A DNA stretch of 39,259 nt from positions 1 to 39,259 of the forward strand of contig QNFX01000019.1 of the NCBI GenBank assembly GCA_003650125.1, read 5' to 3'. Of this stretch, positions 1 through 39,259 are shown piece by piece. Numbering within the stretch: position 1 is the first letter of the stretch; each line of letters begins with the position of its first letter. The notes under the pieces are model-generated. The model searched no databases and had not been told where the DNA came from. It saw nothing but the letters and a program-made list of their open reading frames with translations. The position numbers and the translations under genes were made by a program. The stretch comes from Campylobacterota bacterium. Lineage in GTDB: Bacteria > Bdellovibrionota > Bacteriovoracia > Bacteriovoracales > Bacteriovoracaceae.

Positions 1-51
1 TACCTTTTTCTTGGTCACTTTCTTTTTAGCTACTTTCTTTTTTTTTGCCAC
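1..51 (-). CDS. N-terminus of a lysine-rich protein (partial, leaves the left edge)
   Basis: Reading leftwards from a GTG at 51, the frame is open to the window edge and gives 17 residues, M-A-K-K-K-K-V-A-K-K-K-V-T-K-K-K-V. A Shine-Dalgarno-like AAGGA lies about 8 nt upstream of the GTG, which supports a real start. Basic K/A/V repeats like this occur at the ends of histone-H1-like or nucleoid-binding proteins and as extensions of other proteins, so the function cannot be named. The 96 bp between it and the next gene hold an AT-rich stretch that could contain its promoter (TTGTTA followed 17 nt later by a weak -10). No clear terminator for the upstream Tad-like gene was seen there. Confidence 0.5.
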   Translation of the reverse strand, partial: MAKKKKVAKKKVTKKKV

Positions 52-147
52 GGAATCGTTCCTTTTAATTACTCTTAATATTTAATAGGCCTTTATTAAT
101 TTAACAAGGAAAAACTTACTGGGATACCCCTATTTTTGTGCATGAGG

Positions 148-2799
148 TTAGTTGTTTATCCTGACCCATTCTTCAATTCGTTGCTTGGAAATTTGATTTT
201 TAAAACTAGGAGGCCCTTTGGTGACATCTGTTGGTGAAGTTCCAAACTGCGCCGACTCATAATAGACACCCTTGTCACTATAACTTGCCACACCACCACT
301 ATAAACCTTCTCCACCGAGATAAACTTAGTAGAATAAAAATTTCTTTTGCCCAATCTCTCAGGCGAGGTGCCAAAAGGATGAACCATTGTGCCATCTTCT
401 GTCGCCCCAGTCCTTGGACCTGGCATATAGGCAGTCATAAGAGCAGAGTTGCTTAAATCAGTCGGTTTTTCATAAGATGTTCGATAAAATGTACCAAAAT
501 TTGGATACTGAGTATCAATTTCGATCCAATATTCAGTAACCGAAATACTCAGAGGCTTTATCCCGCACTTTTGGGAAGTACCCTGGAAAAATTGGTAAAA
601 CCTAGTGGCTATACTTAACTCAGCACAGTCAGCGAGATCACTTTCATAGGTTGCAGTGCCCACTGGTGATTTAGGATGAATAACCGCTGCTGCAGGATCA
701 TAAGATTCAGGCCCACCCCGGGCCCCGGCGGCAGAGGCCCTGATTTGTTCTGCTACTTCAGCTAAAGCAGCTAAATAAGTGTCTACAGCTATTTTTGTAT
801 TGGCCAGATACTCATCCATAACTACACCAATATCTGAAATACTGGCATAGAGAGTATTAGTTCCATAAAGAGGTGCAAAAATATCATATTTTCCGTCAGG
901 ACCAACATGAACTCGGGAAGGAGAATTTAAATTTTCTGCCTCATTATCCATGGTTGGAATTAGATAATTTAAAGCATCATAGTTAGTCGGTGCACGAGCA
1001 CGGCGAATGGCCATATCAATTTCTTGCTGGGAAAGAGAACTTGCCGCACCAGCAGTTCCCAGATTTTTCGCCAGCTCTCGGAAAACTTCTTTATCATATA
1101 ATCCTAGAGGAGGACTTTCAGAGGGAATTCTACTACTTGCTTCGTTGGCCCCAGGGGCCAATTGTAAGATTGCATCCGGTGGCCTAGCGTGAGGAGTGAT
1201 AGCACCAATCTTTCCCAGGGGAAAAGCATAGAGTAAATTGGGAATAGCAAATTTAGGATTAACCGAAGTTTGCGCCGGAACTCCACCAATAATATCAGAG
1301 GCATCTTTAACCCAAAAACTTGCAGTAGTTGGAATCGGAAAACCCGCTTCATAAGTTGTTCCAAGTGCTGCCGTATCAATGCCTGAGAGATAGGCGGCCG
1401 ACCTATTTTGATCAGCATATCTTGGAATAATCGCACCAGAGCCATCAAAGTTAAAAAGCCTAGGGCCGATTCTGCCACCGAAAGGTTTTGCCGCAGCATA
1501 GGCCTTAAGGTTTATCCCCGTTTCCGAGGCAAAAGGATAAAAAAGTCCCATAAATTGTGCTTCACCTTTTACTGTGTAGTAGGTGATGACTTCGTTATTT
1601 TTTAAAAAGCCCATGATGTATCCAGGAACCGGAAGAGCTGTTTTAGAACTGGGACAGGCCGCCTCTGATCCAGTCCCCGCATCGTTACTGTTATCAGTAA
1701 TAAAACTAGTAAAAAAAGTGGCGAGGTTGACCGGATAAATTTGTAGATCAAGATATTGTTTTTGTGAGGCAGCTAAACCTGTCTGCCCAATAGTGGCATT
1801 GGCCGGAATAAGATAACCACTGAGATCTCCAGGTCTGGAAACTTTCCCCATAGTCTGAATTTCTCGAAGTTGAAAAGTAGCGGCAAAAGGATCAGAGGTT
1901 TTTTTATCCCCTCCCGATAAATTTCGATAGGCCGACCAGAAGGCCTTAATAGGTCTTTCATTTAAAGGAATGTTAGTGATCTCAGCATCTAGGTCTGAAA
2001 TAGCGAGACAATTTCCTCCCCCGAGACAAATAGGCCTTCTAGAGACAGCAGGTCTATTTACAATCATTTCCAAGTTTCTCATACGAAGCGCTAATTCTAA
2101 GGCCTGAATCCAAGCACCCACACGGTCAGCGGCAATTTGCGGAGCACCAGGAACCGACTTGAGTCCTGTACCAAAGGCCCAAAGCATGGCAGTGTTATAA
2201 TTTAGTGTACTTCTAGCAGAACAATCTTTTGATTTAGTCTTAACAATTTCATCTAAAAATTCTTCATGCTTTTCTCCTACCCCAGGCATTCCAACAGAAT
2301 CAAAACGAGGAAGCCCTGGTAGCGAATAAGTTTCACAAATATTATGAGCAGCACCTAAGTGAACACAGATGGAAGGGATGTTGAATTTATCAAAGACATC
2401 TGCATTATAACTGGCATGGCCTTGATCATAGAAAGGGTTAGTTCGAAAACTCATGGCAGCAGATGGTTGCCCTTTTTTCCAGTCAGGACTATCTAAATTG
2501 GCGTGGTTGGTTTTTAACAAAGAGAGCTGTCCTAGGACGTAGTATTTAAACATCCATTCTTTGTAAGTATTTCTCATCTCCCAATTTAAATAAGCAATGT
2601 TGGTGAGTTGTCGGGCCTGAACAGAAGCTCCAGACCAAGCGGCGGCATCAACAGCATTTTGTAAATTTATTTTGGCCTTTACAAAAAGACCCACATTGAT
2701 AACAAAGCCTAAAACGGTAAGGGCAATGATAAGGCAGATGCCCAAAAAAATACTCAATTGGCCTTTTTCCTTTAGGCCTTTTTTGAAGCGATCTCCCAT
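148..2799 (-). CDS. Large TadE/TadG-like membrane-anchored surface protein
   Basis: An 883-residue protein with a short basic cytoplasmic N-terminus (to about residue 12) and one hydrophobic segment (about 14-40). The segment runs into the pattern NLQNAVDAAAWSGA, which is typical of the N-terminal region of TadE/TadG-like pilus-assembly proteins. In that family the N-terminus is a class III prepilin-like or simple anchor and the rest is exported. The long remainder is Ser/Thr/Pro/Gly-rich with scattered cysteines, and I recognise no enzymatic domain. It stands alone here, with no tad secretion genes beside it. No Shine-Dalgarno precedes the ATG; instead a promoter-like -10 lies 6 bp upstream, suggesting a leaderless message. 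Family assignment rests on the N-terminal 60 residues; a specific role in adhesion or prey contact would be speculation. Confidence 0.7.
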   Translation of the reverse strand: MGDRFKKGLKEKGQLSIFLGICLIIALTVLGFVINVGLFVKAKINLQNAVDAAAWSGASVQARQLTNIAYLNWEMRNTYKEWMFKYYVLGQLSLLKTNHANLDSPDWKKGQPSAAMSFRTNPFYDQGHASYNADVFDKFNIPSICVHLGAAHNICETYSLPGLPRFDSVGMPGVGEKHEEFLDEIVKTKSKDCSARSTLNYNTAMLWAFGTGLKSVPGAPQIAADRVGAWIQALELALRMRNLEMIVNRPAVSRRPICLGGGNCLAISDLDAEITNIPLNERPIKAFWSAYRNLSGGDKKTSDPFAATFQLREIQTMGKVSRPGDLSGYLIPANATIGQTGLAASQKQYLDLQIYPVNLATFFTSFITDNSNDAGTGSEAACPSSKTALPVPGYIMGFLKNNEVITYYTVKGEAQFMGLFYPFASETGINLKAYAAAKPFGGRIGPRLFNFDGSGAIIPRYADQNRSAAYLSGIDTAALGTTYEAGFPIPTTASFWVKDASDIIGGVPAQTSVNPKFAIPNLLYAFPLGKIGAITPHARPPDAILQLAPGANEASSRIPSESPPLGLYDKEVFRELAKNLGTAGAASSLSQQEIDMAIRRARAPTNYDALNYLIPTMDNEAENLNSPSRVHVGPDGKYDIFAPLYGTNTLYASISDIGVVMDEYLANTKIAVDTYLAALAEVAEQIRASAAGARGGPESYDPAAAVIHPKSPVGTATYESDLADCAELSIATRFYQFFQGTSQKCGIKPLSISVTEYWIEIDTQYPNFGTFYRTSYEKPTDLSNSALMTAYMPGPRTGATEDGTMVHPFGTSPERLGKRNFYSTKFISVEKVYSGGVASYSDKGVYYESAQFGTSPTDVTKGPPSFKNQISKQRIEEWVRINN

Positions 2800-2805
2800 G
2801 ATAAA

Positions 2806-2834
2806 ATGCTACAAGAGGAGGAAACATGCGTCAA
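2806..2834 (-). promoter_or_regulatory. Probable sigma-70-type promoter of the Tad-like gene, leaderless geometry
   Basis: On the minus strand TTGACG (2834-2829) is followed by a 17-bp spacer and TAGCAT (2811-2806). Six bases then separate the -10 box from the ATG at 2799, so transcription would be expected to begin at or within a base or two of the start codon. No ribosome site is visible. Confidence 0.5.
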
Positions 2835-2872
2835 ACAAGGAGATATCCTTAATAAGGACTAATTTTTCCATG

Positions 2873-2901
2873 TGGAGAGCTTTCTTTAATAGCTTTATAA
2901 T
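2873..2901 (+). promoter_or_regulatory. Probable promoter of the CxxC membrane protein gene, leaderless geometry
   Basis: TGGAGA (2873-2878), a 17-bp spacer and a perfect TATAAT (2896-2901) precede the ATG at 2908 by 6 bp. As with the divergent promoter next to it, the predicted start of transcription coincides with the start codon and there is no Shine-Dalgarno. Confidence 0.55.
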
Positions 2902-2907
2902 TAAATA

Positions 2908-3300
2908 ATGGAACAAAATCCTTTAGAAGAGCGTGTATTTAAATTAAAAAATCCTCGAATGGAATTTTTCTGTCCTCTTTGTAGGTCGCAAAGAGGTTTC
3001 TTATATTCTCCGAAACTCTCTAAAAAAAATTATATGCAAATTGTTGCTATCTCCTTAATGCTTGCTATGAGCTTATATCCTTTTATGGGGTTTAGATCTG
3101 GTGTCGTCCTTTTTATGGTCTGGGGCATAATGGAATTTTCTATTCGGGTTTTATTTAAAAAAGAAGTTCCGTGTCCTCACTGTGGGTTTGATGCTACCTG
3201 GTATAAAAAAGATATAAAAGTTGCACGGCAAAAGGTCAAAGAGTTCTGGGAGCAGAAAAAACATATTTCTGACACAGAAAAATTTGCAGAATCTATTTAA
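2908..3300 (+). CDS. Small membrane protein with two CxxC motifs (unknown)
   Basis: A 130-residue protein I cannot assign to a named family. An N-terminal CPLC motif (about residues 22-25) comes first. Two hydrophobic segments follow (about 45-60 and 66-78), then a second pair, CPHCGF (about 89-94), and a charged Lys/Glu-rich tail. Two CxxC pairs on either side of a helical hairpin suggest one zinc-ribbon-like metal site formed on the cytoplasmic face, but this is inference. It is divergent from the Tad-like gene and shares a 108-bp promoter region with it. The next in-frame ATG (codon 18) also lacks a ribosome site, so the first ATG behind the TATAAT box was kept. Confidence 0.7.
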   Translation: MEQNPLEERVFKLKNPRMEFFCPLCRSQRGFLYSPKLSKKNYMQIVAISLMLAMSLYPFMGFRSGVVLFMVWGIMEFSIRVLFKKEVPCPHCGFDATWYKKDIKVARQKVKEFWEQKKHISDTEKFAESI

Positions 3301-3350
3301 AAAATTTTTCCTATTGTAATTATCCACTTTTAATTTTAGATATTTAGTTC

Positions 3351-3405
3351 GCTTTAAAACTTCCGGTTCTTTGTAAAAAGGACTTTAAAAATGTGGTTTT
3401 AAAGC
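3351..3405. repeat. 10-bp inverted repeat upstream of ssb
   Basis: GCTTTAAAAC (3351-3360) and its exact reverse complement GTTTTAAAGC (3396-3405) flank a 35-bp interval that contains another CTTTAAAA copy in direct orientation (3383-3390). The repeat lies 73 bp before the ssb start, in a 177-bp gap with no gene. A small GACAG/CTGTC hairpin follows near 3443-3455. Role unknown: it could be an operator or part of a structured leader. Confidence 0.5.
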
Positions 3406-3477
3406 ATATCGTTTTGAATCTGTATCATTTTTTGTGTGGCAGGACAGAACCTGTCATAAGTTTAAAAGGAGTTATTT

Positions 3478-3921
3478 GTGAGTGTAAACAAAGTTATTTT
3501 ATTAGGTCGTTTAGGTCAGGATCCGGAACTTAAGTATACCCCGTCAGGAGTTCCAGTGTGCAATTTTTCTTTGGCAACAACAGAAAATTGGGCGGATAAA
3601 AGTGGCCAGAAACAAGAGCGAACTGAATGGCATCGAATTGTTGTTTGGGGAAAACTTGGCGAGCTTTGCAACCAATACCTAAGTAAAGGTAGACAGGCCT
3701 TCGTAGAAGGAGCATTGCAGACTAGGTCGTGGGAAAAAGATGGTGTAAAAAGATATACTACTGAAATCAATGCTAGAAATGTTCAATTTTTAGGAGGAGC
3801 ACAAGCTTCTAAAGATCAGGCAGCACCACAGGCCTCGGCAAGTAGTCCAAATCCTGTTATGGATCAGTCTTATGATGTTTCAACAGATTCTAATTTCACT
3901 GCCGACGATATACCGTTTTAA
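3478..3921 (+). CDS. ssb: Single-stranded DNA-binding protein
   Basis: A 147-residue SSB. The N-terminal OB fold (about 1-108) opens with the typical [15 protein letters not shown] and contains [14 protein letters not shown] and [12 protein letters not shown] Gln/Ala/Ser-rich linker follows, and the protein ends in the acidic tip DDIPF, which recruits repair and replication partners in other bacteria. It coats single-stranded DNA as a tetramer during replication, recombination and repair. The start is GTG, chosen because AAAGGAG lies 7 nt upstream and the N-terminus matches the family. It is a single-gene unit with a terminator hairpin directly downstream. Upstream lies an inverted repeat that may be regulatory. 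Confidence 0.97.
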
Positions 3922-3928
3922 AAAAAGA

Positions 3929-3952
3929 AGGCCCTGTTTAGGGCCTAATTTT
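3929..3952 (+). terminator. Intrinsic terminator after ssb
   Basis: A perfect 7-bp stem AGGCCCT/AGGGCCT with a 4-nt loop lies 7 bp after the ssb stop and is followed by AATTTT. The T-run is short, so termination may be partial. Confidence 0.7.
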
Positions 3953-4001
3953 CTCAAAAAAAATCCGATAATTTTATATATCCCCTAATAAGGAAAACTA
4001 A

Positions 4002-4730
4002 ATGAAATTTATTGGACTAATCCTTTTGTTTATCTACTCTCAAAATGTTCTTTCTCAGGGAGGGCGAAGCTATGATACCCCTCAAACCTATGATCAATTT
4101 AAAGAAATTCAACGTAAAACGTGGGAAAGACAAGATAGGTATAAAAGAGAAGATTATAAAAGAAAAGCAGCTGATCAATATCTAAAGGCGCTAGATCAAA
4201 CCTTAAAAGGAATGGAAAAAGTTTCCCAAGATATGCATAATAAGGCCAAGCAAAAAAACTTGGATATGTTAAACAAGTTAAAGTTGGGCCGAGGCCAGAT
4301 GAAGATCACGCTCTACGATCTTAAAAAATTAAAAAAAATTAAATTAAATATCCCCTTGGGGGGGAAAGATGAAAAATATTCTTGTTTTTCAACCAAGAAC
4401 GTTCCCCAATCCTTCCACTCGGTGGCCAAAGAGGCATCCATTGGCTCAGAAATAAAATTTGAATTAGTCGATTTTAAAGGAGCAGATGAAAAGCTAATGG
4501 TATCAATTAAAAGAAGTGTTAAAAATTATAATATAGATACCATAATTGAAGTTCCCAAATCGAGTTATAAAATTTATGGCAACTTAAGAACGGGTGCAAT
4601 TAGAGTTTTAAATGATGCAAAAAACAAAGACAAGATGATGATTAAATCAGGCTCGGAAATAAAATTTTATAATTGTGGAAAGCAAAGTATTGAGCTGTCT
4701 GGTGATAGCTATGGAGATGAGGAATATTAA
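4002..4730 (+). CDS. Exported protein of unknown function
   Basis: A 242-residue protein with a short cleavable-looking signal peptide (about residues 1-18, ending in VLSQ). A Lys/Arg/Gln/Asp-rich stretch (about 20-100) is predicted to be helical, probably coiled coil. The C-terminal part (about 105-235) looks like a beta-rich domain containing two cysteines. I recognise no family. AAGGAAAA about 6 nt before the ATG supports the start. It ends one base before the start of the HD-GYP gene, so the two are probably co-transcribed. An envelope role linked to the phosphodiesterase is possible but not shown. Confidence 0.75.
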   Translation: MKFIGLILLFIYSQNVLSQGGRSYDTPQTYDQFKEIQRKTWERQDRYKREDYKRKAADQYLKALDQTLKGMEKVSQDMHNKAKQKNLDMLNKLKLGRGQMKITLYDLKKLKKIKLNIPLGGKDEKYSCFSTKNVPQSFHSVAKEASIGSEIKFELVDFKGADEKLMVSIKRSVKNYNIDTIIEVPKSSYKIYGNLRTGAIRVLNDAKNKDKMMIKSGSEIKFYNCGKQSIELSGDSYGDEEY

Positions 4731-4731
4731 A

Positions 4732-5883
4732 ATGGCGGCAGAAGAATATTTTACCGTTCAGGTAGACCTGATTTTATTAGATGGGCCCCTGCCTTATAAC
4801 TTGTACATAAATTCTGCCGGAGACTCGGGGAGAGTTAAATTTATCCGTGTTTTTCCGAGAGGAGATATTTTATTAAGTGATGACTTAAAAGAGTTACAAA
4901 GGAAATATGTCCAAATTTATTTAAGCGATGATGAGAGAGATGACTTCGTACAAAGTTTGGTTAAATCTTCTAGTGTTGCAATCGAAGATAAAACTAAAGT
5001 TGTAAAAGATTCGGCGATTAACTATCTAGATAAAGTATTTGATCCAGAAAAAGAATTTAGTACTGAAGTCTTGGAAGAAACTATTAAGGGTTGTCGGAAA
5101 AATGTGGAAAACATGGTAGACCTCATCACTGATGAAGATTTGAGTCTAAGTGGACTGCAAAAACTTATTGGCAATTTATCCTATCATGATTTTTATACCT
5201 TTGATCATTCAGTCAACGTCTCCATGTATACTATCTTAATTTTAAAAGAGACCAGGCCTGAGTCGAGTAAAGATGATCTGACTCTGGCAGGACTTGGAGG
5301 AATGTTACACGATATTGGCAAGGTAGAAATTCCACTTTATATAATAAATAAAGCAGGCAAATTAGATGATGAGGAATTTGCAATAATACAGTCTCACCCG
5401 GTGAGAGGTAAGGAGTTAATAGAGACCCAAAAGAAAGAGCTTCAAGGGGTGGACTTTGAAACCATCAGAGATGTGGTTTTTCAACATCATGAAAACTACA
5501 ACGGAACGGGATATCCCAATAAAATTTCAGGGGAAGATATAAATTTTTATGCCAGGATTGTCGCGGTTGCCGATTTCTTTGATGCGGTAACTACTAAGCG
5601 GTCCTATCACACACCACTTTCATTAAATGATGCCATTGGGATAATGGAAAATACTGTTGGGAAAAAACTAGACCCAGAAATATTTCATGCCTTGAAGGCC
5701 ACCGTTAGTGATATTGGTACTATTGAGAAATCCCATATTATCCTTCCTGATGATTTTGATGCTTGTCAGCCTCACAATAAATTGCCTATCAAAGATTATG
5801 ATCCTGCAACACAAGATCACAATCTTTTTGAAAAAAATAAAAAGTTTGGGAAAGTAAAAGTCAGTAAGAAAAAAGGCAGCTAA
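4732..5883 (+). CDS. HD-GYP domain cyclic-di-GMP phosphodiesterase-like protein
   Basis: A 383-residue protein with an uncharacterised N-terminal domain (about 1-130) and a C-terminal HD-GYP domain (about 145-335). The metal-binding HD pair lies in LHDIGK at residues 193-194, the HHE motif at about 252-254, and the signature appears as NGTGYP (residues 257-262), an accepted variant of DGxGYP. Such domains hydrolyse cyclic-di-GMP to pGpG or GMP, and some also act on cyclic-GAMP. The ATG at 4732 was chosen over an in-frame GTG further upstream because GAGGA lies about 9 nt before it and the upstream version would overlap the preceding gene by 56 bp. Its stop codon abuts the stop codon of secG on the other strand with no spacer. 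Confidence 0.9.
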   Translation: MAAEEYFTVQVDLILLDGPLPYNLYINSAGDSGRVKFIRVFPRGDILLSDDLKELQRKYVQIYLSDDERDDFVQSLVKSSSVAIEDKTKVVKDSAINYLDKVFDPEKEFSTEVLEETIKGCRKNVENMVDLITDEDLSLSGLQKLIGNLSYHDFYTFDHSVNVSMYTILILKETRPESSKDDLTLAGLGGMLHDIGKVEIPLYIINKAGKLDDEEFAIIQSHPVRGKELIETQKKELQGVDFETIRDVVFQHHENYNGTGYPNKISGEDINFYARIVAVADFFDAVTTKRSYHTPLSLNDAIGIMENTVGKKLDPEIFHALKATVSDIGTIEKSHIILPDDFDACQPHNKLPIKDYDPATQDHNLFEKNKKFGKVKVSKKKGS

Positions 5884-6192
5884 TTATTTCTTAGGTTCTT
5901 CAATATCTCTACTTAGTGGAACAGCTACTGGAGCTTCTGAATCAAGAAGAGATTTATCTGATTTTTTAGACTGAAGTCTTGCTAAATTAACAGATCCACC
6001 TAGAAAAAGAATTGCTAGGACTACCGTAATTTTACTTAAAATATTTCCTTGCTGAGCACTGCTGAAAACGGCATCAGATGAGCCTCCACCAGAGATCAAA
6101 CCTGCTTCCGCCCCTTTACCAAACTGCAGTAGGACCATGATGATCAGTAAAACTGAGACAACGCCTTGGAATATCATTAATGCTTCAATCAT
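5884..6192 (-). CDS. secG: Preprotein translocase subunit SecG
   Basis: A 102-residue SecG, the small accessory subunit of the SecYEG channel in the inner membrane. It has two hydrophobic segments (about 4-24 and 52-70) joined by the conserved loop with GKGAEAG and the Gly/Ser-rich GGGSSDAVFSS, followed by a charged tail. It is the last gene of the gapA-pgk-tpiA operon, a linkage common in bacteria. AAGG lies about 6 nt before the ATG. A TATAAT-like hexamer on the minus strand in the 46-bp gap after tpiA could give secG its own weak promoter, but no convincing -35 accompanies it. Confidence 0.93.
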   Translation of the reverse strand: MIEALMIFQGVVSVLLIIMVLLQFGKGAEAGLISGGGSSDAVFSSAQQGNILSKITVVLAILFLGGSVNLARLQSKKSDKSLLDSEAPVAVPLSRDIEEPKK

Positions 6193-6238
6193 AAAAAACC
6201 TTATAACCTATTATACCTCAAATTGGCAAGGCCATATA

Positions 6239-6967
6239 CTAGTCTAAGTTATGGGCCTTATCAAGAATTTGGTAAAAATCTTCACTACTTAAACTAGCAC
6301 CGCCAACAAGAGCACCATCGATATTAGGACACGCCATTAATTCCGCAGTATTAGAGGGTTTCACTGACCCTCCATAGAGGATAGGGCAATCTAAGTCTCT
6401 ATTTTTTAAGTATTTGGCAATACTTGTATGGGTATCTTGCGCTTGCTGTGGGGTAGCAGTTTTCCCTGTTCCAATGGCCCAAACAGGTTCATAGGCGATA
6501 ATTAGCTTCTCTGTGGCCGGAAGGTTTTTTAATCCCTCATCTAATTGTCGCTCCACTACCGAATTAGTGGTTCCATTTTCCCGCTCCCCAAGACTTTCCC
6601 CTACGCAATAGACCACGGTTAGTCCTGCAGCTAGAGCGCTTAGAACCTTTTGGTTTAAGAAATCCCCTGACTCTTTAAAGAGCGAGCGTCTTTCACTATG
6701 CCCTATAAGGGTGAAATCAACTCCTAAATCTTTTAAGGCCTGAGGGGCGATTTCTCCCGTGAAGGCACCGCTATTTTGAAAATGACAATTCTGCGCGCCA
6801 ATTTTGGCCTCACCTTTCATTTCAAGTGCTAGAGGTAGATGAATAAATTGGGGTGCAATCCAGGGAGTTCCTGGAAGAGGTCTAGAATTTAGATCGCTAA
6901 AAAAAGCTTTAACCTCTTCGGTTAAATGGTTCATTTTCCAGTTACCGATTATAAGTGGTAGTTTCAA
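6239..6967 (-). CDS. tpiA: Triose-phosphate isomerase
   Basis: A 242-residue TIM-barrel enzyme interconverting dihydroxyacetone phosphate and glyceraldehyde 3-phosphate. Visible landmarks are GNWKMN with the catalytic Lys11, GHSERR with the catalytic His, the active-site Glu in YEPVWAIGTG, and the phosphate-binding GGSV. I place the start at a TTG at 6967 rather than at the TTG four codons earlier. The earlier one lies inside the sequence TTGGAG, whose GGAG is the ribosome site, 6 nt before the downstream TTG. With this start tpiA begins one base after the pgk stop. It is the third gene of the glycolytic operon. Confidence 0.95.
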   Translation of the reverse strand: MKLPLIIGNWKMNHLTEEVKAFFSDLNSRPLPGTPWIAPQFIHLPLALEMKGEAKIGAQNCHFQNSGAFTGEIAPQALKDLGVDFTLIGHSERRSLFKESGDFLNQKVLSALAAGLTVVYCVGESLGERENGTTNSVVERQLDEGLKNLPATEKLIIAYEPVWAIGTGKTATPQQAQDTHTSIAKYLKNRDLDCPILYGGSVKPSNTAELMACPNIDGALVGGASLSSEDFYQILDKAHNLD

Positions 6968-6968
6968 T

Positions 6969-8159
6969 TTAAACTCCAAATTTTAAGGCATTGATACCGG
7001 GAAGTTTTCCTTCTTCAATATATTTCAAAGAGGCACCACCGCCAGTTGAGATATGAGAGATCTTATCACTGACGCCTGATTTTTTTATGGCCGCTACAGA
7101 ATCTCCTCCTCCTACGAGAGAGAAAGCATCAAGGTCTGCTACCATATGAGCAATGCTTAAGGTTCCTTTGGCGAAAGCAGGTTTTTCAAATAGTCCCATA
7201 GGCCCATTCCATAAAATGGTTTTGGCATCCTTTAAGGTGTTTTCAAATATTTGAATTGTTTTTTCACCAATATCCAGTCCCATTTTATCAGGTGGGATAT
7301 CTGCGGTTTCACAATACTGAGCTTTTCCTTTTAAATTATCGGCAACTAAATGATCTACTGGAAGTTTTATTTTAACTTTTCCTGAGGGGGAATTTAAAAT
7401 CTGCTTTGCTAAAGAGACGTCCTCATCACTGCAAAGAGATTTTCCAATCGTATGTCCCTTCGCCTTTAAAAATGGGTAGGCCATGGCCCCACCAATAATC
7501 ATTGCATCCACATTGGTAATTAGCCGGGAGATAATTTTTATTTTATCAGATACCTTCGCACCACCAATAATGGCGACAAAAGGTTTGACGGGATTTTTTA
7601 CAATTTTATCCAGCGCCTCTATTTCTTTTTTAAGTAAAAAACCACCGAAGGATTTATTCCTAAAATATTCTATAATTCCATAGGTCGAGGCATGTTTCCT
7701 ATGAGCAGTGCCAAAAGCATCTTCCACTAAAACGTCACCATATTTTGCAAGCGCCTTGGCAAATTCAGCATCATTGGCCTCTTCTTCTGGGTGAAACCTT
7801 AAGTTTTCCAGCAGGATGATTTTGGGGGTGGAAAGGTTAAGTAGAGTATTTATTCCGCTATCTAATGCTGATTCAGTTAAGATCACTTCACTGTCTAGTT
7901 TTTCCGCTAAATATTTGGCCACGGGTTCAAGGGAATATTTATCTACTCTTTCTCCCTTAGGTCTGCCGAAATGGCTCATGATAATTAATTTATCAGTTCC
8001 TTTTTCTAGTAAGTATTTGATGGTGGGAAGTGAGTTATCAATTCTAGTGGTATCAGTGATTTGTAAGTTTTCATCTAAGGGAACATTGAAGTCAAAACGG
8101 ACCAAAACCTTTTTGCCTGCAAAGTTTGCTGTCATATCATCAATATATTTTATATCCAT
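6969..8159 (-). CDS. pgk: Phosphoglycerate kinase
   Basis: A 396-residue monomeric kinase that makes ATP from ADP and 1,3-bisphosphoglycerate. The N-terminal substrate domain shows VLVRFDFNVPL (about 19-29) and SHFGRPKG. The middle has GGAKVSDKI near residue 200 and the C-terminal nucleotide domain has WNGPMGLFE and GGGDSVAA. Length is normal for the family. Its ATG shares a base with the gapA stop (TAATG), indicating translational coupling. Confidence 0.97.
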   Translation of the reverse strand: MDIKYIDDMTANFAGKKVLVRFDFNVPLDENLQITDTTRIDNSLPTIKYLLEKGTDKLIIMSHFGRPKGERVDKYSLEPVAKYLAEKLDSEVILTESALDSGINTLLNLSTPKIILLENLRFHPEEEANDAEFAKALAKYGDVLVEDAFGTAHRKHASTYGIIEYFRNKSFGGFLLKKEIEALDKIVKNPVKPFVAIIGGAKVSDKIKIISRLITNVDAMIIGGAMAYPFLKAKGHTIGKSLCSDEDVSLAKQILNSPSGKVKIKLPVDHLVADNLKGKAQYCETADIPPDKMGLDIGEKTIQIFENTLKDAKTILWNGPMGLFEKPAFAKGTLSIAHMVADLDAFSLVGGGDSVAAIKKSGVSDKISHISTGGGASLKYIEEGKLPGINALKFGV

Positions 8160-9169
8160 TACAAATTCTCAGCGACATAAGTTGTTAGATCAATTACCCG
8201 GTTAGAAAATCCAAATTCATTATCATACCAGGCAATAATCTTGGCAGATCTTCCAATAGCGTAAGTAAGTTTAGAATCTATGGTAGAGGAGAAGGGAGAG
8301 CTCATATAGTCGATACTGACCAGTTCCTCTTCAGTGTAAGCTAAAATGCCTTTAAGTTCCGAGTCGGCCGCTTTTTTAAAAGCAGCATTAATTTCATCGA
8401 CACTTGCTGCTTTTTTAAGAGTGACACTTAAATCTACGATGGACACATTAGGGGTGGGAACTCTAATAGCGAGTCCATCAACTTTGCCTTTAAGATCTGG
8501 GATAATCATTCCTAATGCCTTGGCAGCACCAGTGGTGGTTGGAATCATAGAGACTGCTCCGGCCCTCGCTCTTCTTAAGTCACTATGAGAGGCATCCAAT
8601 ATTTTTTGATCAAGCGTATAGGAGTGAATGGTGGTCATAAGAGCTGATTCGATGCCAAATGTATCATGTATTACTTTTGCCACTGGGGCCAAGCAATTGG
8701 TGGTACAACTGGCATTGGATATTATTTGATGATTTTTAGGATCATAATCTTTGTGGTTAACACCAAAAACAAAGGTGCCATCAAGATCTTTCCCCGGGGC
8801 ACACATGATAACTTTTTTAACTGAACCTTTGATGTGTCGACCTAGAGCTTCTTTATCTTTAAAGATTCCCGTTCCATCGATTACGATATCAACATCTACT
8901 TCTTCCCAAGGGATTTCGGCCGGATCACGATGGTTGAAAAATCTGACTTTTTTTCCATCAATAGTTATGTATCCATCACCTTGTTCTACGGTTTTATTAA
9001 ATTTACCATGACAAGAATCGTACCTTAAGAGGTGAACATAACGCTCTGTAAATCCAGGGTTATTAACGGCAACGACTTCAAGAAGAGGATGATTAGAGTT
9101 GAATATTTCGCGAAGGATTGTACGACCGATCCTTCCCATACCATTGATTCCAACTTTCACTTTGCTCAT
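8159..9169 (-). CDS. gapA: Glyceraldehyde-3-phosphate dehydrogenase, type I
   Basis: A 336-residue dehydrogenase of glycolysis. The NAD-binding GINGMGRIGR is at residues 8-17, the catalytic Cys155 lies in SNASCTTNC, and WYDNEFGFSNRV is near the C-terminus. It leads the operon gapA-pgk-tpiA-secG. AGGAG lies about 10 nt before the ATG. The 111 bp upstream must hold the promoter: a TAAAAT hexamer is present on the minus strand but I see no good -35. The tail of tatD and its probable terminator lie just upstream, so the operon is likely expressed independently of tatD. Confidence 0.97.
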   Translation of the reverse strand: MSKVKVGINGMGRIGRTILREIFNSNHPLLEVVAVNNPGFTERYVHLLRYDSCHGKFNKTVEQGDGYITIDGKKVRFFNHRDPAEIPWEEVDVDIVIDGTGIFKDKEALGRHIKGSVKKVIMCAPGKDLDGTFVFGVNHKDYDPKNHQIISNASCTTNCLAPVAKVIHDTFGIESALMTTIHSYTLDQKILDASHSDLRRARAGAVSMIPTTTGAAKALGMIIPDLKGKVDGLAIRVPTPNVSIVDLSVTLKKAASVDEINAAFKKAADSELKGILAYTEEELVSIDYMSSPFSSTIDSKLTYAIGRSAKIIAWYDNEFGFSNRVIDLTTYVAENL

Positions 9170-9259
9170 AATAGGGACACTCCTAAACTCAGGTATTAAT
9201 CATTTGAAAAAGATGAATTGATTTGGAATATGCCATATTTTATTTGCATTGTGTAGAAG

Positions 9260-9292
9260 AAAAAAGCTGCCTTTTTATGCCTAGCAAAAAGG
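9260..9292 (-). terminator. Probable terminator at the end of the tatD run
   Basis: On the minus strand CCTTTTT and AAAAAGG form a 7-bp stem with a 9-nt loop that contains the tatD stop codon, followed after CAGC by six T. The stem is AT-rich and begins within the last codons of tatD, so strength is uncertain. Confidence 0.4.
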
Positions 9293-10114
9293 AAAGAGGT
9301 CTAGTGTGTTTTGATGAATTTGGGGTAGTCCAATCTCCGCTGAAATATTTTTTACTTCCAATACTTTTTGCGCCACAAAAGGGAGATATATAGGAGCATT
9401 TTCTTTACCTCGATGAGGGGCCGGTGCCAGGAAGGGAGAATCAGTTTCTAAAAGGATTCTATTGAGGGGAGTCATTTCTAAGGCCGCACGTACGCCCTCG
9501 GCCTTTTTAAAGGAGATAATTCCGTTAAAACCCAAATATAGGCCGGAGTCGATAAGGTACTCTGCCAGTTTTAGGGAAGAGGTAAAACTATGGGCCACAC
9601 CCTTAATTTTAGGGAAATTTTTTAAAATCGCCATGGTCTCATCCTCGGCCTCCCGAGTGTGGATAATGACTGGCAGCTTTAAATCCATGGCAAGCTCTAA
9701 TTGTTCCTCAAAGGCACTCATCTGCAAGTCTCGAGGTGAGCTATCATAGTGAAAGTCTAATCCGATCTCCCCAATCGCTACCACTTTTTTTGAGGACATG
9801 GTGTTTTCTTTAATTTTTCCAAGAACAGTTTTATCCCAATCTTTAGCGTCGTGGGGGTGGACTCCCTGGGAGCAAAAAACATTTTCAAAGGTATTAGTGA
9901 GGTTCAATACAGTATCTAGATTGGAGGGGGTCACACTGATGGTAATCAGCTTTTCAATCCCTAACTTATGAGATTTTTCTACATTTTCTTTAGGGGTAAT
10001 CGATTTTATGTAATCGAGATGGCAATGGGTCTCAATTAGAGGGAACTTGGAACGTCCATTTTCGATGAAAGAGAGATTTTCCAAGGTTTCTTCATAACTT
10101 TTTCGTTTTCCCAT
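9281..10114 (-). CDS. tatD: TatD-family metal-dependent hydrolase (DNase)
   Basis: A 277-residue TIM-barrel amidohydrolase-type protein. The metal-binding motifs appear in order: ETHCHLD (about 28-34), GEIGLDFHYD (about 116-125), PVIIHTREA, the HSF histidine, and LLETDSPFLAP near residue 222. TatD proteins are metal-dependent 3'-5' exonuclease/DNases with a role in DNA quality control and DNA fragmentation. Here a roughly 25-residue extension precedes the barrel, a little longer than usual. The gene follows the VKOR fusion by one base, without a strong ribosome site, so coupling is likely. Confidence 0.92.
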   Translation of the reverse strand: MGKRKSYEETLENLSFIENGRSKFPLIETHCHLDYIKSITPKENVEKSHKLGIEKLITISVTPSNLDTVLNLTNTFENVFCSQGVHPHDAKDWDKTVLGKIKENTMSSKKVVAIGEIGLDFHYDSSPRDLQMSAFEEQLELAMDLKLPVIIHTREAEDETMAILKNFPKIKGVAHSFTSSLKLAEYLIDSGLYLGFNGIISFKKAEGVRAALEMTPLNRILLETDSPFLAPAPHRGKENAPIYLPFVAQKVLEVKNISAEIGLPQIHQNTLDLFPFC

Positions 10115-10115
10115 T

Positions 10116-11255
10116 TTACTTACGCTTTAAGAGTTCATCCAAGATGATTTTAAAGTTATTTAAAGGAATGGCCCCTTCGATTTTTCTACCATTTATAATG
10201 ATTGTTGGAGTGGATTGGATGTTGTACTTCCGGTAGTTATTAAAGTTTTTCATCACCTTCGCTTTAGATTCTTTTTTTGCGTAGCACTCACTCACGCCAT
10301 AGGTTTTGGCAGTTTCGGTTAGCCAATTTGAACTAAGCATGGACTGGCCTTCAAAGAGATGATCGTGAATGGCCAGAAATTTTTCAGTGGGTACACAGGC
10401 GGAGAGATAGGCAGCTTGACAGGCAAAAGGGTGAAAAACTCTTTTGATCTCTGGGTTACAGTCATTATCTAGTGGAAAGAAATAATATTGAATATTAATA
10501 CTACCTCTATATGCTTCGGCCAATTTTGCACCAATTTCTGCCATTCTTCCACACATTGGACACTGAAAATCAGAAAAGATACTCATTCTAAGAGGTGCTT
10601 CGCTAAAATTATCAAATGATTTCTCTAAGACAAAAGATGATGGTGTATCCGGATCACCTAGATTTTTTAGTCGATCAAATTCTTTTATGAGGGAAATTTT
10701 ATAGAGATCATTATTTTTATTTTTCCCCACGATATCTGCATAGATAAAACCTGCAGGAATGGCAGTTAGTAGAGCATAGGCCGTCAGTACTTTCCAGCTA
10801 GGTTTTTTAAAACTACTAGTTTTATAAAAACAAAGCAGCGCCAACCCAGAGGCAACATAATAGGCAAAGCACATGGGACAAAGACCTTTAAGCCAAAAAA
10901 TAGAATAGAAAAAAAGAGCTAAACAGCCAGCAAAGTTTATAATTGCTAAGAAATGATTGGTGCCTTCTAGATGTTGTTTGGGAAGTAAAAATCCGATGAG
11001 AAAAAAGACTCCCATCATGAGACCAAAGATTGCGGTAGGTACACCAAAAATACTAGAAGCAGCAGAACCCATGGTGACATCACAGTTTAACCAGGTACTG
11101 ATGTTGCAAAATGAACCACCTACTCCCGTAGGAAAAAGGGATTCATAGTAATGATTGGTCATATAAATGGAAACGCCAACCATAGCTAGAGCTACAATTC
11201 CAAAAAAGAGCTTCCAATTGAAAGAGGCGTTATAATACAAAGATCTGCTAGTCAT
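10116..11255 (-). CDS. VKOR-DsbA fusion: disulfide-bond formation protein
   Basis: A 379-residue fusion. The N-terminal half is a four- to five-helix vitamin K epoxide reductase-like quinone reductase, with the loop cysteines C50 and C58 (FCNISTWLNC) and the quinone-side CPMC (C126/C129). The C-terminal half (about 200-375) is a DsbA/thioredoxin-fold domain with an active site CPMC (C232/C235) and a cis-proline in STPTI. Known VKOR-thioredoxin fusions oxidise periplasmic proteins and pass electrons to the quinone pool, replacing DsbB plus DsbA. The ATG at 11255 is preferred over the TTG four codons upstream because GGAG lies 6 nt before it. The domain order and both active sites are intact. 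Confidence 0.93.
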   Translation of the reverse strand: MTSRSLYYNASFNWKLFFGIVALAMVGVSIYMTNHYYESLFPTGVGGSFCNISTWLNCDVTMGSAASSIFGVPTAIFGLMMGVFFLIGFLLPKQHLEGTNHFLAIINFAGCLALFFYSIFWLKGLCPMCFAYYVASGLALLCFYKTSSFKKPSWKVLTAYALLTAIPAGFIYADIVGKNKNNDLYKISLIKEFDRLKNLGDPDTPSSFVLEKSFDNFSEAPLRMSIFSDFQCPMCGRMAEIGAKLAEAYRGSINIQYYFFPLDNDCNPEIKRVFHPFACQAAYLSACVPTEKFLAIHDHLFEGQSMLSSNWLTETAKTYGVSECYAKKESKAKVMKNFNNYRKYNIQSTPTIIINGRKIEGAIPLNNFKIILDELLKRK

Positions 11256-11272
11256 AATAAACTCCAATTATA

Positions 11273-11860
11273 TTATTTTTTACCGATGAGTGTGTCTGGT
11301 GTCAACGGTATCCAAATATTCCAATTACGCTTAATGGTTCGGTTGCGGCGATAGCTATGAAACTTAAGGTCACAGTGAGTGCATTCTTTGGCATAACTTA
11401 TTTCAATATTTCCAAAATAATTTTTTAGGTGAAGCATAGCAACGTCTTTTAAAGAAAAATAATATTTACCATTTTTTTCTTTGAAATAACTTCTTGGAAA
11501 ATAATTTAAAAATTCACTCGTAACCTCAAAGCAACAATTATTTATATGAGGGCCTATAAAGGCCTTATTAACACCGATGCTTTTTAAAATATCCTTTTTT
11601 AAAATACCCGACTGCAGGCCTCGCCATCCTGCATGAATGAAAGCATCACCTTGTGCTCCTATAAGCAAGATGGGCATACAATCGGCAGTAATAATGGCAA
11701 GATTATCTTTTGAGCTAGAAATCAACCCATCGGCCTGAACATCTCCAGATGAAACAATATTAGTTCCATGTACTTGGTTAATCTTTTTAAAATCAAAATT
11801 GGGGGGAGCATTAAAAACGGTGAATTGACCTTCGGGAAATTTCTTTTTAAAGATTTCCAT
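11273..11860 (-). CDS. pgeF: YfiH/PgeF-family protein (peptidoglycan editing factor, purine nucleoside phosphorylase-type fold)
   Basis: About 195 residues with the family hallmarks: QVHG, TADCMPILL, HAGWRGL, the IGPHIxxCCFEV segment, and a C-terminal CTHCDxxFHSYRRN. The Cys and His residues form the zinc site. Family members have been described as polyphenol oxidases, as purine-nucleoside-acting enzymes and, in E. coli, as preventing misincorporation of serine into peptidoglycan. The exact activity here is not decidable. I use the ATG at 11860; a TTG at 11875 would add five residues and lengthen the overlap with the upstream pseudouridine synthase gene. Neither has a clear ribosome site, so translation is probably coupled. 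Confidence 0.88.
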   Translation of the reverse strand: MEIFKKKFPEGQFTVFNAPPNFDFKKINQVHGTNIVSSGDVQADGLISSSKDNLAIITADCMPILLIGAQGDAFIHAGWRGLQSGILKKDILKSIGVNKAFIGPHINNCCFEVTSEFLNYFPRSYFKEKNGKYYFSLKDVAMLHLKNYFGNIEISYAKECTHCDLKFHSYRRNRTIKRNWNIWIPLTPDTLIGKK

Positions 11861-12857
11861 TTTGTGCCAGTTCAAGAACTTTTAAAAATATTTCAGGTTT
11901 CTCTGCCTCAAATTCCATTTCTTTCTTCGTGAAGGGGTGGATGAATTTTATTTTTTGGGCATGTAAAAAAGGGTAGGGGTAATCACCAATTAAGCTTTTA
12001 AAGGGGTCCCCAAGTCTTTGTAAATCTTGTTTTGGGTTGCCATATAGAGAATCACCAAGGACAGCATGTCTTAATTCTTGTGCCATATGAACTCTAATCT
12101 GATGAGTTCTTCCGGTTTCAAGTTTTATTTGAAGGTAAGTCATTTTCTCAAAAGTTTTTAAGACTTGATAATGGGTAATGGCCTCTTTACCATCTTTTAC
12201 ATTAGCGGCCATCTTAAGCCGATTGGTAGGATGCCTGGCAATTGTTGTAGTGATAGATCCTACGGGATTAATCTTCGTTCCCATCACGAGGGTATGATAA
12301 TACTTTTCAATTTGCCTTGAAGAAAAAAGCAGCATCAACTCTTCTAAACTCTTTTGATATTTGGCCATAATAATGAGGCCGGAAGTTCCCTTATCAAGTC
12401 TATGGGCCACCCCAGGTCTTTTGGCATCGGTCATTTCTTGCATTTTAGGATAGTGGTGTAAAATCGCATTAACGAGAGTTCCCGAGATATTTCCTGCCCC
12501 AGGATGAGTCACCATTCCCGCTTTTTTATTAATAACTATAAAGTGATCATCTTCAAAAATAATATCTAGAGGAATATTTTCTGCTACCGCTTTTTCCGGC
12601 AACGGGGGCGGAACCTTGACACAAATCTTGGTGCCAGGATTTGGCATCTTTCTAATTTCTAAGGTTACATCTGAGGTGATAGACCCATTTTGGAAGAGTT
12701 TTTTAAGCAATGATCGGCTTATGTGAGGGCATTTTGCCGCCAGAAAATGATCAAATCTTTTATATTCAAGAAGGTCTTCAGGGGTAACCTCAAGTTCGAT
12801 TTCGTCATCAATGATGGATTCAAGATTATCCTGCTCGTCTACCATGGTAATTGTCAT
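11847..12857 (-). CDS. rluD: RluA/RluD-family 23S rRNA pseudouridine synthase
   Basis: A 336-residue enzyme with an N-terminal S4 RNA-binding domain (about 30-85) and an RluA-type catalytic domain. The catalytic Asp lies in HRLDKGTSGL, and ETGRTHQIRVH is present towards the C-terminus. It isomerises specific uridines of large-subunit rRNA. The RluD assignment rather than another RluA-family member is based on S4 plus length only. An acidic stretch of about 25 residues precedes S4. It overlaps the start of pgeF, and the rluD-pgeF pairing is conserved in many bacteria. The start lacks a clear ribosome site; a second ATG four codons in is possible. Confidence 0.9.
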   Translation of the reverse strand: MTITMVDEQDNLESIIDDEIELEVTPEDLLEYKRFDHFLAAKCPHISRSLLKKLFQNGSITSDVTLEIRKMPNPGTKICVKVPPPLPEKAVAENIPLDIIFEDDHFIVINKKAGMVTHPGAGNISGTLVNAILHHYPKMQEMTDAKRPGVAHRLDKGTSGLIIMAKYQKSLEELMLLFSSRQIEKYYHTLVMGTKINPVGSITTTIARHPTNRLKMAANVKDGKEAITHYQVLKTFEKMTYLQIKLETGRTHQIRVHMAQELRHAVLGDSLYGNPKQDLQRLGDPFKSLIGDYPYPFLHAQKIKFIHPFTKKEMEFEAEKPEIFLKVLELAQNGNL

Positions 12858-12870
12858 GGTAGAGAACTTA

Positions 12871-13494
12871 CTAAGCTTTTAAACGCTTTGTATAGGAAGA
12901 TGCTACTAAATCAGGGTTTAGCTTTAAACATTTTGCATATTGGTAAACAAATCCTCTGATATAGACCGCAGCAGGAAGAGCAGCATAGTTTTCCTCTTCA
13001 ATATTGTTTATATAGGTCTTTGATATTTTGGTCATTTCTGCCAGACGAGGGATATCTACATTTCGATACTCACGAATTTTTTTCAAAAATGTCCCCGTAA
13101 ATTCTGTGGTGCTTTCGATTTCTTTTTCGAGGTTCTCATCCACGGAAAATTCTAGATCGAACTTTTTTCTCGCTACAAGTTTTGAAATCTGTCTCTCGGG
13201 AGTGGGATTTTTTACAGCTTGATTTTGATAGAGGCCCTTTTTCTGATCCTGATTCAACCCACGGGCATAGTCGTATTTTTGTCTTTTTTCAGGTTCTCCG
13301 ATGATTTCAAAGGCCTCTTCCACAAGGTTTAAAAAACGATCGCATTCATCTTTACTAAGTAGTGAGTACACCGCTAAATTATCTTGAGCATAGGTTTGTT
13401 TTTGTCTTAAGTAGGCCTGGTAAATCTTATCTGGATCTGAGTTCGTTGGAACCTCAAGTATTTCATAATAATTCTTATCAATAGCATTATCCAC
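12871..13494 (-). CDS. J-domain-like / RodZ-like helix-turn-helix fusion protein
   Basis: A 207-residue protein. The N-terminal part (about 8-76) resembles a DnaJ J-domain (NYYEILEVP at the start, EEAFEIIGEPEKRQKYD at the end), but the HPD tripeptide needed to stimulate DnaK is replaced by Ala-Gln-Asp at residues 36-38. After a polar linker, the C-terminal part (about 133-195) is a RodZ-type HTH_25 domain (FLKKIREYRNVDI, then YIRGFVYQYAKCLKL). There is no transmembrane helix, unlike RodZ itself. The start is GTG with GGGAGG about 4 nt upstream, placed just after the stop of the adjacent ATPase gene. A regulatory or scaffolding role with that ATPase is inference. Confidence 0.8.
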   Translation of the reverse strand: MDNAIDKNYYEILEVPTNSDPDKIYQAYLRQKQTYAQDNLAVYSLLSKDECDRFLNLVEEAFEIIGEPEKRQKYDYARGLNQDQKKGLYQNQAVKNPTPERQISKLVARKKFDLEFSVDENLEKEIESTTEFTGTFLKKIREYRNVDIPRLAEMTKISKTYINNIEEENYAALPAAVYIRGFVYQYAKCLKLNPDLVASSYTKRLKA

Positions 13495-13503
13495 AAGGCC
13501 TCC

Positions 13504-14487
13504 CTAGTTCCAGTTTAAAAGTCTTTGAACGATTTGATCAAAATTTGCGACAAGCCCTGAGTGGGGGAACTCTGTTAGGAGAGGTTTCCTCTTTTTTACA
13601 CTTTGCCAAACTGTCGCATCATATTCTAAATGCCCGACATAATCTAAATTAAGCCCAAAGTACTTTTTACAAATTATTTTCATTGAATTGCCGATTTCTG
13701 TATCGGCCTGAGTTCTTACTTGATTGATAATTAATTTGGGGCATATCAAGTTTATTTCTTGTTTTAGTTTTTGCCCCATTTGAGGATTAATTTTACTAAT
13801 CTTATCTAATAGATCGGCCGGCGTTTCGGAATCCATCATTCTTGAGTTGTAGGCCTTATCAATCAAAGGCCCAAGTTCCCAAAAATCTTCTATCAATTTA
13901 AGCTTGCGGTAGAAAAAAGATTTGATAAACCGGTAGGTGTTTTCCAAACTGGTGGGCTCAGGTAGTGAGGTTAAAATTCCCTGATCAGCTGAGATGAAAA
14001 AATCAAGAGTGTTATTTGAAGTTCCTGCTCCAAGATCAAAGATTACAATATCTGCTTCAAGTTCTCCTAAATGAGAGAGAATCTTCCGGCTATTCATATT
14101 ATTTAAATTAGCGATTCCTACATCATCTTGCGCCCCACTTATGATGGATAATCCTGGTATGGAAGTAGGAGTTTTTAAATCTTTTAGATTTCTAGTTTTT
14201 TTATTTAAAAAATCAGAGAGAGTTTTTTCAGGTATTGGAAGTCCCAGACAGGTATGAAGGTTGGCGCCACCAAGATCTAAATCTATGGCCACTACTTGGT
14301 AACCTAAAAGGGCCAGGCAAATTGAGACATTGGCAGTAACCAGACTTTTTCCAACTCCACCCTTTCCACCACCGACGGCCCAAATTTGGTAACGCCTCTG
14401 AACTCCTAGGGGAGAATGTAAATCGTCAAAATAATGTGACGAGTTTCTATGAAAATTATCCTTGGGGGGCAAACCAGTGTTGGACAA
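13504..14487 (-). CDS. MinD/FlhG-like ParA-family ATPase
   Basis: A 327-residue P-loop ATPase with the deviant Walker A GGGKGGVGKS, the switch I-like DLDLGGANLHTCLG, and the Walker B-like VIFDLGAG. Relatives position flagella, division sites, chemoreceptor arrays or type IV pili on the membrane or pole. Which one applies here cannot be read from sequence; no flagellar gene is adjacent. I place the start at a TTG at 14487, because AAAGGA lies 6 nt upstream and a TATAAT box lies at 14521-14516. The longer version from an ATG at 14586 would swallow this promoter and leave only 6 bp to the divergent gene. It is the first gene of a minus-strand run reaching tatD. Confidence 0.85.
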   Translation of the reverse strand: MSNTGLPPKDNFHRNSSHYFDDLHSPLGVQRRYQIWAVGGGKGGVGKSLVTANVSICLALLGYQVVAIDLDLGGANLHTCLGLPIPEKTLSDFLNKKTRNLKDLKTPTSIPGLSIISGAQDDVGIANLNNMNSRKILSHLGELEADIVIFDLGAGTSNNTLDFFISADQGILTSLPEPTSLENTYRFIKSFFYRKLKLIEDFWELGPLIDKAYNSRMMDSETPADLLDKISKINPQMGQKLKQEINLICPKLIINQVRTQADTEIGNSMKIICKKYFGLNLDYVGHLEYDATVWQSVKKRKPLLTEFPHSGLVANFDQIVQRLLNWN

Positions 14488-14515
14488 TCCTAATCCTTTT
14501 GTTGCGGGTAGTTTA

Positions 14516-14521
14516 ATTATA
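14516..14521 (-). promoter_or_regulatory. -10 box of the MinD/FlhG-like gene
   Basis: A perfect TATAAT on the minus strand lies 28 bp before the proposed TTG start, leaving a short leader that holds the AAAGGA ribosome site. No strong -35 is visible 16-18 bp further upstream. An inverted repeat TGCGT-N5-ACGCA at 14553-14567 lies between this box and the divergent gene and could be an operator. Confidence 0.4.
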
Positions 14522-14613
14522 AGCGTAAAAAATGAGAAAAGAGAAATAATGATGCGTTTTAGACGCACTGCATTTTGTATACTCATTGATTTATGGGATA
14601 TATGATCCTCATT

Positions 14614-15264
14614 ATGTCTATTTCATCACCATCAACACGACTGGCCAGAAGATCCGATTTGCATCTTATGCGAAAGCTTTGGCACGCGGGTATGGGGGTT
14701 ACCGGCCTTTACCTTTATTTTAAATTAGGTCTTTCTCAAGAATTAGCAGCACTCGTCTTAGTAATTTTTGCCTTTATTGCCATCACAGTAGATCTAATTC
14801 GTTTTGGACAACCAGTGGCGCAAAAAATTTTCACCATGACTTTAGGCCCCTTTATGAGAAGGTCTGAGCTCGAAAATTTTACGGGTTTTCCTTTCTACGC
14901 CCTCGGGATCGCTGTAACTTTGGTTTTGTATCGGGAACCTTTGGCACTTTTGGCGACACTTTTTTTAATCTTTGCTGATCCCATTGCCTCTTTGGTGGGA
15001 ATTCAATTTGGTAGAGATAAAATATTTAAAAATAAATCAGTCCAAGGTTCTATGGCCGCTTTTTTTGTCTGCACTTTTATAACCCTATTATATGGTCAGG
15101 CTTATGGGCTTATCGGCTTTAGACTCATGATCTATTCGGTTCTAGCGGGAATTATTGGCTCAATTTCAGAAATCTGTTCGTTGAAAATTGATGATAATCT
15201 GACCATCCCCATCTTGTCAGGACTGGGGCTTACCATTTTAAATAAGCTCATTCCCCTCTTTTAA
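14614..15264 (+). CDS. CTP-dependent polyprenol/diacylglycerol kinase-like membrane protein
   Basis: A 216-residue integral membrane protein with about six or seven hydrophobic segments. It carries the signature of the dolichol kinase / yeast Dgk1 / phytol kinase (VTE5) family: RKLWHAG near the start, DPIASLVGIQFGRDKI followed by NKSVQGSMA in the middle, and a final IDDNLTIP segment. Family members phosphorylate lipid alcohols using CTP; the substrate here is unknown. The start is uncertain. ATGs at 14593 and 14614 both lack a ribosome site, and a TATACT box at 14578-14583 would start transcription near 14590. I chose 14614 because the extra upstream residues look like translated leader. Confidence 0.82.
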   Translation: MSISSPSTRLARRSDLHLMRKLWHAGMGVTGLYLYFKLGLSQELAALVLVIFAFIAITVDLIRFGQPVAQKIFTMTLGPFMRRSELENFTGFPFYALGIAVTLVLYREPLALLATLFLIFADPIASLVGIQFGRDKIFKNKSVQGSMAAFFVCTFITLLYGQAYGLIGFRLMIYSVLAGIIGSISEICSLKIDDNLTIPILSGLGLTILNKLIPLF

Positions 15265-15266
15265 TT

Positions 15267-15785
15267 ATGAATTTAAAAACTCACATTAGAGATATTCCAG
15301 ATTTTCCGAAAAAGGGAATTCTCTTTAAAGATCTAACTACTCTTTTTAAACACCCCGAGGCCTTTAATAAAACCATTCAAAGGTTAAGTGATCGTTATAG
15401 TTCATATGATTTTGATACCGTGGTAGGAATTGAATCCAGAGGATTTATTCTTGGGGCGGCGCTAGCTTATGCTCTAGGTAAAGGATTTGTTCCACTTCGA
15501 AAACCAGGGAAACTACCGGGCAAGGTTGCATCAGTTTCCTATGAATTGGAATACGGAGAAGACCAACTTGAAATTCATGTGGATGCACTTGAAAAAGGTG
15601 CGAGGGTTTTACTTGTGGATGACATCCTAGCAACTGGTGGAACTGCTCTGGGTGGGGCCAACCTAATTCAAAAGTTAGGTGGTGAGATTGTTGAGTGTTG
15701 TTTTATTGCGACTCTAAAGTCTTTACCAGGTGAGCAAAGATTAAAAGAACGGGGACTTGATTTTTTTGGACTGATTAATTTCTAA
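15267..15785 (+). CDS. apt: Adenine phosphoribosyltransferase
   Basis: A 172-residue enzyme that salvages adenine with PRPP to AMP. It opens with IPDFPKKGILFKDLTTL, contains GIESRGFILGAALA and FVPLRKPGKLPG, and has the PRPP-binding motif VLLVDDILATGGT at about 113-125. Length and motif order are standard. It starts 2 bp after the kinase-like gene and is probably co-translated with it, having no ribosome site of its own. Its stop overlaps by 3-4 bp the stop of a short gene on the other strand. Confidence 0.96.
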   Translation: MNLKTHIRDIPDFPKKGILFKDLTTLFKHPEAFNKTIQRLSDRYSSYDFDTVVGIESRGFILGAALAYALGKGFVPLRKPGKLPGKVASVSYELEYGEDQLEIHVDALEKGARVLLVDDILATGGTALGGANLIQKLGGEIVECCFIATLKSLPGEQRLKERGLDFFGLINF

Positions 15786-15910
15786 TGATGAAATTCATCG
15801 TGTTCTTTAACTGAATGTCCGTCAAATTGAACTCCAGCAAGTACCATACAAATTGGAAACCACGCCCAAGTAGCAAGCAGTATCAGAGCAACCCAAAATC
15901 CTTCACTCAT
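15782..15910 (-). CDS. 42-residue single-pass membrane protein downstream of leuS (unknown)
   Basis: A short reading frame of 42 codons. It starts MSEGFW, continues with a Trp-rich hydrophobic segment (about residues 5-26) and ends in a hydrophilic His/Asp/Glu-rich tail that finishes in EFHH. The ribosome site AAAAGGA overlaps the leuS stop codon and lies 6 nt before the ATG, so translation is very likely coupled to leuS. Its stop overlaps the apt stop on the other strand. I recognise no family; the His-rich tail could bind metal or simply be a cytoplasmic tag. The good ribosome site, the sensible membrane-protein composition and the lack of any other use for this stretch support it as a gene. 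Confidence 0.65.
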   Translation of the reverse strand: MSEGFWVALILLATWAWFPICMVLAGVQFDGHSVKEHDEFHH

Positions 15911-15914
15911 TTTT

Positions 15915-18323
15915 TTATCCTTTTTTAACTATAAAGTTACAGATTTTTCCTGGAACGTAAATTTCTTTTACAATCTGTGCACCGTTTAATTGCTTGGCCA
16001 CTTTAGGATCTTCTTTAGCTCTCGCTAGAAAATCTTCTTTTGAGATATCTGCCGGCACACTCAGAGTAGCTCTGGTTTTACCCATGACTTGTACCGCCAT
16101 GGTGATTAAATCATCAACTGCGAGCTTTGGGTCAAATTCAGGCCAGGCCTCATAGGCCAGAGTATTTGAGTGTCCTAAAATAGACCAAATTTCTTCCCCC
16201 ACATGAGGTGCATAAGGGGAAAGTAAAAGGGCCATCTGCTTGGCCGTTTCTTTTGTCACTTTACCTTTTTTAATACAGGTATTGGTGAAAACCATAAGTG
16301 AAGAGATGCCAGTATTAAACTTCATCTCTTCAATATCTTGACCTACTTTTTTAATAGTTTTATGAAGTGCCTTTTTTATCTCAATATCTTCTTCGCCTGC
16401 TACGTAGTTATCCGTATTGCCAAAAAATGTATAAGCTCTTTTTAAAAAATTATAAACACCCTTTACACCATTTGTTTGCCAAGGCTTAACTTTTTCAAGT
16501 GGTCCCATAAACATTTCATAAAGTCTTAGGCTATCGGCGCCAAATTCATGGACAACATCATCAGGGTTAATCACATTACCCCGGGACTTACTCATTTTTT
16601 CCCCGTCACTGCCAAGAATCATCCCTTGGTTGACAAGTTTTTTAAAGGGCTCAGTGGTTGAAACAAAACCTAAATCAAAAAGTACTTTGTGCCAGAACCG
16701 GGCGTAGAGCAGGTGCAGTACTGCGTGTTCAACTCCACCAATGTAGAGATCAACTGGCATCCAGTATTTTTCCTTATCTTTGTCCCAGGGTTCTTTATCA
16801 TTTCGGGGATCCAGATATCTTAGATAATACCAACATGAACCGGCCCAGTTAGGCATGGTGTTGGTTTCTCTTTTTGCTTTTTTTCCCGTTTTAGGATCGA
16901 TAACATTGAGCCATTCATCCATAGTTGCCAGAGGAGATTCTCCGGTTCCTGAAGGCTCATATTTTTCTACTTGAGGAAGGCCTACGGGAAGTTCATCCTC
17001 GTCAAGACAGCGAATCGTGCCATCTTCAAATTTTAAAATAGGGAAGGGTTCGCCCCAATATCTCTGACGGGAAAAAATCCAGTCACGAAGTTTATAATTG
17101 ATTTCTTTTTTACCAAGGCCTTTTTCTTCCAACCACTCGATAGATTTTTTAATCCCATCGTTTTTACCAAGGCCGTTTAAAAAGTTGGAGTTGATATGGA
17201 CTCCATCTTCAGTGAAGGCCTGCTCTTTTATGTTTCCACCTTCTAAAACGGAAACGATTGGTAGGTCATATTTTTTAGCAAATTCCCAGTCTCTAGTATC
17301 GTGAGCGGGAACTGCCATGATTGCGCCAGTTCCGTAAGAAATTAAAACGTAGTCCGCCACGTAGATGGGAATCTTTTGATCGTTTGCCGGATTGATACAA
17401 TAAGCACCACTAAAGATTCCAGATTTATCCTTGTTTAGATCAGTTCTTTCAAGATCAGATTTATTAGCAGTGTCTTGTTGATATTTTTTTACAGCATCTT
17501 TTTGCTCATTAGTTGTGATTTCCCCAACCAATGGATGATCAGGGGATATGACCATATAAGTAGCACCAAAGATAGTATCAGGCCTGGTGGTAAACACCTC
17601 TAGAGAATAATCTGTCGCTGCTATTTTAAAAGCAAGGGAGGCACCTTCAGATTTACCAATCCAGTTTCTCTGCATCTCTTTTATATTTTCTGGCCAGTCT
17701 AGACCATCTAGATCTTGGAGCAGTCTTTCAGCGTACTCAGTGATTTTAAGCATCCACTGTTTCATTTTCATTTTTTCAACAGGGTGTCCGCCTACTTCTG
17801 ATTTTCCATTGACGATTTCTTCATTGGCGAGGACGGTCTTAAGTTCGGGACACCAATTCACTTCAATTTCATCTTCATAGGCCAGGCCTTTGTTAAAGAG
17901 TTGAACAAAGATCCATTGAGTCCATTTATAGTAATCAATATTACTGGTGGCCAGTTCTCGGTCCCAGTCATAGGAAAAACCTAAAAACTTAAGCTGTCTT
18001 CTAAAGTTGTCTATATTTTTTTTGGTAGTCGCTTCTGGATGAGTTCCCGTTTTGATGGCGTAGTTTTCTGCAGGAAGACCAAATGAGTCCCAGCCCATAG
18101 GATGCAGAACATTAAATCCCTTATGTCTTTTATATCGGCACACTATGTCAGTTGCGGTGTATCCTTCCGGATGTCCTACGTGTAGCCCGTTACCAGAGGG
18201 AAAAGGAAACATATCGAGAGCATAATATTTTGGTTTGGATTTATTTTCGGTTGCTGCAAAGGTTTTATTTTTATCCCAATATTTTTGCCATTTTGCTTCA
18301 ATATCTGAAAAATTATACTTCAT
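15915..18323 (-). CDS. leuS: Leucyl-tRNA synthetase
   Basis: An 802-residue class I synthetase that charges tRNA-Leu. The HIGH motif appears in [11 protein letters not shown] (near residue 45), the CP1 editing domain has [12 protein letters not shown], and the KMSKS loop is [10 protein letters not shown] near residue 600. The C-terminal region reaches the usual end with CNFIVKKG. The start is the ATG at 18323, preceded by AAGAGGT; an open frame extends 32 codons upstream but that part does not resemble the family and overlaps the previous gene. It lies between a Lon N-domain gene and the 42-residue membrane protein gene in one minus-strand run. Confidence 0.97.
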
Positions 18324-18381
18324 GTAAATACCTCTTAATTTAATAGTCAGATAAATCAAAAAAAATGGAGATTTGCAACAT

Positions 18382-19050
18382 CTAGTGGGCGATCTTAACG
18401 GTTTTTTCCAAGGCCTCATACTCTTTTAAAACTTGGGCCACTATAGCATCTTCAGCAAAGGGATTGGCCTCATTTATCAGCATACTGAGCATTTGAATTC
18501 TTTCATTCAGGGAGTTTACCTCTAGAATCAGCTGGCGAAGTTCCACGTCTTGAATAATGAACATGGAGATATAATCAACTACGTGATCAATAGTCGTTAA
18601 TCCGTTTAAGAGTTGAAGTCTTTCAGCTTCATCTAGTATGGAGTTTTCCAACCAGGCAGCAAAGATAGAACGGAGCTTTTCTACTTTGGGGTCGTCCATG
18701 GAAACTAGCTCTTGTTGATCTTCAATCAATTCTGCTTCATAAACGGGGTAGGGAAAGCTTTGAAGCGCCTGCCCAAGTTTAACTTTCCCAGTCCCATTGA
18801 TGATGACTTTTAGCTGATTTGGAGATTCCTCTAAAATAATAGGGATTCCAATACCACAGGTTCCCCGAGGTACATCACTGACAAAGAGTCCGAAGCCTTC
18901 CATCAAAGAGAGTCCAATAGGGGTTTTAAACTCCACACAATCCTTAATCATTTTAATTACTGTAGGATTTTCAATATTTAGAGGTACGGCAGTCTTAGGA
19001 AAAAAGACTAGATTTTGAATTGGGAGAACTGGGATGTTTAGTTTTTCCAT
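18382..19050 (-). CDS. Stand-alone Lon N-terminal (substrate-binding) domain protein
   Basis: A 222-residue protein matching the N-terminal domain of Lon protease: [21 protein letters not shown]-like start (here from residue 5), a beta-rich half to about residue 115, and a helical half to about 200. The AAA+ and protease domains are absent. Such free LON-domain proteins are widespread and poorly understood; they may bind unfolded or partner proteins. It is upstream of leuS with a 58-bp gap. No ribosome site precedes the ATG; a TATAAT box lies 5 bp before it, again suggesting a leaderless transcript. Confidence 0.88.
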
Positions 19051-19055
19051 TCTTG

Positions 19056-19061
19056 ATTATA
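19056..19061 (-). promoter_or_regulatory. -10 box immediately before the Lon N-domain gene
   Basis: A perfect TATAAT on the minus strand is separated from the ATG at 19050 by only 5 bp. The -35 region is weak (TATTTC at 17 bp). The geometry predicts a transcript beginning at the start codon. Confidence 0.45.
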
Positions 19062-19118
19062 CCTTATAAAAAAGCTCGGAAATATAATGATTTCCTGTAT
19101 TGGTGTGATATCAATGCT

Positions 19119-19149
19119 TTGCAGCTATTACTTTCGAATGATGTATAAT
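19119..19149 (+). promoter_or_regulatory. Probable promoter of manA
   Basis: TTGCAG (19119-19124), a 19-bp spacer and a perfect TATAAT (19144-19149) precede the manA start by 40 bp, leaving a leader with AAAAGGTG as ribosome site. Confidence 0.45.
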
Positions 19150-19189
19150 ACTCGTAGTCAAATAATATTGCTTTAAAAGGTGCTAAGCG

Positions 19190-20110
19190 TTGAATAATAA
19201 CCCTCTTATTTTAAAATTAACTCCCTACCTTCAAGAGAAGGTTTGGGGAGGTCATAGGTTAAGGCCCAATCATTCTACTCCTATCGGTGAAAGTTGGGAG
19301 ATATCCATTCATTCAGAGGGAAATTCCACAGTAGATGGAATAAATCTGTCTCAACTTATAAATGAAAAGGATTTACCTTACCTAGTTAAAATAATTGATA
19401 CCTCCGACAACCTTTCAGTTCAGGTGCATCCAGGTGATGAGTATGCCGCAAAACATGAGAACTCCAAGGGAAAAACTGAATGTTGGGCGATCTTAGATGC
19501 TGGTGAGAATCAGGGAATTTATCTCGGTCTCAAGGACTCCATTACTAAAAAAGATTTTAAAGATGCCCTAGAGGCAGGAAAAAATATGAGTGAGCTGTTG
19601 AAGTTTTACCCCGTAAAAAGGGGAGATTTCTTTTATGTTCCTGCTGGAACTCCTCACGCTATTGGCAAAGATGTTTTATTGGCCGAGGTACAACAGAGTT
19701 CAGGAATTACCTATAGAGTTTGGGATTGGAATCGTTTAGGACTTGATGGAAAACCTCGTGAACTTCATATAGAAAAGGCCCTAGATGTTATTAACTTTGA
19801 TAAAAGTTTAAACACATCAGAAAATTTCAAAATGAGAAGAGGCATTTTTGATCAATTTGGTGAAATCGAACTGCTAAATCACCCGGAATTTAACCTCACT
19901 TCATTTAAAATGAAAAAAAATCAGGAACTGGAGCTTAATCTTAGGTACAATAGAATAGGTGGACTGGTTTGTTTAGGTGGGGAACTTGAAGTTCAAAGAA
20001 ACGGACTAGTGAAAAAACTCAGAAGGATGGAAACTCTGCTTATTCCCCTGGATCCATCTGAGGTGAAAGTCACGAGCAAGGAAGACTCTGAATTTTTATG
20101 GATTTGTTAA
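19190..20110 (+). CDS. manA: Mannose-6-phosphate isomerase, type I
   Basis: A 306-residue cupin-fold zinc enzyme interconverting mannose 6-phosphate and fructose 6-phosphate, supplying sugars for polysaccharide or glycan synthesis or using mannose. It opens with LTPYLQEKVWGG, then GESWEIS, the zinc-binding VQVHPGDEYA and KTECWAIL, and VPAGTPHAIG. It is the short, Bacillus ManA-like form. The start is TTG with AAAAGGTG about 7 nt upstream; the N-terminus at this start fits the family. It overlaps the following lipoprotein gene by 13 bp. Confidence 0.94.
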   Translation: MNNNPLILKLTPYLQEKVWGGHRLRPNHSTPIGESWEISIHSEGNSTVDGINLSQLINEKDLPYLVKIIDTSDNLSVQVHPGDEYAAKHENSKGKTECWAILDAGENQGIYLGLKDSITKKDFKDALEAGKNMSELLKFYPVKRGDFFYVPAGTPHAIGKDVLLAEVQQSSGITYRVWDWNRLGLDGKPRELHIEKALDVINFDKSLNTSENFKMRRGIFDQFGEIELLNHPEFNLTSFKMKKNQELELNLRYNRIGGLVCLGGELEVQRNGLVKKLRRMETLLIPLDPSEVKVTSKEDSEFLWIC

Positions 20111-20913
20111 AAACATTATTTTTAATATCACTTCTTTTAGGTTGTACCAGATACTCTGAACTTAAAAAAAATAAAGATGGTGATTTTTTCTTTAAGACTT
20201 CAGATATTCATCTAAAAAAAATTAAAGTATTTCCATGGAAAGTAGGGATTAAAGAAAAAGAAACCCTTTCCAAGGGAATAGGCCTTATTATTACTTATCC
20301 AAGACTAGAAAAAAAAGACATAATTATTTTAAAAGAAAAATATGGTATTGATTCTTGGGTTGTCAGAGTGCGGAGACGTTCAACTTTAGGCTCCCGCATC
20401 TTGGGTCATTTTTATACTCCAATATTTCAACCAGGACGTTTTGGTCCTAAAAACCTTCGTGCGCGACAAATCCTTTCGGCGGAAGTGTTAGTGTTTTATT
20501 CAGCTGCTGCCATTTCTGATCGCATTCAGCGCTTTCCTTGTCCGGTTTTAAATCATAGAAAGAAAATTGAAGGTTGGGACCTTTCCTTAGCTCCAACAGA
20601 TGAAATCACGGTAACCCTTACTCCTGGAATAGGAGTACCTCTGGAGACTTTTTTAGATCCCTTTTCCTATGCTCCTCAAATGATAAATGGAGGACTAAGC
20701 TTAGTTGGTAAATACTCCTTAGAAATTGCAGCTTTTGATTTTGGTAGCAAAAGATTAATAAGTGATTGGATCGAAGTACCAGAGCAATTTAAAATAGAAA
20801 AAGAGTCTGAGGCAATCCTTCCCGAATGCACCAATTGGGAACCGCCTATTCAACATCCTGATTATCGTGATTGGAAAAGGTTTAAGTGGAAGAAGGACAA
20901 TTACCATAGATGA
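20098..20913 (+). CDS. Predicted lipoprotein of unknown function
   Basis: A 271-residue protein with a short signal sequence ending in the lipobox LLLGC (Cys16), so it is probably lipid-anchored in the envelope. The mature part is rich in Lys and aromatic residues and looks beta-rich. An RVRRRS segment lies near residue 93 and two further cysteines are present (FPCPV near 150 and PECTNW near 250). I recognise no family. It is sandwiched by overlaps between manA and an alpha/beta hydrolase, so the three form one transcript. Confidence 0.75.
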   Translation: MDLLKTLFLISLLLGCTRYSELKKNKDGDFFFKTSDIHLKKIKVFPWKVGIKEKETLSKGIGLIITYPRLEKKDIIILKEKYGIDSWVVRVRRRSTLGSRILGHFYTPIFQPGRFGPKNLRARQILSAEVLVFYSAAAISDRIQRFPCPVLNHRKKIEGWDLSLAPTDEITVTLTPGIGVPLETFLDPFSYAPQMINGGLSLVGKYSLEIAAFDFGSKRLISDWIEVPEQFKIEKESEAILPECTNWEPPIQHPDYRDWKRFKWKKDNYHR

Positions 20914-21857
20914 AAAATATTGAAATCCTTTTTGATCGAATGTACTCCATTATCCCCGATAAAATACAAAAACCTATTGGCGCCTTTGCCTTTGATAAAT
21001 ATATAAAAATTCAAAGAAAATCATTAGGTGCTAAAGAAAAATTTTTTAAGGGAATACATTACCTTGATATTGATAACGGACATAGTGAAACACTGCTTTT
21101 AATTCATGGCTTTTCCGATAGCAAAGATGGCTTTCTCGCTCCGGCAGTACATTTATCTCAAAAATATAATTTGCTTATCCCTGATCTTCCAGGCTTTGGA
21201 AGTAATGAAAAAGATCCTGCTAGAACATATTCTATTTATGAAATAGGTCAAAGCATAAAGGCCTTTTTAGAGGGATTAGGAATTGAATCACCTAATATTT
21301 TAGGTGTTTCACTTGGGGCAGCAGTGGCCATGGAAGTAGTTCTACTTGAACCAATGTTTCCAAAATCCCTCACTCTAGTTTCACCCGCAGGATTTTTTGA
21401 TGATGAAAAAACTAGTATCTTTCATGAGATTTTAGAGGGAGATAATATTTTTTGTATTGAAGGGCCAGAGGATTATGAAGGGCTTTTAGATCGAGTTATG
21501 GTTAACAAACCTCATATTCCCTCTCCTATTAAGCTTCATCTCAGTGAAATGTTATCTCAAGAAAAAGAATGGTTAGATAAAATGGCCACGGATATTATTG
21601 GTGGCGTAAATGATTTAAGTGATAAAGAAAAAATTGCTAAGCTTAGTTATAACCAGCGGGTAGAAAACATTATTTGTCCCACACTAATTATTTGGGGAGA
21701 AGGGGACACCTTATTTCCCTTAAAGCTAGCTGAAATACCCAAGACCAAAATTAAAAATTCAAAATTAATTGTGATGGAGAATGTGGGTCATGCACTTCAT
21801 CATGAAACTCCTAAGCTCTTCTCGAGCGAGGTTCAAAAATTTCTCGAGAGTCTATAA
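20910..21857 (+). CDS. Alpha/beta hydrolase
   Basis: A 315-residue hydrolase. The oxyanion motif LLIHGFSDS lies near residue 68, PDLPGFG near 97, and the nucleophile elbow GVSLGA near 143-148 (Ser nucleophile). A lid-like helical insertion spans about 180-240. The acid is in GEGDTLFP and the catalytic His in VGHALHHE. All triad positions are present, so it should be an active esterase, lipase or related enzyme; the substrate cannot be read. There is no signal peptide. The ATG overlaps the upstream stop (ATGA). Confidence 0.88.
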   Translation: MKNIEILFDRMYSIIPDKIQKPIGAFAFDKYIKIQRKSLGAKEKFFKGIHYLDIDNGHSETLLLIHGFSDSKDGFLAPAVHLSQKYNLLIPDLPGFGSNEKDPARTYSIYEIGQSIKAFLEGLGIESPNILGVSLGAAVAMEVVLLEPMFPKSLTLVSPAGFFDDEKTSIFHEILEGDNIFCIEGPEDYEGLLDRVMVNKPHIPSPIKLHLSEMLSQEKEWLDKMATDIIGGVNDLSDKEKIAKLSYNQRVENIICPTLIIWGEGDTLFPLKLAEIPKTKIKNSKLIVMENVGHALHHETPKLFSSEVQKFLESL

Positions 21858-21917
21858 GACTTGTTTAATCGACTAAAACACTAAAGTATATTCATTAACC
21901 TTCCGAATTAATTAGGG

Positions 21918-22211
21918 ATGGATGAGAGATACTACGTTCCTAAATTGAATTATCGCGATACAAGTAAAACGCAATCGGGGCAGATATACCGAGAACTTCA
22001 GCAGACTCGTATCGATATGAATTACAACGCTGAAAAATTAAATGAATCTTTAAGGCCAAAAAGAGATTTAGATTCACCCTATCTTTCAGATCGAGAAGGT
22101 TACACTCCAAGAATTAAAGGTTCACTGGATGAAGGGAATTGGAAGTATGTACCACCTCTTCCTCAAGAGAAATTTGTTTACCTAAATATGAGAAAACTAG
22201 ATATTGTTTAA
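21918..22211 (+). CDS. Small hydrophilic protein of unknown function
   Basis: A 97-residue protein rich in Tyr, Arg, Asp and Pro, with no membrane segment, signal peptide or cysteine. It looks partly disordered. The ATG is preceded immediately by TTAGGG, a poorly spaced ribosome site, and a TATATT hexamer lies at 21887-21892 without a good -35. It lies 60 bp after the hydrolase and 48 bp before the bufferin-like gene. I recognise no family. Codon use and the uninterrupted frame make it a likely gene, but a functional link to either neighbour is not shown. Confidence 0.55.
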   Translation: MDERYYVPKLNYRDTSKTQSGQIYRELQQTRIDMNYNAEKLNESLRPKRDLDSPYLSDREGYTPRIKGSLDEGNWKYVPPLPQEKFVYLNMRKLDIV

Positions 22212-22232
22212 TGGCATCTCCTCTGATTTAAT
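22204..22232 (+). promoter_or_regulatory. Candidate promoter of the bufferin-like operon
   Basis: TTGTTT (22204-22209), 17 bp, TTTAAT (22227-22232), predicting a start near 22239 and a 20-nt leader carrying AAAGGAG. The -10 sits inside an imperfect palindrome running from TGATT (22224-22228) to AATCA (22244-22248), centred on GGCC, which could be an operator. Both elements are tentative. Confidence 0.35.
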
Positions 22233-22259
22233 TGGCCATATTTAATCAAAGGAGAAATT

Positions 22260-22517
22260 TTGAGTACAAAAGCAATATTGGCAGGAGCTGCATTAACAGG
22301 ACTACTTTTGGGGATGAGTGGATGTTCATCATCTTCAACCAACTCAGGTAGTGAAGTTGTTGGTGAGTGTCATGGGATGAACTCTTGTAAGTCGACTGGG
22401 GCCTGTGGTGGAAAAGGTCATTCCTGTGCAGGGCAAAATAAATGTAAAGGTCAGGGTTGGTTAAAATTATCCAAGAAAGACTGCCTAGCTAAAAAAGGTA
22501 CCTTTAAAGAACAATAG
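22260..22517 (+). CDS. Bufferin-like Cys-rich precursor peptide, lipoprotein type
   Basis: An 85-residue peptide. The signal sequence ends in a lipobox-like GMSGC with Cys22, followed by a Ser-rich spacer. The core has six cysteines (37, 43, 49, 56, 62, 75) in two related units, C-H-G-M-N-S-C-K and C-A-G-Q-N-K-C-K-G, then GQGW and a terminal DCLAKKGTF. This C-x-G-x-N-x-C-K pattern is the one I associate with precursors encoded next to DUF692/MNIO enzymes. Characterised bufferins are periplasmic peptides whose cysteines are converted to thiooxazoles and which buffer copper. The start is TTG with a strong AAAGGAG 5 nt upstream. Export plus a predicted lipid anchor would place it on the envelope. 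The metal and the modification are inferred from the neighbours. Confidence 0.85.
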   Translation: MSTKAILAGAALTGLLLGMSGCSSSSTNSGSEVVGECHGMNSCKSTGACGGKGHSCAGQNKCKGQGWLKLSKKDCLAKKGTFKEQ

Positions 22518-22534
22518 ACTAAAGGCCAGCTATT

Positions 22535-22558
22535 ATGATTTTATACGCCAATGTGTAA
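22535..22558 (+). other. Seven-codon micro-ORF overlapping the DUF692 gene start
   Basis: ATG at 22535 followed by six codons (M-I-L-Y-A-N-V) and a TAA at 22556-22558, in a different frame from the DUF692 gene, whose ATG is at 22551. AAAGG lies about 9 nt before the micro-ORF ATG, whereas the DUF692 ATG has no ribosome site of its own at a normal distance. Ribosomes finishing the micro-ORF could restart at the enzyme gene. It may equally be a chance frame. Confidence 0.3.
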
Positions 22559-22568
22559 CATTGGCGTA
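22544..22568 (+). promoter_or_regulatory. Perfect 10-bp hairpin over the DUF692 start codon
   Basis: TACGCCAATG (22544-22553), a 5-nt loop and its exact reverse complement (22559-22568). The last three bases of the left arm are the ATG of the DUF692 gene. No T-run follows, so it is not an intrinsic terminator. It would hide the enzyme start in the mRNA and could protect the upstream peptide message from 3' decay, giving more precursor than enzyme. Confidence 0.65.
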
Positions 22569-23369
22569 GGTCTTAGGGCCGAGCACTATTCATATCTGGA
22601 AGCAAGGCCTCAAACTGAGCTCAAATGGTTTGAGGTTATTTCAGAAAATCATCTTAATTCTAGAGGAAGACCGTGGGAAATTCTCCATACTATGCGAGAA
22701 AAGTTCCCTCTTTCTTTTCATGGTGTATCTCTAAATATAGGCTCTTATGCTCCTCTAGATTTTGAGTATTTAAAAAAATTAAAATATATGATTGAAGTTT
22801 TTGATCCTTTTCGTGTTTCGGATCATCTATGCTTCACTGGCGTTCCAGGGGCCAATATTCATAATCTATTACCCTTGCCTTATAATGATAAAACGCTAAT
22901 TCACCTCACTGAAAAGTTAGATCAGGTTCAATCATTTTTAGACAGACCTTTTATTTTAGAAAACCTCTCGGCCTATATAGATTTTCAGGAATCGACTTAT
23001 ACTGAGTGGGAATTTATAAAAAAATTAGTTGAAAGGTCGGGCTGTAAAATTTTATTAGATGTGAACAATATCTATGTAAATGCAGTTAACCATAAATTTG
23101 ATCCTAAGATTTATATTGATCATATCCCCAAAGATAAAATTGAAGAGATCCACTTGGCCGGTTATTCCGATATGGGTGATTTTTTATTTGATACACATTC
23201 AAACCCCGTATTTCCTCCAGTATGGGATCTCTTTTCTTATGTCATAAAAGATTTAAAAGATGTTCCAGTTTTAATTGAATGGGATGATGATATTCCAGAA
23301 TTTGCCCGTCTAGAAGCAGAGGCCTTGAAAGCAAAAAAAATATGGGAGTCTCACCATGCTCGGAATTAA
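22551..23369 (+). CDS. DUF692 / MNIO-family peptide-modifying enzyme (BufB-like)
   Basis: A 272-residue TIM-barrel protein of the multinuclear non-heme iron-dependent oxidative enzyme family. Recognisable segments in order are IGVGLRAEHY (start), WFEVISENH, SFHGVSLNIGS, RVSDHLCF, LENLS, LLDVNNIYVNAVNH, EIHLAGY, FDTHS and IEWDDDIP. The His, Glu, Asp and Asn in these are the usual iron-cluster ligands. Characterised members modify cysteines of a partner peptide, for example to thiooxazoles or oxazolone/thioamide groups. The adjacent Cys-rich peptide is the obvious substrate. The ATG at 22551 fits the family start but has no ribosome site and lies inside a perfect hairpin. It overlaps the next gene by 14 bp. 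Confidence 0.93.
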   Translation: MCNIGVGLRAEHYSYLEARPQTELKWFEVISENHLNSRGRPWEILHTMREKFPLSFHGVSLNIGSYAPLDFEYLKKLKYMIEVFDPFRVSDHLCFTGVPGANIHNLLPLPYNDKTLIHLTEKLDQVQSFLDRPFILENLSAYIDFQESTYTEWEFIKKLVERSGCKILLDVNNIYVNAVNHKFDPKIYIDHIPKDKIEEIHLAGYSDMGDFLFDTHSNPVFPPVWDLFSYVIKDLKDVPVLIEWDDDIPEFARLEAEALKAKKIWESHHARN

Positions 23370-24120
23370 GAGCTCACAGGTACTTTTAGGCAAAAGTATT
23401 CTTACGGGAAATCCATCAGAAGATCTGCTTAAAAATATTATTCCTGGTGGGAAGTTAGACAAAAAAAGAGCTCTTGAAGTTTACCATGATGATTATGTGG
23501 CAAGACTTAGCTCGGTAATGGCGGATAACTTTGAGGGAACTCATGCTTTTTTAGGTGAGGAACTATTTTTCGCACTGTGTCTCGAGTATCTAGACCACTA
23601 CCCATCCACTTCTCCAGATCTAGGTGAGTATGGAAAATACCTAGATAAGTTTATGAAAAATCACGACTTGGGTAAGGAATATCCCTTTTTACCGGAACTT
23701 TGCAGATTAGATATGGAGTTTATGCGCCTTTTTCATTTGCCCAAGGAAAAAAAGATAGACCCCGATAGGTTAAAGGCCCATGAGAATTTGTCTCTGGCCA
23801 AGTTTACATTAGTCAAGGCCCTCTACTTGCAAAAGTCTAAGTATCCAATATATAAAATCTGGGACTTGAAGAACCTTTCAGACGCTGAAAGGGAGGACGT
23901 AGAACTAGATTGGAGTGGGGCCGAAAATTTTTGTCTATATAAAAATATGGATGGAATTAAGGTGCAATTTTTAACTCCAGAGCAAGTGGATGTCCTTGAG
24001 AAAATAAAGCTAGGCCTTAACTTAGACTCAGCTTTAGAAAACTCAGAGATTGATCCTCTAAGAGTTCAGGAATTATTTGGATTTATTTCTACTAGTGGAA
24101 TCTTAATAGATATTATTTAA
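23356..24120 (+). CDS. DUF2063-type partner protein of the MNIO enzyme (BufC-like)
   Basis: A 254-residue protein. The N-terminal region (about 30-110) matches the DUF2063 pattern: a YxxxYxxRL segment (here VYHDDYVARLSSVM), a bulky FEGTHAFLG turn, and LCLEYLDHYPSTSPDLGEYG. The remainder is less conserved, with a C-terminal segment that fits the winged-helix-like end of such proteins. In characterised systems this protein presents the leader part of the precursor to the MNIO enzyme. GGGAG lies 7 nt before the ATG. It overlaps the enzyme gene and is followed after only 4 bp by the E1-rhodanese gene, so the bufferin genes and the thiamine genes probably share a transcript. Confidence 0.87.
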   Translation: MLGIKSSQVLLGKSILTGNPSEDLLKNIIPGGKLDKKRALEVYHDDYVARLSSVMADNFEGTHAFLGEELFFALCLEYLDHYPSTSPDLGEYGKYLDKFMKNHDLGKEYPFLPELCRLDMEFMRLFHLPKEKKIDPDRLKAHENLSLAKFTLVKALYLQKSKYPIYKIWDLKNLSDAEREDVELDWSGAENFCLYKNMDGIKVQFLTPEQVDVLEKIKLGLNLDSALENSEIDPLRVQELFGFISTSGILIDII

Positions 24121-24124
24121 AATT

Positions 24125-25171
24125 ATGACCTTTAATGAGCACGAAAAAAAACGTTACAAAAGACACCTACTTCTTTTAGAATTTGGTGCCAAGGGACAGG
24201 AATGTCTCAAAAACTCCAAAGTATTATTGGTAGGTCTTGGGGGACTAGGTTCCCCAATAGCGCTTTATCTGGCAGCGGCCGGAGTGGGAACTTTAGGTTT
24301 GGCCGACTTTGATAAGGTGGATTTATCAAATCTTCAAAGACAAGTTCTCTTTAATGAAGATGACATTGGAAAAAGTAAAGCAACGACTGCAGAGAAAAAG
24401 CTCAGCAAAATTAACTCAACGATTGAGTTGAAAATTATTTTAGAAAGATTAGATGCTAGTAATATCCAAAATATTATTAAAGATTTCGATCTAGTAATTG
24501 ATGGCTCCGATAATTTTGCTACGAGGTTCTTGGTTAATGATGCTTGCGTTTTTTTAAAGAGGCCTTTTCTTCACGGTTCGGTTCATAAATTTTCCGGACA
24601 AATTGGATTATTTCTAGCAGATGAAAAAGCACCTTGTTTGAGGTGTCTATATCCTGCTCCTCCCACTGAAGGTGTTGGTAACTGTTCTGAGGTAGGAGTT
24701 CTTGGAACTATGACTGGTATGATTGGAACTCTGATGGCCTCTGAGGCGATTAAGTTTTTAACCTCTGTAGGAAAAAATATTTCAGGAAACCTTTTAGTCT
24801 ATAATGCCTTAGAAACAAGTTTAGACAAATATTCTCTGGCCAGAGATGAGAGTTGTCCTATTTGTAGTGAACATGCCTCAATCAAAAATTTAAGGTCAGA
24901 AACGCTCGTTCCATCAATTACCAGGGAAAAAATCGAAAAGGATTTTGTGATAATTGATGTGAGAGATAAATATGAGTTTGAGGCCTTTAATATTGGAGGA
25001 GTTCATATTCCTTTGTATGAACTGGAAAGTCGTTTATCAGAACTAGATAAAGAAAAAACCATAGTCGCGCTATGTCAGCTAGGGCAACGAAGTATGTCCG
25101 CGTGCGCAATTCTTAAGCAAAATAATTTTAACTCAGTTTATCACCTTGAGGGTGGTCTTGATGCCCAGTAA
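24125..25171 (+). CDS. thiF: ThiF/MoeB-type E1 adenylyltransferase fused to rhodanese
   Basis: A 348-residue protein. The N-terminal E1 domain (about 1-245) has the ATP-binding GLGGLGSP, the DFDKVDLSNLQRQ strand, VIDGSDNFATR, and two CxxC pairs (CLRC, CPIC) for zinc. The C-terminal rhodanese domain (about 255-345) has an active-site loop CQLGQRS with the catalytic Cys. It should adenylate the C-terminal Gly-Gly of ThiS and pass sulfur to it as thiocarboxylate. Context with thiS and thiG favours thiamine, although MoeB-rhodanese proteins also serve molybdopterin and a shared role is possible. No ribosome site is visible; coupling to the upstream gene is likely. Confidence 0.9.
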   Translation: MTFNEHEKKRYKRHLLLLEFGAKGQECLKNSKVLLVGLGGLGSPIALYLAAAGVGTLGLADFDKVDLSNLQRQVLFNEDDIGKSKATTAEKKLSKINSTIELKIILERLDASNIQNIIKDFDLVIDGSDNFATRFLVNDACVFLKRPFLHGSVHKFSGQIGLFLADEKAPCLRCLYPAPPTEGVGNCSEVGVLGTMTGMIGTLMASEAIKFLTSVGKNISGNLLVYNALETSLDKYSLARDESCPICSEHASIKNLRSETLVPSITREKIEKDFVIIDVRDKYEFEAFNIGGVHIPLYELESRLSELDKEKTIVALCQLGQRSMSACAILKQNNFNSVYHLEGGLDAQ

Positions 25172-25174
25172 TAG

Positions 25175-28048
<2,874 letters not shown>

Positions 28049-28065
<17 letters not shown>

Positions 28066-28246
28066 TGGAAGTGATCAAAAATTGGAAGTAAAAACCGTAG
28101 AGGAACTTCTAGTTCACCTTGATAAAAAACCAGCGTTTTTAGCGGTTGCGGTTAACAAAGTTTTTGTGCCAAAAAATAAATATTTTGAATACACATTATT
28201 TGAAGGTGACCGGGTAGAAATTGTTACCCCTCACCCTGGAGGCTAA
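28049..28246 (+). CDS. thiS: Sulfur carrier protein ThiS
   Basis: A 65-residue ubiquitin-like protein ending in the required Gly-Gly (HPGG), preceded by the [15 protein letters not shown] signature. Its C-terminus is adenylated and thiocarboxylated by the E1-rhodanese protein encoded upstream and donates sulfur to ThiG. GGAGC lies 5 nt before the ATG, within the end of thiO. Confidence 0.95.
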
Positions 28247-28248
28247 TT

Positions 28249-29043
28249 ATGTGGGAATTATTTGAAAAATCTTTAAAAAGTAGATTACTCCTTGGAACTT
28301 CTAGATATCCATCTCCTGAAGTTTTAAAAAAATCCATTCTTTCTTCTAATGCGGGAATCATAACCGTCTCGCTTAGAAGATCTTCGGGAGGAGAGGGCAA
28401 CCCTTTTTGGGAAATGCTTAACTCTCTTGGAGTTCAAGTGCTACCTAATACGGCCGGATGTCATAGTGTGAATGAAGCTGTAACTACAGCGCAAATGGCG
28501 AGGGAAATTTTTGGTACCAATTGGCTTAAGCTTGAAGTCATTGGTGATGATTACACACTTATACCTAATCCATCTGCTCTTGTAGAGGCCGCAGAAATTT
28601 TATGTAGAGATGGTTTTGAAGTTTTTCCCTATATGACAGAGGACTTGACCCTGGCAGAAAAGCTTTTAGAGGCCGGTTGTAAAATACTTATGCCTTGGGC
28701 CTCTCCAATTGGTTCAGGACAAGGAATTGTTAATCCTCTTGCGCTTAAAACTCTAAGAGAAAAGTTTCCTGAAGTGCCCATGGTGGTTGATGCCGGAATC
28801 GGTTCACCTTCCCACGCCGCCCACGCTATGGAGCTAGGTTTTGATGGAGTTTTATTAAATACCGCTGTGGCAACTAGTTTAGATCCAATTAAAATGGCCA
28901 GGGCCTTTGCTTTAGCAATTGAAGGGGGAAGAGAGGGATATCTTTCTGGCATAATGGAACAAAGAGATTTTGCTCATGCCTCAACTCCAGTCGTGGGTAC
29001 TCCTTTTTGGCATAATGAGAGGCGAGATGACTCATCCCAATAG
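28249..29043 (+). CDS. thiG: Thiazole synthase ThiG
   Basis: A 264-residue TIM-barrel enzyme that builds the thiazole phosphate from deoxyxylulose phosphate, the glycine imine and ThiS thiocarboxylate. The Schiff-base lysine lies in LKLEVIGDD, followed by [26 protein letters not shown] and [15 protein letters not shown] lies 6 nt before the ATG. It overlaps the thiD-thiE fusion by 17 bp. Confidence 0.97.
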
Positions 29044-30490
29044 AAGGTTCTTTGATTTAAAACCAGTTGTTTGCATTGGCGGTTCTGATTCTAGTTCTGG
29101 AGCAGGAATTCAAGTAGATATGCGGGCCTTAGCTGCTTTGGGGATTCCCTATAAAAATATCATTACCTCGGTAACCTCTCAAGAGGATGGAACATTTTAT
29201 CATCAAGAGGAAATATCTTCAAAATCATTAAAAGCTCAGGCCCAAGCGGTCTTAAAAGAAGAGAGTATCGTTAAAATTGGTATGCTAGGAAGCTCACTTA
29301 AAATTTTGGATGAGATTTTAAAAAATAGAAAGGACACGATCATTTTAGATCCTGTTTTATTTTCTAGTTCCGGTGCCCCTTTGTTTAGAGCTGATGATTT
29401 GAAGTTGCTTAAACAATTTCTAGCAAAAGTTATGCTAATTACCCCAAATATTCTAGAGGCCGAAACTTTATGGGGAAAATCAATTGAGACAACCTCTGAT
29501 GTTGAAAAAGCGGCAAAATACATAAGAACTCTGGGGGTGAAAAATGTCTTAATTAAAGGCGGACATCTTAACTTTTGTGGTGACTATTTCTTGGGTGAGC
29601 AGAGTTTTTGGATAAAAAAACAAAAAATAAATAAAAGTAATGTGAGAGGAACAGGTTGCTTTCTCGCTTCCTCAATCGCCGGGGGATTATCTCTAGGACT
29701 CAATATTTTAGATAGCTTAGTGATGGCACAAATTTTTCTTCATAAAAGTTTTCGAAATGCTTATAAACAGGGAGATTTTTATTATTTAAACCCTGAACCC
29801 TTTCACCAGAATTTAAAACCTGAAGATATGCCATGGATTCAAGATAGTTTTGAGGACGCGATTTCTTTTTCAGAGTTTGCCTTAAAAAATAAAACTACTC
29901 TCTATCCCATTGTGGATCGGGCCCATTGGATTAAAGACCTTGCAGGTGCCAGGCCTTCCTTGATTCAACTTAGGATTAAAGATCTTGCAGGTGTTCAGTT
30001 AGAGCTAGAAATAAAAGAGGCGATCCGCCTTTCAAAAGAGTTGGGGATATCCCTTTTTATTAATGATTTTTGGCAGTTGGCAATAAAATATGGGGCCTTT
30101 GGGGTCCATCTAGGACAAGAAGACCTGGCAGATGCCGATATAAACTTATTGAGGGAAAAGGGTATTAGATTGGGAATTTCCACCCATTGCTACTTTGAGG
30201 CCGCGCGGGCCCAAGCTATCAGACCTTCCTATATTGCCTTTGGCCCTATTTTTCATACCGCTCTTAAGGCCATGGATTTTGCACCCCAGGGGCTTGAAAA
30301 TCTTAAGTTATGGAGAGATCTTTTCGAGCTTCCGTTAGTGGCCATAGGAGGAATTAACCTAGATCGAGGTACCGCCGTAGCTAAAACTGGGGTCGATATT
30401 ATCTCTGTGGTGAGAGATATTCTCCTAAACCCCACACCCCTAGGGCAGGCCCAGGCCTGGAAGTCCAAAATTGGTGAGCAAATTCACTAA
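29027..30490 (+). CDS. thiDE: Fused HMP(-P) kinase / thiamine-phosphate synthase (ThiD-ThiE)
   Basis: A 487-residue bifunctional protein. The ThiD half (about 1-255) has [34 protein letters not shown] and the catalytic loop [15 protein letters not shown]. The ThiE half (about 285-487) has [44 protein letters not shown] and VAIGGI. Together they phosphorylate hydroxymethylpyrimidine and join it to the thiazole to give thiamine phosphate. The ATG at 29027 was chosen because GAGAGG lies about 5 nt upstream and the residues before it do not fit the family. It completes the thi set; thiL, dxs and iscS are not in the window. Confidence 0.94.
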
Positions 30491-30495
30491 ATTCG

Positions 30496-30524
30496 TTGCG
30501 TAAAAAATTGTAGGTTTTTAAAAT
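30496..30524 (+). promoter_or_regulatory. Candidate promoter of the fadD run
   Basis: TTGCGT (30496-30501), 17 bp, TAAAAT (30519-30524). A second possibility is TTGTAG at 30508 with the extended -10 TGC-TAGTAT at 30528-30536. Downstream, a perfect 14-bp palindrome CTTTAATATTAAAG (30545-30558) touches the GAGGAG ribosome site and could be an operator. Confidence 0.4.
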
Positions 30525-30569
30525 TATTGCTAGTATGCCGCATTCTTTAATATTAAAGAGGAGTAAGAT

Positions 30570-32228
30570 ATGAACAGGCCATGGCTTTCCGCTTATCCAG
30601 CGGGTACCCCAGAAGAAATTGTTTTAGGAGAATTTAATTCTATTCCAGAGTTGATGGAAAATACTTTTAATAGTTTTAGAAATGATCCGGCATTTTCAAA
30701 CTTTGGAAAAACACTATCCTTTGATGAAATAGATATTATGTCGCAAAATTTTGCCGGTTACCTGCAAGGAACACTGGGACTGAAAAAGGGTGAGAGGGTC
30801 GCGATCATGCTTCCCAATATATTACAATATCCCATAGCTCTTTTTGGAATCCTTCGTGCCGGTCTTGTTGCGGTAAATGTTAATCCCCTCTACACTGCCC
30901 GGGAATTAGAACATCAGTTAAACGACTCAGAGGCAAAGGCCATTTTAATTTTTGAAAATTCGGCACACACCCTAGAGAAAGTTTTAGGAAATACTAAGGT
31001 TGAACATGTTATAACCACTAAAGTAGGGGACATGCTTGGTTTTCCAAAATCAGCGGTTATTAACTTTGTTTTAAAATATGTTAAAAAAATGGTTCCAGAT
31101 TGGAACATACCAAGTGCTATTTCTTTTAAAAGCGTGATGAATGGTAATTGGACCAAAGATTATGCCAAACCGGAAATTACCCTAGAAGATACAGCTTTTC
31201 TTCAATACACTGGTGGAACCACTGGAGTTTCAAAGGGTGCAATTCTCTCGCATCGAAATATTGTGGCCAATTTAACTCAGGCCAAGGCCTGGCTTGGTGA
31301 GCGTGTATGTCGTCCTGGGCATATAGTTATTACTCCATTGCCGCTTTATCATATATTCTCTTTGACTGCGAACTTGTTTGCCCTTAGTTCAATCGGTGGA
31401 CTCAATGTTTTGATCACCAATCCAAGAGATATTCCAAATTTTGTTAAAGAACTTAAAAAATGGAAGTTTACCGTGATCACTGGAGTAAACACTTTATTTA
31501 ATGCTCTTTTAGCGCATAAAGATTTTAAAGATATTGATTTTTCTCATCTAGAGGTAACTCTAGGTGGTGGAATGGCAGTGCAAAGAGATACCGCCACTAG
31601 ATGGAAGCAAGTGACTAAGTGTACTTTAATTGAGGCCTATGGACTTACAGAAACTAGTCCCGCCGCTTGTATGAATCCGATGAATCTTCCAGAATACAAT
31701 GGCAAAATCGGGCTTCCCATCAGTTCCACCATCGTCACCATTAAAGATGATTCAGGTGCTGATCTCCCGGCCGGAGAGGTGGGAGAGATCTGTATTAAAG
31801 GGCCACAAGTTATGCAGGGGTACTGGAACCGAGCTGAAGAGACGGCCTTGGCCTTTACCGAGGATGATTTTTTTAGAACTGGTGATGTGGGAGTGATGGA
31901 CGAGCAGGGTTATTTTAAAATCGTTGACCGTAAAAAGGATATGATTTTGGTTTCGGGTTTTAATGTTTTCCCAAATGAAATTGAAGCTGTCTTATGTGGA
32001 CATCCTAAAATTTTTGAATGTGCTGTTGTTGGCATTGCTGATAGTAAAAGTGGTGAAGCGGTAAAAGCCTTTATTGTTAGAAATGATGAAAGCTTAACTA
32101 AAGATGAGGTGATAGCATTTAGCCGCGAAAATATGACCAGATATAAGTGTCCTAAGTTTGTAGAGTTTAGAAAAGATCTTCCTAAATCTCCGGTAGGAAA
32201 AATTCTTCGTAAGGATCTAAGATCATGA
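30570..32228 (+). CDS. fadD: Long-chain fatty acid-CoA ligase
   Basis: A 552-residue AMP-forming acyl-CoA synthetase that activates fatty acids for beta-oxidation or phospholipid synthesis. Motifs are the P-loop YTGGTTGVSKGA (from residue 213), EAYGLTETSP, FFRTGDVGVMDEQGYFKIVDRKKDMI, and the catalytic Lys in SPVGKILRKDLR. Length and motifs are those of FadD-type enzymes. GAGGAG lies about 6 nt before the ATG. Its last codons overlap the MAPEG-family gene by 4 bp (ATGA). Confidence 0.95.
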   Translation: MNRPWLSAYPAGTPEEIVLGEFNSIPELMENTFNSFRNDPAFSNFGKTLSFDEIDIMSQNFAGYLQGTLGLKKGERVAIMLPNILQYPIALFGILRAGLVAVNVNPLYTARELEHQLNDSEAKAILIFENSAHTLEKVLGNTKVEHVITTKVGDMLGFPKSAVINFVLKYVKKMVPDWNIPSAISFKSVMNGNWTKDYAKPEITLEDTAFLQYTGGTTGVSKGAILSHRNIVANLTQAKAWLGERVCRPGHIVITPLPLYHIFSLTANLFALSSIGGLNVLITNPRDIPNFVKELKKWKFTVITGVNTLFNALLAHKDFKDIDFSHLEVTLGGGMAVQRDTATRWKQVTKCTLIEAYGLTETSPAACMNPMNLPEYNGKIGLPISSTIVTIKDDSGADLPAGEVGEICIKGPQVMQGYWNRAEETALAFTEDDFFRTGDVGVMDEQGYFKIVDRKKDMILVSGFNVFPNEIEAVLCGHPKIFECAVVGIADSKSGEAVKAFIVRNDESLTKDEVIAFSRENMTRYKCPKFVEFRKDLPKSPVGKILRKDLRS

Positions 32229-32632
32229 GCCATTCTATTTTCATTCCAGTTTATGTGCTTTTTATGTGGGCCATGTGGATAATGGCCCGTTTGGCCTATA
32301 TGAAAATAAAGGCCCATAAGGCCAAAGAGATCAGGTTTTCCCAGTTTAAATTAGTTACTGACATGCCTGAGAGGATTCAGTTAACTTTAAATAACTTAAC
32401 TAATCTCTATCAAATGCCAGTGTTCTTTTTCGTTCTGGCGGTTTTTATCTTTGCCAAGGGGATGGAGACGCCATTTTATCTAGGACTTTCTTGGACCTAT
32501 GTATTTTTGCGAATTATTCACTCCATGATTCATATAACTACCAATAATGTAAATTTAAGGGCATCTACTTTCTTTTTAAGTATTATCGTTTTGGTATGGA
32601 TGTACACCGCATTTTTATTTGATATAATCTAA
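32225..32632 (+). CDS. MAPEG-family membrane protein
   Basis: A 135-residue protein with four hydrophobic segments and the arrangement of the MAPEG superfamily: RIQLTLNNLTNLYQMPVFFF after the first loop, then a third and fourth helix with YVFLRIIHSMIHI. MAPEG proteins are small trimeric membrane proteins, some with glutathione-dependent transferase or peroxidase activity; bacterial members like this are uncharacterised. It is overlapped by fadD upstream and sits 4 bp before alaS, so it is in the same run. Confidence 0.82.
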   Translation: MSHSIFIPVYVLFMWAMWIMARLAYMKIKAHKAKEIRFSQFKLVTDMPERIQLTLNNLTNLYQMPVFFFVLAVFIFAKGMETPFYLGLSWTYVFLRIIHSMIHITTNNVNLRASTFFLSIIVLVWMYTAFLFDII

Positions 32633-32636
32633 GCTT

Positions 32637-35240
32637 ATGAAAAAACTTACTACTAAAGAAATCAGACAGGCCTTTTTGGAATACTTCCAGGGAGAAGATC
32701 ATCAAAAAATTGGATCCTCTTCGGTGGTTCCTAAAAATGATCCAACCCTGCTTTTTATTAATTCGGGGATGGCCCCGCTTAAAAAATATTTTCTCGGTAA
32801 AGAAAGTCCTCCTTATCCTCGTTTGGTGAACTATCAACCTTGTATTCGGACTAAAGATATAGATGATGTTGGTGACCGCCATCACCTGACTTTTTTTGAA
32901 ATGCTTGGTTCTTGGTCAATTGGAGATTACTATAAAGAAAAGGCGGTAGAGCTGGCCTTTGATCTTTTGGTTAACAAGCTTGGCTTTGATCCGCAAAAAC
33001 TTTATGTCACAGTCTTTGAAGGAAATAAAAAACTAGGTCTCAAAGGCGATGAAGAGTCTGCTAAGGCCTGGGAAAAAATGGGTATTCCCACTCAGCAAAT
33101 CGTAAGCTTAGGTGCCGATAATTTTTGGGGGCCGGCCGGCGAAACAGGGCCTTGCGGGCCTTGTACTGAGGTGTTTTTTGATTGTGGTGAATCCTTTGGT
33201 CCTAAATGGAATCCAGGAGAAGAGTTTATTACCACTGGCAGATATATTGAGATTTGGAATGCCGGTGTTTTTATGGAACTTAATAAAGAGGCAGATGGTT
33301 CTTACAAACCACTGCCTTTAAAAAGTGTGGATACAGGGTCAGGACTTGAACGAATGGCGATGATTATGAATGGCCTAAACTCAGTCTATGATACAGATTT
33401 ATTTGTTCCCATCGTGAACAAGGTGAACGAATTATTTAGTCCTGATGAAGAAACTACTTATATGATTTCTGATCATATAAGGGCCTCGGCCTTTATTATG
33501 TCAGAAGGAGTAGCGCCATCTAATGAAGGTCAAGGTTATATTCCTAGAAGATTACTTAGAAAATGTATTGGTGCCTTGGCCTCACATGGACATACTACGA
33601 TAGATTTTAATCCTCTCTTAGATATCATTAGGGATTCCTTAGGAGAGTTTTATCCCTCTCTAATAGCAAATTTTGAATTTGTGCAATATGAGATTAAAAC
33701 AGAAATCGATGAATTTCTTCCGCTTATTCACGATGGAATTAAACGAATCGACTCTCTAATACCGAGTATTAAAGATAAAACTTTTCCTGGGAATGAGGCC
33801 TTTGAGCTGGTGACTACTTTTGGTGTGCCCCATGAAGTTATAAAGGCCCATCTAGATAAATTGGGATATGGATTGGACGAGGCAGCTTTTCAGCAATGTT
33901 TTGAAAATCATCGTAAAATATCTCGAGTGGTAAAAGGTAGTATGGCAGTAGGAGAGGATATGGATATTGAGGCCCTTTTATCTGAATTTCCTGCAACTAT
34001 CTTTGATGGATACCTTGAACTTAAATCTAAAAGTCAGGTCTTAGGACTTATTAAAGATAATAACTTAGTGGATAAAGCAACGGGAGAGTTTTTCTTTGTC
34101 GCCCAGGAAACTCCTTTTTATGGTGAATCTGGAGGGCAAGTTGGAGATAGAGGAAGTGCTCTTGTGGGAGATCTATCTTTTGAAGTCTTAGACTGTCAGA
34201 AATTTGGAAAAGTGTTTCTTCATCGTGCCATCTTAAATCAAGGTGAAGTAAAAGTAGGCGATAAGATCTCACTTTCAGTTGATGAAGAGACAAGATTTAA
34301 CACCAGAAGAAATCACTCAGCGACCCATTTGCTCCATGCTGCCCTTCGAGAAGTGGTAGGACATCATGCCCTTCAAAAAGGATCTTATGTTAACTCTGAA
34401 AGACTTCGTTTTGATTTTCAAAACAAATCAGGTCTTAGTGAGGTTGAATTAGAAGAGATAGAATCTTTAGTTAATAAGTGGATCATGAAAAACAATGAAA
34501 ATGAGACCTTGGAAACTGATTATAATAGCGCTCTAAAACATGGCGCCTTGGCCTTGTTTGGTGAAAATTATGGCGCACAAGTTAGAGTGGTTAAGTTTGG
34601 TGATTCAGTAGAACTTTGTGGTGGAACTCATGCCAAAAATACCGGAGAGATTGGGCTTTTTATCATTACTTCTGAGTCTAGTGTGGCCAAAGGGGTGCGT
34701 CGGATAGAAGCAGTAACCGGAATGGCCGCATTAAAACTTTATCAACAAAAATCAAGAGTGCTAAAAGAGTCAGCAAACATACTAGGAACTGGAGTAGAAA
34801 ATATTCCTGGAAGAATTTTAGACCTTAAGAAAAAATCAAAACCTAAAAAAGAAGAAAGCAAAATATCTATTGGCAGTGTTGACTATCTTGCAACTAAAGA
34901 GTTTGAAGTGAATGGCAAGATATTTTTTCTCGGCCACATTGATCTTGAGGGAGATACCTTAAAATCTCTTGGTGATCAATTAATTGAAAAGAAAGAAATG
35001 GATATGGTTTGCTTGATGGGGGCATCTCAAAATTCTGTTAGGGCCTTTGTCTGGGTAAAAAAAGATCTTAGTAAAAAAGTCAAGGCCGGTGACTTATTAA
35101 AAGAAATTATAAAACCCTTAAATGGTAGAGGCGGTGGAAAACCACATTTTGCTCAAGGTGGCGGCGGAGAAGCTTCAGATATTGCAAAAGTTTTTAAGCA
35201 CCTGTTAGAGGTTCAAGAATTTATTTCTAAGAAATTGTGA
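32637..35240 (+). CDS. alaS: Alanyl-tRNA synthetase
   Basis: An 867-residue class II synthetase. The catalytic core has SSSVVPKNDPTLLF and NSGMAPLKKYF. The editing domain carries HSATH (His560 and His564) and CGGTH (Cys661, His665). The C-terminal C-Ala/DHHA1 part ends with GRGGGKPHFAQGGG. It charges tRNA-Ala and clears Ser and Gly mischarging. It has no strong ribosome site of its own and follows the MAPEG gene by 4 bp. Its final 36 bp are overlapped by the CheW-like gene on the other strand. Confidence 0.97.
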   Translation: MKKLTTKEIRQAFLEYFQGEDHQKIGSSSVVPKNDPTLLFINSGMAPLKKYFLGKESPPYPRLVNYQPCIRTKDIDDVGDRHHLTFFEMLGSWSIGDYYKEKAVELAFDLLVNKLGFDPQKLYVTVFEGNKKLGLKGDEESAKAWEKMGIPTQQIVSLGADNFWGPAGETGPCGPCTEVFFDCGESFGPKWNPGEEFITTGRYIEIWNAGVFMELNKEADGSYKPLPLKSVDTGSGLERMAMIMNGLNSVYDTDLFVPIVNKVNELFSPDEETTYMISDHIRASAFIMSEGVAPSNEGQGYIPRRLLRKCIGALASHGHTTIDFNPLLDIIRDSLGEFYPSLIANFEFVQYEIKTEIDEFLPLIHDGIKRIDSLIPSIKDKTFPGNEAFELVTTFGVPHEVIKAHLDKLGYGLDEAAFQQCFENHRKISRVVKGSMAVGEDMDIEALLSEFPATIFDGYLELKSKSQVLGLIKDNNLVDKATGEFFFVAQETPFYGESGGQVGDRGSALVGDLSFEVLDCQKFGKVFLHRAILNQGEVKVGDKISLSVDEETRFNTRRNHSATHLLHAALREVVGHHALQKGSYVNSERLRFDFQNKSGLSEVELEEIESLVNKWIMKNNENETLETDYNSALKHGALALFGENYGAQVRVVKFGDSVELCGGTHAKNTGEIGLFIITSESSVAKGVRRIEAVTGMAALKLYQQKSRVLKESANILGTGVENIPGRILDLKKKSKPKKEESKISIGSVDYLATKEFEVNGKIFFLGHIDLEGDTLKSLGDQLIEKKEMDMVCLMGASQNSVRAFVWVKKDLSKKVKAGDLLKEIIKPLNGRGGGKPHFAQGGGGEASDIAKVFKHLLEVQEFISKKL

Positions 35241-35684
35241 GATCTGATTGTTGATCTCATTGGCCTTAAATGGGATATTAGGATTTAGTAGTATCAGTTT
35301 TTTCCCTTCTATTTTAATTGGTAAAAGATTTTTATAATTTTCTTCATCATAATTTTCTAGTGCCTCATCTATCTGCTCTTTTGAAACCAAAGTAATATTA
35401 AATTTCCTTGGAATCAAAAGTCCCACTTCTCCGAGATAGGTTTTAATTAAGATTATATAGCTCTCCTCTTCCGTATTCATTTTGTAACCATGCACAGAGA
35501 TTGCATTTTGGATGGGAACAACCTTTCCTGCTAAGTTGGCCATTCCCATAAATCCTGCTACTTTTTTGGGAAAAGGAGTTATCTCTCCCTCTGGAAAAAC
35601 ACTAATAATAGTTTTTAATGGAATTCCAATGAGGTTTTTTTCATCAAATTGAATTGTATAGTATTGGCCCGGTTCAAATTTCAT
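35205..35684 (-). CDS. Stand-alone CheW-like domain protein
   Basis: A 159-residue protein with a CheW-type beta fold: YYTIQFDEKNLIGIPLKTIISV at the start, and GFMGMANLAGKVVPIQN, the counterpart of the GxxNLRGxxxPV signature, near residues 44-60. CheW domains couple chemoreceptors to the kinase CheA. No other chemotaxis gene is in the window, so this is an orphan adaptor or a scaffold in another signalling system. The last 12 codons overlap alaS tail to tail. The start lacks a clear ribosome site. Confidence 0.82.
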   Translation of the reverse strand: MKFEPGQYYTIQFDEKNLIGIPLKTIISVFPEGEITPFPKKVAGFMGMANLAGKVVPIQNAISVHGYKMNTEEESYIILIKTYLGEVGLLIPRKFNITLVSKEQIDEALENYDEENYKNLLPIKIEGKKLILLNPNIPFKANEINNQISQFLRNKFLNL

Positions 35685-35766
35685 TATCTATCTTTTCGGC
35701 AATATGGATCTAAATGTTAGTAATTTAAGGCAATTAGCATGTTTTTTTAGCTATTTACGCACCAGG

Positions 35767-35804
35767 TTGAGTTTTTTGGTCAAAAATGATATGTTCGGTC
35801 AAAA
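35767..35804 (+). promoter_or_regulatory. Candidate promoter with GGTCAAAA direct repeats before the epimerase gene
   Basis: TTGAGT (35767-35772), 17 bp, TATGTT (35790-35795). Two copies of GGTCAAAA at 35778-35785 and 35797-35804, 19 bp apart (nearly two helical turns), flank the -10 box and could be a regulator site. Confidence 0.35.
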
Positions 35805-35823
35805 TTACTCGATGGAGGACTTC

Positions 35824-36828
35824 TTGAATACAGTACTAGTCACTGGTGGCGCAGGCCATGTGGGTCTTAATTTAGTTAAAGAACTTCTAAATGAAGGCAG
35901 AACGGTAAAGGTTTTAGTTAATCGTAGCCGAGCTGGTCTTGATGATTTACCGGTTGAAATTTTTCAGGGAAATGTCTTAGATAGAGCATCTTTAGATAGG
36001 GCCATCAAAGGCGTAGATGTCGTCTATCATTGTGCTGCTAAAATCTCTATTATGGGAGATCCCGATGGTAGTGTTTGGGAAACCAATGTAACCGGTGTAA
36101 AAAATATTAGTGAAGCGGCACTTGCTGCCAAAGTAAAAAGATTTGTTCACCTAAGTTCTTGTCACGCTTTTCAAATTAACAATCGTGGTGGGGTAGTTGA
36201 TGAATTCACTCCAAAAGTGACTAAAGGACAGGCCCCGGCCTATGATTTTTCTAAGGCAAAAGGTGAAGAAGAACTTAGAAAAGTGATCGCTAAAGGTCTC
36301 GATGCTGTAATTATTAATCCTACAGGGATAATAGGCCCTAATGATTTACTTCGCTCTAGAATGGGAGAAGTTTTCTTAGATATTTTAAATAAAAAAATGC
36401 CAACACTTGTTGCTGGCGGGTTTGACTTTGTTGATGTCAGAGATGTTGTAAAGGCAGCAATGAATGCAGAAACGAAAGGGCGTACTGGAGAGAATTACTT
36501 AATCTCAGGAAGACATTTCACGATTAGAGAGCTTGCTAATATTGTAAATTCTTTGACGGGAGTTGATATTCCGACCTTTGATGCTCCAGTGTGGATGATA
36601 AAAATAATTGCACCTTTAGCAGAAAAATTTGCGTTACTAACAAAAACGGAACCATTAGTAACTAGAGACTCACTTCATGCCTTAGAGGCAAATAAAAACA
36701 TTTGTCATTATAAAGCGCAAATTGAGTTAGATCACTATCCAAGACATATTAAAGATAGCGTAAAAGATGTTTTTACATGTTTTAGAGATAGGGGAGTTAT
36801 CCCTGAAGAAACTCCCCTTCTACACTAG
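35824..36828 (+). CDS. NAD(P)-dependent epimerase/dehydratase (extended SDR)
   Basis: A 334-residue Rossmann-fold enzyme with VLVTGGAGHVG at the N-terminus, DVVYHCAAKISIMG, LSSCHAF, and the catalytic-type YDFSKAKGEEEL (Tyr-x-x-x-Lys). Then follow NPTGIIGPND and VDVRDVVKA. Relatives act on sugar nucleotides, dihydroflavonols or steroids, and the substrate cannot be told. The start is TTG at 35824: GGAGG lies 5 nt upstream and the protein then begins directly with the Rossmann strand. Longer versions from 35704 or 35812 have no ribosome site and would cover the candidate promoter. Its TAG stop shares CTAG with the stop of the CBS gene. Confidence 0.87.
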   Translation: MNTVLVTGGAGHVGLNLVKELLNEGRTVKVLVNRSRAGLDDLPVEIFQGNVLDRASLDRAIKGVDVVYHCAAKISIMGDPDGSVWETNVTGVKNISEAALAAKVKRFVHLSSCHAFQINNRGGVVDEFTPKVTKGQAPAYDFSKAKGEEELRKVIAKGLDAVIINPTGIIGPNDLLRSRMGEVFLDILNKKMPTLVAGGFDFVDVRDVVKAAMNAETKGRTGENYLISGRHFTIRELANIVNSLTGVDIPTFDAPVWMIKIIAPLAEKFALLTKTEPLVTRDSLHALEANKNICHYKAQIELDHYPRHIKDSVKDVFTCFRDRGVIPEETPLLH

Positions 36829-37313
36829 ACACTTACCAGTCCAGGCCAAAAGGAAGAGGTCTGGATGAAATATTGTACAAAATCTGCCTCTGTAATAATA
36901 CCTACCAATTTAGAATTTTGAACTATAGGAAGACATCCAATTTTATTATTGGCGATAATTTTAGCAGCGGTAAATAGCGGAGTATTTTCCGGCACAGTAA
37001 TCATTTTTGTGTGCATGATATTTTCCATCTTGATGGAGTTATTTAAATTATCCCTCTCATTTTTGGAGATTTCCGCCAGAGTAGAAATAGAATGCTTTAA
37101 AATATCTCTATGGGTGATAAGACCGACCAATTCTTCTTCGTAGTTGATGATAGGAATATGTCGGATATTTCTCCATTGCATGATTTCTTCTGCAATTTTT
37201 AAGGAGTCATCGGCATATAAGGTAAAAAGATCAGTAGTCATTAGATCTTTAACCAGTAAGATTTCATCCGGTTGAGGTCTTTTTGGTGCAACTCTCATAT
37301 GTTCAACTTTCAT
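36825..37313 (-). CDS. Tandem CBS-domain protein
   Basis: A 162-residue protein consisting of two CBS motifs (about 17-80 and 98-155), with DLMTTDLFTLYADDSL and RHIPIINYEEELVGLITHRDIL in the first and IMHTKMITVPENTPL and LPIVQNSKLVGIITEADF in the second. Such Bateman modules bind adenine nucleotides and sense energy state. AAGGA lies about 8 nt before the ATG, and the start overlaps the HPF/RaiA-like gene by 11 bp. The pair probably responds to low energy or low oxygen. Confidence 0.92.
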   Translation of the reverse strand: MKVEHMRVAPKRPQPDEILLVKDLMTTDLFTLYADDSLKIAEEIMQWRNIRHIPIINYEEELVGLITHRDILKHSISTLAEISKNERDNLNNSIKMENIMHTKMITVPENTPLFTAAKIIANNKIGCLPIVQNSKLVGIITEADFVQYFIQTSSFWPGLVSV

Positions 37314-37584
37314 ACTGGAATCCTTTTTCTAATTGTTTTTCGATCTTTCCAAGGTTTATTTCAATAGTTTTATATAGGTCTTTCGCCCTTGTAGTAGCAT
37401 TAAAGATTTTTCCTTTTAGATTTAGTCTGGCATGACTGATATTTTCTTTTTTTTCTTTGGTACAGTTCCAAATGAGAGACCCCTCTCCTCTAAATTTGTG
37501 TAGTAATTTTTCACTTTTAGATTTGATTAGGTGGTCAAAAGAATCTGAACGGTCTAGATGATTGTAGTGAATAACTAATTTCAT
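37303..37584 (-). CDS. HPF/RaiA-like ribosome hibernation or sigma-54 modulation protein
   Basis: A 93-residue protein with the S30AE layout: MKLVIHYNHLDRSDSF at the start, a beta strand with ISHARLNLKGKIFNATTRAKDLYKTIE, and a basic helix GKIEKQLEKG at the end. Short HPF/YfiA-type proteins bind the decoding region of idle ribosomes. It is a short form without the dimerising C-terminal domain. AAAGGGGGTAA precedes the ATG. It is followed by the CBS gene and lies downstream of an FNR-type box, so it is likely induced under oxygen limitation. Confidence 0.82.
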   Translation of the reverse strand: MKLVIHYNHLDRSDSFDHLIKSKSEKLLHKFRGEGSLIWNCTKEKKENISHARLNLKGKIFNATTRAKDLYKTIEINLGKIEKQLEKGFQYES

Positions 37585-37655
37585 ATTACCCCCTTTTGTG
37601 CCGCAATTATCTCAGTGAATAGGGAGTTTACCAATTAGTTAGGTAAGGGAAATTT

Positions 37656-37669
37656 ATGATTAATATCAA
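37656..37669 (-). promoter_or_regulatory. FNR/CRP-type operator upstream of the HPF-CBS operon
   Basis: On the minus strand TTGAT-ATTA-ATCAT, one base off the FNR consensus TTGAT-N4-ATCAA. It is centred about 45 bp before the start expected from a TAAACT -10-like box at 37630-37625, close to the -41.5 spacing of class II activated promoters. It lies 72 bp before the HPF-like ATG. Confidence 0.6.
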
Positions 37670-37676
37670 CGATCTT

Positions 37677-38381
37677 TTATGCGGTGAGTTTTAATTTCTC
37701 TAGATTGAGAATATAGATATTCTTACCTTGTAGTTCAACTAGCTCTTCCTCTTTAAATTCAGAGAGTACTCTGATTAAGGTCTCCGTAGCAGTACCAATA
37801 AGTGAGGCGAGCTCTTGACGGGTTAGCTTAAGATCAATTCTAACTTGCCCATTTTCTTCTTTCCCATGAGATTTAACTAGATCGAGTAAAACACCGGCCA
37901 ATTTTTCTCTAACATTTTTATAAGAAAGACTTGCCAGTTTTGTTTCAGATATTTCAAGATCAGTACTTAATTTACTCATCAAGTTCATCGCCACAGTTGG
38001 GTTAGAGCCAAGCAGTTGGGAAATATATTTTTTATCGATAAAACAAACTGCTGAGTCTTCTAAGGCAGTAGCGGTTGTATTGTAATTACTCTCTGAGAAT
38101 AGTCCCTTTGGGCCTAAGACATCACCTTTAGAAGCAATCTTAACGATTGATTCACGGCCGTTTTCACCCATCTTAGAGATTTTAATATTACCTGCAGAAA
38201 TACAGAAGATACCAAAAGATGGCGTCCCTTCAAGAAAAAGGTTTTGGCCTTTTTTATAGGTATTTACTACTTTGTGAAGGCTAACGTCTTTGAGCATTAA
38301 TTGATCGAGATTACAGAAAATTCCTTCAGCTTTTGAAGGGCAATTTTCGCACTGTTTTGGGAGCTCCCTATTTGGGGTCAT
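37677..38381 (-). CDS. Crp/Fnr-family regulator, likely FNR-like iron-sulfur type
   Basis: A 234-residue regulator with an N-terminal cyclic-nucleotide-binding-type domain (about 35-150) and a C-terminal winged HTH whose recognition helix reads GTATETLIRVL. Cysteines 11, 14 and 23 at the N-terminus and Cys113 in the segment ALEDSAVCFI align in position with the four cluster ligands of E. coli FNR, although the second spacing is x8 rather than x5. This suggests an oxygen-sensing [4Fe-4S] protein. The HTH keeps the Glu and Arg that read TGA half-sites. GGAG lies about 10 nt before the ATG. The adjacent downstream operon has a matching box. The 174 bp upstream contain no gene. Confidence 0.88.
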   Translation of the reverse strand: MTPNRELPKQCENCPSKAEGIFCNLDQLMLKDVSLHKVVNTYKKGQNLFLEGTPSFGIFCISAGNIKISKMGENGRESIVKIASKGDVLGPKGLFSESNYNTTATALEDSAVCFIDKKYISQLLGSNPTVAMNLMSKLSTDLEISETKLASLSYKNVREKLAGVLLDLVKSHGKEENGQVRIDLKLTRQELASLIGTATETLIRVLSEFKEEELVELQGKNIYILNLEKLKLTA

Positions 38382-38555
38382 CTCATATCTCCATGGGTGG
38401 TAACTACGGTTTCTTATACTCTCAATACTGGTATTAATCTACCTAATTCTAAAAGCTTGGACATTTTTACAAACATAAAAGAGGTTTTTTGTACCCATAA
38501 GTTCTTAAAATTGTTCATGAAACTTAGGCCTTTAGGTGATGCAAGTCATTGTTGG

Positions 38556-39259
38556 CTAAATTTCAAAAATAAACTTATTTTTAGGAAATCTGATTCTTGG
38601 GCCATAAACGCCTTTAGAAGATCTCTTGCCAGCGCTAATTACCATCACTACAAAAGCATCACTGGGAAGGTTTAAAACCTTTGCCACTCTTTTAGAGTCC
38701 ATTCCCTCCATGGGGCAACTATCAAACCCGTAGGCCCTAAGAGCGAGCATGATATTTTCACAGGCAAGAGCACAGGTTTTACTGGCCCATAACTTCATAT
38801 CAGATTTAGACGTTGGTTCACGAGGAACTGGTTTAAAAAATCCCACAATGAAGAAGAATATTTTTTTTAAAAATCCCAAAATAGACAGAGGCCCTTGAGT
38901 ATAAATAAAAGGGGCCAGTTTTTTATAATAAGCAGTCACAGATTTAGGGGGTTCCTGTTCCCCCTTTTCAAATAATTCCAACATTTCTTTGCAGTGTTTT
39001 TTCCAAGTTTGAGTTCTTGCCACACTCACTATTAGCTCGGCAGCAGTAGTTGCTGCAGGCTGGGAAAAGCAGGCCTTCGCGAGCTTTTTTTTCTTTTTTG
39101 GGTCTCGAACCCAATAGAATTCCCAAGGTTGTAAATTAGAGGAATTAGGTGCGAGAAGGGCCATATCAAGGCAAGAGCGCATTACTTCTTCAGGGATTTT
39201 ATCCTCTGTGTAAACTCGAACACTGCGTCTTCCTTCGACTACTTTAATAAATTCCTCAA
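38556..39259 (-). CDS. Nitroreductase-family protein (partial, start beyond the right edge)
   Basis: An FMN-dependent nitroreductase-like protein; 233 residues are visible before the window ends. The frame stays open upstream of an internal ATG at 39182 and gives the family N-terminus: EEFIKVVEGRRSVRVY, then IPEEV, LLAPNSSNLQPWEF. The middle has an unusual long insertion (about residues 90-150) with a hydrophobic stretch. The C-terminus has AYGFDSCPMEGMDS and VMVISAGKRS. Enzymes of this family reduce nitroaromatics, quinones or other electron acceptors using NAD(P)H. The true start is a few residues past the edge. Confidence 0.9.
   Translation of the reverse strand, partial: EEFIKVVEGRRSVRVYTEDKIPEEVMRSCLDMALLAPNSSNLQPWEFYWVRDPKKKKKLAKACFSQPAATTAAELIVSVARTQTWKKHCKEMLELFEKGEQEPPKSVTAYYKKLAPFIYTQGPLSILGFLKKIFFFIVGFFKPVPREPTSKSDMKLWASKTCALACENIMLALRAYGFDSCPMEGMDSKRVAKVLNLPSDAFVVMVISAGKRSSKGVYGPRIRFPKNKFIFEI

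Follow-up and report, generated by a model that had tools for sequence, protein, structure and literature searches.

The closest described systems are the bufferin-2 (Buf2) clusters, in which a precursor with a Sec signal and six core cysteines in CxGxNxC units is encoded with an MNIO (BufB) and a DUF2063 partner (BufC) in the order A-B-C. According to a 2025 survey (PMC12452194), Buf2 bufferins contain six cysteines in 90% of cases and twelve in the rest, Sec signal peptides accompany PME type 1 partners, and about 16% of Buf2 bufferins carry predicted lipoprotein signal peptides. MNIOs with a PME1-type partner have been argued to install 5-thiooxazoles, giving products that bind copper (PMC13097082), and another article states, citing other work, that the Sec signal doubles as the leader in bufferin biosynthesis (PMC13419390). 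A 2025 preprint (PMC12636315) demonstrated that two peptides, DybA and the oxazolin NedA, are lipidated as well as MNIO-modified, and listed predicted SPII bufferins. The original prediction for the locus analyzed here held that described bufferins are all soluble and that membrane attachment would make this one novel; the survey and the preprint speak against this view. Bdellovibrionota and Halobacteriovorax are not mentioned in the main text of the survey, and a literature search joining bufferins with Bdellovibrio retrieved no report.

We analyzed a 39,259-nucleotide stretch of DNA (the window) from a bacterium whose predatory lifestyle is suggested only by its sharing a family with Halobacteriovorax. 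Judged from its sequence, positions 22260-24120 on the forward strand are a complete bufferin-2 cluster, BufA2-BufB-BufC, of the standard three-gene kind. As originally predicted, three open reading frames lie here: bufA (22260-22517, + strand, 85 aa), encoding a BufA2 (Buf2) bufferin precursor; bufB (22551-23369, + strand, 272 aa), encoding an MNIO (DUF692) bufferin maturase; and bufC (23356-24120, + strand, 254 aa), encoding a DUF2063 partner protein (PME type 1) and overlapping bufB by 14 bases. A-B-C is the gene order in many linked relatives, and all three genes are intact in a close relative (locus L005) at 80-90% identity. HMM, structure-model, and comparative evidence concur with the original proposal that the MNIO system here is complete, of the bufferin type, and equipped with a lipobox precursor. 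We consider it very probable that this bufferin-2 cluster yields a lipid-anchored product.

The cluster reveals no new kind of system, and it differs from the usual Buf2 cluster in few respects. A lipobox replaces the SPI site, as in the roughly one-sixth of Buf2 bufferins so predicted in PMC12452194; no DoxX gene was found among the neighbouring open reading frames scanned around bufABC, and thiamine genes come after it. The scanned neighbours also included no copper gene. NedA from Neisseria dentiae and DybA, whose lipidation was seen by mass spectrometry (PMC12636315), resemble the present precursor in pairing MNIO modification with an SPII signal, both of them predicted for BufA; their core motifs (EGKCG repeats or CPACGMG) are unlike its Buf2 core. 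The methanobactin system MbnABC likewise has an MNIO and a partner acting on cysteines, and its product binds copper, as that of the present cluster may do. MbnA has no Sec signal according to PMC12452194, unlike BufA, and BufB scored 44 bits against the MbnB model, far below the cut-off of 325.

bufA starts with TTG behind AGGAG at 22250-22254; in L005, which has a BufA 82% identical, the start codon is ATG. BufA matched the NCBIfam model NF050166 (BufA2) with E 6.3e-16 and 58.3 bits, 1.7 below the curated cut-off of 60, and so did every one of the 11 sequences in the BufA alignment match this model. In translation, cysteines occur at residues 22, 37, 43, 49, 56, 62, and 75. Cys22 is the lipobox cysteine, and the remaining six (37 to 75) form the core, are invariant in the 11-sequence alignment, and include two CxGxNxCK units, in agreement with the core first described. 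A DNA pattern for CxGxNxCK had two exact matches in the 2.61-Mb assembly, both of them the units of bufA, and the reversed pattern, used as a control, had one match. With its BufA2 profile match and these two units, the Cys-rich core (22368-22484, + strand) is presumably where thiooxazoles would form and metal would be bound. In the test for Buf1 (DUF2282), no Pfam match was obtained within the BufA peptide, and no DUF2282 was found in the genome. The structure model of BufA, with a mean pLDDT of 57.5, was of poor quality and was set aside.

The two proteins encoded downstream had been predicted to belong to the DUF692 and DUF2063 families, and both assignments were confirmed by profile searches. 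BufB matched NF050167 (334.2 bits, E 4.7e-100, cut-off 310) and PF05114 (328.5 bits, E 3.5e-98, cut-off 25), and its PDB relatives are 3bww, TglH, and MbnB. Across 46 BufB sequences, H57, D91, H92, E137, D170, N172, N173, H201, D214, H216, and E243 are invariant; several of them lie where BufB aligns with 3bww, TglH, or MbnB, and by analogy the invariant residues are putative metal ligands. BufC matched PF09836 (DUF2063; 53.3 bits, E 3.6e-14, cut-off 27.2). A PDB sequence search with BufC gave nothing significant, and we therefore compared folds. The AlphaFold2 model of BufC (pLDDT 89.2, pTM 0.82) matched TglI (8hci_A), which is the partner protein of the TglHI complex (8hci, 8hi7), as well as NGO1945 (3dee), a protein of the DUF2063 type, with TM-scores of about 0.5-0.6, which support the fold class and not the details. 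This fold match to TglI and NGO1945 suggests an RRE part in BufC.

A predicted lipoprotein signal peptide with a lipobox (MSTKAILAGAALTGLLLGMSG, cleaved before C) occupies 22260-22325 (+ strand), the Cys22 codon being at 22323-22325. It is followed by a Ser-rich stretch (SSSSTNSGSEVVGE; 22326-22367, + strand), without Asp after the cysteine, which would serve as a tether between the lipid anchor and the core. The lipobox-like end and Ser-rich spacer of the original prediction are thus found in the translation. We used a PROSITE PS00013-type rule (Cys at 15-35, six preceding residues uncharged, Lys or Arg near the start); BufA matches it at Cys22 (MSGC), with Lys4 in the n-region, and the call is based on this pattern together with conservation. 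The residue at -3 is Met; at this position of lipoboxes, Leu is commoner than Met. Cys22 is invariant in 11/11 aligned sequences, which were picked among lipobox forms, so that its invariance shows a fixed place and not frequency. In the same alignment, the spacer between Cys22 and the core varies in length and sequence among relatives, with the flanking cysteines fixed. Lgt is matched twice in the genome and LspA once. Asp follows the lipobox cysteine in none of 25 lipobox forms; in E. coli, lipoproteins without Asp at this place go to the outer membrane, a rule that may not hold in Bdellovibrionota. Because of the lipobox match, the invariance of Cys22, the presence of Lgt and LspA, and the occurrence of lipoboxes in other BufA2 peptides, membrane anchoring of BufA is likely.

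Among the 31 readable BufA2 peptides of the bacterial family, tallied by hand, 18 conform to the lipobox rule and 13 do not; by this simple pattern, the lipobox form is the majority in the family. Two Nitrospirales and five myxobacterial BufA2 peptides also conform. The 13 others, several of which end in AxA-type sites, would fit a different account of BufA, in which the peptide is exported by Sec and cut by signal peptidase I to give a soluble periplasmic bufferin, Cys22 being incidental; the bufferins studied experimentally are indeed soluble periplasmic peptides. However, such an account does not explain why Cys22 stays fixed while the spacer after it varies, an AxA-type site is absent just before the core of BufA, and relatives of the soluble type do without that cysteine. 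An instance of this last point comes from genome G115, in which two bufferins, one with a lipobox and one without, are encoded about 1 kb apart upstream of one BufB, with GGCSAM in the lipobox form and GGYSAHA in the soluble-type form (locus L060, 2303-2620 and 3363-3686). We regard a soluble BufA with an incidental Cys22 as improbable.

The surroundings of the cluster raise another alternative. Genes for a ThiF-rhodanese protein, thiC, thiO, thiG, and thiD/E follow bufC at 24125-30490, with a bufC-thiF gap of 4 bases, an arrangement seen only in this genus. Since bufABC lies directly upstream of these genes in both the window and L005, and a rhodanese gene (99 aa) also adjoins the partner gene of a second BufB-BufC pair in the genome, the cluster might have been taken over for, or tied to, thiamine synthesis. 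The thi linkage was seen in this genus only, however, and not at the other linked bufferin loci; moreover, L005 has conserved, intact copies of bufA, bufB, and bufC, and the precursor cysteines are invariant. We give a role in thiamine synthesis very little credence. An Rfam search at gathering scores turned up neither a riboswitch nor any other known RNA ahead of bufA or the thi genes. A possible but doubtful hairpin at 22217-22255 (+ strand), with the bufA ribosome-binding site (AGGAG) in its 3' arm, has an MFE of -12.4 to -12.9 kcal/mol and a shuffle z of -1.4 to -1.8; among 23 folded bufA leaders it is alike only in the window and L005, and with such weak scores we make no claim for it. 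Before bufA, a 97-aa open reading frame of unknown family (21918-22211) has a counterpart in L005 (81%) and another upstream of bufA in L034 (42%).

In the reading that we prefer, a lipid-anchored bufferin, BufA2 would be made in the cytoplasm and bound by BufC, probably via its signal peptide. BufB, as a multi-iron oxygenase, would turn some of the six core cysteines into thiooxazoles, as inferred from members of its family. Sec would export the peptide, Lgt would put a diacylglycerol on Cys22, and LspA would cut before this residue. The Ser-rich spacer would keep the metal-binding core away from the membrane, which is probably the periplasmic face of the outer membrane, and the anchored core may protect the cell by binding copper or a different soft metal. 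Thiooxazole formation and copper binding are proposed by analogy; lipidation, the membrane concerned, the metal, and the benefit to the cell are presumed as parts of the preferred reading. If correct, it would support the idea that bacteria put modified metal-binding peptides at a chosen layer of the envelope.

A tree of 46 BufB proteins requires four or more switches between partners with and without a lipobox, a rough count because many deep forks are poorly supported. These results place lipobox bufferins firmly in Bdellovibrionota and indicate that the lipobox, far from being the oddity of one gene, is conserved as a trait and has changed repeatedly. The lipobox and soluble forms provide natural pairs for testing the effect of anchoring. 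Ten loci of the family (L041, L042, L043, L045, L046, L047, L048, L049, L055, and L060) encode bufferins with eight-cysteine cores containing an extra CxGKxGC-type unit, in contrast to the six or twelve cysteines given for Buf2 in PMC12452194. Elsewhere in the family, Cys-rich candidate precursors of a different type, with KCG/GKCG-like repeats, immediately precede MNIO genes (L053:1171-1479, L073:2303-2554, and L075:2306-2650).

The second BufB-BufC pair of the genome is located at L004:8513-10422 (G000:C4:70512-72421). BufB2 is 74% identical to BufB and scored 341 bits against the BufB model, and BufC2 is 55% identical to BufC. In the BufB tree, BufB2 groups beside the BufB proteins of the window and L005 with support of 100/99, as if the gene had been duplicated within this lineage. 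Upstream of the pair, an ABC-F-type ATPase is encoded instead of a precursor, and no further BufA2, no further CxGxNxCK site, and no DUF2282 precursor was found in the genome, the assembly of which is about 93% complete. In another genus of the family (g4), the contigs that carry the precursor genes are likewise not those with BufB-BufC, so such separation is nothing unusual; PMC12452194, too, reports precursors encoded away from MNIO genes. The precursor-less pair, the lipobox/soluble switches within one family, the tandem pair, and the eight-cysteine cores are new details. A broader proposal, which we hold tentatively and think rather unlikely as a whole, is that the family's bufferins form two location classes, anchored and soluble, that were repeatedly switched, occur side by side in one relative, and act as a two-site metal buffer, and that the second BufB-BufC pair acts either on BufA or on a substrate elsewhere that has escaped recognition. 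A few genes upstream of this pair, L004:13796-15562 encodes, in the same orientation, a fusion of a NarK-like transporter with a DoxX domain, adjoining a hemerythrin gene.

Follow-up and report, generated by a model that had tools for sequence, protein, structure and literature searches.

A hairpin over the maturase start codon of a bufferin operon and its possible place among precursor-maturase junctions

The start codon of the bufferin maturase gene bufB is enclosed in an 11-bp hairpin, and this hairpin is unusual for its own site. We hypothesize, with a confidence that stops just short of even, that the start is limited by the hairpin and served by translational coupling, such that more precursor than enzyme would be made. 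Bufferins are small copper-binding peptides that require a maturase, a member of the MNIO family (formerly DUF692), and the demand for the peptide should far exceed the demand for the enzyme.

The bufferin operon and the hairpin at its second gene

The window, 39,259 nucleotides in length, is an entire contig from an assembly of 2.6 Mb in 103 contigs. Profile scores and gene order identify a bufferin operon, bufA2-bufB-bufC, at positions 22260-24120 on the plus strand. Within the genus, the sample consists of two genomes, this one and one congener with a BufB protein that is 89% identical. The features discussed below are as follows.

22217-22255, plus strand: possible hairpin sequestering the bufA Shine-Dalgarno sequence, with weak statistics (P = 0.085 in this genome, 0.02 in the congener)
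22260-22517, plus strand: bufA2-like precursor gene with a TTG start, a lipoprotein-like signal and a Cys-rich core (NCBIfam NF050166)
22521-22525, plus strand: AAAGG, Shine-Dalgarno-like, 9 nt before ATG 22535, also in the congener
22535-22558, plus strand: 7-codon micro-ORF (MILYANV) with stop TAA; the congener has the start and lacks the stop
22544-22554, plus strand: left arm of the 11-bp stem, including the bufB ATG at 22551-22553
22551-23369, plus strand: bufB, MNIO bufferin maturase, ATG start without a Shine-Dalgarno sequence, in AUGUG context (Pfam PF05114, 328.5 bits)
22558-22568, plus strand: right arm of the 11-bp stem, within bufB codons 3-6
23356-24120, plus strand: bufC-like DUF2063 partner, overlapping the bufB end (PF09836, 53.3 bits, cut-off 27.2)

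The precursor scores just below the cut-off of the NCBIfam BufA2 model NF050166 (58.3 bits against 60; E 6.3e-16), the bufB product scores above that of NF050167 (334.2 bits against 310) and the DUF2063 partner scores below the NCBIfam HvfC cut-off. The genes bufA and bufB share one frame with two stops between them, TAG 22515 and TGA 22536, both of which are also present in the congener.

The perfect 10-bp inverted repeat with a 5-nt loop described in the original prediction is exact, with the arms TACGCCAATG (22544-22553) and CATTGGCGTA (22559-22568), and T22554 and A22558 form a further pair, which gives a stem at 22544-22568 of 11 bp with the 3-nt loop GTA. The bufB ATG lies in the left arm, as had been claimed, and it has no ribosome site of its own: there is no Shine-Dalgarno sequence at the proper distance from ATG 22551, and the AAAGG is located 25 nt upstream. 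The stem alone has a minimum free energy of -14.6 kcal/mol, which was equalled in none of 200 dinucleotide shuffles. Folding of the region from -16 to +25 gave -16.4 kcal/mol, the second strongest of 420 gene starts collected from the window and 380 kb of the same genome (mean -3.2 kcal/mol, sd 2.7), a rank that is approximate because the starts were picked by a simple rule. When the 33-nt gap between bufA and bufB was shuffled and the bufB codons were left untouched, an equal or stronger fold was obtained in 5 of 4000 cases (P = 0.00125). Among starts located no more than 40 nt after a gene on the same strand, folds of -9 or below were found in 5 of 70 without a Shine-Dalgarno sequence, bufB being one of these, versus 1 of 114 with such a sequence (Fisher 0.03).

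Two perfect stems of at least 10 bp with loops of 3-8 nt are present in the window, where 20 Markov shuffles gave 0.45 on average, and the 380 kb contain 13, none of which covers an ORF start. By arithmetic from these counts, the 419 kb sampled should contain about 0.4 stems that overlap a start, and a single one genome-wide is therefore not surprising. A perfect 10-bp hairpin with a 5-nt loop is also found at 33457-33481, inside an ORF of 867 amino acids.

Since the bufB start has no Shine-Dalgarno sequence and is placed inside the stem, free 30S subunits should rarely initiate there. The precursor would be translated from a good site, AAAGGAG ahead of its TTG start, and BufB would be produced for the most part by ribosomes that have already loaded onto the message, which may arrive from bufA directly or via the AAAGG and ATG 22535. 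The arriving ribosomes would open the stem and then start at AUG 22551, and the outcome would be much precursor and little BufB. The stem, the missing Shine-Dalgarno sequence, the gene order and the unusual fold of the start region are read from the sequence, and coupling, repression and the protein ratio are what we infer. Termination at the stop of the micro-ORF is not required for this scheme and is unlikely to be a conserved part of it.

A second structure may be located upstream of the precursor gene. The hairpin at 22217-22255 in the bufA leader can be folded in both genomes of the genus, with different right arms and a two-row consensus of -4.9, and its conserved left arm could equally be read as a -10 promoter region. 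No common structure was seen by eye in the printed bufA leaders of other genera.

The start region in the congener and in the paralog

The gap between bufA and bufB has the same length in the congener, with differences at 9 of its 33 bases. Both the AAAGG and the upstream ATG are kept, bufB starts at the same position with a GTG codon, and the chance that both the AAAGG and ATG 22535 stay intact despite these differences is P = 0.05. In the stem, four changes fall in the left arm and one in the right, which leaves 10 of the 11 pairs, three of them G-U, and one pair broken. Retention of 10 pairs has P = 0.02 under random left-arm changes, but the region folds at -9.8 kcal/mol, no better than shuffles of the congener's own gap (P = 0.37, z -0.9), and the two nulls thus disagree on whether the stem is conserved. 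No two-sided, pair-preserving changes were found between this genome and the one congener.

A constrained start hairpin can look quite different. The gene for an RluD-like pseudouridine synthase (11847-12870 in the window, minus strand, start at 12857) has no Shine-Dalgarno sequence, begins 13 nt after the upstream gene and has its ATG inside a perfect 9-bp hairpin, TCTACCATG-8-CATGGTAGA, which is the strongest start fold of all (rank 1 of 420) and is unchanged at every base in the congener, the noncoding arm included. This hairpin is missing at all 24 readable loci of other genera (28 examined), four of which have different stems of at least 8 bp near the gene start. The bufB hairpin does not show this type of preservation.

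The same genome contains a second bufB without bufA (G000:C4:71600-72385), the product of which is 74% identical. It is located after a gene for what we read from the protein as an ABC-F-like factor, and a similar TTTTATA stretch is present upstream of its start. A fold comparable to that at the bufB start was not found there (P = 0.58).

Taken together, the hypothesis of a coupled, hairpin-limited start is supported by the second rank among the 420 starts, the low probability of the fold at its own site, the missing Shine-Dalgarno sequence, the larger share of strong folds among closely following starts that lack one, the kept AAAGG and ATG, the 10 of 11 retained pairs and the hairpins at other junctions described below. 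It is weakened by the chance-level fold and the broken pair in the congener, the lack of two-sided pair-preserving changes, the contrast with the fully preserved hairpin at 12857, the absence of such a fold at the paralog and the tight junctions at 20 of 23 loci in the family.

A serious but less probable rival explanation is that the right arm is simply part of the bufB coding sequence and that the left arm has drifted, or been templated from a quasi-palindrome, to the perfect complement in this genome only, with little or no effect. Template-switch correction would turn the arm differences of a quasi-palindrome into Watson-Crick pairs, and this is the pattern seen: all four left-arm differences are Watson-Crick pairs here and none are in the congener. 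The congener fold at chance level, the number of start-overlapping stems expected by arithmetic, a nearly identical right arm without a partner in the paralog, and a right arm largely shared with the congener as well all agree with such an origin. Against it stand the probability and the rank of the fold at this particular site, and a stem of -14.6 kcal/mol over a start codon should affect initiation whatever its origin.

Junctions in other bufferin operons and further readings of the hairpin

In the family, 20 of 23 readable precursor loci have only 4-26 nt from the bufA stop to the codon before the conserved GxGLR segment of bufB, frequently with TAATG or GTGA overlaps. The same distance is 42 nt in this genome and its congener and 81 nt at locus L008, where a textbook intrinsic terminator, AAAAAAGGCCCCGA-TCTT-TCGGGGCCTTTTTT, lies between bufA2 and bufB, right before the bufB start; the BufB protein of L008 is 61% identical to that of this genome. 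At L008, the end of the U run is separated by 2 nt from the first ATG at which bufB could start, with hardly any room for a ribosome site. The absence of both hairpin and micro-ORF from related genomes, which the original prediction had named as evidence against itself, is thus what is seen in the other genera of the family with bufB at the bufA stop, and is half true within the genus.

A wider survey covered 125 distinct bufB loci after removal of 8 duplicate or re-fetched ones. Seventy-one have a Cys-rich precursor upstream, although some of the accepted precursors are possibly false (for example at L137 and L161), and 54 of the 125 were left out since the 400 nt upstream contain no Cys-rich ORF (at least 5 Cys, motif). 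Forty further loci were taken only where they scored above the family cut-off, and places with lower scores were not included unless they belonged to the own family. Hairpins were called terminator-like if 5 or more of 8 bases after a stem of -7 kcal/mol or lower were T.

The gap between precursor and bufB is shorter than 40 nt at 34 of the 71 loci and longer at 37, a cut that was set post hoc, after the first loci had been seen. Terminator-like hairpins were identified in 17 of the 37 long gaps and in none of the 34 short ones, the latter being partly trivial because there is little room in a short gap. Folds better than dinucleotide shuffles (P <= 0.05) were obtained for 22 of the 37 long gaps, which include that of this genome and exclude that of the congener. 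For comparison, terminator-like hairpins are present in 8 of the 74 gaps of 31-170 nt between ORFs on the same strand in this genome, a significantly lower share than 17 of 37 (Fisher 6.6e-5), given a baseline from one genome only and survey loci that are phylogenetically non-independent. Among the loci added after the cut had been set (L120-L187; 68 loci, 35 with a precursor), terminator-like hairpins are present in 11 of the 23 long gaps and in none of the 12 short ones. The junction between bufB and bufC is 7 nt or less, or overlapping, in 48 of the 49 that could be tested (of 52), with a terminator-like hairpin in one. Any special structure therefore belongs between the genes for peptide and enzyme rather than between those for enzyme and partner.

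On the basis of these junctions, we tentatively suggest that bufferin operons in several phyla repeatedly carry a dosage device where precursor and maturase genes meet, either as a bufB start at the bufA stop or as a partial terminator or hairpin in the gap, and that in this genus the device may have shifted to the start codon of the maturase gene, where a stem supplied by a short initiation site upstream would limit translation. A terminator between bufA and bufB may also signal separate transcription units. For this class of junction, the sequences can reasonably be read as "much peptide, little enzyme", and that part of the original prediction fits a start that is hidden in a hairpin, has no Shine-Dalgarno sequence and would be used in a limited, coupled manner; the restart from the micro-ORF, which was the other part, finds no support. 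The recurrent pattern merits a proper survey, and the hairpin itself is ordinary in kind. Should the hairpins at these junctions truly act as attenuators, the ratio of peptide to enzyme would be measurable and tunable at one place, which would be of importance to the bufferin operon family more than to general biology.

The junctions also bear on whether the stem could act mainly on the transcript, serving as a processing site or as a barrier at the 3' end, so that a stable bufA message would remain although transcription is not intrinsically terminated there. Many other bufferin operons, L008 among them, have a terminator or a strong hairpin between these two genes, which is in line with this idea, as is the terminator between the precursor and enzyme genes of the microcin C operon (PMC6495379). 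We nevertheless consider it unlikely, since ribosomes would melt the stem, which spans a start codon. The original prediction had the hairpin cap the precursor message, but no U tract is found 3' of the stem, where the next letters are GGTCTTAGG, and neither the terminator scan nor the terminator-like criterion of the survey identifies one here; the hairpin is therefore not an intrinsic terminator.

It is very improbable that stalling or restart at the micro-ORF sets the output of BufB. The 7-codon micro-ORF with its AAAGG is present as predicted, although it ends 5 nt beyond the end of the bufB ATG (ATG TGT AA) and not three. The AAAGG and ATG 22535 are found in both genomes, the TAA at 22556-22558 is located at the bufB start in the context AUGUGUAA in this genome, and restart can benefit from termination beside an AUGUG start (PMC9841429). 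But the stop is CAA in the congener, where the frame continues into bufB out of frame, and every codon change alters the residue. Of the 420 gene starts, 17 have a micro-ORF that is led by a Shine-Dalgarno sequence and terminates no more than 12 nt away, as do 5 of the 155 starts without a Shine-Dalgarno sequence, bufB included. The idea of a sensing leader fares no better, given the lack of conserved codons, a palindrome that is unique in the genome and no Rfam match in the window, with only chance-level matches at 22150-22650. On the whole, the hairpin half of the earlier interpretation is plausible on sequence grounds, and the half concerning micro-ORF restart and sensing is not supported.

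The perfect 25-bp inverted repeat might in principle be a palindromic operator or a dispersed repeat, which is more improbable still with one exact copy in the genome and four copies at 3 mismatches versus two in a reversed control. The changes between bufA and bufB (22515-22553) look conservative when the congener is compared with this genome. Least credible of all is initiation of BufB at ATG 22535 with a +1 shift into the bufB frame: the distance of 16 nt from one start to the other is the same in both genomes and the upstream reading in the bufB frame looks conservative by eye (TKGQLL*FYTPM / TKGRLL*LYASV), but the distribution of changes over codon positions 1/2/3 (4/1/5) does not reach significance, there is no slippery site or conserved stop and the ATG or GTG at 22551 suffices as a start. 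A frameshift relic was also rejected, as alignment to the paralog would, in our reading, bring the upstream start even more out of frame.

Comparison with known systems

The operon agrees in gene content, gene order and family scores with the bufferin operons bufA-bufB-bufC in a survey of MNIO clusters (PMC12452194), the main text of which does not discuss the structure of the junction and contains the words "terminator" and "hairpin" 0 times. Our literature search, the coverage of which excluded most subscription journals, retrieved no paper on the bufA-bufB junction.

The bufB start is AUGUG in this genome and in the paralog and GUGUG in the congener, and thus resembles the ambiguous AUGUG and GUGUG starts reported to depend on the placement of the Shine-Dalgarno sequence and to permit restart after a nearby stop (PMC9841429). 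The bufB motif arises from the second codon for Cys (TGT or TGC), the Shine-Dalgarno sequence is at the wrong distance, and any ambiguity is putative here.

In the microcin C operon, a terminator between mccA and mccB is reported along with a short transcript on northern blots (PMC6495379). The order is the same, a gene for a RiPP precursor, a hairpin and a gene for the modifying enzyme, but the microcin C element is a transcription terminator and the precursor-only transcript is microcin C's, whereas the bufferin stem has no U tract and covers the start of the enzyme gene.

Also similar to the coupled start that we propose are the RNA-unfolding and scanning models of translational coupling, as reviewed in PMC12548453, with which it shares a structured downstream start, the lack of an own Shine-Dalgarno sequence and a location close after the upstream gene. 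It differs in the 33 nt from the bufA stop to the bufB start, which is longer than usual, and in a micro-ORF that is led by a Shine-Dalgarno sequence and not conserved, and coupling in bufB is a prediction. Whether through coupling or through terminators like that of microcin C, the mechanism at bufferin junctions would follow known ones.
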